Below, piece after piece: positions 1-64,000 of a stretch of DNA of 64,000 bases. Location: the NCBI RefSeq assembly GCF_001457475.1, contig NZ_LN831029.1, positions 3,720,001 through 3,784,000 on the forward strand, in the 5' to 3' direction. The number at the start of each line of letters is the position of its first letter. The stretch's first letter is position 1. The DNA is from Achromobacter xylosoxidans. GTDB lineage: Bacteria > Pseudomonadota > Gammaproteobacteria > Burkholderiales > Burkholderiaceae_B. The notes under the pieces are model-generated. The model had not been told where the DNA came from. It did not search any database and saw only the letters and a program-made list of their open reading frames with translations. The translations under genes were made by a program, and so were the position numbers.

Positions 1-672
1 GGCCAGCGGCGCCAGCGCTGCCACGAAAAAGAACTTGCGCACGCCCAGTTCCTCGCGGCGCGCGTTGGCGCGGTCGGCGTCGCTGATCTCCTCGACGGAC
101 GTCCAGGCCTGGCCGCTCATGGGATAGTCCACCCGCAGCAGCAGCCCCGGCGCATCCGGCATCAGCGTCAGCACGTGCAGGCGCACCGGCAGGTCCGTCA
201 GCGCCACCGCGGCGTGCGGCCGGGCGCCGCTGCGGGTGTCGCCGGCGCCCTCGTTCCAGAACGGCACCGCCACTTCCACGCGCTGCTCGCCAAACGCATA
301 GCTGACGCCCGGCCGCTCGGCCGGCCCGAAGCCCGTGAGGTGACCCGACAGGATCTGCTTGGGCACGCGCCCCCGGAGCGCGCGATCGATGCTGCGCCAG
401 GCGCGCGGCAGTCGCAACAGCCGGCGTCCGAAGAAAAAAGCCGCCGCGCCCACCCCGGCGCCGATCAGCAGCAGCATCAGGCCATCGCCAGCGCGCAGCG
501 AGCGCCAGTCGGACAATGCCAGCCCGAAGATCGTCAGCACCGTGCAGGCCAGCAGCAGGAACACGATCAGGCCGAATACGGCGGCCAGCCCCTTGCCGCG
601 GCTGCATCGGCGCAGCAGCGCAAGGTCATCATCGGTCAGCGGGGCTTGCTCGATCCGCAGAGTATCGCCCAT
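1..672 (-). CDS. Membrane protein of unknown function (partial, runs off the left edge)
   Basis: The reading frame starts at ATG 672 (MGDTLRIEQAPLTDDDLALL) and stays open to base 1, so the C-terminus lies outside the window. Two hydrophobic segments at about residues 30-52 and 64-80 are followed by a charged soluble region, which suggests an inner-membrane protein with a cytoplasmic or periplasmic domain. Only 3 bases separate it from the stop of the secreted-protein gene upstream, so the two are probably one minus-strand operon. I do not recognise the family. Confidence 0.6.
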   Translation of the reverse strand, partial: MGDTLRIEQAPLTDDDLALLRRCSRGKGLAAVFGLIVFLLLACTVLTIFGLALSDWRSLRAGDGLMLLLIGAGVGAAAFFFGRRLLRLPRAWRSIDRALRGRVPKQILSGHLTGFGPAERPGVSYAFGEQRVEVAVPFWNEGAGDTRSGARPHAAVALTDLPVRLHVLTLMPDAPGLLLRVDYPMSGQAWTSVEEISDADRANARREELGVRKFFFVAALAPLA

Positions 673-675
673 GCG

Positions 676-1269
676 TCAATACGTCGCGAAAGGCACGTCT
701 ACCGTCAACGCCTTGCCGCCCGCGGCCGGACGCAACGTGTAGGTGGCCACGCCGCCGTCATCGTCGGCCAGCGACGCATCCTTGCGCGATACGGCGTAGC
801 GCTGGCCGCCGACCTCCAGCGCACCCCGCGCCGGCGCGCGGGCATCGGCCGGCACCAGCAAGCCTCCCAGCGCATCCACGCTGTCCGCGAATTCGTATGT
901 GTCCAGCGCCCCCTCGGCGCGCAGCCGCTGCACGCGCGGCCGGTACGGCGCCGCGTCGAGGTTCCAGCCGTTGGTCAGATCGGTAATCCACGGGCCGGGA
1001 ATGTCGTAGGTACCCTCCAGTTCGGCTTCCGTCACGGCTTCGCCTTGCACCACCAGGCAGCACACCACCTTGCCGGCCTTGGCGTCGAAAGCCGCCCACT
1101 TGCTCGCCACCGGCGCGGCGCTGGGCAGCATGGAAAAATGGTATTGCTTGTCGAGCTGGGAATCGGAAACCTTGCGCCAGGCGCCCACTTGCGGCGACTG
1201 GGCGAGGCAGGTGGCGGTCAGCAGCAGGCCTGCTGTCAGGACAATGGCGCGGGACACGGAATGGGTCAT
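676..1269 (-). CDS. Secreted protein of unknown function
   Basis: A 197-residue protein with a classical signal peptide (MTHSVSRAIVLTAGLLLTATCLA, cleavage near AQS). The mature part contains a Cys-Cys pair (VVCCLVVQG) and looks like a small periplasmic or envelope protein. It is the first gene of a two-gene minus-strand unit with the membrane protein that follows. The opposite strand also has a long open frame, but only this frame has a signal peptide and a plausible protein. Function unknown. Confidence 0.65.
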   Translation of the reverse strand: MTHSVSRAIVLTAGLLLTATCLAQSPQVGAWRKVSDSQLDKQYHFSMLPSAAPVASKWAAFDAKAGKVVCCLVVQGEAVTEAELEGTYDIPGPWITDLTNGWNLDAAPYRPRVQRLRAEGALDTYEFADSVDALGGLLVPADARAPARGALEVGGQRYAVSRKDASLADDDGGVATYTLRPAAGGKALTVDVPFATY

Positions 1270-1379
1270 CTTGGGTAGCTTGTTCCAGGCCAGGAAAAAT
1301 CATCGAATCGGGGTCAGCGACGTAGTCTATTCCAAGTTGCCGTGTCCTTGGCTCGCGCCGTCGACGCCCCCCGCCCCGC

Positions 1380-2039
1380 TCAATCCCGGTCCGGCGCCCC
1401 CAGCGGAAAGAAGCCGCGGTACGGACGCGCCTCGTCGACCACCCGGGCGATCGACGGCCGCGCCAGCAGCCGGGCCCGATACGCCGCCAGCGCGGGAAAC
1501 CGCCCGCCCATCGGATGCACCCAATCGCCATAGAACAGCGCCGGCGCCGCGGCGCAGTCCGCAATCGTGAAGCGGCCGCAGGCGGCCCACGGCCCGTCCT
1601 GCAATCGCGCCTCCAGCCAGGCATAACACCGCGCGATGACGCCATGCGCTTGCTCCACGCCGAACGGATCGCGGCTGTCTTCGGGGCGCAAGGCGTTACC
1701 GACGATGCGTTGCATCGGCACGTGCACGTAGTCGTCGAACACCTGCGCCATCATGCGCGCAGCCAGCGCCTCGCGCGGGTCCAGGGGCACGAGCGGCGCG
1801 CCCTTGCCGTGGTGCAGGTCGAGATACTCGATGACGGCATTGCTCTGGACCACCTCCGTGACGCCATCCACCAGGGCCGGAAACTGCCCGGTCGGCGCCA
1901 GCGTCGCGATGCGGGCCGCGTGCTCGGGATGATCCGGATCGATCATGCGGAACTCGAAGTCCACCTCGCGTTCATACGCCGCGATCAGCGCCTTCCAGGT
2001 GAAGGACGAAAACGGATGACCGTAGATCGCGACCGTCAT
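1380..2039 (-). CDS. Glutathione S-transferase family protein
   Basis: 219 residues, normal length for the family. The N-terminal thioredoxin-fold domain shows the cis-proline stretch FPAL (53-56) and the glutathione-binding Gln-Ser (65-66, QSNAVIEYL). The C-terminal helical domain carries the usual FTIADCAAA motif. It probably conjugates glutathione to an electrophile or removes it; substrate not predictable. The start overlaps the stop of the SRPBCC gene (ATGA), so it is translated as the third gene of the ArsR-SRPBCC-GST operon. Confidence 0.88.
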   Translation of the reverse strand: MTVAIYGHPFSSFTWKALIAAYEREVDFEFRMIDPDHPEHAARIATLAPTGQFPALVDGVTEVVQSNAVIEYLDLHHGKGAPLVPLDPREALAARMMAQVFDDYVHVPMQRIVGNALRPEDSRDPFGVEQAHGVIARCYAWLEARLQDGPWAACGRFTIADCAAAPALFYGDWVHPMGGRFPALAAYRARLLARPSIARVVDEARPYRGFFPLGAPDRD

Positions 2040-2515
2040 GGCAGCGCTCCGCCCGCTTGAAGCAGCGTCTCGATCATGTCGAACTGCAGCCCGGTCCCAT
2101 GGCGGCGCGACTCGACGCCGTCGTTGCCGTCCGTGAACACGATCTGCTCGGTGTACGCCACGCGCGTGGCATTGCCGGCCGGCTCGATCTCCAGGCTCGA
2201 CAGCGTCACGGAATGCAGCCTGCCCGAATGGAACAGGTCATAGGCGTAGACCAGCCGGCTGGCGGGCTCGATCACGTGATAGCGCGCATCGAAGCACGAC
2301 ACCATGCCGCTCTCGTTGAAACGCCCTTCCAGCACCTCCCGGCCGCCCACGCGAAAGTCCATTTCGCGGCGCGACAGCGTCCAGCGATCCGACGGGCCGG
2401 TGAACCACTGCGCCTTGACGCGCGGATCGGCCCACGCCTCGAAGACCCGCTGGGCCGGCGCGTTCCACGTGCGCCGCAGCGTGAACGTGCCATGGAAAAA
2501 CGGCGTGAAAGTCAT
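2036..2515 (-). CDS. SRPBCC/AHSA1-type ligand-binding protein
   Basis: 159 residues with the START-like AHSA1 pattern: an N-terminal FTLRRTWNAPAQRVFEAWAD, then KAQWFTGP, and a C-terminal amphipathic helix. Such proteins hold hydrophobic ligands and are very often cotranscribed with ArsR regulators. The longer frame extending upstream runs inside the ArsR gene; I take ATG 2515 because it overlaps the ArsR stop (ATGA) and begins the conserved domain. Exact ligand unknown. Confidence 0.85.
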   Translation of the reverse strand: MTFTPFFHGTFTLRRTWNAPAQRVFEAWADPRVKAQWFTGPSDRWTLSRREMDFRVGGREVLEGRFNESGMVSCFDARYHVIEPASRLVYAYDLFHSGRLHSVTLSSLEIEPAGNATRVAYTEQIVFTDGNDGVESRRHGTGLQFDMIETLLQAGGALP

Positions 2516-2892
2516 GATGTCTTCCCTCCCTGATCGGGCGCGGCGCCCAGCCCGCCCGGGTGATTGCCGGCTTCGCCTTCGAGCAATTGGCCGAGGCGGT
2601 CGAATCGGTCTTCCCAAAGCTGGCGACGCTCGCTCAGCCACTGCTCCACCCGCATGACCGCCTCGGCCGAAATCCGGCATTCGCGCGTGCGTCCGCGCTT
2701 TTCCGTGACGATCAGGCCGCTGGCTTCCAGCACCCGGACATGTTGGTGGATGGCTGCCAGCGTCGAGTCGTACGGCGCCGCCAGCTCGCTGACCGAAGCC
2801 GGACCGCGGGACAGGCGTTCGAGCATGCCGCGCCGCGTCGCGTCGGCAAGCGCATGGAAGGCCAGGTCGAGTTGGGATTGATACTCAAGCAT
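2512..2892 (-). CDS. ArsR-family transcriptional repressor
   Basis: 126 residues with a winged-helix domain (FHALADATRRGMLERLSRG; DSTLAAIHQHVRVLEASGLI). It lacks the Cys metal-binding box of ArsR/SmtB sensors and belongs to the metal-independent ArsR group that travels with SRPBCC proteins. It is the first gene of an operon with the SRPBCC and GST genes. The promoter places the transcription start almost at the ATG, so the mRNA is probably leaderless, and two operator-like repeats flank that promoter, indicating autoregulation. Confidence 0.88.
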   Translation of the reverse strand: MLEYQSQLDLAFHALADATRRGMLERLSRGPASVSELAAPYDSTLAAIHQHVRVLEASGLIVTEKRGRTRECRISAEAVMRVEQWLSERRQLWEDRFDRLGQLLEGEAGNHPGGLGAAPDQGGKTS

Positions 2893-2941
2893 TCGCTTAA
2901 GTTAGAGAGGACGACGCGGAAAGTCAAGTATTCACTTAAGT
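2885..2941 (-). promoter_or_regulatory. Promoter and twin operators of the ArsR-SRPBCC-GST operon
   Basis: Two near-identical imperfect dyads, TCAAGCATTCGCTTAAGT (2885-2902) and TCAAGTATTCACTTAAGT (2924-2941), differ at only two positions and lie 39 bp apart. On the minus strand a -35 TTGACT (2922-2927) and a -10 TAACTT (2899-2904) have a 17-bp spacer, so one operator covers the -35 and the other covers the -10, transcription start and start codon. The -10 ends 6 bases before the ATG, which implies a leaderless transcript. Confidence 0.7.
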
Positions 2942-3002
2942 ATTTTGACGCTGCCTGTCTGCATCCCGCCTGGCGCGTCCCCATACGCCACGCTCCCTCA
3001 TA

Positions 3003-3030
3003 TTGACATATCGGGAATTTCCGATATCAT
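3003..3030 (+). promoter_or_regulatory. Promoter and palindromic operator of the second ArsR gene
   Basis: A perfect -35 TTGACA (3003-3008) and a -10 TATCAT (3025-3030) flank the palindrome ATATCGGGAATTTCCGATAT (3008-3027). Transcription should begin at about 3037, so ATG 3038 is nearly leaderless. The operator fills the spacer, as expected of a repressor that blocks polymerase. The half-site ATATCGGGAATT recurs in reverse upstream of the oxidoreductase gene. Confidence 0.7.
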
Positions 3031-3037
3031 GCCCGCC

Positions 3038-3340
3038 ATGGACCTGCTCGACGTCTTCAAAGCCCTCTCGAACCGCACGCGCCTTGAAATCCTGAAGGGT
3101 TTGAAGGACCCCGTGAACAGCTTCCCGCCGCAGGACGAAGGGGACGTGCATACGGTCGGCGTCTGCGTCAGCAGCATCCAGGAAGGCGTCGGACTGTCCC
3201 AGTCCACCGTGTCCGACTACCTGGCCACGCTGCAACGCGCCGGCCTGGTCGAAGCCACGCGCATCGGCTCGTGGACGTATTACAAGCGCAATGAAACCAC
3301 CATCCGCGCCCTGGCCGAGATCATCGGAAAAGAGCTGTAG
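3038..3340 (+). CDS. ArsR-family transcriptional regulator
   Basis: 100 residues from MDLLDVFKALSNRTRL, a complete winged-helix domain with recognition helix GLSQSTVSDYLATLQRAGLV. A GVCVSSIQ segment contains a Cys ahead of the recognition helix. I start it at ATG 3038 rather than 3029 because 3029 lies inside the -10 element. It probably represses itself and the adjacent alcohol-dehydrogenase-like gene through the shared ATATCGGGAATT sites. Confidence 0.85.
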   Translation: MDLLDVFKALSNRTRLEILKGLKDPVNSFPPQDEGDVHTVGVCVSSIQEGVGLSQSTVSDYLATLQRAGLVEATRIGSWTYYKRNETTIRALAEIIGKEL

Positions 3341-3453
3341 CTGGCGGTGACCGAGGTCGGGCATGGCCGCCCGTGCTTATTCGGCGCCAGCTTGCCGCGC
3401 GCTTGCCTCGCCTTTTGCCTTGCCCTGTTCTTCGCATTTTTTTGTTTTTTTAA

Positions 3454-3471
3454 ATCGATAATTCCCGATAT
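3454..3471 (+). promoter_or_regulatory. Second ArsR-type operator, upstream of the oxidoreductase gene
   Basis: ATCGATAATTCCCGATAT is an imperfect dyad that contains AATTCCCGATAT (3460-3471), the exact reverse complement of the half of the operator at 3008-3019. It lies 30 bp before the oxidoreductase ATG in an unusually T-rich leader. This links the regulator and the enzyme as one regulon. Confidence 0.6.
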
Positions 3472-3500
3472 CCCGTTTTGCCGAAATAAGGAGCCACCCA

Positions 3501-4463
3501 ATGAAAGCCCTCGTCCTCACCGCCTTTGGCGGCCCGCAATCCTTCGAACTGCGCGACGTCCCCAAACCCGTGCCGCAAGCGGGCCAGGTCCTGGTCCGCG
3601 TCCACGCCACTTCCATCAACCCGCTGGACTACCAGGTCCGCCGGGGCGACTACCCCGATCTGGTCGCCCTGCCCGCCATCACCGGCCATGACGTCTCCGG
3701 CGTGGTCGAAGCCGTCGGGCCCGGCGTGAGCGCCTTCGTGCCAGGCGATGAAGTCTGGTACACCCCGCAGATCTTCGACGGCCCCGGCAGCTACGCCGAA
3801 TACCACGTGGCCGCCGAAAGCATCGTGGGCAGGAAGCCCGCCTCGCTGAGCCATCTGGAAGCGGCCAGCCTGACGCTGGTCGGCGGCACCGCGTGGGAAG
3901 CGCTGGTCGTGCGCGCCGGCTTGCGTGTGGGAGAGAGCATCCTGGTGCACGGCGGCGCCGGCGGCGTCGGCCACGTCGCCATCCAGCTCGCGAAAGCCGT
4001 CGGCGCCAGGGTGTTCACGACCGTGCGCGACAGCAATGTCGACTTCGCGCGCAGCCTGGGCGCGGACGTCCCCATCGACTACGAGAAGGAAGATTATGTC
4101 GAGGCCATCCTGCGCGAGACCGACGGGCGCGGCGTCGACGTGGTGTTCGACACCATCGGCGGCAACACGCTGGCGCGCAGCCCCGACGCGCTGGCGCAAC
4201 TGGGCCGCGTGGTGAGCATCGTGGATATCGCGCAGCCGCAGAACCTGATCCAGGCGTGGGGCAAGAACGCCAGTTATCACTTCGTTTTCACGCGGCAGAA
4301 CCGCGGGAAGCTGGACGAGTTGAGCGCGTTGGTGGCGCGTGGGCAACTACGGCCGCACGTGGGCGCGGTGTATCCGCTTGCCGATATTCCGGCGGCGCAT
4401 GCGCGGTTGGAGAGTGCGAACAACGGGCTGCGGGGAAAGATCGCGATCGCGGTGGCCGATTGA
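3501..4463 (+). CDS. Zinc-independent alcohol dehydrogenase/quinone oxidoreductase (MDR family)
   Basis: 320 residues. The N-terminal GroES-like domain carries [16 protein letters not shown] and [12 protein letters not shown]. The NADPH-binding Rossmann motif is [17 protein letters not shown]. The structural-zinc Cys cluster of true zinc alcohol dehydrogenases is absent, so it belongs with quinone reductases. It probably reduces quinones or reactive carbonyls with NADPH. A purine-rich AAGGAG sits just before ATG 3501. The neighbouring ArsR and shared operator indicate induction by a small electrophile. Confidence 0.88.
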
Positions 4464-4629
4464 CGCATCGGCGGCAAGGCGAACTCACGCTACCTATGAC
4501 GAGTCATCGCCCGAGACAGTGCCGGATTGCCGGCATGGTCGGCCGTCGGCGACGCCAGGCTGACAACCGCGGCGCGCAACTTGCCGGGCGGCTGGCCAAA
4601 CGCGGTGAAATGGGCAAGGCCGCCAAATG

Positions 4630-5526
4630 TCACGGCAGGGATGCCGTGGCGCAACCCGGTTGCCCGGAGCGGGCGCGATACCGTTCCAGCCAGCTCACGG
4701 ACTGCGCGATCCCTCCGAACGGGAAGAAATGCAGGCTCACCTTACCATGCGCGTCCGTCAGTCCGGCGGCCAGCCGATCCACGAAAACGTCCGGCCCCGC
4801 GGTGCCAAACAGCTTGCCCAGGGAGATACCGTACTTGGCCCACATCGATGCGCAGGCGCCGACCCCGCACAAGGCGGCATAGCGCGCCAGCACCGCGATA
4901 CCGGCGGGTCCCGGCACGCCCACGCGCACGGGGTGTTCGAGGCCGCGCGCGCGCAGCGCTTCGAGCCACGCCAGCACGATGTCGGCATCGAATCCAAACT
5001 GCGTGACGATCAAGGGCGACATGCCGCGCGCGCCGATGCCGCGGCACTTGCGTTCCAGCACCTCCCACCGCTGGGCCGCGCTCATGACCGGATGGCCATC
5101 CGGATGCGCGCCCACGCCGACCACCTTGATGCCCGCGCGCTCGAAAACGCCCGTCTCGATCAGCGCGGCGCTATCGGCAAACGGCCCCGCCGGCGTCGAC
5201 GGATCGCCCGCGATCACGAAGCAGCGCTCAACGCCGGCCTCGGCCACCGCCCGCGAGACGAACGCCTCCAGGTCGGCCAGCGAGGCAATGCGGCGCGCGG
5301 ACAGGTGCGGCATGGGTTCCAGGCCCAGTCCGCGCACGGCCCGCGCGGCGGCCAGCCGGGCGTCATCGTCCTGGCCCGGCAGGTAGGGAATGGAAATGGT
5401 CGACCCGGGCGGTAGCCGCGACGCTGCCGCGGTCAGCGCGGCAATGTCCTTCACGCTGACTTCCAACGAACAGTCGTCGGTGATGTTGCCGGGAAAGAAA
5501 GGGGTACCGCGAGGAATCAAGGACAT
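4630..5526 (-). CDS. Methylenetetrahydrofolate reductase-like protein
   Basis: 298 residues with the TIM-barrel pattern of MTHFR: MPHLSARR in the substrate region, FVIAGDPSTPAG (flavin-binding GD.P), and the VTQFGFDAD motif. It is shorter and divergent relative to housekeeping MetF. Fifty-four bases separate it from the upstream MetR-like gene, so the two are probably cotranscribed. The context with MesX and MesD suggests it acts in methyl supply or recycling for methionine synthesis rather than as the main MetF. Substrate is inference. Confidence 0.8.
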   Translation of the reverse strand: MSLIPRGTPFFPGNITDDCSLEVSVKDIAALTAAASRLPPGSTISIPYLPGQDDDARLAAARAVRGLGLEPMPHLSARRIASLADLEAFVSRAVAEAGVERCFVIAGDPSTPAGPFADSAALIETGVFERAGIKVVGVGAHPDGHPVMSAAQRWEVLERKCRGIGARGMSPLIVTQFGFDADIVLAWLEALRARGLEHPVRVGVPGPAGIAVLARYAALCGVGACASMWAKYGISLGKLFGTAGPDVFVDRLAAGLTDAHGKVSLHFFPFGGIAQSVSWLERYRARSGQPGCATASLP

Positions 5527-5580
5527 CGATGAAGGCAGGCCGAACGGCTCGGCGCGCGGCCTGTGTACGGCAAAAAGGGT

Positions 5581-6498
5581 TCAACTGTTGGCTTGTTGCG
5601 CAACGGTGGCGGCGGCGGCCGGCTGGCGGGCCAGCTCGATGAAGGCGCGCACATAATCGATAGCCGTGTCGGCCTCGCGCGCCCCCAGGAAGATCTGCTT
5701 GGCGATGCCGCGGGCGCCGAGCCGCACCGGCACCACGTCCATCCGGGCGGCGTATTCCTCCACCAGCCAGCGCGGCAAGGCGGCCACGCCGCGGCCGCTG
5801 GCCACCATCTGCACCATGATGTCGGTGGTCTCGATGGCCTTGTGGCGCCTGGGCGTGACCCCGGCCGGCAACAGGAACTGGTTGTAGATGTCCAGCCGCT
5901 CGATATCCACGGGGTAACTGATCAGCACTTCCTGGGTCAACTGCTGGGGCTTCACATGCGCCACCGACGCCAGCGGATGGCCCTTGGCCACCACCAGCAC
6001 CTGCTCGTAGTCGAACACCGGCTCGAACTTCAGGCCCGGCTTGAACAGCGGGTCGGGCGTGACCAGCAGGTCGATCTCGTAGCCGAACAGCGCGCCGATC
6101 CCGCCGAACTGGAACTTCTGCTTGACGTCCACATCCACGTCGGGCCACGCGGCCAGATAGGGGGAAACCACCTTGAGCAGCCACTGGTAGCAAGGATGGC
6201 ATTCCATGCCGATGCGCAGCGCGCCGCGCTCGCCCTGCGCGAACTGGCCCAGGCGCTCTTCGGCCAGGTCCAGCTGCGGCAGCACGCGGTTCGCCACCGC
6301 CAGCAGGTACTGGCCGGCCTGCGTCAGGCGCAGGCTGCGGCCTTCGCGCAGCCAGACGTCGGTGCCCAGCTGCTGCTCCAGCTTCTTCATGCTGTGGCTC
6401 AAGGCGGACTGGGTCAGGCTCAGCACGCCCGCGGCGGCCGTCAATGAACCCTGCTTTTCGACCTGCTGGACGATGCTGAGATGGATGCGCTCAAGCAT
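5581..6498 (-). CDS. metR: LysR-family regulator, MetR-like
   Basis: 305 residues: an N-terminal LysR helix-turn-helix (GSLTAAAGVLSLTQSALSHS) and a type-2 periplasmic-binding-like effector domain. The motif MECHPCYQWLLKVVSPYL is characteristic of MetR, which senses homocysteine. It is divergent from the FMN reductase-MesX-MesD genes and cotranscribed with the MTHFR-like gene. It therefore likely activates both directions when methionine is scarce. Confidence 0.82.
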   Translation of the reverse strand: MLERIHLSIVQQVEKQGSLTAAAGVLSLTQSALSHSMKKLEQQLGTDVWLREGRSLRLTQAGQYLLAVANRVLPQLDLAEERLGQFAQGERGALRIGMECHPCYQWLLKVVSPYLAAWPDVDVDVKQKFQFGGIGALFGYEIDLLVTPDPLFKPGLKFEPVFDYEQVLVVAKGHPLASVAHVKPQQLTQEVLISYPVDIERLDIYNQFLLPAGVTPRRHKAIETTDIMVQMVASGRGVAALPRWLVEEYAARMDVVPVRLGARGIAKQIFLGAREADTAIDYVRAFIELARQPAAAATVAQQANS

Positions 6499-6623
6499 TC
6501 AGATGATTTCCGCTCATGGATTCGTGAAATAAAACCATTTTACTTCATCGCTTCCCGCCCCTAGTATGCGCTTCCGTCGTCTGCGGGCGCGGCGCCGCAT
6601 AAATCAATTCCAGTGAAGCAAAA

Positions 6624-7205
6624 ATGACACGTCCACTCCGTCTAGTAGCCGTTTCCGGCGGACTGCAACGCCCCTCCAAATCCGCCGCCCTGGCGCAGCA
6701 CCTGATGGACCTGATCGCCGACGACGTCCCGTGCGAACAGCGCCTGGTCGAACTGGGCCAGCTCGTCCCGCACCTGGCCGGCGCCACCTGGCGCACCCAC
6801 CTGCCCGACACCGTGGAGCGGGACCTTGACGCGGTCGAACAGGCGGACGTGCTGGTAGTGGCCACCCCGGTCTTTCGCGGCTCCTACACGGGGCTGTTCA
6901 AGCATTTCTTCGACTTCATCCACCAGGACGCCTTGATCGACAAGCCCGTCCTGCTGGCTGCCACCGGCGGCAGCGAACGCCATGCCCTGATGATCGACCA
7001 CCAGCTGCGGCCGCTGTTCAGCTTCTTCCAGGCCCGCACCTTGCCGTTGGGCGTCTACGCGACCGACAAGGATTTCGCCGACTACCGGCTGCGGGACGAA
7101 GCCTTGATCGAACGGGCCAGGCTGGCGATCGAACGGGCATTGCCCCTGATCGCGTTGTCGCGCCACGCAGGCGCCGTCGCCGCCGTGGAAGCCTTCGCAG
7201 CCTGA
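6624..7205 (+). CDS. NAD(P)H-dependent FMN reductase (SsuE/MsuE-like)
   Basis: 193 residues in a flavodoxin-like fold: AVSGGLQRPSKSAAL binds the flavin phosphate, VVATPVFRGSYTGLFKHFFDFI and AATGGSERHALMIDHQLRPLF are the typical SsuE/MsuE blocks. It supplies reduced flavin. Its position directly before MesX and MesD is informative, because MesD-type methionine synthases depend on oxygen and on MesX, and a reduced-flavin-dependent oxygenase step would need this enzyme. That link is inference. Confidence 0.86.
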   Translation: MTRPLRLVAVSGGLQRPSKSAALAQHLMDLIADDVPCEQRLVELGQLVPHLAGATWRTHLPDTVERDLDAVEQADVLVVATPVFRGSYTGLFKHFFDFIHQDALIDKPVLLAATGGSERHALMIDHQLRPLFSFFQARTLPLGVYATDKDFADYRLRDEALIERARLAIERALPLIALSRHAGAVAAVEAFAA

Positions 7206-7377
7206 AGCACGCCTCGGAACGCTGGCCAGGCGGCTCGTTCGCCAGCGCCGTTCCAACCCGACATCCGCCCTTCGAGCGCCCCGCAAAGGCTTCTGTTTCT
7301 CCCGCCTTGCGGCCGCCCGAACCGGCTTTTCGTTTTCCGCAGACTTTTTTTTCGCAGAATCAGCGCATCCCATCACC

Positions 7378-8361
7378 ATGAGCAACGATTTCACCTTCAG
7401 CATCAAGAGCCTTTCTTTTGATGAAAACTATCGTCCCTCGGACAACACGCGCATCACCACCAACTTCGCCAACCTGGCCCGGGGCGAAAGCCGCCAGGAA
7501 AACCTGCGCAACACGCTGCGGATGATCGACAAGCGGTTCAACAACCTGGCGCATTGGGACAACCCCAAAGGCGACCGCTACGCCGTCGAACTCGAGATCA
7601 TCACCGCCGAAATGCATATCGGCGCCGCCAGCGGTGGCGACGTCTTTCCGCTGATCGAGATCCTGAAGACCAATATCGTCGACAAGGCCAACAACGAGCG
7701 CATCGAAGGCATCGTGGGGAACAACTTCTCCTCGTACGTGCGCGACTACGACTTCAGCGTGCTGCTGCCCGAGCACAACAACGACAAGCCCACCTTCAGC
7801 ACCCCGGACAATTTCGGCGATCTGCACGGCAAGCTGTTCAAGCACTTCGTCAATTCCAGCGCCTACAAAGAGCGGTTCAGCAAGCCGCCCGTCATCTGCA
7901 TCAGCGCCTCCAGCAGCAAGACCTACCACCGGACCGAGAACCAGCACCCCATCCTGGGCGTCGAGTATCAACAAAACGAGCTCTCGTCGACCGACGAGTA
8001 CTTCGAGAAGATGGGCCTGCGCGTGCGCTACTTCATGCCCCCGGGCAGCGCCGCCCCCCTGGCCTTCTACTTCCAGGGCGACCTGCTGGGCCACTACACC
8101 AATCTGGAGCTGATCAGCATCATCAGCACGATGGAGACCTTCCAGAAGATCTACCGCCCCGAGATCTACAACGCCAACTCCGCGGCCGGAAAGCTCTATC
8201 AACCCAGCCTGAAAAACCAGGACTACTCGCTGACGCAGATCGTCTACGACCGCGAAGAACGCAGCCAGCTGGCCGTCAAGCAAGGCAAGTTCACCGAAGA
8301 ACACTTCATCAAGCCGTACAAGCACGTGCTCGAAAGCTGGGCCGCCAACTACGCGCACTAA
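7378..8361 (+). CDS. mesX: DUF1852 protein, MesX partner of the MesD methionine synthase
   Basis: 327 residues of the DUF1852 family throughout (SLSFDENYRPSDNTRITTNFANLA at the N-terminus). DUF1852 is known as MesX, required with MesD for folate-independent methionine synthesis. The biochemical role of MesX has not been settled; it may make or deliver the unknown methyl donor. It is 39 bases upstream of mesD and in the same direction. Confidence 0.9.
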   Translation: MSNDFTFSIKSLSFDENYRPSDNTRITTNFANLARGESRQENLRNTLRMIDKRFNNLAHWDNPKGDRYAVELEIITAEMHIGAASGGDVFPLIEILKTNIVDKANNERIEGIVGNNFSSYVRDYDFSVLLPEHNNDKPTFSTPDNFGDLHGKLFKHFVNSSAYKERFSKPPVICISASSSKTYHRTENQHPILGVEYQQNELSSTDEYFEKMGLRVRYFMPPGSAAPLAFYFQGDLLGHYTNLELISIISTMETFQKIYRPEIYNANSAAGKLYQPSLKNQDYSLTQIVYDREERSQLAVKQGKFTEEHFIKPYKHVLESWAANYAH

Positions 8362-8400
8362 TCCCCCCGCACCAAACATCCAACACGGGACCGCAAGATC

Positions 8401-9429
8401 ATGAAAAAACTACTGCCCACTTCGACCGCCGGCAGCCTGCCCAAACCCTCCTGGCTGGCCCAGCCTGAAAAGCTCTGGTCGCCCTGGAAGCTGCAGGACC
8501 AGGAACTGGTCGAAGGCAAGCAGGACGCCCTGCGCCTGGCCCTGCACGAACAACAGCACGCCGGCATCGACATCGTCAGCGACGGCGAGCAGACCCGCCA
8601 GCACTTCGTCACCACCTTCATCGAGCACCTGGACGGCGTCGATTTCGAAAAGCGCGAAACCGTCCGGATCCGCGACCGCTACGACGCCAGCGTGCCGACC
8701 GTCGTCGGCGCCGTGAGCCGCCAGAAACCGGTCTTCGTCGAAGACGCCAAGTTCCTGCGCCAGCAGACCACGCAGCCCATCAAATGGGCCCTGCCCGGCC
8801 CCATGACGATGATCGACACCCTCTACGACGCCCACTACAAGAGCCGCGAAAAGCTGGCCTGGGAATTCGCCAAGATCCTCAACCAGGAAGCCAGGGAACT
8901 GGAAGCCGCCGGCGTCGACATCATCCAGTTCGACGAGCCGGCCTTCAACGTCTTCTTCGACGAGGTGAACGACTGGGGCATCGCCACCCTGGAACGCGCC
9001 ATCGAAGGCCTGAAGTGCGAAACCGCCGTGCACATCTGCTACGGCTACGGCATCAAGGCCAACACCGACTGGAAGAAGACGCTGGGCTCGGAGTGGCGCC
9101 AGTACGAGGAATCCTTCCCCAAACTGCAGCAATCCAGCATCGATATCGTTTCGCTGGAATGCCATAACTCGCATGTGCCCATCGACCTGATCGAACTGAT
9201 CCGCGGCAAGAAGGTAATGGTGGGCGCGATCGACGTGGCCAGCGACAAAATCGAAACGCCGGAGGAAGTGGCCAACACGCTGCGCAAGGCGCTCAAGTTC
9301 GTCGACGCCGACAAGCTCTATCCCTGCACGAACTGCGGCATGGCGCCGCTGTCGCGCGCCATCGCGCACGGCAAACTGCTGGCGCTGAGCGAAGGCGCGG
9401 AGATCGTCCGGAAGGAATTGCAGGGGTGA
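8401..9429 (+). CDS. mesD: Core methionine synthase MesD (MetE catalytic domain only)
   Basis: 342 residues equal to the C-terminal catalytic barrel of cobalamin-independent MetE, without the N-terminal folate-binding half. The zinc ligands are all present: His211 and Cys213 (VHICYGYG), Glu253 (SLECHNSH) and Cys312 (CTNCGM). The homocysteine-binding DIIQFDEPAF motif lies at 173-182. With mesX beside it this is the MesD family, which methylates homocysteine from a donor that is not methyl-folate and in an oxygen-dependent way. Confidence 0.9.
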   Translation: MKKLLPTSTAGSLPKPSWLAQPEKLWSPWKLQDQELVEGKQDALRLALHEQQHAGIDIVSDGEQTRQHFVTTFIEHLDGVDFEKRETVRIRDRYDASVPTVVGAVSRQKPVFVEDAKFLRQQTTQPIKWALPGPMTMIDTLYDAHYKSREKLAWEFAKILNQEARELEAAGVDIIQFDEPAFNVFFDEVNDWGIATLERAIEGLKCETAVHICYGYGIKANTDWKKTLGSEWRQYEESFPKLQQSSIDIVSLECHNSHVPIDLIELIRGKKVMVGAIDVASDKIETPEEVANTLRKALKFVDADKLYPCTNCGMAPLSRAIAHGKLLALSEGAEIVRKELQG

Positions 9430-9510
9430 TATCGGGGGGTATGGGAGAGGATTGAAGCCGTAAAAGGATGATCCTCTCCACCCCCCCCTTACCCGTGATT
9501 TTGCGCACGG

Positions 9511-9556
9511 GGCGCGGGGACGATAACTATTAAAACGCCTCGCCCGCGAAAATACG
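9511..9556 (+). mobile_element. Solo right-end remnant of an IS256-family element
   Basis: This stretch reads GGCGCGGGG, then ATAACTAT, then TAAAACGCCTCGCCCGCGAA and AATACG. It matches the last codons plus right terminal inverted repeat of the intact IS at 19413-19456 almost base for base (TAAAACGCCTCGCCC is identical). Nothing of the transposase remains upstream, and the outermost bases of the repeat (GGACAGGCTC) are missing. It is a decayed copy of the same or a sister element. Confidence 0.8.
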
Positions 9557-9648
9557 CACAACGACTCGCCGTATTCATACAGCCGGCCATGACTCGCCGC
9601 AGGCAAAGCGCCAGCACGCCATGCGTGGTGAATATGGTATTTTCGCCC

Positions 9649-9669
9649 GATCCGCACTTCGTGCGGATC
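9649..9669 (+). other. Strong hairpin in a 5' leader
   Basis: GATCCGCAC, loop TTC, GTGCGGATC: a perfect 9-bp stem ending 16 bases before the ATG of the secreted-protein gene. There is no T-run, so it is not a standard terminator. It may be a leader structure or the end of the transcription unit on the other strand. Confidence 0.45.
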
Positions 9670-9685
9670 AACATGGAGACATTGA

Positions 9686-10315
9686 ATGCGCTGGTTGCCA
9701 CTTGGTTTTGGATTGCTGTTTTTTTCATGTCTCGCCCAAGCCGAAATGATACGGAACGATGCTATTGGCAATGACCCACAAAAAGAGAAGCTTTGTGCTT
9801 CCCGCGCCAACGGCAAGACGGTGCCATTTGAAATTGACTCCCGCTACCTCAAGAGCGCGCGCTCGTTCAATCCAGATGCCACTTTCATCGCAATAGATGG
9901 AATCAGTCCGCAGCTGGTCGAATGCCATCTTCGCAAAGGCACCGGGAAGTACGAACCCGCCTCATATAGCCCTGAGGGCAACAATTGGCGTTTGATCCGT
10001 CCGAAACAGTTCAAGCCGGGAATTAACACCCCCAAAGGCCAGTCAATGGCGGCCAAGGTTTGCGTGGATGCCGCCCCCGCGAAGATCAACCGCCCTAATT
10101 TCGACCATAGTGTTTACTCCGCGGTTGTGGAAATTGGCATCGATGGCCCCCGCTATCGCGCAGGCGCCTCGATCGCGGGAACGAAAGCGGAACGATACGA
10201 CATCGCAGTAGAGGGCACGGCTTTCTACAAGTCGTCAGGACCGGACCTTGCCGCGGTCAAGTTCACATGCCTGCTTTCACCCATGCTGGCTATCAAGGGA
10301 ATCCAGTTCAAATAG
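9686..10315 (+). CDS. Secreted hypothetical protein
   Basis: 209 residues with a clear signal peptide (MRWLPLGFGLLFFSCLAQA) and four Cys in the mature part that could form disulfides. No recognisable domain. Base composition is lower in GC than the chromosomal genes to the left, as expected in acquired DNA. It lies immediately after the solo IS end. Confidence 0.6.
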   Translation: MRWLPLGFGLLFFSCLAQAEMIRNDAIGNDPQKEKLCASRANGKTVPFEIDSRYLKSARSFNPDATFIAIDGISPQLVECHLRKGTGKYEPASYSPEGNNWRLIRPKQFKPGINTPKGQSMAAKVCVDAAPAKINRPNFDHSVYSAVVEIGIDGPRYRAGASIAGTKAERYDIAVEGTAFYKSSGPDLAAVKFTCLLSPMLAIKGIQFK

Positions 10316-10597
10316 AAGGATGCCTAGGTGCCAGGCGGATACAGCTAGTGCCGGATATCTCCACTTCTGATCACTTGCCGCCAAGGCTGAATGGTCCCGG
10401 GGCCGCGTTGACGCAGCCCTGCCCCGCCGCTCGAGTCATCATTGGCGCCGTGGGCGGTGGCGATGCGGCAGTTTTGCAAGACATCGCGAAGCGACCAAAC
10501 GCTTTAATCGTATCGTAGGGCGAATGAGCAATCGGGCTTTGTTTGAACTGAAAAGGTTTGTTTCCGGCGAAGCATGAGTTCAGGACTTGAGGGCGTA

Positions 10598-10987
10598 ATG
10601 AAATTCGGACTGTCTACAGACACAAGTGGCGCGACCAGTGTCTACAAGATTGCCAACGAGCTTGATTCGATATTTCCGGCCCTGGCGTCGCAATTCCCAT
10701 CGGTCGAGATCGAGATTTTCTTTGTTTTTCGCTGTCTGCCAGATGGGATCGGCAGGAAGTCATCGCGGCGCTTTTCGAAGGCGGAGTCCGTTCTCTACCT
10801 GGATATGTGTCTTTCAGAGGACCTGCTGAAGGACATGGATGTGGCGCAGCAGAGATCCCTCGTGGCCAGCCATTTCTTCGACTATGTTGAAGCGTCCTTG
10901 AACAAGTATGAATTCAAAGGCCTCGATGTTGCGTCATTCATGGCTGTGCTCAAGCGGGAGGCGGCATCGATAGGTTGGCGGGATTGA
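10598..10987 (+). CDS. Small cytoplasmic hypothetical protein
   Basis: 129 residues from MKFGLSTDTSGA; a GAGGG 5 bases ahead favours ATG 10598 over the in-frame ATG 10574. It is an acidic alpha/beta protein without signal peptide or membrane segment. Its size, composition and company (another orphan small gene and a pentapeptide protein) resemble immunity or anti-toxin genes of polymorphic toxin loci, but no toxin is present and I do not recognise the family. Confidence 0.5.
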   Translation: MKFGLSTDTSGATSVYKIANELDSIFPALASQFPSVEIEIFFVFRCLPDGIGRKSSRRFSKAESVLYLDMCLSEDLLKDMDVAQQRSLVASHFFDYVEASLNKYEFKGLDVASFMAVLKREAASIGWRD

Positions 10988-11038
10988 ACATCGAAAGCGG
11001 CAGCTGGAAGCATACATTCAAGGCATGCAGGGGTTGAA

Positions 11039-11755
11039 GTGATAAAAGTCAATCAAATAAGGTCGATTTCCGAGGCTGAAAAACTGGGTTCCATCGACGT
11101 CGCAGGCTTTGTCGTGGCGCGCTCGTCCTGCGCGAGCGCGCTGGACCTGGATCAGTGCAGGAGCCTCGGTAGCGTGCTCGATTGCGCGCATGCCGTCCAT
11201 CCGGTGGGCGGCGTCGATGACATTGGGTTTTGCAGGGAGATCATTGCAGAGTTGAAGCCTCGCTATCTGGAGTTCACGGTTGTGGACCCGGAAAAAACCG
11301 AATTGAGCCTGGCGCAGCTGGATGCGCTGTCGAGACTGGATGTGGGCAAGATTGCCAACGGACTTTTCCTGCTCAAGGATGAGCTTTCGCTGCTGGACAG
11401 AGCTGCGCATATGGACGCCCTCGTGCGAGCGGGTGTTGAACTGTTTCAAATCGAAGTTGAATCGTTGCTTGATCCTGAGGTCAGAATCGGCCCCAAGGTG
11501 CGTGCCCGAATCGGGGAGTTCTTCTCTCGTTATCCCGCGATGATTGGGGATTCATTTTCCATGAGCGTCAAAGTCCCTGACGTGCATCAGCGTGGATATT
11601 ATTTGAACCTTTCCGTTGATGACGGCCGCTCATATGACTTCTCACAACAACACTATGCATTATCGTCGGCGCTGAGGATCATCAAAGGTCTGCGGACTGC
11701 TCCCGGCGCGCCGACGCGCAGGAGACCACGCGCGACCGCCCCCTATTACGACTAG
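11039..11755 (+). CDS. Hypothetical protein, 238 residues
   Basis: Begins at GTG 11039 with AGGGG ahead of it. The predicted pattern of alternating strands and helices (VAGFVVARS, YLEFTVVDPEKTELSLAQLDAL, ALVRAGVELFQIEVESL) could be a barrel-like or alpha/beta fold. The C-terminal tail is basic (RRRPRAT). It follows the small hypothetical gene by about 50 bases on the same strand. Function unknown. Confidence 0.5.
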   Translation: MIKVNQIRSISEAEKLGSIDVAGFVVARSSCASALDLDQCRSLGSVLDCAHAVHPVGGVDDIGFCREIIAELKPRYLEFTVVDPEKTELSLAQLDALSRLDVGKIANGLFLLKDELSLLDRAAHMDALVRAGVELFQIEVESLLDPEVRIGPKVRARIGEFFSRYPAMIGDSFSMSVKVPDVHQRGYYLNLSVDDGRSYDFSQQHYALSSALRIIKGLRTAPGAPTRRRPRATAPYYD

Positions 11756-11855
11756 GGCTACCCAGCCCCGCTAAAAAACGCGATCGATCACCCTGTCGGA
11801 TGATGTTATCCGGCATGGCCGCACCTTGAAGCTCCAGCGCCGCAAGCGCATTGCC

Positions 11856-12473
11856 CTAACGAATCACGACCCCATCCGTGATACAGCCTTGCAGCTGCGC
11901 GAGGGCAACACCGCCAACGAACCTGCTCCTGGCAACGGATCCAGACAGGGCCTTGACTCCCGTGAAGTCACACCCTTCGAATACGCAACTGATGAAGTGA
12001 ATGCCTGAGAGATTTGCCCCGGCAAACTTGCAATCGACAAACTTGCAGTCTGTCGCAAAGGACCTGGATAGATTCGAGCGCGAGAAGTCACAGCCAATGA
12101 ACTCCCCGCCCAACCGCGCCCCATTGAGCTTCGCGCCGACAAAGCTGCACGAATCGAATTTCCTTCGCACAAACACGTTACGCATATCCATGCGCTCAAA
12201 CTTGCATCCCTTTGCCTCGGACTCATTGATGCTGGCCCCGTCTTTGAACACGGCATCGGAGAGATCGACCCTTTCGATGCTCAGGTAGCGAACCGCTTCA
12301 GCGAGCGTAACCCCTCGGTAGTCCTCAAAGCCCTCATCGGTGAGTCCGAACGGCGATTCCGGCATCGCCCCCATCCTCATGGACTTGGCCGCATCGAGAA
12401 GACGTCTTCCGGCCAACTGCAACTGCTCTGCCTGCCATCTGGCACGTGCGTCTTTTGCCTGCATTCCCTGCAC
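11856..12473 (-). CDS. Pentapeptide-repeat protein
   Basis: 205 residues. The C-terminal two thirds is a run of A(D/N)LXX-type units: VDLSDAVFKDGASINESEAK, CSFVGAKLNGARLGGEFIGC, CKFVDCKFAGANLSGIHF, CVFEGCDFTGV. Such repeats form a right-handed quadrilateral beta helix. It carries many Cys at the repeat positions. Pentapeptide proteins range from gyrase mimics to effector or immunity proteins; this one cannot be assigned. It is convergent with the 11039-11755 gene. Confidence 0.78.
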   Translation of the reverse strand: MQGMQAKDARARWQAEQLQLAGRRLLDAAKSMRMGAMPESPFGLTDEGFEDYRGVTLAEAVRYLSIERVDLSDAVFKDGASINESEAKGCKFERMDMRNVFVRRKFDSCSFVGAKLNGARLGGEFIGCDFSRSNLSRSFATDCKFVDCKFAGANLSGIHFISCVFEGCDFTGVKALSGSVARSRFVGGVALAQLQGCITDGVVIR

Positions 12474-12641
12474 CCTCGAGCGTCATGGATTGAATTTTTG
12501 CCGTGGGCGACTAGTGTAGTTGGCAGGCTTCCGTGCGCGGTCAACTGATCGCTCCCAGCTCTCTGTTGCCATACCTGCTGACCACGGGCCGATTTCGTCC
12601 GATTTAGAGGCAGCAGGGACAAGAGTCGGACGACGCGCATC

Positions 12642-12660
12642 TTAAATAACTCCCATTCTC
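12642..12660 (-). promoter_or_regulatory. Candidate Fur box upstream of the siderophore operon
   Basis: Read on the minus strand, GAGAATGGGAGTTATTTAA matches the 19-bp Fur consensus GATAATGATAATCATTATC at 11 of 19 positions. It lies about 115-130 bases before the first siderophore gene, the right place for iron control. The match is moderate and no clear -10/-35 pair was found. Confidence 0.4.
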
Positions 12661-12772
12661 AACAAAAATCGAGCTCCAACCGAATAGCGCGTCGACACGG
12701 CGCGCGACGGTAAATCCCGACGTTGTCGAGCCGATTACACAGTTCTCCCTTCTGCGGCAACGTGGCACTTCA

Positions 12773-14707
12773 ATGAGGCCGTGTATGGAGCTTTCCAGCA
12801 GCACCGGACGCCTGCATTCCGTATGGACGCAGGCGCTTCAGACCGAAGCGTTTCAGCGTAATGGCATCCATCAGGCCGACCTGATTGCCGTACTCCCCCG
12901 GGTTCGTGAACGTGCGTTTCAGCGTCTGATGCAAGCGTTGCTGCGAGAGAAGCTGATACCGCCTGGGCGCATCCAACAAGCGCATGGGCGAAGCATCCTG
13001 CCCCTCGGCGACGAGGGCGCTTACCTCACCTTTGGGAGCCTGCGGCCGGGGCCCATGGCCAGTTGGTACCTCGCTGGTCCCGTGCTGCTTCACCGTTCTC
13101 CGAATCCTTCACGCGAACTGGAACTTCCCTCGGACTTGATCGAACAATTGGTTCCCTTGCTGGCCCCCATCCCCGGCGTCGAGGTGATCGAACAACTGAA
13201 ACGCGAACTCGACGACAGCTTCCGCAACGACAGCCTGTGCCTGGCGTTTCATGACAATTGGAACGCGCGATTATTGAAGCAGACTCGCGACGCGCATACC
13301 GACAGCCTGTTGCAATGGTTGCGATCACCGGACGCGCCCCGCAATCCCACGCAACTGCTGGAACAGTGGGGAACCCTCGGCCATCCTTGGCATCCCGGCT
13401 ACAAAGCCAAGCTCGGCATGGACACCCGGGAAGTCATTGGCTGCGCCCCGGAATTCGAAGCGCACGTGCGTCTTCCGCTTGTCGCGCTACACCGAGGGGT
13501 AGCGCATACCGAGTCGATGTCGGAGCCTGCCTATCCGACCTGGTGGCGCGGGGCTTTTCCACACGAAGCGCGTACCTGGGATTCGGCGCTGCGTGCGCTG
13601 GGACGCGAGCCGGCAGACTTCCTACCCTTGCCGGTGCATCCCTTTCAGCTCTCAACCCTGCGGGAAGCATTCGCCGCCGAAATCGCACAGGGTCAGTTGA
13701 TCCTGCCAGACGACACTGCGATCGCAGGCTGTCCCGGTATGTCCTTCCGTACGTTGTGGACTGAGGGCGCCGATCCGCGGCATATGCCAATGGTGAAGCT
13801 GCCCGTCGCGTTGCGCCTGACCAGTGTGCAACGTACGCTCTCTCCGCGATCGGCAAGGATGGGGCCTCGCATCAGCCGTTTGCTGGCGACCATCAGGCAA
13901 CGCGAGCCGCAACTGGCCCAGTCATGGGACTTCGTTCCCGAGCGGCACGGCATCCATGTCTTGCTGGAACCGGCCAACGACGAGCGCGCGCGCCACCTCG
14001 GCGTTCTCTATCGGGACAACCCGACAAGTCGATTGCATTCAGGCCAGATGGCGATACCCGTCGGCAGCCTGTTCGTCGAAGACCACAACAACGAACCTTT
14101 GCTACGCCAATGGGTCGCGATCGCGCAAGGCGCAAGCGACCATCAGTCGGCACTGCGGTTCTTCCAGGACTATGTCGCCACGGCCCTACCCGGCCTGCTC
14201 GATCTATACCTGATCTACGGCATCGCCTTCGAAGCCCATCAACAGAACAGCTTCATGGTCATGGATGACGCCGGCCGACCATCCCGGCTGCTGATCCGCG
14301 ATTTCGGCGATCTGCGCATCCACCGTCCCAGCCTGGTCCGGCAGGGTCTCACGCTGGAGATCCACGACCCCGCGCTGACGCTCTTTGACGACCCCGACTT
14401 CGTGCGCGCCAAGCTGCTGCACGCCGGCTTCATGTGCCATCTCGGCGAACTGGCCCTGCTGTGCCAGCGCCATTGGCCGGAACTGGATGAGCAAGCGCTC
14501 TGGTCCGCGCTCGCCCGGCAGGTCGCCGAACGCTTCGATCATGTCCGCCCACGGACGGAGACTGACCGCTGGCAATCCGAACGCGCCGCGTTTCTCGAAA
14601 ACCCCTGGCCCGCCAAGAGTTTCCTGCGCATGCGCTTGGCCCGGACCCAGAACGACATCACCGGCCAAATGGACAACCCGCTACGCGCGTGGATCGGCGA
14701 TGCATGA
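12773..14707 (+). CDS. IucA/IucC-family NIS siderophore synthetase
   Basis: 644 residues, normal for NRPS-independent siderophore synthetases, which join a carboxylate such as citrate or succinate to an amine or hydroxylamine using ATP. Motifs: GHPWHPGYKAK, PVHPFQ, the MVKLPVALRLTSVQRTLSPR nucleotide region, EAHQQNSF and LIRDFGDLR. The N-terminus is ambiguous (ATG 12773 or 12785, the latter with GAGG just before it). The stop overlaps the MFS start (ATGA). It is the only biosynthetic gene here. Confidence 0.88.
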   Translation: MRPCMELSSSTGRLHSVWTQALQTEAFQRNGIHQADLIAVLPRVRERAFQRLMQALLREKLIPPGRIQQAHGRSILPLGDEGAYLTFGSLRPGPMASWYLAGPVLLHRSPNPSRELELPSDLIEQLVPLLAPIPGVEVIEQLKRELDDSFRNDSLCLAFHDNWNARLLKQTRDAHTDSLLQWLRSPDAPRNPTQLLEQWGTLGHPWHPGYKAKLGMDTREVIGCAPEFEAHVRLPLVALHRGVAHTESMSEPAYPTWWRGAFPHEARTWDSALRALGREPADFLPLPVHPFQLSTLREAFAAEIAQGQLILPDDTAIAGCPGMSFRTLWTEGADPRHMPMVKLPVALRLTSVQRTLSPRSARMGPRISRLLATIRQREPQLAQSWDFVPERHGIHVLLEPANDERARHLGVLYRDNPTSRLHSGQMAIPVGSLFVEDHNNEPLLRQWVAIAQGASDHQSALRFFQDYVATALPGLLDLYLIYGIAFEAHQQNSFMVMDDAGRPSRLLIRDFGDLRIHRPSLVRQGLTLEIHDPALTLFDDPDFVRAKLLHAGFMCHLGELALLCQRHWPELDEQALWSALARQVAERFDHVRPRTETDRWQSERAAFLENPWPAKSFLRMRLARTQNDITGQMDNPLRAWIGDA

Positions 14708-15951
14708 ACTTCGATCGCCGACAGATCTTCCGGCTGGTGCTGATCCAGGCCTTTGCGATGGGCGCGATGGAAATGAGCGGCCCATTCTGGCCGCTGAGCC
14801 TGCGGGCCTTGTTGCCTCCGGATCGGCAAGACCAACTGTCATGGCTGGCGGCGATGATCTACATCGGGCCCGCGTTGTCGGCCATTGTCGCCACGCCCTT
14901 CTGGAGCGCGCTGGGCGCGCGTCGCGGACACCGTCCCATGCTGATCCGGGCACTGCTGGCGCTTGGCGCGTGCCAATGGCTAGCGGCCCTCACCACGAAC
15001 GTCTGGCTGCTGATCGGCATCCGGGTGCTGCAGGGCGCCTTGGCCGGCTTCATCGCCGCGGCGCAGGCCTATGCCACCGCCGGGTCGTCTGGCGCGAATC
15101 GCGGACAGGTTCTCGCCCGCCTGCAATCGGCCACCGCCATCGGCTCCATGCTGGGCCCCGTCTCCGGTGGCCTGTTGGTGGACCTCTACGGATTCGCCTG
15201 GCTCTGCCTGATCGCCGGGCTGATCTGCCTGGCCTGCGTGGTTCCCGTCCTGAGTCTGCCCAAGGACACGCCGGAACCCGCTGCACCAGTGGGCACCGGG
15301 ACCACCAGACGCACCACCTCGCACACCTGGTTGCTGGCCCCACTGGTGGTGATCGCCCTCATCCAGGCAGCAAAGATGATGCCGCAGCCGTTCTTCGCGC
15401 TGTATCTGAACGAAGTGCTGCACGCGCCTTCCTGGCTCAGCGGCGCAAGCTACGCCGCAAGCGCCTTGACGCTGGCCCTGTCCGCCCCATGGTGGGCGCG
15501 CCTATGCACACCCCAGCCCGTCCAACGCGGCTGGCGATGCCTGGAACTCGCCTCCTGGGCCAGCGCGCTCACGCTCTGCTTGATGGCGCTGGCTCACGAC
15601 ACCATCACGTTCATCGCCACACGCCTGCTTTGGGGCCTATGGCAAGGCGCGCTCCTGCCTCTGGCCTACGTCCTGATCGGACATACCTCCCCCAACGCCT
15701 ATCGCGCAATCGGCCTGGGCCTGGGCAACAGCGCCGCCAAAGCCGGTGCCCTGGCTGGGTTCGCCTTGGGCGCCGGCGCCATGTCATGGGCCAGCCTGCA
15801 TTGGGGCTTTTGGCTGGTCGCGCCGCTCTATGTCGTCGCCGCGTTGAGCGTGCGCTTCCTGCGCCGACTACCCGGTTGCCAGCAGCCACTCCCGACTTCC
15901 CCTGACCCACCCGCCACGCCATCCTCCTCGCACATCAAGGACCCACCATGA
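14704..15951 (+). CDS. MFS transporter, probable siderophore exporter
   Basis: 415 residues from ATG 14704, overlapping the synthetase stop by four bases. Twelve hydrophobic segments, with the MFS loop 2-3 signature around ARRGHRPMLIRALLAL. Its position between an NIS synthetase and a TonB-dependent receptor matches AlcS-like siderophore exporters. The stop again overlaps the receptor start (ATGA), so all three genes are translationally coupled. Confidence 0.85.
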   Translation: MNFDRRQIFRLVLIQAFAMGAMEMSGPFWPLSLRALLPPDRQDQLSWLAAMIYIGPALSAIVATPFWSALGARRGHRPMLIRALLALGACQWLAALTTNVWLLIGIRVLQGALAGFIAAAQAYATAGSSGANRGQVLARLQSATAIGSMLGPVSGGLLVDLYGFAWLCLIAGLICLACVVPVLSLPKDTPEPAAPVGTGTTRRTTSHTWLLAPLVVIALIQAAKMMPQPFFALYLNEVLHAPSWLSGASYAASALTLALSAPWWARLCTPQPVQRGWRCLELASWASALTLCLMALAHDTITFIATRLLWGLWQGALLPLAYVLIGHTSPNAYRAIGLGLGNSAAKAGALAGFALGAGAMSWASLHWGFWLVAPLYVVAALSVRFLRRLPGCQQPLPTSPDPPATPSSSHIKDPP

Positions 15952-18077
15952 AATCCCTTATCGCCGGCATCGCGCCTGTCCGCGTCAACCGACTCCCGCT
16001 CGTGCTCGTCTCCGCCTCGATGTGGACGCTGGGTATCAGCCCGTCCCATGCCGAGGAAGCCACCACCCTTCCCGCCGTCACGGTCACCGCCACACGCGGC
16101 GAAGCCAGCATTGCCAGCATCCCCGGCTCGGTGCAGGTCATCGAAGCCGAAGAAATAAAGCGCCAATCCGGCGCCGGCCGCAAGGTCGCCGACGTCCTGG
16201 CGACCCTGGTGCCTGGCCTGGCTCCCAGCAGCGGCACCATGACCAACTACGGCCAGAGCCTGCGCGGACGCAACGTCTTGGTCCTGATCGACGGCGTGCC
16301 GCAAAACGCCAGCCGCGACAACTACCGCCAACTCAACAGCATCGCTCCCGAGAGCATCGAGCGCGTGGAAGTGGTCTCCGGCGCCAGCAGCCTCTACGGC
16401 GCCGGCGCCACCGGCGGCATGATCAACATCATCACCAAGCGCAACAACGGGCAGGACCTGGCCTTCAGCAGCCGGGTCGGCATCACCGCCGACAAGGACT
16501 TCCACGGCGACGGCATGGCCTACGAACTGTTCCAGAGCGCCACCGGGCGCAAGGGCGCGTTCGACTGGTACCTGTCCGGAGACTTCGTCAAACGCGGTGG
16601 GCAATTCGATGCCCTGGGCCAACGCATCCCGCAGGACACCTCCCAAGGCAGCGAAATGGACACCCGCAACCATGACCTGACGGCGCGCTTCGGCTTCGAC
16701 TTCACCCCAGACCGCCGCTTGACCCTGGGGCTGCAGGAGTTCCAGGATAAGCAGCGTTCCGATTACGGTTTCCAGGCGGTTGCTGGAGAAGCCCGCGCCG
16801 TATCCGGCCTGGATCTGGACGATCAACCCAAGACGCTCAATCGCGCCATCAACCTCAACTACACAGACCGCGCCTTCTTCGGCCAACGGCTGCAAGCCGA
16901 AAGCTACTGGCGCCACAACGAGGCGCTTTTCTATCCCGATCGCCCCAGAAAGAAAGCTGGCATCACCGCCACGGACAGCCGCGCGACGGTCTACGGACTG
17001 CGCCTTGCCATGGAAAGCCAGTTACCCAGCTTCAGCGGCATCCAGGGAACGCTGACCTACGGCGGCGACTACGAACGCGAGCAGTTGACCCAGGATGGCA
17101 GGCAATACACCGTGAAGGGACTGGTCTACACTCCCACTGGCCGCACGCTGGAACTGGGGCCGGACATGACCACCCAGACCCGCGCCCTCTTCCTGCAATC
17201 CGCCTGGGAAATGCAGGATTGGACCCTGCGCGCGGGCGTTCGTCGCCAGTGGATCGACAGCAACGTCAAGGACAGCGTCGCCTATGGCGACATCCAGGCC
17301 ACCGGCGTGGGCAACATCCTGCCGGGCGGCAAGCTCAAGTACAACGCCACGCTCTACAACCTGGGGGTGGTCCGCCACCTGAGCGATGCCCAGGACGTGT
17401 TCGTCAACTTCAGCCAGGGTTTCACCCTGCCCGATATCCAGCGATTCCTGCGCGACGTGCGCAGCGACTACGACATCCAGCAGTTGAACTCGCAGGCGTT
17501 GAAGGTCGACAGCTATGAGATCGGTTGGCGCGGTGCATGGGATGCGGTGCAGGCCAGCCTCACTGCTTATCGGAACAATTCGGACGTGACGCAGTTTTAC
17601 GATGCGAAGGATCGGGTGCTGCGGTTGATCAATCAGAAGGAGCGTGTGAGCGGGGTCGAGGCGAGCTTGGACGTCAATGTCGCTCGCGCTTGGAAGGTGG
17701 GTGGCAGTTATGCGTATACCAAGGGTGCGACCAAGCAGAATGGGAGCTGGATCGCGCTACCTGCAACCCGGATCGCGCCGCCAAAGTTCACGGCTTATGT
17801 CAGTTATGCGCCCGGGACATATAGCGTGCGGTTGCAGGGCGTGCGCGTGGGCGGGTATGCTGCGGCGGCTCGGGATAAGAATGGGCGCGAGACCGTGGGG
17901 TATACGTTGCTGGATCTGTTGGCTTCGGTGGAATTGCCCAAGGGGCGGGTGGATGTGGGGGTTTATAACCTGACGAATCGGGATTATTACTCGGTGTTCA
18001 TGCAGGCGAATGCGCGGGCGCCTTGGCCGCGGGCGCAGGGGAGGACTGTGGCGGTGAGTTATAGCTTGGACTACTGA
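15948..18077 (+). CDS. TonB-dependent siderophore receptor
   Basis: 709 residues. Signal peptide ends near SHA-EEATTLPAVTV, and a TonB box-like TLPAVTVTATR is next. The plug domain shows RGRNVLVLIDGVP and IERVEVVSGASSLYGAGATGGMINIITK. The barrel ends with an aromatic residue in VAVSYSLDY, as outer-membrane barrels do. It should import the ferric form of the siderophore made by the operon. From about 17,500 onward codon choice shifts away from C-ending codons. Confidence 0.9.
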   Translation: MKSLIAGIAPVRVNRLPLVLVSASMWTLGISPSHAEEATTLPAVTVTATRGEASIASIPGSVQVIEAEEIKRQSGAGRKVADVLATLVPGLAPSSGTMTNYGQSLRGRNVLVLIDGVPQNASRDNYRQLNSIAPESIERVEVVSGASSLYGAGATGGMINIITKRNNGQDLAFSSRVGITADKDFHGDGMAYELFQSATGRKGAFDWYLSGDFVKRGGQFDALGQRIPQDTSQGSEMDTRNHDLTARFGFDFTPDRRLTLGLQEFQDKQRSDYGFQAVAGEARAVSGLDLDDQPKTLNRAINLNYTDRAFFGQRLQAESYWRHNEALFYPDRPRKKAGITATDSRATVYGLRLAMESQLPSFSGIQGTLTYGGDYEREQLTQDGRQYTVKGLVYTPTGRTLELGPDMTTQTRALFLQSAWEMQDWTLRAGVRRQWIDSNVKDSVAYGDIQATGVGNILPGGKLKYNATLYNLGVVRHLSDAQDVFVNFSQGFTLPDIQRFLRDVRSDYDIQQLNSQALKVDSYEIGWRGAWDAVQASLTAYRNNSDVTQFYDAKDRVLRLINQKERVSGVEASLDVNVARAWKVGGSYAYTKGATKQNGSWIALPATRIAPPKFTAYVSYAPGTYSVRLQGVRVGGYAAAARDKNGRETVGYTLLDLLASVELPKGRVDVGVYNLTNRDYYSVFMQANARAPWPRAQGRTVAVSYSLDY

Positions 18078-18096
18078 CGGCCGGGTAGTCCTCCGT

Positions 18097-19466
18097 GGGC
18101 CTATCCGTAATTCTGTGTGCGAGGCATATCATGAGGACTAAAGATCATGGATATGCCGATGAAGAAGAAACGCACAGCAGCCGCCCAGGCGGCGGCCCGT
18201 GGGCCGCTGCCTGAAGTCCCAGCCGAACTGCTGGACCATCTGGTCAAGGGGCAGATGACGCCCAGCGAGGTTCAAGACCTGTTCCTGTCGTTCCAGAAGG
18301 CGGTGATCGAGCGCACGATGGCCGCCGAGATGAACCTGCATCTGGGCTATCGGCCAGGCGAGGACAAGCCCGAAAGCCAGGCCAATGAGCGCAACGGCGC
18401 CAGCGGCAAGACGGTGCTGACCGAGCATGGCTCGGTGCGCGTGGAGCTTCCGCGCGACCGGGACGGCTCCTTCGCCCCGATCCTGATTCCCAAGCACGAA
18501 CGACGCTTCACCGGGTTCGATGACCGGATCATCGCCATGTACGCACGGGGCATGAGCGTGCGCGAGATCCAGGCGTTCCTGGCCGAGAGCTACGGCACCG
18601 AGGTCTCGCCTGACTTCATCACCTCGGTCACCGACGAGGTCATGGCCGAGACCATCGCCTGGCAGAACCGGCCGTTGGAGGTGATGTACCCGGTGGTGTT
18701 CTTCGACGCGTTGCGCGTCAAGATCCGCGACGACGGCGGGGTCAGCAACAAGGCGGTGTATCTGGCGCTGGGCGTGCAGGCCGACGGCCAGCGCGACGTG
18801 CTGGGCCTGTGGGTCGAGCAGACCGAGTGGGCCAAGTTCTGGCTCAAGGTCTTCAATGAACTCAAGACCCGAGAGTGCCAGGACGTCCTGATCGCCGTGG
18901 TCGACGACCTGAAGGGCCTGGCCGACGCCATCGGCACGGCCTTCCCGCGCACGACCGTGCAGACCTGCATCGTACATCTGATCCGCAACAGCCTGGATTA
19001 CGCGGGGTGGAAGGACCGCAAGGCCGTGGCCGCCGCCCTGCGCCCGATCTACGCTGCCGCCAGCGCACAAGCGGCCGAGCTGGCGCCGCAAACGTTCGCC
19101 GATGGGCCCTGGGGGACCAAGTACCCAACGATCGTCGCGGCCTGGCAGCGGGCCTGGGAGAACGTCACGCCGTTCTTCGTCTTCCCGCCGGACATCAGGC
19201 GCGTGATCTACACGACCAACGCCATCGAGAGCTTGAACATGCAATTGCGCAAGATCATCAAGACGCGAGACCACTTCCCCACCGATGAGGCCGCCATCAA
19301 GCTCCTATGGCTGGCGCTACGCAACGTACTGGCCAAGTCCGTCAGGGCGACCTTCGACTGGAAAGTCGCCATGAACCAGTTTGCTATCCTGTTCGGCGAA
19401 CGGTTTACTGCGGCGCGGGGATAACAACTTTTAAAACGCCTCGCCCACGAAAATACGGACAGGCTC
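18097..19466 (+). mobile_element. IS256-family insertion sequence, intact
   Basis: About 1.37 kb. Left end GGGCCTATCCGTAATTCTGT and right end (reverse strand) GAGCCTGTCCGTATTTTCGT share an inverted repeat of about 29 bp that continues to GCGAGGC on both sides. A single transposase fills the interior. The flanking 8 bases (TCCTCCGT and CTTGAAGA) do not match, so no target duplication is visible. The left end is 20 bases after the receptor stop codon. Confidence 0.85.
18147..19424 (+). CDS. IS256-family (Mutator-type) transposase
   Basis: 425 residues, full length. The DDE catalytic residues lie in FFDALRVKIRD, AVVDDLKGLADAIG and TTNAIESLN. The TVQTCIVHLIRNSL motif is the classic Mutator-family signature (CxxH). 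No frameshift or internal stop, so the element may still be active. Start ATG 18147 follows GAGGACTAAAG. Confidence 0.93.
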   Translation: MDMPMKKKRTAAAQAAARGPLPEVPAELLDHLVKGQMTPSEVQDLFLSFQKAVIERTMAAEMNLHLGYRPGEDKPESQANERNGASGKTVLTEHGSVRVELPRDRDGSFAPILIPKHERRFTGFDDRIIAMYARGMSVREIQAFLAESYGTEVSPDFITSVTDEVMAETIAWQNRPLEVMYPVVFFDALRVKIRDDGGVSNKAVYLALGVQADGQRDVLGLWVEQTEWAKFWLKVFNELKTRECQDVLIAVVDDLKGLADAIGTAFPRTTVQTCIVHLIRNSLDYAGWKDRKAVAAALRPIYAAASAQAAELAPQTFADGPWGTKYPTIVAAWQRAWENVTPFFVFPPDIRRVIYTTNAIESLNMQLRKIIKTRDHFPTDEAAIKLLWLALRNVLAKSVRATFDWKVAMNQFAILFGERFTAARG

Positions 19467-19469
19467 CTT

Positions 19470-19505
19470 GAAGAAGCCGCTGTCATGAGCGGCTTCTTCA
19501 TTTTC
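19470..19505 (+). terminator. Rho-independent terminator
   Basis: Stem GAAGAAGCCGCT and AGCGGCTTCTTC (12 bp perfect), 6-base loop, followed by ATTTTC. It lies four bases beyond the right end of the IS. It may be the original terminator of the siderophore operon, separated from it by the IS insertion. Confidence 0.75.
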
Positions 19506-19746
19506 AACTGTTACGAGGTAAATATCGACGCTTCAACTTGAATCAGATGTGCTCTATGAAGCGAAGAATCAACTGGGCCCAAAGATGGGCTAGTTGCAGG
19601 CGGTACGTCGACCAGTCACCTATGGGACGCAGAACTCAACTCCAGGATGCTGCTGCGGCCGCTAGCCACCTGGATGCCGGATTCGTTGTCCTGATGGACG
19701 AGTAACATCCCTACAAACCATAGTCCAGCCCGATAAGTAGATGGGA

Positions 19747-20238
19747 CTATTCCGATAATCCGATTGGCGACAGTATCTTATATTGAACGCCATCAATGAG
19801 TTCAGCATGTATTGCTTTCGTACCTACCACGACGACTAGAATGGGCGTTAACTGAGACCGTTGGAGTATCAGTTTCTCCCATTCGAGCCGGTCAATGGCT
19901 GACGGAGTCGGTACCCTCTGTGGATGAGTGTGCCACTCCCCAAGGTAGTCGATCTTCTTATCGCCTTGGCGCCAAGTTTGTTCAGCAATGTCCGCATGCC
20001 CGTCAGCTTCACGCACAAAGAAAAATGCTGAGCGCCTGTCTTTATGACCTGGTTCGGTTGCAAGCATGACCTCCAAATGCTTGCCGCGCCGGCGCCCTAA
20101 GAGAATGCCCCCACCCTCCGGTTGCCAAAAAAGCCGCTGACGATAATGCTTAAAAACCTTGAGAACATCCGGTGCAAAAACCACCAGGTTTCGGTGATCC
20201 CTGGTGGACCATTCTGTTACGAATGGCATGCTGCACAC
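19747..20238 (-). CDS. cap3: CBASS Cap3, JAB/JAMM isopeptidase
   Basis: 163 residues, a single JAB1/MPN domain. The JAMM zinc site is complete: Glu41 (EGGGILLG), His103 and His105 (GEWHTHP), Ser113 and Asp116 (PSAID). In type II CBASS Cap3 cuts the bond that Cap2 makes between the nucleotidyltransferase C-terminus and a target, so it tunes priming of cGAMP synthesis. The start lies inside the end of cap2 (22-base overlap from ATG 20238, or 13 from ATG 20229). It is the last gene of the operon. Confidence 0.9.
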   Translation of the reverse strand: MCSMPFVTEWSTRDHRNLVVFAPDVLKVFKHYRQRLFWQPEGGGILLGRRRGKHLEVMLATEPGHKDRRSAFFFVREADGHADIAEQTWRQGDKKIDYLGEWHTHPQRVPTPSAIDRLEWEKLILQRSQLTPILVVVVGTKAIHAELIDGVQYKILSPIGLSE

Positions 20239-21857
20239 GTGGGTTGCCTCACTGGATCTCCATCTGGTGCTGCTTGACTGAATCCGTGTCGAGTCACTCG
20301 GGTACGCAGCCGTGGGCTAGGTTGGTTCGCCGCCCAACTGGTTGCCATTTCTACCGCTAGGCAAGCGGCCTGAACCGAGACGCTAGCGGGGAAAGGTACG
20401 TACAAGCTTTCACATCCGTGCCCCGCCAACTCAGTCGGCACTGGCTCGTTCACTACGGGATAAAGCGAGGCTCGATGGGTGTCGGAAAGGCAGCGAGTAC
20501 ATGCTGCTTGAGTAGTGTCCCGAAACAGCGCTCGTACTGCGACTCCGGGACCATCAACCCAAACCGATAAAGTCGGGACAAAATTCCCCGAATCAGTGGC
20601 GGTACGTGTGAGGTAGTGACCTAAGGCCTCTTCTCCGGTTGCATTGATGATCAAATCGAAGGAGTTCAAGTCGGCTTCCTCCGCTTTCACGGGTAAGCTT
20701 CGTACCTTGGCTGTCGGAGCTGCGAGGGAAAGTTCTTCTTTAAGCGCATTGGACTTGTACTGCAGTGCCCGATTTAGGCCTAAACGGTGTCTACCGACAT
20801 TTTGAGGGAGGAGGATATCTGGATCAATGAGAGCCAAGTCTCCATCATTCAGGCCGGCGCCAGCCTTTACCAGCAATTCCGCCAGGAAGCCTCCTATGGT
20901 TCCGCACCCAATAAGGGCGACACGCTTGCCGGCGAGAGTCGGCCCCTCTGGCACGTTGCGTTCGGCGACGTATTTGTCGTCCATTCTGATCGAGATCATT
21001 GGATACACTTTCGAGGAATAGAGCTTTACTCTTGGATCTTGCCGTGATCGATTGACCTGATCATCCACGGTTTCGAAATCCGTCCAGAAAGCGTACTGTG
21101 TAATTGGCGAATCTATGACGCACAGTGATGCGTTTCGCCTGGAGGCAATCGATTGAAGCAGTCGGCGTTCTATGTTGCGCTTTGCCGACGGATCAAGCAG
21201 TCCCTGCCATTTCAATAGCGCAGCTACCGTTGGAGGGGGCCACACACCTTGTGACGGTTTTGGTTTGGCGGAAGTGCTTACCCTGAAAGCAGCTCCCTTC
21301 AGTACTTCTCGCTCTTGGAGCGACATGGCCTGAAGCTTCTCTCTAGTGCGAGTTACATCGTTAGTGACGAATACGACGCTGGTTGCAGCACTACCGCGCT
21401 TGGCAAACAGAATATCGAGTGCCCCAGGATCGCCGGGGTAGATGTCGAGAAAGCAGAGATCACCGTGCCAGAACGCGAAGAACTCATCCTCTAGGTCCTG
21501 ATCCATCTTGCCTCTCAACGAAAGATCCAAGATTTCTTCGGCCCGATCAATGCAGCCCAGCGCCTGGCCAGCAATGTCAAAAATATCCAGTACGACGCTC
21601 CCTTGAGCAGCGTAACAGATTTGGCCGTTAGCGCCGACATGGGCCAAAACATTCGGTGTTCCCAGTGGCAACTCTACACCAATCCTAGGAAGATCCACCC
21701 CAGTCGGATCAACAGCTACATGCGCTGCATGATTGGTACTTGCTGCTGTCAATGCGCCCTTGAACGCTAGCCAATCGCCCGCATCCCGTCCCAGGTAGGT
21801 GAACCCTCGCGATTTCATCGCACGGGTGAGCTTAGACAGCTGTGTCTCGTCGTTCAT
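20217..21857 (-). CDS. cap2: CBASS Cap2, E1-E2 fusion conjugase
   Basis: 546 residues: an N-terminal E2-like domain with likely catalytic Cys81 (GQICYAAQG), a linker, then a ThiF/E1 adenylation domain with GCGTIGG (318-323) and GRHRL (355-359). Cys482 (HGCESL) is the probable E1 cysteine. CTRC (453-456) and the terminal CAAC (541-544) could bind zinc. It conjugates the C-terminal glycine of the CD-NTase, as ubiquitin-like systems do. Its start shares a base with the stop of the nucleotidyltransferase gene. Confidence 0.92.
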   Translation of the reverse strand: MNDETQLSKLTRAMKSRGFTYLGRDAGDWLAFKGALTAASTNHAAHVAVDPTGVDLPRIGVELPLGTPNVLAHVGANGQICYAAQGSVVLDIFDIAGQALGCIDRAEEILDLSLRGKMDQDLEDEFFAFWHGDLCFLDIYPGDPGALDILFAKRGSAATSVVFVTNDVTRTREKLQAMSLQEREVLKGAAFRVSTSAKPKPSQGVWPPPTVAALLKWQGLLDPSAKRNIERRLLQSIASRRNASLCVIDSPITQYAFWTDFETVDDQVNRSRQDPRVKLYSSKVYPMISIRMDDKYVAERNVPEGPTLAGKRVALIGCGTIGGFLAELLVKAGAGLNDGDLALIDPDILLPQNVGRHRLGLNRALQYKSNALKEELSLAAPTAKVRSLPVKAEEADLNSFDLIINATGEEALGHYLTRTATDSGNFVPTLSVWVDGPGVAVRALFRDTTQAACTRCLSDTHRASLYPVVNEPVPTELAGHGCESLYVPFPASVSVQAACLAVEMATSWAANQPSPRLRTRVTRHGFSQAAPDGDPVRQPTCAACHS

Positions 21858-22996
21858 CAGCCTGCCTGCGTACGTCCTACGAGTGGCGTTGAAACAATCG
21901 CTGCCGGAGTGGCTTGGACCACTGCTGTAGCGGAGCTTACTTTGACGCGCTCAGGAGTATTCGGGAACCTTGGCCCAAACTGCTCACGTACCCAGATAAG
22001 TGCCTGGCTTGGCGAGCTGGCATGAATCGCGCCTCGCAGCGACTTCTCAAGCTGCTCCAGCTTTTGGGCAGCATCCTCAACTCCAGGCGCTCCGAGGCGA
22101 TCCGTTAGGGACTCATTGGGGTCTGTCGGGCAAAGAACGCCTTGTCGCAGGGCCCTTGGCAGGTTATCAAGCAGGTCGAGCAAGGCAAGGTCGTCTCTGC
22201 GATCACGAGGCTCGAATAAAGGAGCCGCCGCAGCCATAAGAAGGATCGATGAAGGACCACCCTGCACCCACTGCCAGTCCCTAAAAGACTTGAGATAGCG
22301 AACAATTCTGCGGAACTGCTCGCCGTGTCGATCTACCTCGCCGAGGAACCACCGTTTTACTGGTCGTGGGTCAGATTTAAACCAGTCATCTTCACGGTGA
22401 GCGAGGAGCACCTGGTCGTGCGGTAGTTCGGTCCAAGCATCGCGCTCGGCGCGTTTCATTGCCTCATCAAGCGCGTAGTAGCCGTGCGCAGACAGAGCGG
22501 CTTTGCGCAGCTGCTCAAACTGGTCGTCTGGAATTGCGTACAAAGGCACGTCGATGTGCGCGAACTCAGCTATTTCAATACGAATGCACGTTGGCTTGTC
22601 AGTAATGAGGCGCCATTTGCGTTCTTGAACCAGCGGCATCAGGGCTGTTTCAGCTGCCGCGAAAAACACTTTGCTGGCTACGCTCGGCTTCGAGGTGAGC
22701 CGCATGAAACTCAGCGGCAGGTAGGCGCCATCATCAATGTCCGCTTGTTGTTCAGGGTGCGCAGGTGCGTTGAGCGTCTTGTATGCCCAAGATCCTTGCG
22801 TGAAGAAGCGCGGCTGAACCGCCGCCCCTGGATACCCGAGCTCTTTAAGAACGGCCGGGAGCCCCGTGCGCAACTGGGCACGGATAGCTTCCTTGGCTTC
22901 GAGGATGAACTCGCAACGCCGATCCGAAAGGGTGATGTTATCCAGGAGCGTAGGCTGTTCCACGCCAGAGTAGAAGAGAGAGCTCAGATTAAGCAT
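21857..22996 (-). CDS. dncV: CBASS CD-NTase, DncV-like cyclic dinucleotide synthase
   Basis: 379 residues. Nucleotidyltransferase motif QGSWAYKT (67-74), metal ligands Asp86 and Asp88 (DIDD) and Asp149 (HIDV). The arrangement with [19 protein letters not shown] closely follows DncV (clade A), which makes 3',3'-cGAMP. The protein ends in RTQAG: a C-terminal Gly, the residue Cap2 is known to conjugate in type II systems. A GGAGAA precedes ATG 22996, and the start overlaps the capV stop by 8 bases. Confidence 0.92.
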
Positions 22997-24065
22997 GGTG
23001 GTTCTCCAGGGTTTTGTTAGGCCCGTGGAAGAACACGGGGGTGGCGGCGGTGTGATTCAAGAATGGTGTCAGTGCTTTATCACCCAGCGCCCGACGGGCG
23101 GCCTGTGTTCCTCGGCTCTTCAGCACTTGGATGGAGGCCGAACTGACTACATCCAGAGCTGCGATGTCCTTGCTCTGGTCCGGTGTGGCGGGGTCATCTA
23201 TCCGGACATAATCTTCATCCAGCAGATGGCTCAGCATCGCGTCGACGGAGTGTTCTTGCGAAGATATGACGAGGTCGAAGATTCGTGCTCCCCATTGTTT
23301 GATACCCCAGTCAAGGCCTGTGCTGCCACTCTTCGTGGCACCCAGGGTCATCGTTCCAATCGCAAGGACTCGGACGTTTCCTTTCCCGCGCGGCACTCCC
23401 AAGGCATGGTGGGCCTCATGTAAGCCAAAGAAGCCGGGAGAGTTGCCGACCAGCCCTCCATCAGCAAAGACGCCTTCTTCTCCGATGGCGTGCAGCGGGA
23501 AGTAGGTTGGAGCCGCAGCAGTTGCCAATCCAATGTCTACAAGCTTGTGCTTGTAGTCCATGAAGAACCTTGGGGAGTGCGGCGTCTTGAAGAACTGCCC
23601 GTTACCCTTGGAGTAATTAACCGTCGGGATAAGTACGCGATGCTTCAGGTCGCCGAGGGTGAGATCGCCAAAATTTTCGGTCAAGACAGCCTTTAATCCG
23701 TCAGGCGAATACTTGGCTTTGAAGATTTGAGGGAAAAGGCGTCTGGCACCTGTCGAGCCGCCAAAAATGCGACTGCCATGGTGCTCGAACATGTCTTGCA
23801 GCTGGGGCGCGGGAATCTCGGCTGCGAGCCCCAAAGCAAGTAGCCCCCCAGCTGAGGTTCCGCAGATCAAATCGAACCGCTTGGCCAGCGGTGTTCCTAG
23901 CTGCTCCTCCAGGTGCTTCAAGACGGTAGCGGTGTACAGCCCCCGGAAGCCACCACCGGATAGCGCTAAAACATGAAAGGGAGCTGTGACGCCAGTCTGG
24001 CTTCCTAGATCCTGGCTAGGCTCTTCGCCTTGGTCCAGCAAATGAGAGTCGTGCCCAGTCAACAT
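22989..24065 (-). CDS. capV: CBASS effector CapV, patatin-like phospholipase
   Basis: 358 residues from ATG 24065. The frame is open to 24326, but AAGGAGGT six bases before 24065 decides the start. Patatin motifs: oxyanion loop GGGFRG (37-42), nucleophile Ser71 in GTSAG, and Asp202 in DGG. When cyclic dinucleotide binds, CapV hydrolyses inner-membrane phospholipids and kills the infected cell. First enzyme of the operon capV-dncV-cap2-cap3. Confidence 0.92.
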
Positions 24066-24186
24066 CCGGATACCTCCTTCATCACGAGCGAGTTGGACCA
24101 ACGCAAAGGCTCGGTCAGGAGGCAATGTGTCAGGGGCAGGCGAGACGCTTGCGCTGTGCAGGATGGATAGTGATCTAGCATGCAGG

Positions 24187-24363
24187 TCACCGTTTCTCGC
24201 GACGTACACCCTTGAACGGGGTCTTGTCAGACGTTTTGACGTCCAGGAAGCGGCCTGTTTCGGTATCACGTTTGACGTAATGGCCGGAGGGGGTCTGGGT
24301 TTGGCTGCGGTCTCGCACTGCACCAACTCGACGGCCGTCGCCGATGGGATTGTTTTTTGCCAT
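24187..24363 (-). CDS. Small basic protein leading the CBASS operon
   Basis: 58 residues from ATG 24363 (MAKNNPIGDGRRVGAV), preceded by GGAGG at the right distance. Rich in Arg, Lys and Thr; no membrane segment. It contains SGHYVKRDTETGRFLDVKTS, a pattern seen in small proteins next to defence genes. It sits between the cap promoter and capV with about 120 bases to capV, so it is first in the transcript. Function unknown. Confidence 0.7.
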   Translation of the reverse strand: MAKNNPIGDGRRVGAVRDRSQTQTPSGHYVKRDTETGRFLDVKTSDKTPFKGVRREKR

Positions 24364-24392
24364 AGAAACCTCCATTCATGCTTTGTGCGATC

Positions 24393-24429
24393 ACTTTACA
24401 TCATCACTATGATTAGATCAAGCATCTAA
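24393..24429 (-). promoter_or_regulatory. CBASS operon promoter with a WYL-regulator operator
   Basis: A perfect inverted repeat TTAGAT-CAAGC-ATCTAA lies at 24413-24429. On the minus strand it overlaps a -35 TTGATC (24416-24421) that has a 17-bp spacer to a -10 TAAAGT (24393-24398). A second short dyad TATG-TCG-CATA is at 24441-24451, closer to the regulator gene. Binding of the divergent WYL protein here would shut off the cap operon. Confidence 0.65.
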
Positions 24430-24469
24430 ATATATCGCCTTATGTCGCATAGTTTGTTATTATTTCGGG

Positions 24470-25411
24470 ATGACTACAAACACGAATGAACAGCGACGCG
24501 CGCTACTGGAGGAGCTGACTCAAGCCCAGCGTGAGCGCCTGTCGCATATAGATTTCAAGTTGTTCTTCCTCGGGGAGTTGCGACGTGCTGATGTAGTAGG
24601 CCGCTTTGGCACTGGTCCAGCTGCGGCTACTCGTGACATCGCGCAGTACAGGGAGATCGCGCCTGGAAACCTGATTCTTGACAACGTCGACAAGGTTTAT
24701 CGCCCTACGGAGAGCTTTGTTCCCCTGTTCGACCATTCGCCGCAACGCGTACTAACCGCGTTGTCCCATGGGTTTGGTGAAGGGCTGGGAGATTCCCTGA
24801 AGTCGATGGTCCGATGCGAATTTCCTACAGCGCTGAATCAGCCAAAGATGTCAGTCTTGGCGCCTATTACGCGTGCTATCAACCGCGGCAAAGCGGTCAA
24901 GCTGGTCTACACATCAGTAGAAAGTGGTCGGACCGAACGCGAGATCGTTCCCATAGCTCTTGTCGACATCGGCATTAGATGGCACGTACGGGCCTTCGAT
25001 CGCAGGCGCAAAGGATTCCGTGATTTCGTCCTTACTCGTATGGAGAATCCCGTCGTTTTAGAGGAGAGCCCCATCGGCGAGGAAGAAAAAGTCGAAAAGG
25101 ACGTCCAATGGAATCGCATCATTGAGCTCGAGCTGGTTCCGCATCCAAACCACCCGCGCCCCGAGGTGGTGATGATGGATTACGACATGCCTGACGGTGT
25201 GCTGCATGTCAAAGTCCGGGCAGCGAATGCGGGCTACATGCTGCGTATGTCTACGATCGACTGCTCTCCTGATCACAGCCTTGAAGGGCTTGAGTATGCT
25301 CTTTGGCTGAAGGATCCTTTGGCACTGTATGGAGCAAGCAATGCACGATTAGCTCCCGGATATCGCGATCCTAGGCCAGATGCACCCAATGCTCCGATCA
25401 AAGCGTTGTGA
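24470..25411 (+). CDS. capW: WYL-domain regulator, CapW/BrxR-like
   Basis: 313 residues: N-terminal winged helix (LGELRRADVVGRFGTGPAAATRDI), central WYL domain (AINRGKAVKLVYTSVESGR and the HVRAFDRRRKGFRDFVLTR pattern), and a C-terminal WCX-like domain. The classical Trp-Tyr-Leu is replaced by WHVRAF, typical of CapW and BrxR. These repress defence operons and release on damage or infection cues. It is divergent from the CBASS operon and 107 bases from the small leading gene. Confidence 0.85.
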   Translation: MTTNTNEQRRALLEELTQAQRERLSHIDFKLFFLGELRRADVVGRFGTGPAAATRDIAQYREIAPGNLILDNVDKVYRPTESFVPLFDHSPQRVLTALSHGFGEGLGDSLKSMVRCEFPTALNQPKMSVLAPITRAINRGKAVKLVYTSVESGRTEREIVPIALVDIGIRWHVRAFDRRRKGFRDFVLTRMENPVVLEESPIGEEEKVEKDVQWNRIIELELVPHPNHPRPEVVMMDYDMPDGVLHVKVRAANAGYMLRMSTIDCSPDHSLEGLEYALWLKDPLALYGASNARLAPGYRDPRPDAPNAPIKAL

Positions 25412-25527
25412 AATCGATGGGGGTTAGAGCGGGTTGCTGTAGTAGGCAACTATTCTCTGATTTTGTGGGAGTGGCTCTTTTCAGTTTGTAGTGGTTAATC
25501 AGGGTTTTGCCGTCGAGTAGGCGTCAG

Positions 25528-25600
25528 CGATGGAAGCCCAAAGGAGGCGAGACTCGATGCGGAGCACGACAGCGCGGCCCGGCACAGCCGGGAGACGCCC
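25528..25600 (+). repeat. Noncoding repeat A, copy 1
   Basis: Shares ordered blocks with 60393-60489: CGATGGAAGCCC, GGCGAGAC, CTCGATGCG, GCACGACAGCGCG and GACGCCC. Between the last two each copy has a hairpin of different sequence (here CCCGGC-ACA-GCCGGG), which suggests a conserved RNA or DNA structure. It lies between capW and the CPBP gene. Confidence 0.7.
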
Positions 25601-25650
25601 GACTCGATTATTCCTTGTCGGACAGATGGAAATCAAGACTTGGGAACGAA

Positions 25651-26385
25651 ATGGACATGCGACTGGATGCGCAACGATTCAGGAATATTTTCGGTTTGGG
25701 GCAACCCTTTGCCACCCGATGGAGCGTGGCCTTACTGCTCGGCTTGTTGGCCTACCGCATCTATCGGTTGACGCTGCCCTGGATCGTCAGCCAGTTCAGC
25801 CTACAAGACATGGTGCGCTACACGATTGCCGTGTTTTACGGGCCGTCCGCCTTGCTGCTTCTCGCTCTATTCGCCGTCCACAAGCGCTGGTGCTTCCCAG
25901 ACATTCGTTTCATGGGCGGCATTCGGCGCCAACACGTCGTGCAAGGCATTTTGGCGGTATCAGCAATCTATCTGGCTACCTATGGCACGGCACTGTGGCT
26001 CGGGCAACCACGTGAAGTCAGCATGGCGAGCCTCTACGACCACAAGACGCCAGCGCAGATCGCCATCATGGTGGCCTGTCTGCTTCTCCTGCCGCCTATC
26101 GTGGAAGAACTCGCCTTTAGGCATTTTTTGCTTTCGCTATTGCCATTCAAGGCCAATAGGTGGATCGCAACGGTTGCAGTCGTGGGTACGGCAAGCTTCT
26201 TCTCCTACCAACACCACGCGAGCTACCAGTACCTGACAACCTTCCTGGCGCTATTCGCGCTTGGGATCGTATTCGCATCAGCGCGGATTCGCTCGGATGG
26301 CCTCGTGCTTCCGATAGGTTTGCATGCCTACGCCATCGCGTTCGCATTGGCCTGCGATCAGGTCATGGCTCGTATTCAGACCTAA
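25651..26385 (+). CDS. CPBP-family intramembrane metalloprotease
   Basis: 244 residues with about six membrane segments. All the CPBP (Rce1/Abi) motifs are visible: Glu152-Glu153 with Arg157 (EELAFRHF), Phe184 with His188 (FFSYQHH) and a third His in GLHAYAI. These are membrane-embedded proteases; in bacteria members serve in bacteriocin immunity, prenyl-protein processing or phage defence. I start at MDMRLDAQ (25651) because the upstream extension has no hydrophobic or conserved content and overlaps repeat A. Confidence 0.82.
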   Translation: MDMRLDAQRFRNIFGLGQPFATRWSVALLLGLLAYRIYRLTLPWIVSQFSLQDMVRYTIAVFYGPSALLLLALFAVHKRWCFPDIRFMGGIRRQHVVQGILAVSAIYLATYGTALWLGQPREVSMASLYDHKTPAQIAIMVACLLLLPPIVEELAFRHFLLSLLPFKANRWIATVAVVGTASFFSYQHHASYQYLTTFLALFALGIVFASARIRSDGLVLPIGLHAYAIAFALACDQVMARIQT

Positions 26386-26502
26386 CCGCCGTGGCATCCA
26401 AACGAGACGCCCCATAGGCAGACGCTCTCGAATCGCGCTGCGCAGCCCACGACTACCCAGGGATGATGGCAGGATTCGACAACCGCTTCTCATACCCGAC
26501 TG

Positions 26503-27819
26503 ATGCGAACAAAGAATATGAGTGACGACCAATTCTTCTATTCGAGCGGATTCGCACAATGGTCCGCCCAGCACGAACCCATTGACTACCAGACGATGCT
26601 GACGTTGAGAGAAGAGGCCCTCCCCTTACTGGTCAAATCAGTCAGCGATGGCGAAATCACTACTATCGATAGCGTCGATTCGCCATTGTCGACAGCCATC
26701 AAAGCACATCATCGACTCACCGACTTTGAAATGAATGCGCATTGGATCGGCTCGTCCCAAGCGTGGTCATGCCCGTGCTGTGGACGATCGAAATTCCATA
26801 TCTCGCGGGTCGGCAAGAAGAACCAGATTCTGGCAAAGCTCGTTGTCCATCACGACCACATGGGCGAAGCGCTCAAGGCTGCTTTCCACGTAGCCTTTGA
26901 AGAAGCCGGCACCCGTGATGCACAGATCGAGGGAAATCGGCTTGTGGAACGTATCGGAAGCGCGTTTGCAGCATATGAGGAAGTCCTGATCTGCGAAGAC
27001 TGCAACAACGCCGATACCGAGGCCAAGAAGCTGTTGGAAGCGCCATCTTTCTTCTCCTTCTCGATCGGACAGATTCGCTCGTTCATCCAAAGCTCGGCGC
27101 ATCATCCTCACGATGTTGACGCCGACGCAGCTCACCAAAGATGGAAGGAAGCCAGGCCCGCTTATGAACTGCGGATGGAACTGATACGCACCGTGGCGCA
27201 GGCCGCCGCTACCGACAACCATTGGTACGAACCGTATGACCGCACGATGCAGCCGATCCCCACACTTGGTAACGGACACCGGACCGGTGATACGACCATC
27301 TTGAAGTGGGTATCCACCGAATCCCTTTATAAGGCACTCGGCCCGCAGCAAAAGACGGCCCCTAGGAATCTCACGCGCTGGCGTACGACGATACCCAAGC
27401 AGGGGCGCCCGCTTCCGGCGAACTTCCTCGCCATGCTGCTATCGGACGAATACCGAGCCCGCCGCTGGGAGCAGGTCGCCGACGATTGGTCATGCCCCGT
27501 ATGCCGACGCACCAAGCAAGAAATCCTTTATGTGGGCGACGAGGGCAAAGTCAGCTTCCACATCAGCACCAACCATGGCCGTGGCGCATGGTCAAGCGCA
27601 TCCGAGATTTGCAACCACTGCAATTCCACGCTGATGAGCCTGAAGACAGAGATATCGGAGTTGACCGGCAACCGTCCAAGGGATAGCTACGCCTTCGTTA
27701 GCCCTAACGAACTGGCTGGGATCATTCGCGCCCGCCCTCATTCTCCCCATACGATCCACGCGCCCGAAGCTGCAGCGCTGGTCACAACCATCCTGAACCG
27801 TCTCGCAGGCTCCGCATGA
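26503..27819 (+). CDS. Protein with two tandem HNH-like zinc modules
   Basis: 438 residues. Module 1: CPCC (90-93), HHDH (116-119), CEDCNN (164-169), then HHPH (200-203). Module 2: CPVC (331-334), HISTNH (353-358), CNHCN (370-374), then HSPH (413-416). Order and spacing match, so the gene arose by internal duplication. The paired CxxC, His-His and CxxCN pattern is that of HNH/treble-clef nucleases; module 1 keeps more of the catalytic histidines than module 2. It overlaps the next gene by four bases (ATGA). Likely a nuclease; biological role not known. Confidence 0.72.
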   Translation: MRTKNMSDDQFFYSSGFAQWSAQHEPIDYQTMLTLREEALPLLVKSVSDGEITTIDSVDSPLSTAIKAHHRLTDFEMNAHWIGSSQAWSCPCCGRSKFHISRVGKKNQILAKLVVHHDHMGEALKAAFHVAFEEAGTRDAQIEGNRLVERIGSAFAAYEEVLICEDCNNADTEAKKLLEAPSFFSFSIGQIRSFIQSSAHHPHDVDADAAHQRWKEARPAYELRMELIRTVAQAAATDNHWYEPYDRTMQPIPTLGNGHRTGDTTILKWVSTESLYKALGPQQKTAPRNLTRWRTTIPKQGRPLPANFLAMLLSDEYRARRWEQVADDWSCPVCRRTKQEILYVGDEGKVSFHISTNHGRGAWSSASEICNHCNSTLMSLKTEISELTGNRPRDSYAFVSPNELAGIIRARPHSPHTIHAPEAAALVTTILNRLAGSA

Positions 27820-29057
27820 CCACACCACCTGTGCTTGACGCGCTGTTCCAGGCCCTGATTACCGGGGATCAAGACGCTCTGCGTGATATCGAAATTCACC
27901 GAGCCCATGAGTGCGTGAATCTTCGCGCCCTCATCAGCACGGAGCATGCCGGTGCCGTGGCTCTCGACCTTGGGCTCGGACTGGCGTCGAGCGTATATGT
28001 GACGCCGATCTTCGAGGGGCCTTGCGCTTTTTTTATGTCCCGCCAAGTCAGCGTTCAAGCACGGCTCACCGGCGGTCAGACGACGGTACCCCTCGATTAC
28101 TCGCTGAGCTTCGACTCCAATTTCGCGGAAAAGCTGAGAGCAACACTCAGCGGCGAACACATCCAGCCCGCCGACCGCAACTGGGTGCTTGAGGTCCTTA
28201 TGCTCAAGGCCAACAATGCAAGGGTGCAGTTCGATGTCCTGCCATTTCTATATGAAAACCTACGATTAGCCCGTAGCAATGAAGAGAACCAGCGACCACT
28301 GAACACGTTGATCGCATTTCGTATGCTTAACCATCTGAACTGGTCCGCCTTCAACACAGACCCCAGTCGTTTCGATTTCGGCGTTTCACCAGAGTCTCTC
28401 CGCACGCATCTTCGTCCCGACGCTGAAGCCTTTCTTGCCGAAGCGCAGACCAGCACATCAGTGATGCACCACGAGGCAAAGAGTCTCGGCATTCAGGCAC
28501 TGCTACTTCGCTTCGCCACGTTATGGCATGAACGCAAACCCGTTCCCCAACGCATTCTTAGCGAACTGCTTGATTTCAGCCTGTCCAAACTGGGTTTCCT
28601 TCCCGTCACGGAACTGAGCTTGATCTGGAGCGGCATCAATCGCAAGGTGGTTGCGCCGTTCTTCGGCCCCATCACGGGCCAATCCAAAACAATGCTGAAG
28701 GACATTCAAGGGATGGCCTGGGATATGACGCATCTCCGACTGATGGAGCAAACGACCACCCTATCCCGGTTTGAATCATTCTTCGTTCCCTATTTCATCT
28801 CGATGGATGAGCGCTGGCGCAACCTTCTTCGCCTGAATCCGATACGCCTCATGCTAATCGATGACTCGCGAAAGAGCATGTTGTTCGCACGCGCTAACGA
28901 ACTCGATTTCCAACTGGCGTGCAACGCTTGTGCGAGCACACTGATTCAAACCGAGCGCAGCCCCGAGAAAGTGGCAGCGCGCCGTGCCGTAGCCAAGGCA
29001 ATCGACGTGCAATCGATGCGCGAGCTCGTCGCGCGTGAAGAGCACGTTTGGCTTTGA
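27816..29057 (+). CDS. Unrecognised 413-residue partner of the tandem-HNH protein
   Basis: Starts within the stop of the HNH gene, so the pair is translationally coupled. No signal peptide or membrane segment. The C-terminal half is helical and rich in Leu, Arg and Met; no Walker, HNH, REase or TIR motif is evident. Three Cys (CNACAS near residues 366-371) occur close together. It is probably a structural or sensor partner of the HNH protein. I cannot assign a family. Confidence 0.6.
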   Translation: MTTPPVLDALFQALITGDQDALRDIEIHRAHECVNLRALISTEHAGAVALDLGLGLASSVYVTPIFEGPCAFFMSRQVSVQARLTGGQTTVPLDYSLSFDSNFAEKLRATLSGEHIQPADRNWVLEVLMLKANNARVQFDVLPFLYENLRLARSNEENQRPLNTLIAFRMLNHLNWSAFNTDPSRFDFGVSPESLRTHLRPDAEAFLAEAQTSTSVMHHEAKSLGIQALLLRFATLWHERKPVPQRILSELLDFSLSKLGFLPVTELSLIWSGINRKVVAPFFGPITGQSKTMLKDIQGMAWDMTHLRLMEQTTTLSRFESFFVPYFISMDERWRNLLRLNPIRLMLIDDSRKSMLFARANELDFQLACNACASTLIQTERSPEKVAARRAVAKAIDVQSMRELVAREEHVWL

Positions 29058-29099
29058 GGCCGTTAGTGAAACGCGGCCAAATAACAACTTGCATCGATT

Positions 29100-29486
29100 C
29101 TTGCTTACCAGAAGCGTCAGGATCAGCACAAAGTCCGCTGCTGGGTGCCAAGCGCGACGGCGCCGCCAGCCACGTCTCCATCGCCGTGCCGAAGGTCTTG
29201 GCGACCACACCCAGCGTTTCTCGCACTGCTTTTCGAGCGCGCGCGAGATGCCCTTGAGCACGGCTTTGCGCGCGTCCAGGAGCAGTTCGCGCGCCACCGA
29301 CAGTGAGATGCCGCCAGGGCCGTAGCGCCCGAGGGTTAGCGTCTCGCGGCGTCCGTTGAGGCGGTAGTCGTAGCGGAAGGTGACAGTACCGCTGGGCGAT
29401 ACCGTCACGTACATCCCGTCCCGGTCAGAAGCCTTATAAATCTTGGACTTAGGCTTCAGATTTCGTAGTGCGGCGTCAGTAAGCAT
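29100..29486 (-). pseudogene. int: Broken tyrosine integrase (P4-like), N-terminal part
   Basis: Residues 1-85 (MLTDAALRNLKPKSKIYKAS, DGMYVTVSPSGTVTFRYDYR, LTLGRYGPGGISLSVAREL) are the DUF4102 arm-binding domain of P4-type integrases. After GISRALEKQ the frame shifts: the expected continuation TFGTAMETWLAA is found in another frame. The catalytic domain is missing; sequence is joined to the end of the 413-residue gene. It marks a former element boundary. Confidence 0.75.
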
Positions 29487-29510
29487 CGAGGTTTCCTCCG
29501 GCTTGTGACG

Positions 29511-29681
29511 GCTTTACCGTCAGGTTTTACCGTCAAGGACCTGGAGACCTGCTGATGCCCGGAAAGCCGCATAAAACAAGCATTCCCGAGAAGGCTTTTA
29601 CCGTCAAAGACGGTAAAAGTCTGAATAGTGAACGAGAGCGTCTTAATCCGGCCTCGATTTTTACCGTCAGCTCTACCGCCA
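29511..29681 (+). repeat. TTTTACCGTCA repeats upstream of the broken integrase
   Basis: Copies at 29511-29522 (CTTTACCGTCA), 29524-29535, 29595-29619 and 29658-29669, with a variant CTCTACCGCCA at 29671-29681. The third forms a perfect dyad CTTTTACCGTC-AAA-GACGGTAAAAG. This array lies just before the integrase start and could be arm-type integrase sites or operators of the integrase gene. Further downstream CGATAGC units (29701-29778) add more repetition. Confidence 0.6.
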
Positions 29682-29791
29682 ACTTTTTCTGCTGGCCAGC
29701 GATAGCCATCGATAGCCACCGTGACGTATTTCCTTATAAATCAACACGTTACGGCAGTTTTTCGATAGCTGGCGATAGTCCTCGAAGGACG

Positions 29792-30475
29792 TCAATTCAC
29801 TCCCAGCGGCACGTTGCTGTCCCCGCCCACACAGGCGCACTTGAGTTCCCGGCGATCGACATAGACCGCCTTGAAAACCGACACGGCCCCGACGGTCCCG
29901 ATGAACAGCGCCAACGGAATCGACACCCACATCCCCACGCCCGCGACCATCAGGACGCCTGCGATGGCCTCCGCGAACGGGTAGAAATAGGCATACCGAA
30001 CCCAGCGCTTGGCCAGCAGGTCGTAGTTGAGGAACATCGTCGCGAAGCCGTCCACGTCCTTGAGCTTCTGCAGCGCCAGGAGACACATGGCAAAGGCCAC
30101 GAACCACTCTGCCGCCTGAATGCTCCAGAGCTGGCCGAAGGCCGCCCAGCTCGCCGCCAGCGCCATCGCGGCCGCCATGGCGAACAGCGCGATCACAGGG
30201 GTGTAGGTCACGGCGTTCTTGTCCTTCACGGACATGCCGAAGAATTTGCGCAGGTCGTCGTAGCCGCCCACGCGCCGCCCGTTTATAAAGACCTGGGGGG
30301 TGGTCTCGACGCCATGCTCCTTCTTGAACGCATCCGTCTGCTCGCGGCTCGGCAAGTGTTTGTCCTCGACCTCGTAGCCCTTGCGGTTGAGCAGATCGAG
30401 CGACTTCAGCCCGTAGGGGCAGGTATGGCCGGGCATGACCATCCGGTAGAGCGTGGCTTGTTTGGGCGCAGACAT
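29792..30475 (-). CDS. Glutaredoxin-MauE fusion protein
   Basis: 227 residues. The first 80 are a glutaredoxin domain with CPYG-type active site (GHTCPYGLKSL) and TTPQVFINGRRVGGYDDL. The rest has four membrane segments of the MauE/DoxX type. It ends in a CACVGGDSNVPLG tail also found in MauE proteins. It probably passes electrons or thiols to periplasmic partners and is common in copper and mercury clusters. Confidence 0.85.
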   Translation of the reverse strand: MSAPKQATLYRMVMPGHTCPYGLKSLDLLNRKGYEVEDKHLPSREQTDAFKKEHGVETTPQVFINGRRVGGYDDLRKFFGMSVKDKNAVTYTPVIALFAMAAAMALAASWAAFGQLWSIQAAEWFVAFAMCLLALQKLKDVDGFATMFLNYDLLAKRWVRYAYFYPFAEAIAGVLMVAGVGMWVSIPLALFIGTVGAVSVFKAVYVDRRELKCACVGGDSNVPLGVN

Positions 30476-30692
30476 GCTGGACTTCTCCTGTGGGACTTTT
30501 CATGGGCCGGCCGCAGCGCCGACTATCACGGATTGAAGGACTTTGACGACATTTCCTGCCTAACCGGCGGTGGTGCAAGGGGGTGTAGGCATCTGGCTCC
30601 CGGGGCGGTCGTCAGGCTGCAACGCCGTCAGTCCTCCGTCTGCCAGAGCAACCCCGCCGCAGGCCGGCGCGCCCGCGGCGGCACGCTGGGTC

Positions 30693-31031
30693 CTAGTGGT
30701 TCTCCTTGGCATGGTTGATCGTGTACTTCGGGATCTCGACGGTCAGGTCCTCGTTCGCCACGATGGCCTGGCAGCTCAGGCGCGATTGCGCCTCTAGCCC
30801 CCAGGCCCGGTCAAGCAGGTCGTCCTCGCACTCCTCGACCTCGTTGAGGGAATCGAATCCCTTGCGCACGATGCAGTGGCAGGTCGTGCAGGCACAGCTC
30901 ATGTCGCAGGCATGTTCGATCTCGATGCCGTTGTCTAGCAGCGCCTCGCAGATCGAGGTGCCGACCGGCACGTTCAGCTCGGCGCCCTCGGGCGCCAGTT
31001 CAGGATGGGGCAAGACGGTGATCTTGGGCAT
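30693..31031 (-). CDS. fdx: 2Fe-2S ferredoxin (Isc Fdx-like)
   Basis: 112 residues from MPKITVLPHPELAPEG. Cluster ligands appear in CDMSCACTTCHC and in the C-terminal SRLSCQAIV. The frame continues 20 codons upstream inside the spacer after cueR; ATG 31031 with GGGAGAGACC before it is the natural start. It follows cueR in the same direction by 16 bases. A second, cluster-borne copy of a housekeeping iron-sulfur ferredoxin is known in copper islands, where copper damages such clusters. Confidence 0.88.
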   Translation of the reverse strand: MPKITVLPHPELAPEGAELNVPVGTSICEALLDNGIEIEHACDMSCACTTCHCIVRKGFDSLNEVEECEDDLLDRAWGLEAQSRLSCQAIVANEDLTVEIPKYTINHAKENH

Positions 31032-31047
31032 GGTCTCTCCCGGCTGC

Positions 31048-31527
31048 TCAGTGCGCACGCGGCTTCTTTGCCGCTGCGTTGCCACTTGCACGCCGTGGCA
31101 CGGCGCCGGTGCGCGCTTCGGGCTCGTCGTCGCTGGTATCGAGTTGCTCCAGCGTGTGCAGGATCGGGCAGTCGGGCCGTTCGTCGCCGGCGCAGCACCG
31201 GATCAGCGCCTTGAGCGTCTCGGCCATCTCCAACATGCTCGCGATGCGCCGGTCCAGCTCGGAGATGTGCTGCTGCGCCAGGCGCTTGACGTCGGCACTC
31301 CGGCGCGACTTGTCGTTCCACAGTCCCAGCAGGTCCGTGATCTCGGCCACCGAGAAGCCGAGGTCGCGCGCACGCCGGATGAAGTGCAGCCGGTGTACGT
31401 CGTCCTGGCTATAGGCGCGGTAGCCCGAATCGTTCCGGTCGGCCGGGGGAATCAAGCCGATCTGCTCGTAGTAGCGGATCATCTTGGCCGAGACCTTCGA
31501 GGCCTTGGATGCTTCACCGATGTTCAT
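31048..31527 (-). CDS. cueR: Copper-responsive MerR-family activator CueR
   Basis: 159 residues with the MerR helix-turn-helix (MNIGEASKASKVSAKMIRYYEQIGLI) and dimer helix. Copper ligands Cys112 and Cys120 (CCAGDERPDC, with an extra Cys111) match CueR exactly. It has a C-terminal extension of about 30 residues beyond E. coli CueR. It lies 15 bases behind copA and should activate the copA promoter and perhaps the DUF305 promoter. Confidence 0.92.
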   Translation of the reverse strand: MNIGEASKASKVSAKMIRYYEQIGLIPPADRNDSGYRAYSQDDVHRLHFIRRARDLGFSVAEITDLLGLWNDKSRRSADVKRLAQQHISELDRRIASMLEMAETLKALIRCCAGDERPDCPILHTLEQLDTSDDEPEARTGAVPRRASGNAAAKKPRAH

Positions 31528-31542
31528 GGTGTTCCTCCTTTC

Positions 31543-34038
<2,496 letters not shown>

Positions 34039-34072
34039 GGTTGTTTCCCATAGTTGATATTCGACATGGGGG

Positions 34073-34103
34073 AGCTTAGGGTTTACCATCGTGGGAAGGT
34101 CAA
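34073..34103 (-). promoter_or_regulatory. CueR-dependent copA promoter
   Basis: On the minus strand TTGACC (34098-34103) and TAAGCT (34073-34078) are 19 bp apart, the long spacer that needs MerR-type distortion. The spacer holds a dyad TTCCCA-CGA-TGGTAA. Transcription should begin near 34066, giving a leader of about 28 bases to ATG 34038. Confidence 0.82.
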
Positions 34104-34276
34104 GCGCTTTTTTCGGGTACTGTCAGGTTTCAGAAATGGCCCGGCGCACGGGGGAAACGAGGGGCCTTGGTCGCCAGGCTCGCCCTGGTCCCGGGCTGTG
34201 CGCGCGCTCAAGCGGTCGCAGCCTCGTTGATCCTGAAGGGCACGAACAGCCGTTCGAGGGTAGGAATTTTTGAGAG

Positions 34277-34633
34277 ATGACTCCACGCAAACCAGCCAGT
34301 GCCCCACCGAAGGGCCCAAGCACCGATCTGGCCTCCCTGTCACAGAATGACGTGACCATCCTGGCCGAGACTTTCCGGCTCCTGGGCGATCCGTCGCGGC
34401 TCAAGGTCATGCTGTGCTGCATGAAGGGGTCCACGTCGGTAAGCGACATCGCGGAAGCCGTCGAACTCTCGCAGTCGTTGGTCAGCCATCACCTTCGACT
34501 GTTGCGTGGAGCCCGTCTGGTCAAGGGCGTGCGCCAGTCCAAGCAGATCTTCTATGAGGTAGCGGACAAGCACGTGAGCCAGGTGCTGCTGGACATGGCC
34601 ATCCACATCGTTGAGGACAACAGCGACGACTAG
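34277..34633 (+). CDS. ArsR/SmtB-family metal sensor (copy 1)
   Basis: 118 residues with the winged-helix SVSDIAEAVELSQSLVSHHLRLLRGARLVKG. The C-terminal helix HVSQVLLDMAIHIVED carries His and Asp residues of the type that bind zinc in CzrA/SmtB. It is a close paralogue of the gene at 37615-37992. It is divergent from copA and convergent with the nickel-type MFS gene. Zn, Co or Ni sensing is inference. Confidence 0.85.
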   Translation: MTPRKPASAPPKGPSTDLASLSQNDVTILAETFRLLGDPSRLKVMLCCMKGSTSVSDIAEAVELSQSLVSHHLRLLRGARLVKGVRQSKQIFYEVADKHVSQVLLDMAIHIVEDNSDD

Positions 34634-34671
34634 CCTTGGTGCGAAACAGCCCTTACCGCGTCCCGTGAGGC

Positions 34672-35982
34672 CTATCCTTTCGGCCAGATCCGGTGCAAGT
34701 CATCCACGACCAGCACGTGATGGTGCCCGCCTTGGTTCGCGTGCTGACGCAAGTGGGGGTGATCCGCCGACAGGTTCGGATGGTCATGGGCCAAGTCCGA
34801 CGGGTCGCTGGCCGGCCACAGCCGAAGCGCCAGCGCCACGCCAGCTAGGCCGATCAAGGACATGACGACGAACGTCGATTGCAGCCCCATGGCCGCGCCG
34901 AAGCGTCCGGCCAGCGGGTAGCAGATGAGCCAGCAGGCGTGCGACAGCGCGAAGTGGGCCGCGAAGATCGCTGGACGGTCCTCGGCGTGGGCCGAGCGGC
35001 GCAGAAGACGGCCGGATGGCGTCTGCGCCACGCTGTAGCCAAAGCCGATCACCAGCCACAGCGGCAGCAACAGCGCATAGCTCGGCAGCAGTGCGCCGAT
35101 CGCCGTGCCCACGACGAGGACAGCGGCGCCGGTGAGCATCGCGGGTCGGTCGGCTACTTTCTCCAGTAGGGACGGCAAGACGAAGGCGGCCACCATCGAG
35201 CCGCCTCCGAACGCCGCCAGTGCCCACGCCACCTCGACTTCGCCCAGGCCGAAACGCGCCTTCACGAGCACCACCGTGTTCACGATCACCATCGCGCCGG
35301 CCGCCGAGACGGCCAGGCTGATCGCCAGCAGGCCCCGCAGGCGAGGCGTGGCGAGGTAGATGCGCGTGCCGCGCGTCGTTCGCTCCCAGATGCCGCGGCG
35401 CGGGCCGGGGACGGACGTGGGCAACCGCACGCTGACCACGAGAGCGGCTGAAACGAGGAAACCGAGCACCGTTCCCGCGAACAGGTTGTGAAAGCTGATG
35501 ACGGTCAGCAGCGCGGCGGCCAGCATCGGGGAAATCAGGCTTTCCAGGTCGTAGGCCAGCCGGGACAGCGACAGCGCCTTCGTGTAGTCCTCTTCGTCGG
35601 GAAGGATGTCCGGGATGGTGGCCTGGAAGGTCGGCGTGAAGCCGGCGGATGCCGCCTGCAGAACGAAGATCAGCAGGTAGATCTGCCAGACCTCGGTGAC
35701 GAAGGGCAGGCACAGCGCGACGGCCGCTCGCACGAGGTCCAGCGCCACGAGCAGCGAGCGCCGCGGGAGCCGGTCGGCGAAGGCCTGCGCGACCGGCGCG
35801 ACCCCCGCGTAGGCCAGCATCTTGATGGCCAGCGCCGTCCCGAGCACCGCGCCTGCATCCGCGCCGGCCAGCTCGTAGGCCAGCAGGCCGAGCGCCACCG
35901 TCATCAGGCCGGTGCCGACGAGCGCGATCACCTGGGCGGTGAACAGGTGGCGGTAGGTGCGGTTATTCAGGACGGAGAGCAT
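34672..35982 (-). CDS. nreB: NreB-like nickel-efflux MFS transporter
   Basis: 436 residues, twelve membrane segments of the MFS (DUF-type enterobactin/nickel exporter branch). The C-terminus is rich in His (DLAHDHPNLSADHPHLRQH and HHHVLVVDDLH), as in NreB nickel exporters. It follows an RcnR/NreA-type repressor by 10 bases on the same strand. Nickel is the likely substrate, cobalt also possible. Confidence 0.8.
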   Translation of the reverse strand: MLSVLNNRTYRHLFTAQVIALVGTGLMTVALGLLAYELAGADAGAVLGTALAIKMLAYAGVAPVAQAFADRLPRRSLLVALDLVRAAVALCLPFVTEVWQIYLLIFVLQAASAGFTPTFQATIPDILPDEEDYTKALSLSRLAYDLESLISPMLAAALLTVISFHNLFAGTVLGFLVSAALVVSVRLPTSVPGPRRGIWERTTRGTRIYLATPRLRGLLAISLAVSAAGAMVIVNTVVLVKARFGLGEVEVAWALAAFGGGSMVAAFVLPSLLEKVADRPAMLTGAAVLVVGTAIGALLPSYALLLPLWLVIGFGYSVAQTPSGRLLRRSAHAEDRPAIFAAHFALSHACWLICYPLAGRFGAAMGLQSTFVVMSLIGLAGVALALRLWPASDPSDLAHDHPNLSADHPHLRQHANQGGHHHVLVVDDLHRIWPKG

Positions 35983-35991
35983 CGGACGGCC

Positions 35992-36249
35992 TCAGAGCAG
36001 TTTGGTCAGCGCCTTCATTTCGGTCAGAACGGAGTCCTCGTCATGGGACAGGCAGTGGTCGATGTGGTCGTGGATCAGGACGCGCTTGGCCGCCGTCACC
36101 GCGCTTTCCACCGCCGCGAGCTGGCGGGCGATGTCGAGGCAGGTTTCTCCCCCTTCGATCATCCCGATGACGTGCCGCAGATGCCCCTCGGCGCGCTTGA
36201 GCCGCTTCACCAGGTCGGGATGGGTGGTGTGCTTATGCATGTCTTCCAT
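35992..36249 (-). CDS. nreA: RcnR/CsoR-family metal-responsive repressor
   Basis: 85 residues of the DUF156 family: MEDMHKHTTHPDLVKRLKRA, GHLRHVIGMIEGG, and the DHIDHCL motif. The N-terminal His residues and Cys in the second helix are the Ni/Co-binding set of RcnR. The first gene of a two-gene operon with the NreB-like pump. I use ATG 36249; the frame to 36285 would run into the operator. Confidence 0.85.
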   Translation of the reverse strand: MEDMHKHTTHPDLVKRLKRAEGHLRHVIGMIEGGETCLDIARQLAAVESAVTAAKRVLIHDHIDHCLSHDEDSVLTEMKALTKLL

Positions 36250-36260
36250 GCTGAAATCAT

Positions 36261-36277
36261 ATCCCCCCAGGGGGGAT
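36261..36277 (-). promoter_or_regulatory. Operator of the RcnR/CsoR-type repressor
   Basis: ATCCCCCCAGGGGGGAT, a perfect 17-bp palindrome of two G6 tracts, 11 bases before the repressor start. RcnR and CsoR proteins recognise G-tracts bounded by AT-rich ends. Flanking TACT is present on one side (TACT-G6 type). Confidence 0.75.
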
Positions 36278-36408
36278 ACTGCCACTGGATGTTAGATCAA
36301 CGGCTGCTTGCCAGGCGGGGGGAATGGTCGCCGAGCCAGGCTAAGGCAATTGCCCGGAGCGGCATCCCGGCCGTGGTGAGACGCGAACACAAATGTGTAC
36401 AACAATTC

Positions 36409-36428
36409 ACATGAAAACATGTTCATGT
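36409..36428 (+). promoter_or_regulatory. ArsR/SmtB-type operator at the CDF promoter
   Basis: ACATGAAAACATGTTCATGT contains TGAA-N6-TTCA, the SmtB/CzrA core. It lies just upstream of a TATATT -10 (36431-36436). The same core occurs upstream of the MFS gene at 44958, which suggests one ArsR protein controls both. Confidence 0.75.
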
Positions 36429-36473
36429 GTTATATTTTGAGCCACAGTCAAAGACCCAGTTTCCCGAGGCCCC

Positions 36474-37571
36474 ATGTCCCAATCCCACGCACATGACCAT
36501 GGTCACGATCACGACCATGATCATGACCACACCCCGACCGTGACCAGCGCCAACGAGCGCAAGGTCCTGCTGTCCTTTTTCCTGATCTTCGGCTTCATGG
36601 TCGTGGAGGCCGTCGGAGGCGTGCTGTCGGGCTCGCTGGCCTTGCTGGCCGACGCGGGCCACATGCTGACCGACGCCGCGGCGCTCGCACTGGCCTACGC
36701 AGCATTCCGGTTCGGCCGCCGCGCGGCCGACAGCAAGCGCACCTTCGGCTACCTGCGCTTCGAGGTCATCGCCGGTTTCCTGAACGCCGTGACCCTGTTC
36801 GCGATCGTCGCTTGGATCGCCTACGAGGCGTGGGAGCGGCTGCAGGCGCCGCCCGTGATCCTGGCCGGCCCGATGATGATCGTCGCCGTGCTCGGCCTGC
36901 TGGTGAACGTGCTCGTGCTGTGGATCATGACCCGCGGAGAGACCGATCACGTCAACGTGAAGGGGGCCATCCTGCACGTGATGGGCGACCTGCTCGGCTC
37001 GGTCGGCGCCATCGTCGCTGCGATCGTCATCTACCTCACGGGCTGGACGCCGATCGATCCCATCCTGTCGGTCCTGGTCGCGGCGCTGATCCTGCGCAGC
37101 GCATGGAAGCTGCTCGCCAAGTCGATCCACATCCTGCTGGAAGGCGCGCCGGAGGATGCTTCGCCGGAGAAGGTGGAGCAAGGCCTGATGGGCGCCGTGC
37201 CGGGCCTGGCGGCCGTCAGCCACGTTCACGTGTGGCAGCTCACCTCCGGGCGCACGATGGCCACGCTGCACGTTCGCCCCAACGTGGACGAGGAAGCACG
37301 CGCCGTGGTCAAGCGCGTCGAAGCGGTGCTTCGAGAGCAATTCAGCATCGAACACGCCACGGTCGGGATCGACTGGAACTCGGGCACCGACGAGAACGTC
37401 TGCAGCTTGCAGCCCACGTCGGAGCGTCAGGACCACAGCGGCCACGATCACAGCGGTCATGACCACAGCGGGCACGACCACAGCGGCCATGATCATGGCA
37501 ATCACAAGCATGGCGGCGGGCACAGCCACGGCCATGACCACGACCATTCCGCTCCTGGTCACAGGCATTGA
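36474..37571 (+). CDS. czcD: Cation diffusion facilitator (CzcD/DmeF-like)
   Basis: 365 residues with six membrane helices and the CDF signature SGSLALLADAGHMLTDAAAL, whose Asp and His residues bind the metal. The N-terminus has eight His in the first 20 residues, and the C-terminus carries repeated HDHSG units and a HGHDHDH tail. It exports Zn, Co or Cd in exchange for protons. It is followed by an ArsR/SmtB gene. Confidence 0.9.
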   Translation: MSQSHAHDHGHDHDHDHDHTPTVTSANERKVLLSFFLIFGFMVVEAVGGVLSGSLALLADAGHMLTDAAALALAYAAFRFGRRAADSKRTFGYLRFEVIAGFLNAVTLFAIVAWIAYEAWERLQAPPVILAGPMMIVAVLGLLVNVLVLWIMTRGETDHVNVKGAILHVMGDLLGSVGAIVAAIVIYLTGWTPIDPILSVLVAALILRSAWKLLAKSIHILLEGAPEDASPEKVEQGLMGAVPGLAAVSHVHVWQLTSGRTMATLHVRPNVDEEARAVVKRVEAVLREQFSIEHATVGIDWNSGTDENVCSLQPTSERQDHSGHDHSGHDHSGHDHSGHDHGNHKHGGGHSHGHDHDHSAPGHRH

Positions 37572-37614
37572 GGCCGCGCGAGCCGGCTCGCACTCCACTT
37601 GAGGATTTGCATCC

Positions 37615-37992
37615 ATGACGTCCCGCAAAACCACCAGCGCCGACACCGTGCAATGCTCGACCACCAGCCACGACGCGGCGACCGATGCCCTCGCAATGTC
37701 GCAAAGTGACGTCGCTGTTCTGGCCGAGACCTTCCGCCTGCTGGGCGACCAATCGCGATTGAAGATCCTGCTGCAGTGCATGCATGGCTCGGTCGCCGTG
37801 GGGGACATCGCCGAAGCGCTCGACCTGTCGCAGTCTCTGGTCAGCCATCACCTGCGGCTGCTGCGCGGTGCGCGCCTCGTGCGCGGCGAACGCCAAGCCA
37901 AGCACATCTTCTACAGCATCGCGGACCAGCACGTCAGCCAGGTGCTGCAGGACATGGCGGTCCACATTTCCGAGGACAAAGCCGACGACTGA
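37615..37992 (+). CDS. ArsR/SmtB-family metal sensor (copy 2)
   Basis: 125 residues, very similar to the 34277-34633 protein (LAETFRLLGDQSRLKILLQC; SLVSHHLRLLRGARLVRGER; HVSQVLQDMAVHISED). It follows the CDF gene on the same strand and probably represses the CDF promoter through TGAA-N6-TTCA. The two copies may recognise the same operators. Confidence 0.87.
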   Translation: MTSRKTTSADTVQCSTTSHDAATDALAMSQSDVAVLAETFRLLGDQSRLKILLQCMHGSVAVGDIAEALDLSQSLVSHHLRLLRGARLVRGERQAKHIFYSIADQHVSQVLQDMAVHISEDKADD

Positions 37993-38014
37993 CCAGGCCC
38001 AAGCACCCAGGCGA

Positions 38015-38300
38015 ATGGCAGGTTGCGAGGCGCCGGTACCCACGCCGCCGGTTAGCCTCAAGGACGTCCTCGATGCGGCCTGGGCGCAACACCCTGAATC
38101 GCGGGCCCTGCCTGGGCGCCGGGATGCCGCGCAGGCACAGCAATGGGCGGCGGCAGCTTGGACGCCTGAGCCTCCCGCGCTCGCAATCACCCACAAGACC
38201 GACCGGTTCAACCGCACAACGGCACTCGTGAGCTGGATGTCGGAGTGGCCACAGCGACGACGCGGGGTTTTCCCACCACCTTGTCCATGCAGCCTGCCCG
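38015..38300 (+). pseudogene. Remnant of a CzcC-like outer-membrane factor
   Basis: ATG 38015 opens MAGCEAPVPTPPVSLKDVLD, then AAWAQHPESRAL and WTPEPPALAITHKTDRFNR, the N-terminal region of CzcC-type proteins. The frame then shifts: RELDVGVA, the expected next motif, is read in another frame from about 38228. Nothing further of the gene remains before 38417. Probably the relic of a czcCBA-type system. Confidence 0.6.
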
Positions 38301-38319
38301 CTAGGGCAACCCAAAGGGC

Positions 38320-38350
38320 TTGACCTTGCCTTCGTTGTAACGCCTAGCCT
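38320..38350 (+). promoter_or_regulatory. Candidate MerR-type promoter of the RND operon
   Basis: TTGACC (38320-38325) and TAGCCT (38345-38350) with a 19-bp spacer containing CGTT-GT-AACG. It lies 67 bases before the adaptor ATG. The MerR gene at the operon's 3' end is the obvious candidate activator. Dyad is weaker than at copA. Confidence 0.55.
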
Positions 38351-38416
38351 CCACACAAATTTCTGCAGAGCGCTTCGGAAGGGCCGGAGTCCTGCATCCA
38401 AGAAAGGGGCACTTCC

Positions 38417-39724
38417 ATGCGTAAAAAAATCAGAATCGTTGTGGTGGCAGGCGTCATCGCAGCCGTCGGGGGCATAGCGATTGCCGCCCGCGACGCCAAG
38501 GACGAGGGCAAGGCCGCGGCGCCCCCGGCGGGCGCGCCGATGGCGCCGCAGGTGCCCGTGGCCGAGGTCATCACCCGCACGGTCGCGCCATCGGCCGAGT
38601 ACACCGGCTTCCTGGCCGCGCCCAAGACCGTCGAGCTGCGCTCGCGGGTCGGCGGCGCCGTCGATGCTGTGAGCGTCCCCGAGGGCAGCCTGGTGCGCAA
38701 GGGACAACTGCTGTTCCAGATCGACCCCCGACCGTTCCAGGTCACGCTCGACACGGCTGCGGCGCAACTGCAACAGGCCGAGGTGCTGGCCAGTCAGGCC
38801 CAGGCCGACTTCGACCGCGCCGAGCGCCTGGTGGCGACCGGCGCTGTCGCGCGCAAGACCTACGACGATGCCGTCTCCGCGCGCAGTGCGCGCCAGGCCC
38901 AGGTGCAAGCGGCCAAGGCCGCCGTCGCTGCGGCGCGGCTGGATCTGTCCTACGCCCGCGTCACGGCGCCCATCGCCGGGCGCGTTGACCGCGTGCTCGT
39001 GACCGAGGGCAACCTGGTCAGCGGCGGTGTCGCCGGCGCGGCCACGCTGCTGACCACGATCGTGTCCATCGACCCGCTGCACGTGTACTTCGACATCGAC
39101 GAAGCCACGTACCTCAACGTCGTGAGCCGCTCGCGGCCCGCTGCGGGCGCCGGCGGCAAGGCCTCGCTGCCCGTGCAGGTCGGGCTGACCACGGACAAGG
39201 GTTTCCCGCACAGGGGCGCGCTCGACTTCGTGGGCAACACCATTGACCGAAGCACCGGCACGATCCGCGCGCGCGCCGTTGTGCCCAACCCGGATGGGCG
39301 CATGGCACCCGGCATGTTCGCCCGGGCCAAGCTGTCCACCGGCGCGGCGCGCGAGGCCGTCCTGATCGACGATCAGGCCGTGGGCACCGACCAAGGGCGC
39401 AACTACGTGCTGGTTGTGGGCGAGAACAACCAGGCCCAGTACCGGCCCATCGAACTGGGGCCGGTGGTGGACGGGCTGCGCGTCATCAACGGCGGCCTGC
39501 AGGCCGGTGAGAAGATCATCATCAAGGGCCTCGTGCGCCCCGGCATGGCGGTCACGCCGCGCATGGTGCCCATGCAGGCGCCCGCGGCACCGGCCGCCGG
39601 CGCGGCCGGCGCGACCAAGGCTGCGGCAAACGCTCCGGCTCCCGCTGCGGCGCCTGCCAAGGCCGGTGGCGCGGACCCCGCCAAGGCTGACGGCGCGGCC
39701 GGCTCGGCGGAGGCCCGCAAATGA
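38417..39724 (+). CDS. RND efflux periplasmic adaptor (MexE-like)
   Basis: 435 residues with an N-terminal membrane anchor (IRIVVVAGVIAAVGGIAIA), barrel-sandwich and coiled-coil hairpin domain (two helices around residues 110-175) and a beta-barrel. An Ala/Pro-rich tail of about 50 residues at the C-terminus is unusual. It links the RND pump to its outer-membrane channel. The stop overlaps the RND start (ATGA). Confidence 0.9.
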   Translation: MRKKIRIVVVAGVIAAVGGIAIAARDAKDEGKAAAPPAGAPMAPQVPVAEVITRTVAPSAEYTGFLAAPKTVELRSRVGGAVDAVSVPEGSLVRKGQLLFQIDPRPFQVTLDTAAAQLQQAEVLASQAQADFDRAERLVATGAVARKTYDDAVSARSARQAQVQAAKAAVAAARLDLSYARVTAPIAGRVDRVLVTEGNLVSGGVAGAATLLTTIVSIDPLHVYFDIDEATYLNVVSRSRPAAGAGGKASLPVQVGLTTDKGFPHRGALDFVGNTIDRSTGTIRARAVVPNPDGRMAPGMFARAKLSTGAAREAVLIDDQAVGTDQGRNYVLVVGENNQAQYRPIELGPVVDGLRVINGGLQAGEKIIIKGLVRPGMAVTPRMVPMQAPAAPAAGAAGATKAAANAPAPAAAPAKAGGADPAKADGAAGSAEARK

Positions 39725-42700
39725 ATTTCCCCCGCTTCTTCATCAACCGGCCGATCTTCGCCATCGTCCTGTCGGTGCTGATGCTGATCGCAGGCGCGAT
39801 CAGCTACTTCCAGCTGCCGCTGAGCGAATACCCGCAGGTCACGCCTCCCACGGTGCAGGTCACCGCTAGCTATCCCGGTGCCAACCCGCAAGTGATCGCC
39901 GATACCGTGGCATCACCGCTGGAGCAGGCGATCAACGGCGTAGAAGGCATGATGTACATGCAGTCTCAGATGTCCACCGACGGGAAAATGGTGCTCACCG
40001 TCTCCTTCGAGCAGCATATCAACGCCGACATTGCGCAGATCCAGGTGCAAAACCGGGTCTCGCGGGCGTTGCCGCGCCTACCGCCTGAAGTTCAGCGCAT
40101 CGGTGTTGTCACCGAGAAAACGTCGCCGGACGTTCTCATGGTGGTGCATTTGCTTTCGCCTGGAGGTCGATATGATCCGCTGTACGTCTCCAACTACGCC
40201 ACACTTCATGTGAAGGATGAGCTGGCTCGTACGCCAGGCGTCGGCGATGTCCTAGTCTGGGGCGCCGGGGAGTATTCGATGCGGGTCTGGCTCGAACCCG
40301 CCAAGGTCGCTGCTCGTGGGCTGATCGCGAGCGACGTGGTTGCCGCCATCCGCGAGCAGAACATACAGGTTGCCGCTGGTTCGGTTGGTCAGCAGCCGGA
40401 TGCCTCGGCGGCGTTCCAGGTCACGGTCAACACTCTGGGCCGACTGTCGAGCGAGGAGCAATTCGGCGAGATCGTCGTGAAGACGGGCGCCGACGGCCAG
40501 GTAACTCGCCTGCGGGATGTCGCCCGCATCTCGATGGGGGCCGATTCCTACTCTTTGCGCAGCCTGCTCAATGGCGAGCCGGCGGTGGGGATACAGATCA
40601 TCCAGAGCCCGGGCGCGAACGCGCTGGATGTGTCTAGCGCGGTGCGCGCGGCAATGGACCGACTTCAAGCCAAGTTCCCCGACGGCATTGAGTATAGCGT
40701 CGCCTACGACCCCACGGTCTTCGTGCGCGCCTCGCTCCAGTCCGTCGCCGTCACGCTGCTGGAGGCCATCTTCCTGGTGGTGATCGTGGTGGTGCTGTTC
40801 CTGCAATCCTGGCGCGCGTCGATCATCCCGCTGATCGCCGTGCCGGTCTCGCTGGTCGGCACGTTCGCGGTGATGCACATGTTCGGTTTCTCGCTGAACA
40901 CACTGTCGCTGTTCGGACTGGTGCTGTCCATCGGCATCGTGGTGGATGACGCCATCGTGGTGGTGGAGAACGTGGAGCGCCACATAGCGCTGGGCGAATC
41001 ACCCAAGGACGCGGCGCGCAAGGCGATGGATGAAGTGACTGGCCCGATCCTGGCCATCACCTCGGTGCTGGCAGCGGTCTTCATCCCCTCGGCGTTCCTG
41101 TCGGGGCTGCAGGGCGAGTTCTATCGCCAATTCGCGCTAACCATCGCGTTCTCGACCATCCTGTCGGCGATCAACTCGCTTACGCTGTCGCCAGCGCTGG
41201 CCGCCATCCTGCTCAAGCCGCACCACGGCGCGGCCAAGCCCGATCGCGTCACGCGCATCATCGATGGCGTGTTCGGCGGCTTCTTCCGCCGCTTCAACAG
41301 CTTCTTCGACCGCGCCTCGAATTCCTACGTCGGGGGCGTGCGCCGCGCGGTGCGCGGCAGCGCCATCGTGCTGCTGCTCTACGTCGGCTTCCTGGGCCTG
41401 ACCTGGCTGGGCTTCCACAAGGTGCCTGCGGGCTTCGTGCCCGCCCAGGACAAGTACTACCTCGTGGGCATCGCCCAGCTTCCGACCGGCGCCTCGCTGG
41501 ATCGCACCGAGGCGGTCGTCAAGGAGATGACCAAGATCGCACTGGCTGAGCCGGGCGTCGAGAGCGTGGTGGCCTTCCCGGGCCTGTCGGTCAATGGACC
41601 GGTGAACCAGCCGAACACCGCGCTGATGTTCGCCATGCTCAAGCCCTTCGATGAGCGCAAGGACCCGTCGCTGTCGGCCTTCGCCATCCAGGGCAAGCTC
41701 ATGGGCAAGTTCAGCCAGATCCCGGACGGCTTCGTCGGCATCTTCCCGCCGCCGCCGGTGCCGGGCCTGGGTTCTATGGGCGGCTTTAAGCTGCAGATCG
41801 AGGACCGGGCGGGCCTGGGTCCCGAGGCGCTTGCACAAGCACAGGGCCAGATCATGGGCAAGGCCATGCAGGCGCCCGAGCTGGCGAACATGCTCGCCAG
41901 CTTCCAGACCAATGCGCCGCAGTTGCAGGTGGACATCGACCGGGTGAAGGCCAAGTCGCAGGGCGTGTCGCTGACCGAGGTGTTCGACACCCTGCAGGTC
42001 AACCTTGGCTCTCTCTACGTCAACGACTTCAACCGCTTCGGTCGCACCTACCGGGTAATGGCCCAAGCCGATGCGCAGTTCCGCATGCAGGCTGAGGACA
42101 TAGGCATGCTCAAGGTGCGCAATGCAGCGGGCGACATGATCCCGCTGAGCGCGATCGCGACCATCGAGCGCAGTTCCGGCCCCGACCGGGTGATGCATTA
42201 CAACGGCTTCCCCTCGGCCGACATCAGCGGCGGGCCAGCGCCGGGCTACTCATCCGGCCAGGCCACCGCCGCGATTGAGAAGATCGTGAGCGAATCGCTG
42301 CCGGACGGTATGACCTACGAATGGACGGACCTGACTTTCCAGGAAAAGCGAGTTGGCAATACTGCTATCTATATCTTCGCGCTGGCGGTGCTGCTCGCCT
42401 TCCTGTTCCTGGCGGCCCAGTACAACAGTTGGTCGCTGCCGTTCGCTGTGCTGCTGATTGCACCCATGGCGCTGCTCTCGGCGATCGCCGGCGTCTGGCT
42501 CTCTGGGGGGGACAACAACATCTTCACGCAGATCGGTTTCGTGGTGCTGGTCGGCCTGGCCGCCAAGAACGCGATCCTGATCGTGGAGTTCGCCCGCGCG
42601 AAGGAAAGCGAAGGGGCCGATCCGCTGGCAGCCGTGCTCGAAGCCGCGCGCTTGCGGCTGCGCCCGATCCTGATGACGTCGTTCGCCTTCATCGCTGGCG

Positions 42701-42897
42701 TGGTGCCGCTGGTGCTGGCCAGCAGTGCGGGCGCCGAGATGCGCCACGCCATGGGCATCGCGGTGTTCGCCGGCATGCTGGGCGTGACGGTATTCGGCCT
42801 GGTGCTGACGCCGGTGTTCTACGTCGTGGTGCGCAAGCTGGCGCTGCGCCGCGAAGCGCGCCATGCCCGTGTCGGCATGACCGACCAGCACGCATGA
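39721..42897 (+). CDS. RND multidrug efflux pump (HAE1 family, MexF-like)
   Basis: 1058 residues, full length, twelve membrane helices and two periplasmic loops. HAE1 features: FFINRPIFAIVLSVLMLIAG, the GIVVDDAIVVVENVER proton-relay helix with two Asp, and NAILIVEFAR. Divergent from CzcA, so drugs or solvents rather than metals are the likely substrates. Base composition between about 40,020 and 40,700 differs from the rest, which may be a recombined patch. Confidence 0.92.
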   Translation: MNFPRFFINRPIFAIVLSVLMLIAGAISYFQLPLSEYPQVTPPTVQVTASYPGANPQVIADTVASPLEQAINGVEGMMYMQSQMSTDGKMVLTVSFEQHINADIAQIQVQNRVSRALPRLPPEVQRIGVVTEKTSPDVLMVVHLLSPGGRYDPLYVSNYATLHVKDELARTPGVGDVLVWGAGEYSMRVWLEPAKVAARGLIASDVVAAIREQNIQVAAGSVGQQPDASAAFQVTVNTLGRLSSEEQFGEIVVKTGADGQVTRLRDVARISMGADSYSLRSLLNGEPAVGIQIIQSPGANALDVSSAVRAAMDRLQAKFPDGIEYSVAYDPTVFVRASLQSVAVTLLEAIFLVVIVVVLFLQSWRASIIPLIAVPVSLVGTFAVMHMFGFSLNTLSLFGLVLSIGIVVDDAIVVVENVERHIALGESPKDAARKAMDEVTGPILAITSVLAAVFIPSAFLSGLQGEFYRQFALTIAFSTILSAINSLTLSPALAAILLKPHHGAAKPDRVTRIIDGVFGGFFRRFNSFFDRASNSYVGGVRRAVRGSAIVLLLYVGFLGLTWLGFHKVPAGFVPAQDKYYLVGIAQLPTGASLDRTEAVVKEMTKIALAEPGVESVVAFPGLSVNGPVNQPNTALMFAMLKPFDERKDPSLSAFAIQGKLMGKFSQIPDGFVGIFPPPPVPGLGSMGGFKLQIEDRAGLGPEALAQAQGQIMGKAMQAPELANMLASFQTNAPQLQVDIDRVKAKSQGVSLTEVFDTLQVNLGSLYVNDFNRFGRTYRVMAQADAQFRMQAEDIGMLKVRNAAGDMIPLSAIATIERSSGPDRVMHYNGFPSADISGGPAPGYSSGQATAAIEKIVSESLPDGMTYEWTDLTFQEKRVGNTAIYIFALAVLLAFLFLAAQYNSWSLPFAVLLIAPMALLSAIAGVWLSGGDNNIFTQIGFVVLVGLAAKNAILIVEFARAKESEGADPLAAVLEAARLRLRPILMTSFAFIAGVVPLVLASSAGAEMRHAMGIAVFAGMLGVTVFGLVLTPVFYVVVRKLALRREARHARVGMTDQHA

Positions 42898-42917
42898 CGG
42901 CCAGGAGGACATACGAC

Positions 42918-44423
42918 ATGAAAACATCTTTCGCATTCACACGACCCGCCAGGACGCTGGCGCCGCTCGCCCTCGCGGCGGCGTTGACTGGCTGCTCCAT
43001 GGCACCGAAGTATGACCGGCCCGCAGCGCCGATCGACACGGCTTATCCCTTGGGCGCGGCCTATGTGGAACCGGCGGCCGCGACGCCCGACGACGCGATC
43101 ACGGCCGAGATCGGCTGGCGGGACTTCTTCCGCGACCCGCTGCTGCAGCAGTTGATCGGCATTTCACTGGAGAACAACCGCGACATGCGCAAGGCCGCGC
43201 TCAACGTGGAGGCGGCTCAGGCGCTGTACCGTATCCAGCGTGCCGAGATGCTGCCGAACCTGGGCGTTTCCGCCCGCGGCGCGTCAGAGCGCGTACCGGC
43301 CGACCTCAGCACCACGGGGCAAAGCGACGTGCTCCGGCGCTACGACGTGGCCGGGGTGACGGCCGCCTGGGAACTGGACCTGTGGGGCCGCATCCGCAGC
43401 CTCAGCGACCGGGCGCTGGCGTCCTACCTGGCCCTCGACGAGACCCGCATCGCCACGCAGATGAGCCTGGTGTCCGAGGTGGCCAGCGCCTACCTCACGC
43501 TGCGTGCCGACCAGGAACTGCTGCGCCTGACGAGCGACACCCTCGCCACGCAGAAGCGCTCCTACGGGCTGACCACCCAACTGGTGGAAGCGGGCAACTC
43601 CACGCAGCTCGACCTGCGCCGCGCAGAGATCGCGTTGCGCACCGCCGAGGCCAACCATGCCGCCTACACACGGCAGGCGGCCAAGGACCGCAACGCGCTG
43701 GTGCTGCTGTTGGGCCAGCCGCTGACGCCGGAGCTGTCCCGGCAGCTTGACGAGGCCATGGCGCTGCCGGACGACATCGTGCCGACCGGCCTGCCGAGCG
43801 GCCTGCCGTCCGAACTGCTCGCGCGCCGGCCGGACATCCGCGCCGCCGAGCAGATGCTGATCGGCGCCAACGCCAACATCGGCGCGGCGCGGGCCGCGTT
43901 CTTCCCGACGATCAGCCTTACGGGCTCGGCGGGCACGGCCAGCGCTTCGCTGGACGGCCTGTTCGATTCGGGCTCGCGGGCCTGGAGCTTCCTGCCGCAG
44001 ATCACGCTGCCCATCTTCCGCGGCGGCGCGCTGCGCGCCAACCTGGACGTGGCGCACGTACAGAAGCGCATCGAGATCGCCAACTACGAGAAGTCCATCC
44101 AGGCGGCCTTCGCCGAGGTGGCCGACGGCCTGGCGGGCAAGCGCACGCTCGATGAGCAGATCCGCGCGGAGCAGCTCCTGGTGGCGGCCAGCCAGAAGGC
44201 CTACGAGCTGGCCGAGCAGCGCTTCCAGGAGGGCGTGGACGACAACCTCACTGTACTCGACGCGCAGCGCACGCATTACGGCACGCAGCAGACCCTGGTG
44301 CGCACGCGCCTGACGCGGCTGAACAACCTCATCCATCTGTACAAGGCGCTGGGCGGCGGCTGGACTGAGCACACGGTGCAATCGGGCGCCACGGCGCAGC
44401 AGCCCGCCCGGTCGCCGGGATGA
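42918..44423 (+). CDS. RND outer-membrane factor, NodT/OprN-like lipoprotein
   Basis: 501 residues from ATG 42918 with a lipobox (LALAAALTGCSMAP; Cys acylated). TolC-like repeats follow (EIGWRDFFRDPLLQQLI, ELDLWGRIRSLSDRAL, GLPSELLARRPDIRAAEQML). The open frame extends far upstream but that part is a shadow of the RND gene. AGGAGG precedes the start. It completes a tripartite pump. Confidence 0.9.
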   Translation: MKTSFAFTRPARTLAPLALAAALTGCSMAPKYDRPAAPIDTAYPLGAAYVEPAAATPDDAITAEIGWRDFFRDPLLQQLIGISLENNRDMRKAALNVEAAQALYRIQRAEMLPNLGVSARGASERVPADLSTTGQSDVLRRYDVAGVTAAWELDLWGRIRSLSDRALASYLALDETRIATQMSLVSEVASAYLTLRADQELLRLTSDTLATQKRSYGLTTQLVEAGNSTQLDLRRAEIALRTAEANHAAYTRQAAKDRNALVLLLGQPLTPELSRQLDEAMALPDDIVPTGLPSGLPSELLARRPDIRAAEQMLIGANANIGAARAAFFPTISLTGSAGTASASLDGLFDSGSRAWSFLPQITLPIFRGGALRANLDVAHVQKRIEIANYEKSIQAAFAEVADGLAGKRTLDEQIRAEQLLVAASQKAYELAEQRFQEGVDDNLTVLDAQRTHYGTQQTLVRTRLTRLNNLIHLYKALGGGWTEHTVQSGATAQQPARSPG

Positions 44424-44473
44424 GGGCCGGCGCGCAGCGGTGGCGTCCCCCATCGCTGCGCGCGGAGAGCTGG

Positions 44474-44866
44474 ATGAGGATTGGTGAACTCGCGCGCTTG
44501 ACCGGCACGCCCCCTGAGAACATCAGGTTCTACGAACGGGAGGGCCTGCTGCCCGCTCCCGAGCGGTCCCGCAACAACTACCGGCGCTATGGCCCGGCCC
44601 ATGTCGAGCGGCTTTACCTGATTCGCAACTACCGCGCGTCGGGCATCGGCCTGGATGACATGCGCAACTTGCTGGGCTGGACGCATCGCGAGTCCCCGGA
44701 ACCCGAGCTGCTGACGCAGGCTGTCCGGGACCATCTCGCCTATGTCGAGGAACGCATGGCGCAACTGACCCGGGTGAAAGAGCACCTGCTCGCATTGGAA
44801 CGGCAGGCTGTTCCTTCTGCCGCTCGGGAGATTTGCGAGGAGCGACCAGGTTGCGGCGGTTCATGA
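44474..44866 (+). CDS. MerR-family regulator of the CadR/PbrR branch
   Basis: 130 residues from MRIGELARLTGTPPENIRFY. Fold and length match Cd/Pb sensors, but only Cys121 and Cys127 are present near the C-terminus; the Cys of the dimer helix is missing (LGWTHRES). So it may not sense Cd or Pb and may respond to an organic ligand of the adjacent pump. It is the fourth gene of the RND operon. Confidence 0.8.
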   Translation: MRIGELARLTGTPPENIRFYEREGLLPAPERSRNNYRRYGPAHVERLYLIRNYRASGIGLDDMRNLLGWTHRESPEPELLTQAVRDHLAYVEERMAQLTRVKEHLLALERQAVPSAAREICEERPGCGGS

Positions 44867-44897
44867 GCATCGCATGGCCGAATCATGGTCGGATAAC

Positions 44898-44911
44898 TGA
44901 ACATATATTCA
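44898..44911 (+). promoter_or_regulatory. ArsR/SmtB-type operator before the MFS gene
   Basis: TGAACATATATTCA (TGAA-N6-TTCA), followed by TAATAT as a possible -10 (44918-44923). It shares the core with the CDF operator at 36409-36428, so the pump to the right is likely in the same metal regulon. Confidence 0.65.
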
Positions 44912-44957
44912 TGCGTGTAATATTTCCGGCCAGACAAACGAACAAGAAAGACCGCCC

Positions 44958-46154
44958 ATGACCGACCAGAGCATCACGCGCCGAAACATCGGCGTTCTCA
45001 CCGGCGCGCAGGCGCTCGGTGGCGCCAGCGCGCCCATCGTGATGTCGCTGGGCGGGCTGGTCGGCCAGCAGCTTGCCAAGGACTCGGCCTGGATCACCTT
45101 GCCCGTGAGCCTGTTCGGCCTGGGTCTTGCCATCGGCACCTTGCCTGCGGCGTTCATCATGCGGCGCCATGGCCGCCGCAACGGATACGTGGTCGGGGTC
45201 GGCTTCGGCGTGGCCTCGGGCCTGATCGCCGCGCTGGGCATCATGCTGGCCTCGTTCTGGATCTTCTGCGCCGGCACCTTCCTGGCGGGCTTCTACGGCG
45301 CGTATGTGCAGAGCTACCGCTTCGCAGCCGCCGACACCGCCGAGGACGCGCTCAAGGCCAAGGCGATTTCCTGGGTGATGGTGGGGGGTCTCGCGGGTGC
45401 CATCATCGGGCCGCAGTTGGTGATCTTCACGCGCGACGCGGTAGCGGGCACGCCCTACGTCGGCAGCTTCCTCAGCCAGGCGCTGCTGCCGCTGATCGCC
45501 CTGCCGATCTTGCTGATGCTGCGCACGCCGCGCCAGACCCCGGCCGAAGCCGCCGCCGACAGCGGCCGCACGGTGCTGCAGCTCCTGGCGATGCCGCGCT
45601 ACGCGCTGGCCGTGGCCGCGGGCGTGGTGTCCTATGGGGTGATGGCGTTCGTGATGACCGCCGCGCCGGTGGCGATGGTCAACCACGGGCATTCGGTGGA
45701 CAACGCCGCCCTGGGCATCCAGTGGCACCTGCTGGCGATGTTCGGGCCGAGCTTCTTCACTGGGCGGCTGATGGTGCGCTACGGCAAGGAGCGCGTGACC
45801 GCCGTGGGCATGGTGCTGCTCGCCGCCTCCGGGGTGGTGGCCCTGGGCGGGCTCGGCCTGTCCCACTTCTGGGGCTCGCTGGCGCTGCTGGGCATCGGCT
45901 GGAACTTCAGCTTCATCGGCGCGACGGCGGTGGTCACCGATTGCCACACCCCGGCCGAGCGCAGCAAGGCGCAGGGCATGAACGATTTCTTCGTCTTCGC
46001 CGCCACGGCGGCCGTGTCGTTCCTCGCGGGATCGATCCTGCACAGCTCGGGCTGGCAGGCGGTCAACTGGATGATCTTCCCGGCCCTGGCGCTGATCTTG
46101 GTGCCGCTGCTGTGGCAGACCGCGCGAAAGCCGGTGCGGCTAGGTCCGGGCTGA
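44958..46154 (+). CDS. MFS transporter
   Basis: 398 residues with twelve membrane segments. The MFS motif A lies in IMRRHGRRNGYVVGVGFG. Sequence resembles YbjJ/NreB-like or arabinose-efflux-like permeases of metal islands. Substrate not predictable from sequence; the upstream TGAA-N6-TTCA operator suggests metal control. It is preceded by 91 bases of promoter region after the MerR gene. Confidence 0.82.
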   Translation: MTDQSITRRNIGVLTGAQALGGASAPIVMSLGGLVGQQLAKDSAWITLPVSLFGLGLAIGTLPAAFIMRRHGRRNGYVVGVGFGVASGLIAALGIMLASFWIFCAGTFLAGFYGAYVQSYRFAAADTAEDALKAKAISWVMVGGLAGAIIGPQLVIFTRDAVAGTPYVGSFLSQALLPLIALPILLMLRTPRQTPAEAAADSGRTVLQLLAMPRYALAVAAGVVSYGVMAFVMTAAPVAMVNHGHSVDNAALGIQWHLLAMFGPSFFTGRLMVRYGKERVTAVGMVLLAASGVVALGGLGLSHFWGSLALLGIGWNFSFIGATAVVTDCHTPAERSKAQGMNDFFVFAATAAVSFLAGSILHSSGWQAVNWMIFPALALILVPLLWQTARKPVRLGPG

Positions 46155-46316
46155 TCGGGCCGATGCGGGAGGTGTTCCATCTAGCGGTCGCCTCAGGCGC
46201 TACATCACCTGCTTCCACCGCTGCAGCTTCGACAGCGCGTTGTCGTTGGCGGCGGAAGTGAAGGACTGGATCTTGCACCGAGGGTCTTCATCGGCATCAA
46301 CGGCGAAATGAGGGGC

Positions 46317-46347
46317 TTGACCTTCCAACAATGGGAAGCCCTACAGT
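46317..46347 (+). promoter_or_regulatory. MerR/CueR-type promoter before the DUF305 gene
   Basis: TTGACC (46317-46322) and TACAGT (46342-46347) with a 19-bp spacer holding the dyad CTTCC-AACAAT-GGAAG. It resembles the copA promoter closely (TTGACCTTCC in both), so CueR likely activates both genes. Start would be near 46354. Confidence 0.75.
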
Positions 46348-46378
46348 GACTCCATCAACCTCATTCAAGGAGTTTTTC

Positions 46379-47077
46379 ATGAGAGTCAACAAGTTCAGCC
46401 TGTTGTTCATTGCGGGCGCCGTCGTGGTCGCCATCGGCCTGATGGCCGTTCAGAAGAAGGTGGTCTCGTCGGGTGAAGTGATGCAGGCCAATGCGAGCGG
46501 AGATCACCAAGGGCACGCGATGCCCTCCAGCGCCTCGGCCAATGACAGTCCTTCCACGACCGCGTATCGCGCCGTGAACGACCAGATGCACGCGGGGATG
46601 GGAGCGCAGTTCACTGGCAACGCCGACGTCGATTTCATGCGCGGCATGATCCCGCACCACCAGGGCGCGATCGACATGGCCAAGGTGGCGTTGCAGTACG
46701 GCAAGGACCCGGAGGTCCGCAAGTTGGCTGAGGAGGTTATCTCTGCGCAGGAAGGCGAGATCGCCATGATGAATAAGTGGCTTGGAGAACGCGGCCAACA
46801 GGCGGCGACCGGCAGCTCGGGCGACGCCTCGACGACCGCCTACCGTGCCGGCAATGACCGCATGCACGCCGACATGATGATTGACTTCAGCGGCGATGCC
46901 GATGTGGACTTTATGCGCGGCATGATCCCGCATCACCAGGGCGCGATCGACATGGCCAAGGTGGCGTTGCAGTACGGCAAGGACCCGGAGGTCCGCGAGT
47001 TGGCTCAGGAGGTTATCTCTGCGCAGGAAGGAGAGATCGCCATGATGAAGAGCTGGCTTGCCGCTCGGGGAAAGTGA
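46379..47077 (+). CDS. Exported protein with two tandem DUF305 domains
   Basis: 232 residues. Signal-anchor [20 protein letters not shown], then two copies of the DUF305 motif ([20 protein letters not shown]). The His-rich, Met-rich DUF305 family is ferritin-like and occurs in copper clusters; two copies is unusual. ATG 46379 has AAGGAG before it; the frame upstream of it starts inside the promoter. Copper binding or handling in the periplasm is inferred. Confidence 0.85.
46637..47048 (+). repeat. Near-identical tandem duplication within the DUF305 gene
   Basis: Nucleotides 46637-46772 recur at 46913-47048 (offset 276) with about five differences, mostly near the centre (for example CAC to CAT, AAG to GAG). 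The low divergence shows that the doubling is recent or kept by gene conversion. Confidence 0.8.
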
Positions 47078-47087
47078 AGGCACGACC

Positions 47088-47354
47088 ATGAACCAAGCCA
47101 GCACCCCGCGCATCATCATCTATAGCACTCCAGCCTGCCCGGACTGCCGGGTGCTGAAGGAGTGGCTGTCCCAGCAGAGCATCGTGTTTGAAGAACGCGA
47201 CCTGACCGACCCGAAGATTTCTGCGGAAGCCAAGTCACGAACCGGCGTGCGCGTGGCTCCGATCACGCTCATCGGTAATGAGGTCTTCTATGGCACCTTT
47301 GCGAGCCAGAAGCCGGGGCTGATGAAGGCGCTCGGCCGTTCGACAAGTAGATGA
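47088..47354 (+). CDS. Glutaredoxin-like protein
   Basis: 88 residues from MNQASTPRIIIYSTPACPDC. CPDC active-site motif (17-20) and the VAPITLIGNEVFYGT cis-Pro segment. It reduces disulfides or glutathionylated proteins. It follows the DUF305 gene by 10 bases and shares its promoter. Its stop lies 6 bases from the 3' end of the relaxase gene on the other strand. Confidence 0.85.
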   Translation: MNQASTPRIIIYSTPACPDCRVLKEWLSQQSIVFEERDLTDPKISAEAKSRTGVRVAPITLIGNEVFYGTFASQKPGLMKALGRSTSR

Positions 47355-47360
47355 AGGGTC

Positions 47361-49358
47361 TCAAGAAATACTTGGCCCGCGCTGCCGTCCAAGCTCCCAA
47401 GATACGCCGCCACCGCGCACCACGGCGGCGATATGCTGCCCCAGCCGCTGCTCGATCACCGGCCGCCACGGCACCAACCTGAATCCCATGCCGTCGTCCA
47501 GCATCGCGTAGCGCCCGCTGGCGAGCATGACGCTGCGCCGGTAGATGCCAGCCACGCGCTGCCCGTCGGCCACCGGGCGATGCTCCAGGCCGGTTTCAGC
47601 GGCAATGTCCTTCGCGGCCTGTGCCAGTTCCCGGTTGCGCAGCGTGCCCAGCAGGTTGCGCGCCAGGATCACGCGCTGCCCGCGCCGCTCGGCCAGCCCC
47701 TGTTCGGCCAGGAAGTCGGCGCGCTGTTGCATGGCCTGTTTGGCCTCGCCACCAAAGCCCAGGTCGCCCAGGCCCGAGCCGCCGCCGATCAACTGCTGGT
47801 CGAGCCACGTGGCCCCGATCACGCGGGCCTGCCGCTCGATGGGCAAGTGCGATTTCAGCTCCACGGCCACGCCGCCCAGGCGCTGCGCGTCGTACTGGCG
47901 GCCACGCTCGGCCAGGTCGTCCGGCACCTTCCATAGCCCTTCGGCAACGCGCTCCACAATGCCGGCCCGACGCAGGGCCTCCAGCCGGCGGATGTGGGCG
48001 GCGACGACTTCTTGCGGGTCGCGTCCGGCCTTGGCCCGGCCCTGCCCGATCGCCAGGTGATGGTCAGTGCGGTACAGGCCATCGCTCGCCAGCGCGGCGA
48101 TGTTCTTGTCGGCTGCGCGCACGTCGGCCGAGCCTTTCACCTCCACCACGGCGCCGCTCGGGTAGTTCGCCAGCTCGTCGCGGGCGTTGAGCGCGACGTA
48201 ATGGGCCTTGCCATCCACGCCGTCAATGACCAGATAGCCCCGGTCGCGCAGCTCGTCGGCCAGCCCCTTCGCGGCCACGCGGCCGAGGATGGTTCGGCCA
48301 CTTCCATTCGTATCCTGGCCCGGCTCGAACATCGCCAGCTCGCGCGGCTCGCCACGCATGGCCCGCTGCATGGTGCGGATGATGTCTCCGCGCTCGCCCA
48401 GGGCGCGCAGGGTCTTTTCCGCATCCGCATGGACGGCCCAGGTGCCAGGCTGCGTCTCGTCGGCCAGGCCCAGGCGCTGCAAGCGTTGCAGGCGGCCGAT
48501 CAGCAGCTGGCGCTGGCGCTGCACGCGGGGTTCGTTGAGCCGTTCGACATGCACCAGGCCATCGTCGCCGGCCTCGCGCTTCAAGGTGCGATCCAGGCTC
48601 GTCCATCGCTCCTGTTCCACCTCGCGCTGCAAGGTCTGCTGGATCTCCAGTTCAGTGCGCGGCCCCAGCCACTCCGTCGCCAGTTCGGCGGCGCGGTGGC
48701 GGAAGCCGTCGGCGATGTAGTCGCCCGCGATTATGAGGTCTTTGCCGGTGTCGTCGCGTCCGCGCACGACGATGTGCGTGTGCGGGTTGTCGGTGTTCCA
48801 GTGGTTCACGGCTACCCAATCGAGGCCCGTGCCCAAGTCGGCCTCCATGCGCCCCATGAGGTGCCGCGTGTAGGTGCGCAGGTCTTCCAACTCCGCGCCA
48901 TCCTCGGGCGAGAGGATGAAGCGGAAGTGGTGCCGGTCGTCGGCGCAGCGTTCCTTGAAGGCGTCGAGGTCGGCGGCGTCGGTCTGCGGCCCGTAGGCTT
49001 GGCCCAGCTCGCCGTCGCATCCCACACCATCGCGTTCGATGTAGCGCAGGTGCTTGGCAAGCGACTGCGGGCTGGCCCGCTGGTGATTCACCAGCAAGGT
49101 CTTGATGGTCGCGCGCCGCGACATGGGCGTCAGCTTCGCCCCGGCGAAGCGTGCTGCCGTGTGGCCGCGCCCCAGGCGCGAGCCGGGACGCTGGCCGGTG
49201 CCATGCGCTGCGCCAGAACGGCGCACTGCGGACTTGCCGCTGCTGGCCTTGCCCGCCTGCTTGAGCACCTTGGAAACGAAGCTCTGCCCCTGACCCTTGC
49301 CCCGGCTCTTCGGGGCGCTGGGGCGCACGCGGAAATCGTCGTCTTGGCGGTCGGTCAT
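47361..49358 (-). CDS. Conjugative relaxase (VirD2-like, DUF3363)
   Basis: 665 residues from ATG 49358, preceded by AGGGAGAACGGC. The N-terminal nuclease shows NHWNTDNPHTHIVVRG with His186, His193 and His195 (three-His metal site) and Tyr106 (HLRYIERDG) as the likely nicking residue. The DUF3363 C-terminal part is complete. It nicks oriT and pilots DNA in conjugation. The open frame upstream to 49721 is noncoding and is not used. Confidence 0.9.
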   Translation of the reverse strand: MTDRQDDDFRVRPSAPKSRGKGQGQSFVSKVLKQAGKASSGKSAVRRSGAAHGTGQRPGSRLGRGHTAARFAGAKLTPMSRRATIKTLLVNHQRASPQSLAKHLRYIERDGVGCDGELGQAYGPQTDAADLDAFKERCADDRHHFRFILSPEDGAELEDLRTYTRHLMGRMEADLGTGLDWVAVNHWNTDNPHTHIVVRGRDDTGKDLIIAGDYIADGFRHRAAELATEWLGPRTELEIQQTLQREVEQERWTSLDRTLKREAGDDGLVHVERLNEPRVQRQRQLLIGRLQRLQRLGLADETQPGTWAVHADAEKTLRALGERGDIIRTMQRAMRGEPRELAMFEPGQDTNGSGRTILGRVAAKGLADELRDRGYLVIDGVDGKAHYVALNARDELANYPSGAVVEVKGSADVRAADKNIAALASDGLYRTDHHLAIGQGRAKAGRDPQEVVAAHIRRLEALRRAGIVERVAEGLWKVPDDLAERGRQYDAQRLGGVAVELKSHLPIERQARVIGATWLDQQLIGGGSGLGDLGFGGEAKQAMQQRADFLAEQGLAERRGQRVILARNLLGTLRNRELAQAAKDIAAETGLEHRPVADGQRVAGIYRRSVMLASGRYAMLDDGMGFRLVPWRPVIEQRLGQHIAAVVRGGGVSWELGRQRGPSIS

Positions 49359-49384
49359 TGCCGTTCTCCCTGCAAGCTCTGGCG

Positions 49385-49473
49385 TGTCCTGTCGTGCGAA
49401 GCACGCGGACATGCCTGCATTGGCGCGGGCCTCGCGCCATACGCGGCACGGCGGCGAAGCCGCTCCGTGCCGC
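49385..49473 (+). other. Candidate origin of transfer upstream of the relaxase
   Basis: Two hairpins: TGTCC-TGT-CGTGC-GAA-GCACG-C-GGACA (49385-49411) and GCGGCACGG...CCGTGCCGC (49443-49473, with an inner CGGC-GAAG-CCG). This 450-base stretch between traF and the relaxase has no gene, which is where oriT of such elements would be expected. No nick site was identified with certainty. Confidence 0.45.
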
Positions 49474-49806
49474 GCCAACCCCACGTGCAGACTGGCTTTC
49501 GACGCGGCCCAGTGCCGCGTCCTTTTGTCTTGCCTTCCGCCTTTGCCCCTCGCTGGCGCTCCGGGCAGCGGCGGCCCGGCGGCGCTGCTGCGCGAGCAGC
49601 CAGCGCGCCGGCGAACGCGGCGACGGCCACAGGCCGGCAGCGTTCGAGGCAAGACGCCTGCACGTTGGACGGCTGCGCCGAAGGCAGCGCGAAGTGCGGT
49701 GCGAATGCACCCACACTGCACGCGCGACGATACGGCGACGCCCAGCAGAACGACACGCCCGATGGCACGACAAGAGGCACGGCAACGTGCAGTGAGTCGG
49801 TGGTCA

Positions 49807-50406
49807 TCATGGGCGAGCCTCCAGCCAGATCGGACGCGCGACGCCGATCACGGCGGACGTGCTGACCGGCCCGAAATACCGGCTGTCGAACGACGCCGGA
49901 TTGGTCGAACTGAGCAGGAACAGTTCGCCAGGCCGAAGCTGCCGGCACTGCGGCCAGGACGGCAGCGCACGGCCCAGCCGGTCGGCAGGCCGAACGGCGG
50001 CCACCGGCACGCCGTCGATCCACACCAGCGCGTCGAAAACGCAAACGTGCTGCGGCGCGACCGCGCCCACGCGCTTGAGCAGTGGCACGCGCGCCGGCAG
50101 ATAGCCGCGCTGCGCGGCCAGCGCGGCGGCGTCTGGCGGCAGCGTCGTCAGGACGATGCTGTCCACGGACAACGGACGTGGCAGCGAGCCGGGCCGATGG
50201 CGCAGCGGATCGACGCGATACCAGCCGACGGCCACGCTGTCGGACGGGTTGTAGATCAGGCGCGGCAGTGGATGCACGAAGGACGCCCAGGCCAGCGCAG
50301 CGAGGCCGCAGGCCGCGAGGCCCGCGAGTACGATGCGAGCGCGCAAGCGTGAGCGGGCCTGCGAGCGAGGACGCGGCGCCGTGCCAGTAGTGGAAACGGT
50401 GGTCAT
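49807..50406 (-). CDS. traF: TraF-like S26 signal peptidase
   Basis: 199 residues. One N-terminal membrane segment (IVLAGLAACGLAALAW), then the S26C motif YNPSDSVAVGWYRV with the catalytic Ser, and the Lys region LLKRVGAVAPQHVC. TraF processes the pilin in plasmid RP4 and relatives. It overlaps the DUF2840 gene by four bases. Confidence 0.88.
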   Translation of the reverse strand: MTTVSTTGTAPRPRSQARSRLRARIVLAGLAACGLAALAWASFVHPLPRLIYNPSDSVAVGWYRVDPLRHRPGSLPRPLSVDSIVLTTLPPDAAALAAQRGYLPARVPLLKRVGAVAPQHVCVFDALVWIDGVPVAAVRPADRLGRALPSWPQCRQLRPGELFLLSSTNPASFDSRYFGPVSTSAVIGVARPIWLEARP

Positions 50407-50960
50407 GGCAGCGCTCTCCCGGTCAGCCAGGCGGCGTGCCGCTCGGCGGTGTATTCGGGCAGCGGCAGGCGCGCGGCGAGCCGGTTGGCGAGCGTGCGCC
50501 AGTACGCAGGCGAGGTGGCGACGGGCGCGATGCCCAGCGCCTCGATGGCGTCGATGCGTTCCAGCACGGCGCGCACTTGCCCGTCGCCCTCCGCGTGCAG
50601 CAGCAGGCGCGCGCCCGGCTGTACGCCGGGGATGCGCTGCGCCGCGTCCAGCGGTGTGCAGGTTTGCATCACCATGAGCTGCCAGCGCACGGTGCCGTAA
50701 TCGTTGGCCTGCCAGCGCACGCGGCAGAGCACAGCGCCCGGCAGGAACACCGCGCTGCGCCGCCAGCGGTCGAGCTGGTGCGTGCGTGCGGGTTCGCCGA
50801 AGCGCAGGTAGAGCTTGAAACGGGCCTCGATGTAGGCCAGCGCCACGCGCGTCAGCGGCGCGCTGGCGGACTGGCCGGAAGGCGCGATGACTGATGGCTG
50901 TGGCGCAGCCGTGGCCGCGCCAGCGGCAGGCGCGGCAGCAGGTGCAGTGGATGCGGTCAT
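50403..50960 (-). CDS. DUF2840 conjugative-element protein
   Basis: 185 residues, DUF2840 throughout (ARFKLYLRFGEPARTHQLDR; WQANDYGTVRWQLMVMQ). Known only from conjugative elements of this class, between the RHH protein and traF. Function unknown. An Ala-rich, Pro-rich N-terminal 35 residues precedes it. Overlaps both neighbours by four bases. Confidence 0.85.
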   Translation of the reverse strand: MTASTAPAAAPAAGAATAAPQPSVIAPSGQSASAPLTRVALAYIEARFKLYLRFGEPARTHQLDRWRRSAVFLPGAVLCRVRWQANDYGTVRWQLMVMQTCTPLDAAQRIPGVQPGARLLLHAEGDGQVRAVLERIDAIEALGIAPVATSPAYWRTLANRLAARLPLPEYTAERHAAWLTGRALP

Positions 50961-51229
50961 GGTGTGTTCTCCCTGCGGTTCTCGGGAAACTCCCGCTCCA
51001 GCAGTCCGCGCAGCAGGTCGGCGACGGTCACGCCTTGCGTGAAAGCCGACACCTTGATGCGCGCCCGCAGCGCGGGCGTGATGTCGAGGGTGAGGCGAGC
51101 CGTGTAGAGGTCACCCTTGCCCAGCGCATCGGCGTCGCCTTGGCGAATCCACGCCTCGGCGTGCGGATTCGCAGGTGGGCGTGCGCCGATGCCGACGCGC
51201 TTTGCGCGAGGTGGTGGCTTCGCTGTCAT
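50957..51229 (-). CDS. Small ribbon-helix-helix-type protein (ParG-like)
   Basis: 90 residues from ATG 51229 (MTAKPPPRAKRVGIGARPPA). The C-terminal half (ARLTLDITPALRARIKVSAF, TQGVTVADLLRGLLEREF) has the RHH pattern. It overlaps parA by four bases. Such proteins are the DNA-binding partner of ParA in partition. The upstream extension to 51517 lies in parA and is not used. Confidence 0.78.
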   Translation of the reverse strand: MTAKPPPRAKRVGIGARPPANPHAEAWIRQGDADALGKGDLYTARLTLDITPALRARIKVSAFTQGVTVADLLRGLLEREFPENRRENTP

Positions 51230-51864
51230 GTCGTCCACCGCAGCAGTTCGTCCACCAGGGCGGTGATTTCGCGGGCGGCGGCGCTGTCCGGCGCCGTCTC
51301 GCGTGCAAGCCGGCCAGCGGCCACGCTGTCGGCGAACACGATGCGCTGATGCACTTCCGCGCGCAGCGCAGGAAGCGGCTGGTCGGCGAGCGCCTGGCGC
51401 GCTTCGCGCCCGATCACGGTGGTACTGACACGCCGGTTGATGACGAAGGCCGCGCGCAGCGCAGGCCGGAACACCTGCGCCTCGCGGATCAGCGTCACCA
51501 TCTCGGCGCTGGCCCACAAGTCGTAGGGGCTGGGCTGCACCGGAATCAGCACGCGCTCGGCCGCCAGCAGCGCGGAGCGCGCGAGGGCGGCGATGCGCGG
51601 CGGCCCGTCGATGACGACGTGATCTGCCCGCCTGGCAAGCTCTGGCGCTTCCTGATGCAGCGTCTCGCGTGCGAGGCCCACGGCGCTGAAAAGCCGTGGC
51701 AAGCCTTGCTGGCTTCTGCGCTGTGTCCAGTCCAGCGATGACCCCTGCGGGTCGGCGTCCAGCAGCACGACGTGCTGGCCGCGCATCGCCAGCTCGCCGG
51801 CGATATGGGTGGCGAGCGTGGTCTTGCCCACGCCGCCTTTCTGGTTGAGCAGCGCGACGATCAT
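51226..51864 (-). CDS. parA: ParA-family partition ATPase
   Basis: 212 residues from MIVALLNQKGGVGKTTLATH. Deviant Walker A KGGVGKTT (9-16), Walker B-like VVIDGPP. Short ParA without an HTH, typical of type Ib partition. Functions with the RHH protein overlapped at its 3' end and keeps the element inherited. The open frame to 51933 includes the iteron-side leader; ATG 51864 begins the conserved core. Confidence 0.92.
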   Translation of the reverse strand: MIVALLNQKGGVGKTTLATHIAGELAMRGQHVVLLDADPQGSSLDWTQRRSQQGLPRLFSAVGLARETLHQEAPELARRADHVVIDGPPRIAALARSALLAAERVLIPVQPSPYDLWASAEMVTLIREAQVFRPALRAAFVINRRVSTTVIGREARQALADQPLPALRAEVHQRIVFADSVAAGRLARETAPDSAAAREITALVDELLRWTT

Positions 51865-51924
51865 GGCCGGGCCCTCCGTGTTGGAAAGCCCGGCTGTTGC
51901 TGCTGCGTTTGTGGCCGCGTGGCG

Positions 51925-52093
51925 GTTATCCACCGCAGCGGCGTTTCCCTACTAAAAGTTAGAGAAATTAAGTTAGGGAAGTTAGGGGGCGCGGAAACCC
52001 AGTGCTGGCGCGGGTTTGCGGCCGATTTTGTTGCCTGATAGCACGATAGTTCGTTGCTTGATAGCACGATACCTCTGTTGCCTGATAGCACGA
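51925..52093 (-). other. Iteron cluster and probable replication origin
   Basis: Three iterons TTGCCTGATAGCACGATA at 52031, 52054 (one change) and 52078 (last two bases differ), about 23-24 bp apart. A DnaA-box-like TTATCCAC is at 51925-51932. AT-rich AAGTTAG repeats (51956-51985) lie between them. It is placed between repA and parA, so it could work as oriV for RepA and as the parA promoter region. Confidence 0.75.
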
Positions 52094-52117
52094 GTCCGTC
52101 CACAGCTTCTCCCGCAG

Positions 52118-52975
52118 TTATCCCCGTGCCGTGGACGGCACGGGCCGGAACGTGAGCAGCGGCGAGGAAAGCCCGGAGACGTGCTCGATGCCCAAGTGGT
52201 AGCCGGGCAAGGACTGCCGCGCGACCAATGCCCGCAAGTCGGCGGCGAAGTCGTAGTAGCGCGCCACGCTGCCCGATTTGCGGTACAGGTGCTGAAAGTC
52301 GAACTGCCAGCCATGTTCCTGCTTGCCGCCGTGCTTGCGCACCAGGCGGTACAGCCACCGCTCGATGCCGCCGGTCAATCGGAAATACGCCGGGTCGATG
52401 GTCAGCACCAGGGCGGCGTCGATCACGCCCGCATAGAACCAGTCCGGCAGGATCAGTTCGATGCCCAGCGGCGTGCCGCTGGCATCGGCCAGTTCCTTCC
52501 ATTCGTTGATCCATGAGAAGCGATGCAGACGCCGCCCGGTCGTCTCGCGGATGGACGTGGCCACCGTGGTCGATTGCAGGCGATCCAGGGCCGCTTTGAG
52601 GCGCTGGTAGTCGCGCAGCGACTTGCCGCGCCCGATGAAGCGCAGGATCTCGTAGGGCGTGGCTCGCATCAGCCGCGACGGCCGCAGGCCGGCGTCCTTT
52701 GCTTCCACGATCTGCGAGGCCGCCCAAATCAGCACGTCGGCATCCCAAATCGTGGCGATGCCGTGCTCCTGCGTGCCTTCCACGCGGATCGTCACGTTGC
52801 CCGCGCGAAAGTCGATGGGCTTGACCCGTTTGGACTTGGCGAGCGAGAAGAACGGATAGGCCATCAAATCCTGGCTGTCGCGCGGCGCCATGTCGCCGGG
52901 CAAGGCGCGGAACAGGTCGAGCTGTTCGCGCTCTTGCATCGGCCGCTGCCGCACGGGCAGCGCGGGGCTGGACAT
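52118..52975 (-). CDS. repA: Replication initiator protein RepA
   Basis: 285 residues, RepA family of Tn4371-like elements. Contains paired winged-helix signatures (QDLMAYPFFSLAKSKRVKPI; TPYEILRFIGRGKSLRDYQR; LRFTGGIERWLYRL-type region). It should bind the iterons just downstream of its gene. Replication of excised elements is known for this class. Confidence 0.87.
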   Translation of the reverse strand: MSSPALPVRQRPMQEREQLDLFRALPGDMAPRDSQDLMAYPFFSLAKSKRVKPIDFRAGNVTIRVEGTQEHGIATIWDADVLIWAASQIVEAKDAGLRPSRLMRATPYEILRFIGRGKSLRDYQRLKAALDRLQSTTVATSIRETTGRRLHRFSWINEWKELADASGTPLGIELILPDWFYAGVIDAALVLTIDPAYFRLTGGIERWLYRLVRKHGGKQEHGWQFDFQHLYRKSGSVARYYDFAADLRALVARQSLPGYHLGIEHVSGLSSPLLTFRPVPSTARG

Positions 52976-53001
52976 GGCGATGGCCTGACGCGCGCCAGCG
53001 A

Positions 53002-53283
53002 TCAGCGCGCACGGCTGTCCGCCGAGTGATGCTCGGCGTACTCGGGATCGGAAGTCGTCTCGAAGCTGCGATCAGACGCCCAGGCATCGAGGTCGGCCAC
53101 GGCGTACATGACGCGCCGGCCGAACTTGCGAAAGCGCGGGCCACCGCCGATCACGCGCTGTTTCTCCAGCGTGCGCGGCGACAGGCGCAGGTACTCGGCG
53201 GCTTCGTCGTTGGTGAGGTAGCGTTGGGGCTGCGCGGCAGCAGTCGAGACAGTGGCGGCAGGCCGCAAGGGAGCGGGACGCAT
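53002..53283 (-). CDS. AlpA/excisionase-like helix-turn-helix protein
   Basis: 93 residues from ATG 53283, with GGAGGTTCACACC before it. The core LTNDEAAEYLRLSPRTLEKQ is a MerR/AlpA-type HTH; the C-terminal DLDAWASDRSF is the binding wing. Probably regulates repA or excision. The upstream start at 53319 has no RBS. Confidence 0.8.
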   Translation of the reverse strand: MRPAPLRPAATVSTAAAQPQRYLTNDEAAEYLRLSPRTLEKQRVIGGGPRFRKFGRRVMYAVADLDAWASDRSFETTSDPEYAEHHSADSRAR

Positions 53284-53366
53284 GGTGTGAACCTCCATCG
53301 TTTGGAAACGCCCGGCCACACAGCGCGACCGGATGGAGGCAGTCTCAAGAAAGGTCGGGTTTGCAA

Positions 53367-54140
53367 TCAGGGCCGTCTTGCGTCGGCGGCAAGACGGCCC
53401 TTCTCAAGCGGCGGCAGTTCTGCTAGGCGGCGATAACCGCCACGCATCAGCTCGTCGCCTCGCCGTACCAGGCGGCGAGTCTTGGCGCGCAGCCCGCCGT
53501 CGCTGTACCAGTGAGCGTCCACGGTGTCGGCACCGAACAGCCCTTCGGCCACCTCGCGCAAGGACGCGCCCGCCAGGGTCGCGTCGAGCGCCTGCAAAGT
53601 GTGCAGTTCCAGCATTGCGGCTGGCGACGGCCGAGGCTTGGCATCGGCCAAGTCTGAACTGGGCGCATGCCCGCGCGTGGGCGCGATAGCGCCGCCGCGG
53701 TAGGCATAGGCCACGGCCATGCCGTCTTCCAGGCCGGGCGCCAGCGCGAAGCGCGAGCATCGGCCTGGGCTGCGCGCGATCAGCGCCAGCCCTTTGCCGT
53801 CGTGCAGCAGTTGTTTGTGCCCAGGGATGTGCCAGAACGCGAAGTCCGTCGCATGGGGCGGCGGGTCGGCGTCGGGGTAGAGCTGCACCACGGCCGCATG
53901 GCCGGGTAGCCAAGCAGGATGCGCGTCGCGCGCATCCAGCGCCGCGTCTTCCAGCAGGCGCAAGCCCCAGCGATGCGCCGCGTCCTGTGCCGCCTGTGGC
54001 CGGCGACGGCGGCGCAGCCAGTCAAGCCGGTAGTCGGGGTTCCTGCGCAGGTATTCCCAGGCAAGCTCAAGGCCGTCCAGATGCAGCACGTACAGGTACG
54101 CAGCGGTTGGATACCAAGGCTCTGCGCTGCGATCGACCAT
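53367..54140 (-). CDS. DUF2285/DUF6499 element protein
   Basis: 257 residues: N-terminal WYPTAAYLYVLHLDGLELAW (DUF6499) and a C-terminal DUF2285 region with LHTLQALDATLAGASLREVA and a putative HTH. Arg-rich region in the middle. GGGAGG precedes ATG 54140. Conserved in such ICEs; function unknown, DNA binding likely. Confidence 0.82.
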   Translation of the reverse strand: MVDRSAEPWYPTAAYLYVLHLDGLELAWEYLRRNPDYRLDWLRRRRRPQAAQDAAHRWGLRLLEDAALDARDAHPAWLPGHAAVVQLYPDADPPPHATDFAFWHIPGHKQLLHDGKGLALIARSPGRCSRFALAPGLEDGMAVAYAYRGGAIAPTRGHAPSSDLADAKPRPSPAAMLELHTLQALDATLAGASLREVAEGLFGADTVDAHWYSDGGLRAKTRRLVRRGDELMRGGYRRLAELPPLEKGRLAADARRP

Positions 54141-54453
54141 GACGGAACCTCCCTGCGAACAGGACTCGCCGCCACGGAAGGACTACGCGCTACATCGTCG
54201 TCTTCAGAACGTCATGGGGTACAAGGCTAAATGGGGCTGTCAAGACTGATTGGCTCCGATGCGTTGCGGTAGTCGTCTCAAAGGCGGGGCAGCGGCGCCC
54301 ACTCGTGGGGCACCGTACCAGCCAGCCAGCCTGCCGCAAGCCGCGCCAGGGATCATGTCTGTTTGGATCAGACTGGTGCGGCTATGCCGCAAGAATCCCG
54401 ATTGAGACTTGCCCGGTATGACACCAGACCGAAATAGTCACAGTCGGCTGTGT
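54141..54453 (+). other. Intergenic region without a gene
   Basis: 313 bases between the DUF2285 and DUF2958 genes. I see no ORF with a plausible start, no repeat and no strong hairpin. It probably contains the promoter of the DUF2285 gene. Confidence 0.4.
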
Positions 54454-54804
54454 TCAGTCGGGGATAGCCCCGTCCCGCTCGGCCAGACGGGTGTACTCCG
54501 ACAGCGTGCGCGTGGGCCGGAAATAGCAGTCGCGCAGTACGGGCCGCTTGAGTGGCCCGACGATGCCGGCCAAGTCGGACAGCTTGACGGTGCCTTGCGC
54601 CGGCATCCCCAGCCCCAAGTCGATGAGGCCCCAGGCAGTGTCGCCATCGGCGGGATCGAGCGCAGCCAGCAGCCAGGTCACATGCGCGTCCGGCATGAAC
54701 AGCCGCACCACGGGCACTGGGTCGATGGCCCGGCCAGCGGGGCGGGCCTCGCCGTTGGCGAGCAGTTGCGCGCGCTCCGGGGCGGTGGTGAGTGGCTGGG
54801 GCAT
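54454..54804 (-). CDS. DUF2958 protein
   Basis: 116 residues from MPQPLTTAPERAQLLANGEA. The DUF2958 core DAHVTWLLAALDPADGDTAW and GLIDLGLGMPAQGTVKLSDL is complete. A common ICE and plasmid protein of unknown function. The longer frame to 55035 is mostly noncoding. Confidence 0.85.
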   Translation of the reverse strand: MPQPLTTAPERAQLLANGEARPAGRAIDPVPVVRLFMPDAHVTWLLAALDPADGDTAWGLIDLGLGMPAQGTVKLSDLAGIVGPLKRPVLRDCYFRPTRTLSEYTRLAERDGAIPD

Positions 54805-54989
54805 GGTCGGCAATCCCACAAGTCCAATGTTGCACGAACGCGGTTTCACGCCGAAGCACAGAACCGCCAAGCCGGATTTGCGCCTTCGTGCGCAAGCATG
54901 GATGCGGTTCCGTGGCTTTACTGGAACCCGCCGATACGGATTTCCGTAAAAGCACAAAAACGGAGAACAACACCAAATGAACACTATAG

Positions 54990-55013
54990 ATTGTAGCCCT
55001 ATAGGGCGCAATC
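54990..55013 (+). promoter_or_regulatory. Palindromic operator before the XRE regulator
   Basis: GCCCTATAGGGC (54996-55007), a perfect 12-bp palindrome, flanked by ATTG and CAAT. It lies 40 bases upstream of the XRE gene and should be its autoregulatory site, and may control the DUF2958 gene on the other side. Confidence 0.6.
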
Positions 55014-55047
55014 GAATGTCATCTTGGTTTTTCAAGGGAAACCATAG

Positions 55048-55353
55048 GTGGCGGCTCGGTACTCATTGGCGAAGGCATTGAAGACGGTCAGGAAGGCGCG
55101 TGGCTTGAGCCAGGAAGCCTTCTCTGACGTGTCCAGCCGCACCTATATGAGTACCCTCGAACGCGACCTAAAAAGCCCGACCCTGCACAAGCTGGCCGAG
55201 CTGTGCGAGGTGATGGAGATCCACCCGCTTACGTTGCTGACGTTGGCCTATGCGGGCGACAGCCCGCGCAAGGCCGACGAGCTGCTGGCGCAGGTGCGCC
55301 AGGAGCTGGAGGCGGTGTTGAGCGAACACGACGCGGCAAAGCCGCGTGCGTGA
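55048..55353 (+). CDS. XRE-family transcriptional regulator
   Basis: 101 residues from GTG 55048. The HTH is RKARGLSQEAFSDVSSRTYM, and TLERDLKSPTLHKLAELCEV completes the fold. A C-terminal helix (ADELLAQVRQELEAVLSEHD) may dimerise. It is the only plus-strand gene of the core and is divergent from DUF2958; likely the main control gene of transfer. Confidence 0.85.
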   Translation: MAARYSLAKALKTVRKARGLSQEAFSDVSSRTYMSTLERDLKSPTLHKLAELCEVMEIHPLTLLTLAYAGDSPRKADELLAQVRQELEAVLSEHDAAKPRA

Positions 55354-55416
55354 TGCGCTGATGTGCTGCGATCAGCAGCACAGCGCCCCGCCGCGATGGG
55401 CGGGGCGCTGCGGCGG

Positions 55417-55734
55417 TCAGTCCGCCGCCTTGGGCTTGCTGCGCGACCAGATCAGGTCGTGCGTGCCGTCCTCGTTGCCGATTAGGCGGGCATAGACCGT
55501 TGCGGGAAACGAACGATCGTCGATGCTCACGGACAGGTAATCCCGCCCGGCCTCGCTGGTCTTCTTCCACGCCGCGCCGATGTCGTGGCCGGCCGCCTGA
55601 AGGCGGAAGTCCGGGGCGCTCTCGGTGTCGCCCTTGTCGTTGGGAACCAGCTTGACCTTGACGTTGAGCGTCAGGGTGCGGAGCTGGCCGGTGTAGCCGT
55701 CTTTCTCTGCGGTGAAGGTGCCGATGGTGGCCAT
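55417..55734 (-). CDS. DUF736 protein
   Basis: 105 residues from [20 protein letters not shown]; the DUF736 family is complete ([40 protein letters not shown]). GAAAGGAGAAAAC precedes the start. Ubiquitous in this ICE class; role unknown, possibly single-strand DNA handling. Confidence 0.88.
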
Positions 55735-56751
55735 GATGTTTTCTCCTTTCGGTTGAACAAGGTTCGCGCCCATTGCGTCCTTGTTGTGATCCGGCCGGCG
55801 GGGGACGGGCTGGCTGCACCGCTTGCGGTCGAAACGCAGTGGAGAACCGGGAGGCGAAAAGAATTTGTCCCGCGAGGAATGCGCGCAGCGCAGGGGAAAT
55901 TGTTTTCGCCGGACGGTTGCGGCCATGAAGCCCGAGGCGCAGCCGCGCCACCGCCAGGATTCACAACGAGACAAGGACGCCTTGGGCCGAACCGCTCCGA
56001 AAGGAGATGGGGCCGGCTCGGCATCCCCGCATGAAGGCTGCTCCGGCTCGCCCGCTGACGCGGGCCAGGTCAACGACCCGACGACAGGCGAGAACGCCCC
56101 TGCCGCACCTTGCGGTGCCGGTCTTGAGGCGTGGCGTGGAAGCTCCATAGCGATGCCGGGCGGGTTGTCCGTGAACCGTCCTTTGTGACGTGACAGGCAG
56201 GAACCGCCAGCGTTGAGGGCGGCACGCATTTGCACAACCTGCCGCAGCAAGCGCCAGCGTGTTCGCCAGCGCGCCGTCCATCGCGGCGGGGCGCTGGCCA
56301 GGCCGATCCGGCGCAGCCGGTTCGGCTGCATCGAGGGGCGCCAAGCATCGCGCGGCGGGGATAGCCGTAGGGCTTTCCCCTGGAGGCAAGCGGAGCGCGC
56401 AGCGCCGCAGGCGCGAAGGCGTGAGGGATTGAAGCCGAATGGCCGTGACGGCAAAGACGGCACGGGGCGAAGCCCGAAAGCCCGGCGGCGCATCGCGCCG
56501 ACACGCCCAGGCCGTTCCCAAGCTGAGGGCCATGCACGCGGCACACTCAAAACTGGCGCTGTTGCCACGCATTGCGCGCATGACGTTGCCGAGCCAGATA
56601 CCCGGCTGCATCAACGCCGCCGCCTGAGCCAGTGCGAAGGCGGCGGCGTTCTGGTGCGGCTGTTGGCCTTGAACACCGGGCGCGGCCACCGCCGCGCCCG
56701 GTTGTGCATTTCACCGCGCCCAGGACGGAACGGCCTGGGCGCGGTGCTGAT
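55735..56751 (+). other. Long noncoding region in the ICE core
   Basis: About 1 kb between DUF736 and the small conserved gene. No ORF here has both a start signal and family resemblance. It includes repeat B at 56301-56422. The stretch is conserved-looking and structured (many GC-rich hairpins), so it may contain an unannotated RNA. Confidence 0.5.
56301..56422 (+). repeat. Noncoding repeat B, copy 1
   Basis: Shares with 60580-60660 the blocks GGCCGATCCG, GCCGGTTCG, ATCGAGG, GCGCCAAGCA, CGCGCAGCGC and GGCGCGAAGGC in the same order. Copy 1 has an extra 48-base segment after GCCAAGCA. The two copies are about 4 kb apart on either side of parB. Confidence 0.7.
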
Positions 56752-56961
56752 TTAGTCCTTCGTCTCGATGAGCCACCACACGGCACGCGGCAAGGCGCGG
56801 CCCGTGATGGGGTGAATGTCGGTCAGGTCGGCGCGGGCTGACCAGCCCGAGGGCGGGCGGTAGCCGCGCACGTCGCCGTCGCCGTGCCAGCGGCGGGCGC
56901 GTACCGCGCCGGGGGCATAGATCGCCGCCATGCGTGGGCGGCTGGTGGTCGTGCAGGTCAT
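56752..56961 (-). CDS. Small conserved ICE protein
   Basis: 69 residues from ATG 56961 (MTCTTTSRPRMAAIYAPGAV). GAAAGGAAAGCACCCC precedes it. It has the pattern of a small basic protein that lies between parB and DUF736 in Tn4371-like elements. Function unknown. Confidence 0.65.
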   Translation of the reverse strand: MTCTTTSRPRMAAIYAPGAVRARRWHGDGDVRGYRPPSGWSARADLTDIHPITGRALPRAVWWLIETKD

Positions 56962-57023
56962 GGGGTGCTTTCCTTTCAGCGAAGCGCCCCGGTCGAGGCC
57001 GGGGCGCTTGCCTTGGGCGCGAG

Positions 57024-59075
57024 TCAAGCGGCCAGCGCCTCGGCGGGTTCATCCGCCATTGCCTCGGCATCCTCCGGGGCGTCGTCCTGCTCCTGCGGTT
57101 CTGGCTGCGTGGCTTCCGGCGTTTCGGCCTTGAAGATGGCGGGCATCCAGCCCGTGCCATCGGCCAGCCGTTCCGCTTCGCTGGCAATGTCGGCCTTCTT
57201 CAACTTCGCCAGCCGGGGGGTTTGCGTCGGGGCGAACTGCTCCACGGCTTCCAGAATCGCGGCCTTCGGTACATGCCGGAAATACGCCTCGGCGGTCGGC
57301 TGCCACCATGCGGCCATGTCGAGGCCCACGGCTTGCGCCAGTTCCTCGCCGGGCTGGTGCGGCGTGGCGCGAGGCGTCACCACGTCCACCGTGGAAGCCA
57401 CGCACGCGGCCAGCAGCTTGACCAGTTCGTCTTGCGGCTTCGCCAGCAGTGCGGCGAACAGTTCGGCGCTGTCCTGCGGCAAGCCAGCACCCGCCACCTG
57501 TTGCAGTTCGCGCAGCGCCACGGCGGCGGACGATTCGGGCCAGTCCGGGGCCATGCCTTCCAGCCGGTCTTGCACGCTGAGGCGCACGCCGAGCGGCAGG
57601 TCGTCGCCGTAGGCGTCGGGCTGCAAAACCTGCTGCACCATGCCATGCACCAGCGCGGCCAGCGCCGCTTGCGGATGCCGGGCCACTTCGATTTGCAGCG
57701 CCGCCGTGCGGTGGGCGCTCAACCGCTGCGCCAGCCGGTCGGACAGGCTCGCGGCCTTGGGCGCGTCGTCGGCGTCGTGGCCTTCGTCGTTGTCGGCTTC
57801 GCTTTCGGCGTTGCCGAAGCCGCGCCGCAGCTTTTCCAGCGTGCGCAGCGCCTTGGCCTCGGCCTCGCGCAGCAGGCCGCGATGAATGACGGCCTCGCCG
57901 TTGCGGTCGATGGTGACGATGGCACCGGCCACCTCGCGCACCTCGGGCGCATAGCCTTGTAAGGCGTCCTCCGCGTCTTGCAGTTCCCCGACCACCTGAT
58001 CGCGCCGCTGTTCCAGCTTCTCGGCCTTGGCCTCGTCCTCGGCGTCGCTGGCTTCTTCCAGTTCGGCGTCGATCTTTTCAAGGCGGTTTTCCAGCGAGGC
58101 GATGCGGCGGGCCTCGCGGGCGGTCGGCTCGCGGCGGTGACGCGGTGCGTTCTGGAACGCCTGCCGTTCCTCGTAGGCCAGATGCGGCACGGCTTCCACC
58201 CATGCCCAGCCCTCGGCGCGCACGTCTTCGGCCAGCGTTGCCAGCTTCTCGCGCGCCAGCGTTTCCAGCACTCCGGCGTCGGTGAGGTAGGTTCCGGCAT
58301 CGCCTTCGGCGAACAGGTCGCGGCGGATGCCGCCGCCTGCCTGCCGGTAGGCGTCCAGCCCGACGAAGCGCACCAGCGCGTGCGTGGCGTCGATTTCGCG
58401 CTCGGTCAGACGTGCGCGCAGCGCGGACGGGCTGCGCTGCCATTCCGGCGCACCATAGAACGCGGCTTCCTGCGCGGCTTGTTCGTCGGTGATGGTCAGG
58501 GCCATCAACTGTTCCAGCGTGACGGCTCCGGCGCGGTAGTCGGCCATCAGGCGCGGCGCGATGTGGGCGAGCTTCAAGCGGCGCTGCACCACCAGCGGGG
58601 ACACGCCGAAGTCGGCGGCAATGTCCTCGATGGGCCGGCCTTCCTTGACCAGCGCGGCGAACGCCTCGAACTGGTCGGCGGGATGCATCTGTTCGCGCAT
58701 CAGGTTCTCCGCGAGGCTGACGGTGCGGGCGCTGCCATCGGCCACCAGCAGGCACGGCACCTCATAGTCGGCGGGGATGCGGTGCTTCTTCGCCAGCAGC
58801 TTCAAGGCAGTCAAACGGCGATCACCGGCCACCACCTCGTAATGCTCGCCATCGGCGGATGCGATCACGATCAGGTTTTGCAGCAGGTCGATGCGGGCGA
58901 TGCTCGCGGCCAGTTCGGGAATGGACAGGCGCGGCATCTTGCGGGCGTTGCGCTTGGAGCGGCGCGGCAGCAACTGCGAGAGGGCAACCAAGATCAGGTT
59001 CTTGGACGGGTCGGCCATTTCCAGCGGTGCGGCGATTTCGATGGCGCGGGCTTCGGTTTGAGTAACGGCGTTCAT
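57024..59075 (-). CDS. parB: ParB-family partition protein
   Basis: 683 residues, much longer than plasmid ParB. N-terminal ParB/Srx domain with VVAGDRRLTALKLLAKK and SLAENLMREQMHPADQFEAF, then the HTH (IEDIAADFGVSPLVVQRRLK). A charged helical middle (residues 315-370) and an acidic C-terminus follow. It is the RepB/Spo0J-type protein of this ICE class. Its CTPase-type role in partition is inferred from the domain. Confidence 0.9.
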   Translation of the reverse strand: MNAVTQTEARAIEIAAPLEMADPSKNLILVALSQLLPRRSKRNARKMPRLSIPELAASIARIDLLQNLIVIASADGEHYEVVAGDRRLTALKLLAKKHRIPADYEVPCLLVADGSARTVSLAENLMREQMHPADQFEAFAALVKEGRPIEDIAADFGVSPLVVQRRLKLAHIAPRLMADYRAGAVTLEQLMALTITDEQAAQEAAFYGAPEWQRSPSALRARLTEREIDATHALVRFVGLDAYRQAGGGIRRDLFAEGDAGTYLTDAGVLETLAREKLATLAEDVRAEGWAWVEAVPHLAYEERQAFQNAPRHRREPTAREARRIASLENRLEKIDAELEEASDAEDEAKAEKLEQRRDQVVGELQDAEDALQGYAPEVREVAGAIVTIDRNGEAVIHRGLLREAEAKALRTLEKLRRGFGNAESEADNDEGHDADDAPKAASLSDRLAQRLSAHRTAALQIEVARHPQAALAALVHGMVQQVLQPDAYGDDLPLGVRLSVQDRLEGMAPDWPESSAAVALRELQQVAGAGLPQDSAELFAALLAKPQDELVKLLAACVASTVDVVTPRATPHQPGEELAQAVGLDMAAWWQPTAEAYFRHVPKAAILEAVEQFAPTQTPRLAKLKKADIASEAERLADGTGWMPAIFKAETPEATQPEPQEQDDAPEDAEAMADEPAEALAA

Positions 59076-59156
59076 GGTGATAACTCCTATGGGTTCAGGG
59101 GATGCAGCAGCGAGGGAAGCGGCAAGGGCTGCTGCCTGCCCCTGCCGCGTGGGGAT

Positions 59157-59981
59157 TCAGGCTTTGAGCTGGCGCAGGCCATCGGCCAGCAGCCACAGGG
59201 CGCGATTCAGGCGCACGCTCTGGTCGATGCCCTGCACGGGCCGGGTGGTCTGGCGGCGGCCATTGGCGGCGCGGGCGGACAGGCCGCCTTTGATGAGGTT
59301 TTCCTGCGTGCGGTTGAACACGCTCCACAGGTCGCGGCGGTCGTCGTCGCCACGGCGTGGCATGAGGATTTGCGATTCGGTGACGGGTGCGGGCTTGTCC
59401 TCTTCGTACTTCAAGGACAGCGCGGCGCGGGCGAACACTTCCGATTCCCCGGCGTCCAGCGTGATGGCGCGCATGGCATCGCGCGATTCCTGCGCCCGGT
59501 CGAAGCCGTGCAGGACTTCGTAAGCGCCTTCGATGACGTGCCCGGCTACGTCGCCCTTGTGCGGCACGCGCACGTCGGCCACGGTGTCGCCGCAGACAAG
59601 GCCATTGCTGCAAACGAAGCGGAACATCCCGGCCAGCATCTGATAGCTGCTGGTGCCGTCATGGGAGTTCAGCAGGATGATTTCGTTGGCCTCGCGGCCG
59701 TTGATCTGGCTGGCGTGGCGCAGCCGGATCATGTGCTTGGTGTAGTCGCGGCGGTCGTCATGGCGCACGCGGGTCTGGCACACCATGAAAGGCTCGAAAC
59801 CTTCCCCGCGCAGTTCCTGCAACACGGTCGCGGTGGGGATGTAGCTGTACCGCTCGGAGCGGCTTTCGTGCGGGGCGTCGGCAAAGATGGACGGGGCCAC
59901 GCGGCGGATTTGGTCATCGGACAGCGGGTAGTCGCTGCGCAGCGCCGGGGAACGGGACGCGAAACGGGATGCGAGTTGCAT
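59157..59981 (-). CDS. DUF932 protein
   Basis: 274 residues from ATG 59981 (MQLASRFASRSPALRSDYPL), preceded by AGGAGAAAGATC. The DUF932 family has a phage/plasmid protein fold of unknown biochemical role. Found beside parB in ICEs of this class. Start chosen by RBS; the frame to 60026 has none. Confidence 0.88.
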   Translation of the reverse strand: MQLASRFASRSPALRSDYPLSDDQIRRVAPSIFADAPHESRSERYSYIPTATVLQELRGEGFEPFMVCQTRVRHDDRRDYTKHMIRLRHASQINGREANEIILLNSHDGTSSYQMLAGMFRFVCSNGLVCGDTVADVRVPHKGDVAGHVIEGAYEVLHGFDRAQESRDAMRAITLDAGESEVFARAALSLKYEEDKPAPVTESQILMPRRGDDDRRDLWSVFNRTQENLIKGGLSARAANGRRQTTRPVQGIDQSVRLNRALWLLADGLRQLKA

Positions 59982-60392
59982 GATCTTTCTCCTGACAAAA
60001 AGAGGTTTGCTGTTCACACCGCACACCGGATTCCTAGATTCGGAGCCCAGCCTTTCGGCTGTTCGGTGCGGTCGGCACGAGGAACCCGGTTGGCCCTGTT
60101 GCCACCGTCTTTCCTGAGTTCATCGCCCGCGACGGGCAGGAGCGCGCGGACGGGGGCCGTCAAGGAGACAAGCGCAGGGTTGGTGCGGCCCGCAGGCGCA
60201 GCCGAGGACACGGCCCTGCGCGCCTTGACGGCACACGGACGCGGGCTACAGTCGCGGACAAGGTGATGAAGTCAGGGGAGACGGCTGGACATGGCAACGG
60301 CCCTCCCCTTGCGCTGACCGCACGGCAAGCGAAGCGCGCAGGCCCGAAGCTGGAAGCCGGGCCGGAGGCGTCAGCCGAGCGGAGCGAGGGAA

Positions 60393-60489
60393 CGATGGAA
60401 GCCCGACAGGGGCGAGACGCCGCAGGCGGCTCGATGCGCTACGCGCACGACAGCGCGACCGGCCATCTCCCAGGTGGCCGGGGACGCCC
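60393..60489 (+). repeat. Noncoding repeat A, copy 2
   Basis: Blocks CGATGGAAGCCC, GGCGAGAC, CTCGATGCG, GCACGACAGCGCG and GACGCCC match 25528-25600. A hairpin GCCGC-AG-GCGGC (60419-60430) is extra here. The last hairpin reads CCGGCCA...TGGCCGG, where copy 1 has CCCGGC...GCCGGG, so the stem is kept while the bases change. Confidence 0.7.
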
Positions 60490-60579
60490 AGCCTTCAAGG
60501 TTCGATGAGCACCAGGCGCAGGGGATGCACCACACCCCAGGCATCGAGAAGCTGATTTCTGCTGTGGCTGCGGATTTAT

Positions 60580-60660
60580 GGCCGATCCGACGCGGCCGGT
60601 TCGTCGGTATCGAGGCGCGCCAAGCACAGCGCGCAGCGCACGGGAGGGGCGCGAAGGCAT
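60580..60660 (+). repeat. Noncoding repeat B, copy 2
   Basis: The shorter form of the repeat at 56301-56422. GGCCGATCCG is followed by ACGCGGCCGGTTCG and the CGAGGCGCGCCAAGCA block. See copy 1 for the shared blocks. Confidence 0.7.
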
Positions 60661-60746
60661 CAGGCCGAGTCGTCAGGATGCAGGCGGCGTACTCCAGAAC
60701 AGACGCAACGATTTGCAAGTGACACAGAGGCCCAAACGGGGCACAA

Positions 60747-60756
60747 TGTAGCTACA
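60747..60756 (+). promoter_or_regulatory. Operator of the RelB/DinJ-type antitoxin
   Basis: TGTAGCTACA, a perfect 10-bp palindrome 20 bases before the start, of the size and base composition of RelB-family autoregulatory sites. Confidence 0.6.
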
Positions 60757-60775
60757 ACAAGGCTTGAGGCATGCA

Positions 60776-60982
60776 ATGGCAAGCAGCAGTGATGTAGTCC
60801 GCGCCCGGATTGACGGGCATATCAAAGAGGAAGCCACGAACGTTCTGGCGGGCATGGGCTTGTCCGTGTCGGACGCCATTCGGGTGCTCCTCACGCGGAT
60901 TGCGGCCGACAAGGCCCTCCCGTTCGATATCAATCGTGTGCAGGCCCAACCCGACACGAAGAAGCCACGAGCTTCTGCCTAA
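60776..60982 (+). CDS. RelB/DinJ-family antitoxin
   Basis: 68 residues from ATG 60776 (MASSSDVVRARIDGHIKEEA). The N-terminal RHH motif with VLAGMGLSVSDAIRVLLTRI is the DinJ signature. No RelE/YafQ toxin gene follows: the next gene begins at 61019 and is an ABC-3C component. It is therefore an orphan antitoxin or a stand-alone regulator of the downstream conflict genes. Confidence 0.82.
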   Translation: MASSSDVVRARIDGHIKEEATNVLAGMGLSVSDAIRVLLTRIAADKALPFDINRVQAQPDTKKPRASA

Positions 60983-61018
60983 AAAACTCCAAGAACATCA
61001 AGGCTAGGGCCTGACTGC

Positions 61019-61939
61019 ATGGATCGCATACAACAGCTAAATTACGAAAAGGACTTCCGCATTGCCTTCTTGGAATCCAAGGGAGATGGCTTTCAACGTC
61101 TTTTCGAGAAGCTGATGTCGAAGGCGCACCCCAATGACTTCATGGCGTGCCGGCCTTGGGGGAACGTCGGTGATCGCAAGAACGACGGCTACCTCCCCTC
61201 CGCGCGAACCCTGTTCCAGAGTTACGCCCCCAACGAACTGAGCGCCGCCGACGCTATCAAGAAAATCAACGAGGACTTCGAAGGGGCCAAAGAGCATTGG
61301 GAAGAACACTTTGATGAGTGGACCTTCGTTCACAACGCGCCCGATGGGCGTTTGGGTCCGCACATCATCGAAGCCCTGGCCAAACTCAAGCAAGACAATC
61401 CGAAAATCAAAATTGGACATTGCGGGTACGAGGAAATGTTGGCGAAGTTCCGTCAGCTAAGCCTTGAAGACCTTGAGTCGTGGTTTGGCCCGTCACTTAC
61501 GATGGAAGCGAACGTCAACCTGGGTTTCGGCGACTTGGCCGCGGTACTCACGCACATCAGCATCACCCCCGTCCCCACGACGAGTGACGTAAAGGACGTG
61601 TCGCGCGGAAAAATCGAAGCGAACCTTTTGTCTCAGGCAGTTGCAGACTTCCTGAAGATCGGCATGCAGAAGTCGCCGCTCGTTGCGCAGTTCTTCAATA
61701 ACTGGAAGAACCCCACCTACGGCGAACAGATCGCGCAAGCGTTCAAGACCGAATATGTTGGCTTACGTGACCGCGTTCCGCCGCTCCATCCTGATGAAAT
61801 ATTCGGCCGCCTAGAGACATGGGCGGGCGGTACGGCGAATACCACGCCTGCGCACAAGGCAGCAGTTTTGGCCGTGATGGCATATCTATTCGACAAATGC
61901 GAGATCTTTGAAGATGCTCAAGCGACGGGGGCCGCATGA
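61019..61939 (+). CDS. ABC-3C system component, C-terminal-domain-type protein
   Basis: 306 residues. No signal peptide. The N-terminal part (RLFEKLMSKAHPNDFMACRP, WGNVGDRKNDGY) resembles the restriction-like domain of ABC-three-component effectors, and the C-terminal helical domain (PVPTTSDVKDVSRGKIEANL) is the type that binds the middle component. It is the first gene of a three-gene operon, overlapping the next by four bases. Confidence 0.75.
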   Translation: MDRIQQLNYEKDFRIAFLESKGDGFQRLFEKLMSKAHPNDFMACRPWGNVGDRKNDGYLPSARTLFQSYAPNELSAADAIKKINEDFEGAKEHWEEHFDEWTFVHNAPDGRLGPHIIEALAKLKQDNPKIKIGHCGYEEMLAKFRQLSLEDLESWFGPSLTMEANVNLGFGDLAAVLTHISITPVPTTSDVKDVSRGKIEANLLSQAVADFLKIGMQKSPLVAQFFNNWKNPTYGEQIAQAFKTEYVGLRDRVPPLHPDEIFGRLETWAGGTANTTPAHKAAVLAVMAYLFDKCEIFEDAQATGAA

Positions 61940-62184
61940 TTCTCCCCTCCAAGCATCTACCGCAGGATCGCGCGCTGTTGACGGTCGGCGCGCACGTGTT
62001 GAGCTTCCTCGTACGCCCCAAGACTGTCTCCGCACTCTGGGAAGAGTTGAACAAGCATGACGTTGGCCCGGCTGCAATGCCTCGACGAATCACCTATGAC
62101 TGGTTTCTGCTCGCGCTCGACCTCCTTTACGCGCTGGGAACCATTGAACTCGAAAGTGGCTTGGTGGCACGGAGGACCGCGTGA
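61936..62184 (+). CDS. ABC-3C middle component (MC6-like)
   Basis: 82 residues: MILPSKHLPQDRALLTVGAH, then a winged-helix-like KTVSALWEELNKH and YDWFLLALDLLYALGTIEL. The ABC-3C middle component bridges the effector and the ATPase. Overlaps both neighbours by four bases (ATGA), which shows strict coupling. Confidence 0.8.
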   Translation: MILPSKHLPQDRALLTVGAHVLSFLVRPKTVSALWEELNKHDVGPAAMPRRITYDWFLLALDLLYALGTIELESGLVARRTA

Positions 62185-63902
62185 TTCACCACCTTTTCAG
62201 CACGCTACCTAGCTTCAAGAATCTTGGAGAACTGAAGCCCGGCCTGAACGTACTGCTCGCCGAAAAGACCGAGGGGGCGACGACCAAGCAAACGCGCAAT
62301 CGTGCCGGAAAAACCAGTTTCGTTGAGCTAGTGCATTTTCTGCTCGGCGCCGATGCTGGCCCAGAGTCCATTTTTCGTACGCCGGAGCTGGTCGAACAGA
62401 CCTTCGGCATGGACTTTGATTTGAAGTCGGAACGCACGGTCGTCGAGCGCAGCGGCGGCTCCAAAGCCAAAATCTTTGTGACGGTCCCGCCTGCCGGCAA
62501 GATCAAGTTCTCGGCCACCGAGTGGTGTACGTTCCTAGGCGAACAGATGTTTGGCCTCAGTAGCCTTGAAGCCGCAGGCAGCAAGCCGCCGTCTTTCCGG
62601 TCGCTGTTTGCCTATTTTGTACGCCGGCAGGCAAGCGGTGCCTTCACGACGCCGGAAAAGCAGGCCGCGATGCAGGGAACCGGCGACATGCAGATGGCGC
62701 TGATGTTCCTGCTCGGGCTGGACTGGCAGATTGCACGAGATTGGCAAGCAGTGCGCGATCGGGAAAAGACCCTTGAAGAGTTGAAGAAGGCGGCTGGGAA
62801 CGGTGCCTTCGGTTCAATCATCGGCAAGGCCGCCGACTTGCGCACGGAGCTAACGATTCAGGAAGCTCGCCTCAAGAAGCTTCATGCAGAAATCGACACG
62901 TTCCAGGTCTTGCCGGAGTACCGGGAACTGGAGGTCGAAAGCGCCAGCTTGACCCGCCAGCTCAACGAGCTGGCCAATGCGAACACCATCGATTTCTCTG
63001 CGATTCGCGACTTGGAAGGTGCGCTGGCCTCTGAGGTTCCGCCAGAACATGAAGATCTTCAGGCGGTCTATCAGGAAGCAGGCATCGTGCTACCCGGCTT
63101 GGTCAAGCGTCGCTACGAGGATGTTAAAAGCTTCCACGACTCAGTGGTTCGCAATCGCAAAGACTATCTATCTAGCGAGCTCGAAGCTGCAAGGCTGCGT
63201 ATCGAACTGCGAGACAGTAAGAAGGCCCAGCTCGATCAGCGGCGCGGCGAGATTCTTGGCATTCTCAAGAGTCATGGCGCACTCGAACAATTCCTCAAGC
63301 TGCAAGGCGAACTGGGGCGGCTAGAGTCGGAAGTGGAATTGCTGCGACAACGCTTTGAGGCCGCCGAGCAACTCGAAGGCACAAAGAACGAATTGGAGAT
63401 AGAGCGCAACCGCCTCACGATTCGCTTGCGCCGCGACTTTACTGAGCAGAAGGACCGACTCGCCGAAGCCATCGTCGCCTTCGAGGAAACCTCTCAACGA
63501 CTGTATGAGTCAGCCGGCAGCATGACGGTTGATGAAACCTCGAATGGTCCGATCTTCAAGTTTCCGATGCAGGGACAGCGCAGCAAGGGCATCAAGAATA
63601 TGCAGATCTTCTGCTTCGACATGATGCTTATGCGACTGTGCGCGGGCCGAAAGATCGGGCCCGGCTTCTTGATCCATGACAGCCATCTATTCGACGGCGT
63701 CGACGGCCGCCAGGTCATCAGTGCGTTGCGCCTGGGCTCGGAGATCGCGCAGGAGCTTGGCTTTCAGTACATCGTGACGATGAACGAAGACGATGCATTC
63801 AAGGAGATCATCGATGGCTTCGACTTGAATGACTATGTACTCCCTCAGCGGCTCACCGATGCCACGGAGGACGGCGGCTTGTTCGGCATACGTTTCGGAT
63901 AG
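62181..63902 (+). CDS. ABC-3C ATPase, DUF2326 SMC/Rad50-like protein
   Basis: 573 residues. Walker A is NRAGKTS (40-46), coiled coil spans about 200-450, and the Walker B-like FLIHDSHLFDG lies near 495-506. The DUF2326 C-terminus is complete. ABC-3C ATPases are related to SMC, Rad50 and RecN and are predicted to sense or move along nucleoprotein and release the effector. The last gene of the operon. Confidence 0.82.
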   Translation: MIHHLFSTLPSFKNLGELKPGLNVLLAEKTEGATTKQTRNRAGKTSFVELVHFLLGADAGPESIFRTPELVEQTFGMDFDLKSERTVVERSGGSKAKIFVTVPPAGKIKFSATEWCTFLGEQMFGLSSLEAAGSKPPSFRSLFAYFVRRQASGAFTTPEKQAAMQGTGDMQMALMFLLGLDWQIARDWQAVRDREKTLEELKKAAGNGAFGSIIGKAADLRTELTIQEARLKKLHAEIDTFQVLPEYRELEVESASLTRQLNELANANTIDFSAIRDLEGALASEVPPEHEDLQAVYQEAGIVLPGLVKRRYEDVKSFHDSVVRNRKDYLSSELEAARLRIELRDSKKAQLDQRRGEILGILKSHGALEQFLKLQGELGRLESEVELLRQRFEAAEQLEGTKNELEIERNRLTIRLRRDFTEQKDRLAEAIVAFEETSQRLYESAGSMTVDETSNGPIFKFPMQGQRSKGIKNMQIFCFDMMLMRLCAGRKIGPGFLIHDSHLFDGVDGRQVISALRLGSEIAQELGFQYIVTMNEDDAFKEIIDGFDLNDYVLPQRLTDATEDGGLFGIRFG

Positions 63903-63965
63903 AAGTAGAGTCACATAGGTTTGTTTTTAAGCGTGGCGCTCCTCTGGGGCTTAAAGGGATAAAGA

Positions 63966-64000
63966 ATGGACAAGAAGACAAAAGGATCTTGGCTGATCCA
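63966..64000 (+). CDS. Start of another gene (partial)
   Basis: ATG 63966 follows AAAGGGATAAAG and reads MDKKTKGSWLI before the window ends. Function cannot be judged from 11 residues. Its place directly after the ABC-3C genes suggests further cargo of the same element. Confidence 0.4.
   Translation, partial: MDKKTKGSWLI

Follow-up and report, generated by a model that had tools for sequence, protein, structure and literature searches.

Genes A and B, two overlapping open reading frames of the window (the whole stretch of 64,000 nucleotides of Achromobacter xylosoxidans DNA analysed here), are probably two independent, individually mobile, defence-associated nuclease genes, which stand side by side in this genome by chance, as the cargo of an island. 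Gene A, a candidate HNH-type nuclease gene with a degenerate second copy of its module, spans 26518..27819 on the + strand; its frame is open from 26503 and, if counted from there, comprises 438 aa and ends at 27819, while the starts of the homologues favour 26518. Gene B (27816..29057, + strand, 413 aa) belongs to an unnamed family with a PIN-like acidic quartet. The stop of A and the start of B overlap in the four bases ATGA (27816..27819, both genes on the + strand), exactly as the earlier note had read them. At E ≤ 1e-3, 201 homologues of gene A and 155 of gene B were found (the best 120 of each being listed), and a wider profile brought the latter to 262; thus, both are genuine, conserved gene families. 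Among the listings from topic searches of the literature and from searches with four B-type protein accessions, there was no description of either of them.

The surroundings previously reported for the two genes were also found again. Upstream lies a type II CBASS operon (19747..25411), with Cap3, Cap2, the CD-NTase and a patatin effector on the − strand and, in addition to what had been noted, a WYL regulator on the + strand, followed by the gene of an Rce1-like/CPBP membrane protein (25507..26385, + strand). Downstream, at about 29160..29486 on the − strand, there is an integrase remnant, whose N-terminal 81 residues are 80–83% identical to longer integrase ORFs of other genomes. The Rce1-like/CPBP gene, membrane protease-like and placed between the WYL regulator and gene A, has an ORF that opens with TTG, and an internal ATG at 25651 is the likelier start. 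A transposase-like gene (IS256 type by eye) is present at window positions 18147-19424, at that end of the island where CBASS lies, and beyond the integrase remnant (29792-36285) we recognised by eye glutaredoxin/MauE-like, ferredoxin, MerR-type, heavy-metal P-type ATPase and ArsR-type genes.

Gene A: one HNH-type module and a degenerate copy

Two cysteine-containing modules can be recognised in gene A. Module 1 (26770..27006, + strand) has the arrangement C90-P-C92-C93 ... HHDH116-119 (26848-26859) ... C164-ED-C167-N168, and its core residues C90, C92, C93, H116, H117, D118, H119, C164, C167 and N168 are invariant in 68/68 rows of the alignment. Module 2 (27493..27621, + strand) carries the pairs C331..C334 and C370..C373, and these four cysteines too are invariant in all 68 rows; the best His column between residues 335 and 369 reaches at most 15/68 rows, and N374 is not conserved. 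The two modules are homologous (hhalign probability 98.6%, E 1.4e-15), and in their alignment a gap stands opposite the HHDH segment and the residues after it, from which we conclude that module 2 is devoid of the catalytic segment. The spacing is unequal as well, with 71 residues from C93 to C164 and 36 from C334 to C370. Therefore, the earlier description of two modules of the same order and spacing is right as to the duplication and wrong as to the spacing and to the HHDH and Asn residues, which module 2 lacks. Since no conserved His or Asn is found in module 2, the supposed tandem HNH protein becomes one with a single intact HNH-type module and a degenerate copy. Gene A is best read as the combination of one HNH-type nuclease module and a degenerate zinc-binding copy, in which module 1 is the probable catalytic HNH core; judging from the invariant residues, its product probably cuts DNA.

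No match to gene A was obtained in PADLOC, no HNH family scored above the cut-off in Pfam, and no model at all did so in NCBIfam; the zinc-ribbon matches given by Pfam were all sub-threshold, and a rubredoxin domain is precomputed for many of its relatives. A weak match to phrog_2633 (endonuclease VII; E 0.0016) aligned on module 2, and PF02945 (endonuclease VII) was matched by a 158-aa single-module relative with E 0.0016 and 18.8 bits, against a curated cut-off of 23.6 bits. Module 1 resembles these endonuclease VII-like/HNH proteins (PF02945, phrog_2633) in its CxxC ... DH ... CxxCN pattern; unlike them, gene A is extended by a helical part at the N terminus and contains the degenerate second module. 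HNH effectors, such as Septu PtuB and others, are found in defence islands. Gene A could be likened to PtuB as an HNH effector in such islands, but it differs in having no PADLOC match, and no ATPase partner common to the A loci inspected was seen by eye.

The shorter relatives of gene A, of 146 to 189 aa, mostly correspond to module 1. At other loci relatives of A adjoin integrases (by eye). At L037:7884-9492, a 156-aa single-module relative adjoins, in divergent orientation, a gene of the phage integrase family that is similar to the integrase gene of an integron (a label given by eye); the position is the one expected of a first cassette. In a Cupriavidus megaplasmid (L078:7971-10570), the relative of A is split in two, with a transposase-like ORF (by eye) in between.

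Gene B: a candidate PIN-like site

All the profile libraries that we tried (Pfam, NCBIfam, PADLOC and PHROGs) left gene B without a name, in agreement with the first reading of it as a protein of no recognisable family. When 65 members of the B family were compared with Pfam, 17 families were matched by any of them, none being PIN and none convincing (best E 0.0038, one member), and gene B with five relatives, three of them distant, matched no NCBIfam model at E ≤ 1. On the other hand, four acidic residues, D100 (28113-28115), E147 (28254-28256), D303 (28722-28724) and D331 (28806-28808), are each conserved in 65/65 rows, in the order D, E, D, D, the first of them in a D100-S-N motif that is DTN/DSN-like. 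In a wide alignment D100, D303 and D331 were found in 10/10 rows and E147 in 9/10, the K. variicola relative having a gap at this position; the three aspartates are kept down to relatives of 17–20% identity. The strand 93-99 precedes D100 and the strand 322-328 precedes D331; E147, which comes after the strand 137-140, and D303 are both located in helices, and a helical insert separates these two. This placing of the four acids on strands and helices is compatible with a PIN topology, and their order is that of the acidic motifs of VapC-type PIN toxins, D[ST]N ... E ... D ... TxD. Gene B differs from these toxins in its 413 aa, large insert and N-terminal extension, and also in that no antitoxin was seen upstream of it and no profile match was significant: hhalign comparison with PIN proteins of the same genus (29 PIN domains) did not reach significance, and there was no PIN entry among the matches listed by Foldseek and VIA-align. 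We propose the active site of gene B as a candidate PIN-like site split by a large helical insert; by analogy, the protein possibly cuts RNA.

In the search for a partner, ORFs of at least 70 aa were inspected by eye, and nothing antitoxin-like was seen upstream of B. The neighbours on this side vary; the distance is a 4-base overlap in the window and a gap of about 13 to 70 bases in L001, L003 and L013, so short that at these four places there is no room for an antitoxin.

Integrases and island cargo around gene B

Gene B was followed in 13 loci of other genomes. The longer ORFs that match the window integrase remnant at 80–83% over 81 residues belong to L001, L003, L004 and L009; at the DNA level the similarity is 76–81%, from about 29160 to 29805. 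In L001, L003 and L004 the integrase lies at most about 2.5 kb downstream of B and is oriented towards it; in L009 the two are separated by about 8 kb, including the Avs3a gene, and B is thus not always the gene closest to the integrase. Beside these related integrases the cargo varies, with Hachiman, Qat (twice) and Avs3a in the four loci, and CBASS, CPBP and gene A in the window. The DNA similarity between the window and the B loci begins inside B and stops short of A, although at 65–67% identity this says little about the non-coding flanks. From the differing cargo and a similarity that does not extend to A, the position of A looks as if cargo had been exchanged next to a B gene that recurs.

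The same loci could suggest that B is an accessory of the integrase module, serving to excise, maintain or regulate the island, and no defence effector. L001, L003, L004 and L009, in fact, carry B together with the longer relatives of the window integrase while the cargo differs, and an AlpA-like (by eye) ORF of 126-141 aa follows B on the same strand in 5/13 loci (L001, L003, L004, L005 and L009); in the window this ORF is absent, and the integrase remnant comes directly after B. However, B is also found on Enterobacter and Pantoea plasmids and, in L013, beside a different integrase ORF, and is therefore not bound to the integrase type of the window. Moreover, it stands between Gabija and a retron in L012, and on a 10-kb plasmid of Klebsiella variicola a distant relative, 18% identical to B, precedes avs3a by 145 bases. 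For these reasons, we regard a role as integrase accessory as unlikely.

Defence genes in the neighbourhood of gene B

Named defence systems were found near B in 8/13 genome loci, and a candidate system in a ninth. They are Hachiman in L001, Qat in L003 and, on the basis of the QatC/QatD count, gene order and sequences, in L004, L005, L007 and L008, Avs3a in L009, and Gabija with a type III-A retron in L012; the candidate is PDC-M01A in L013. As for the others, L010 has a SIR2-type gene (PDC-S25, E 5.2e-28), L011 only weak E1 matches, L006 only weak ATPase matches and no attributable system, and no system could be attributed in L002. Among the neighbours of B, 118 ORFs have a length of at least 200 aa, and 81 of these were included in a scan whose matches were not assigned to individual members; QatC and QatD had 5 members each among the 81, and further defence genes, not assigned to a locus, were also obtained. 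The remaining 37 ORFs included the GajA, GajB, UvrD-like, PDC-M01A, Avs3a and retron RT genes, which were scanned separately, and others picked by eye. As a control, 93 ORFs from arbitrary stretches of 10/13 genomes (10 of 12 chosen stretches, some of them short) gave one or two PADLOC matches at 1e-30 (to two PDC-S28 models, each matched by one member). The five Qat loci are not independent, since they look like related islands, the B genes of L004 and L005 being alike in all the parts compared.

Distant relatives of B adjoin Avs3 genes in two E. coli genomes (2/5,426), and a link between distant B relatives and Avs3 beyond chance is possible (L091:9001-17354, L075:1066-7145). Relatives of gene A, for their part, occur near Gabija and MkoC genes in a Klebsiella phage record, so that the defence context originally proposed for the two genes holds for both families. 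In the Pseudomonas contig of L012 (L012:6141-14021) B has the Gabija operon on one side and the type III-A retron on the other. In a Streptococcus prophage (L024:3326-6615) a distant relative of B abuts a 358-aa gene, the latter being preceded by an Mrr-like restriction gene (by eye); these three genes may form a unit.

The variety of these neighbours could be given a broader meaning, namely that B founds a broad family of antitoxin-free split-PIN RNases acting as a general last-line effector of integrase-bearing islands and plasmids, either triggered by an unrelated neighbour (Qat, Hachiman, Gabija, Avs3, CBASS) or backing it up. We consider such a general role unlikely.

Genes A and B in other genomes

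In the earlier note, gene B was assigned the role of a sensor or assembly partner controlling the nuclease encoded by A. As an obligate two-component defence system the pair would work with B sensing infection, or inhibiting A, and with A cutting DNA. The conservation of both families, the ATGA overlap and the defence surroundings speak for it, and the exact ATGA overlap, being what a selected pair would show, is a point against the independence of the two genes. However, gene A was found in none of the 13 genomes carrying B (0/13), in a search that did match three A-positive genomes used as positive control, and gene B in none of the A-type genomes or records (0/9), a set with no internal positive control, in which four have single-module relatives of A only and an Acinetobacter plasmid copy is in pieces. 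In a sample of 399 genomes of the order, 4 had A (two of these as a single-module relative) and 1 had B, the genome of the window being the only one with both; in a sample of 297 genomes of one family, 3 had A (again two as a single-module relative) and 2 had B, with no genome in common. In both samples the best few candidates per genome were scored. In its own genus, gene A was found in 1/43 genomes, that of the window. The nearest exception is an Enterobacter-type contig of a viral collection (L021:102-11257), in which B and a single-module relative of A lie ~9.4 kb apart.

When the lengths of the longest contigs of the listed clusters (120 for A, 119 for B) were compared, a single common value was found, 1918, which is too short to contain both genes; this comparison is a weak one, as it covers one contig, the longest, of each cluster. 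Clusters 87–99% alike to A and 85–100% alike to B exist on other, unplaced contigs, and for this reason a recent, lineage-specific pair is conceivable. As far as these searches reach, the A–B pairing is particular to the window. The survey of homologue neighbourhoods, proposed at the outset as a check, did not reveal a repeated pairing, and the claim of a functional pair is not supported, as the homologues of the two genes did not co-occur in the genomes searched; an obligate system is, in our opinion, very improbable.

Proposed functions

According to the reading of A and B as independent genes, A would encode a metal-dependent, endonuclease-VII-like HNH DNA nuclease, in which one module is intact and the other a degenerate zinc-binding copy, and B would be a single-gene candidate defence nuclease with a split PIN-like site. 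The four-base overlap could couple the translation of A and B in the window, and the gene upstream of B differs between loci. Another possibility is that B, with a Rossmann-like fold akin to that of cyclodipeptide or aminoacyl-tRNA synthetases, does not cut RNA and acts in the synthesis or modification of a small product. This is very improbable, since all the Z values were below 5, which the notes of the structure-comparison tool call common, solved chains of such synthetases were not matched in sequence, and the four invariant acids resemble more those of a metal nuclease.

A model for the activity of B may be offered by DS-3, found with DefensePredictor, which is described as a one-protein defence system with a PIN ribonuclease domain split between the N and the C terminus, having no cognate antitoxin and requiring its catalytic residues (PMC13092281). 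Gene B is similar to it in that it acts as one gene, whose PIN-like acids stand on both sides of a helical insert; the two were likened by description, and B is a candidate relative at most. Since no antitoxin-like partner was seen upstream, B is probably inactive until infection; by analogy with DS-3, it would then cut RNA and stop the infected cell, with an abortive outcome.

Significance

The claimed A–B pair ceases to count as a candidate defence system, and two single-gene candidates take its place. Gene B is the more important of the two, being widespread, unnamed and recurrently found in the vicinity of known defence systems, of which at least four are unrelated to one another. Should B truly be a self-contained PIN effector, the idea of a one-protein split PIN would reach beyond DS-3; if, rather, B works together with the systems next to it, it would represent an unusual accessory shared among them.
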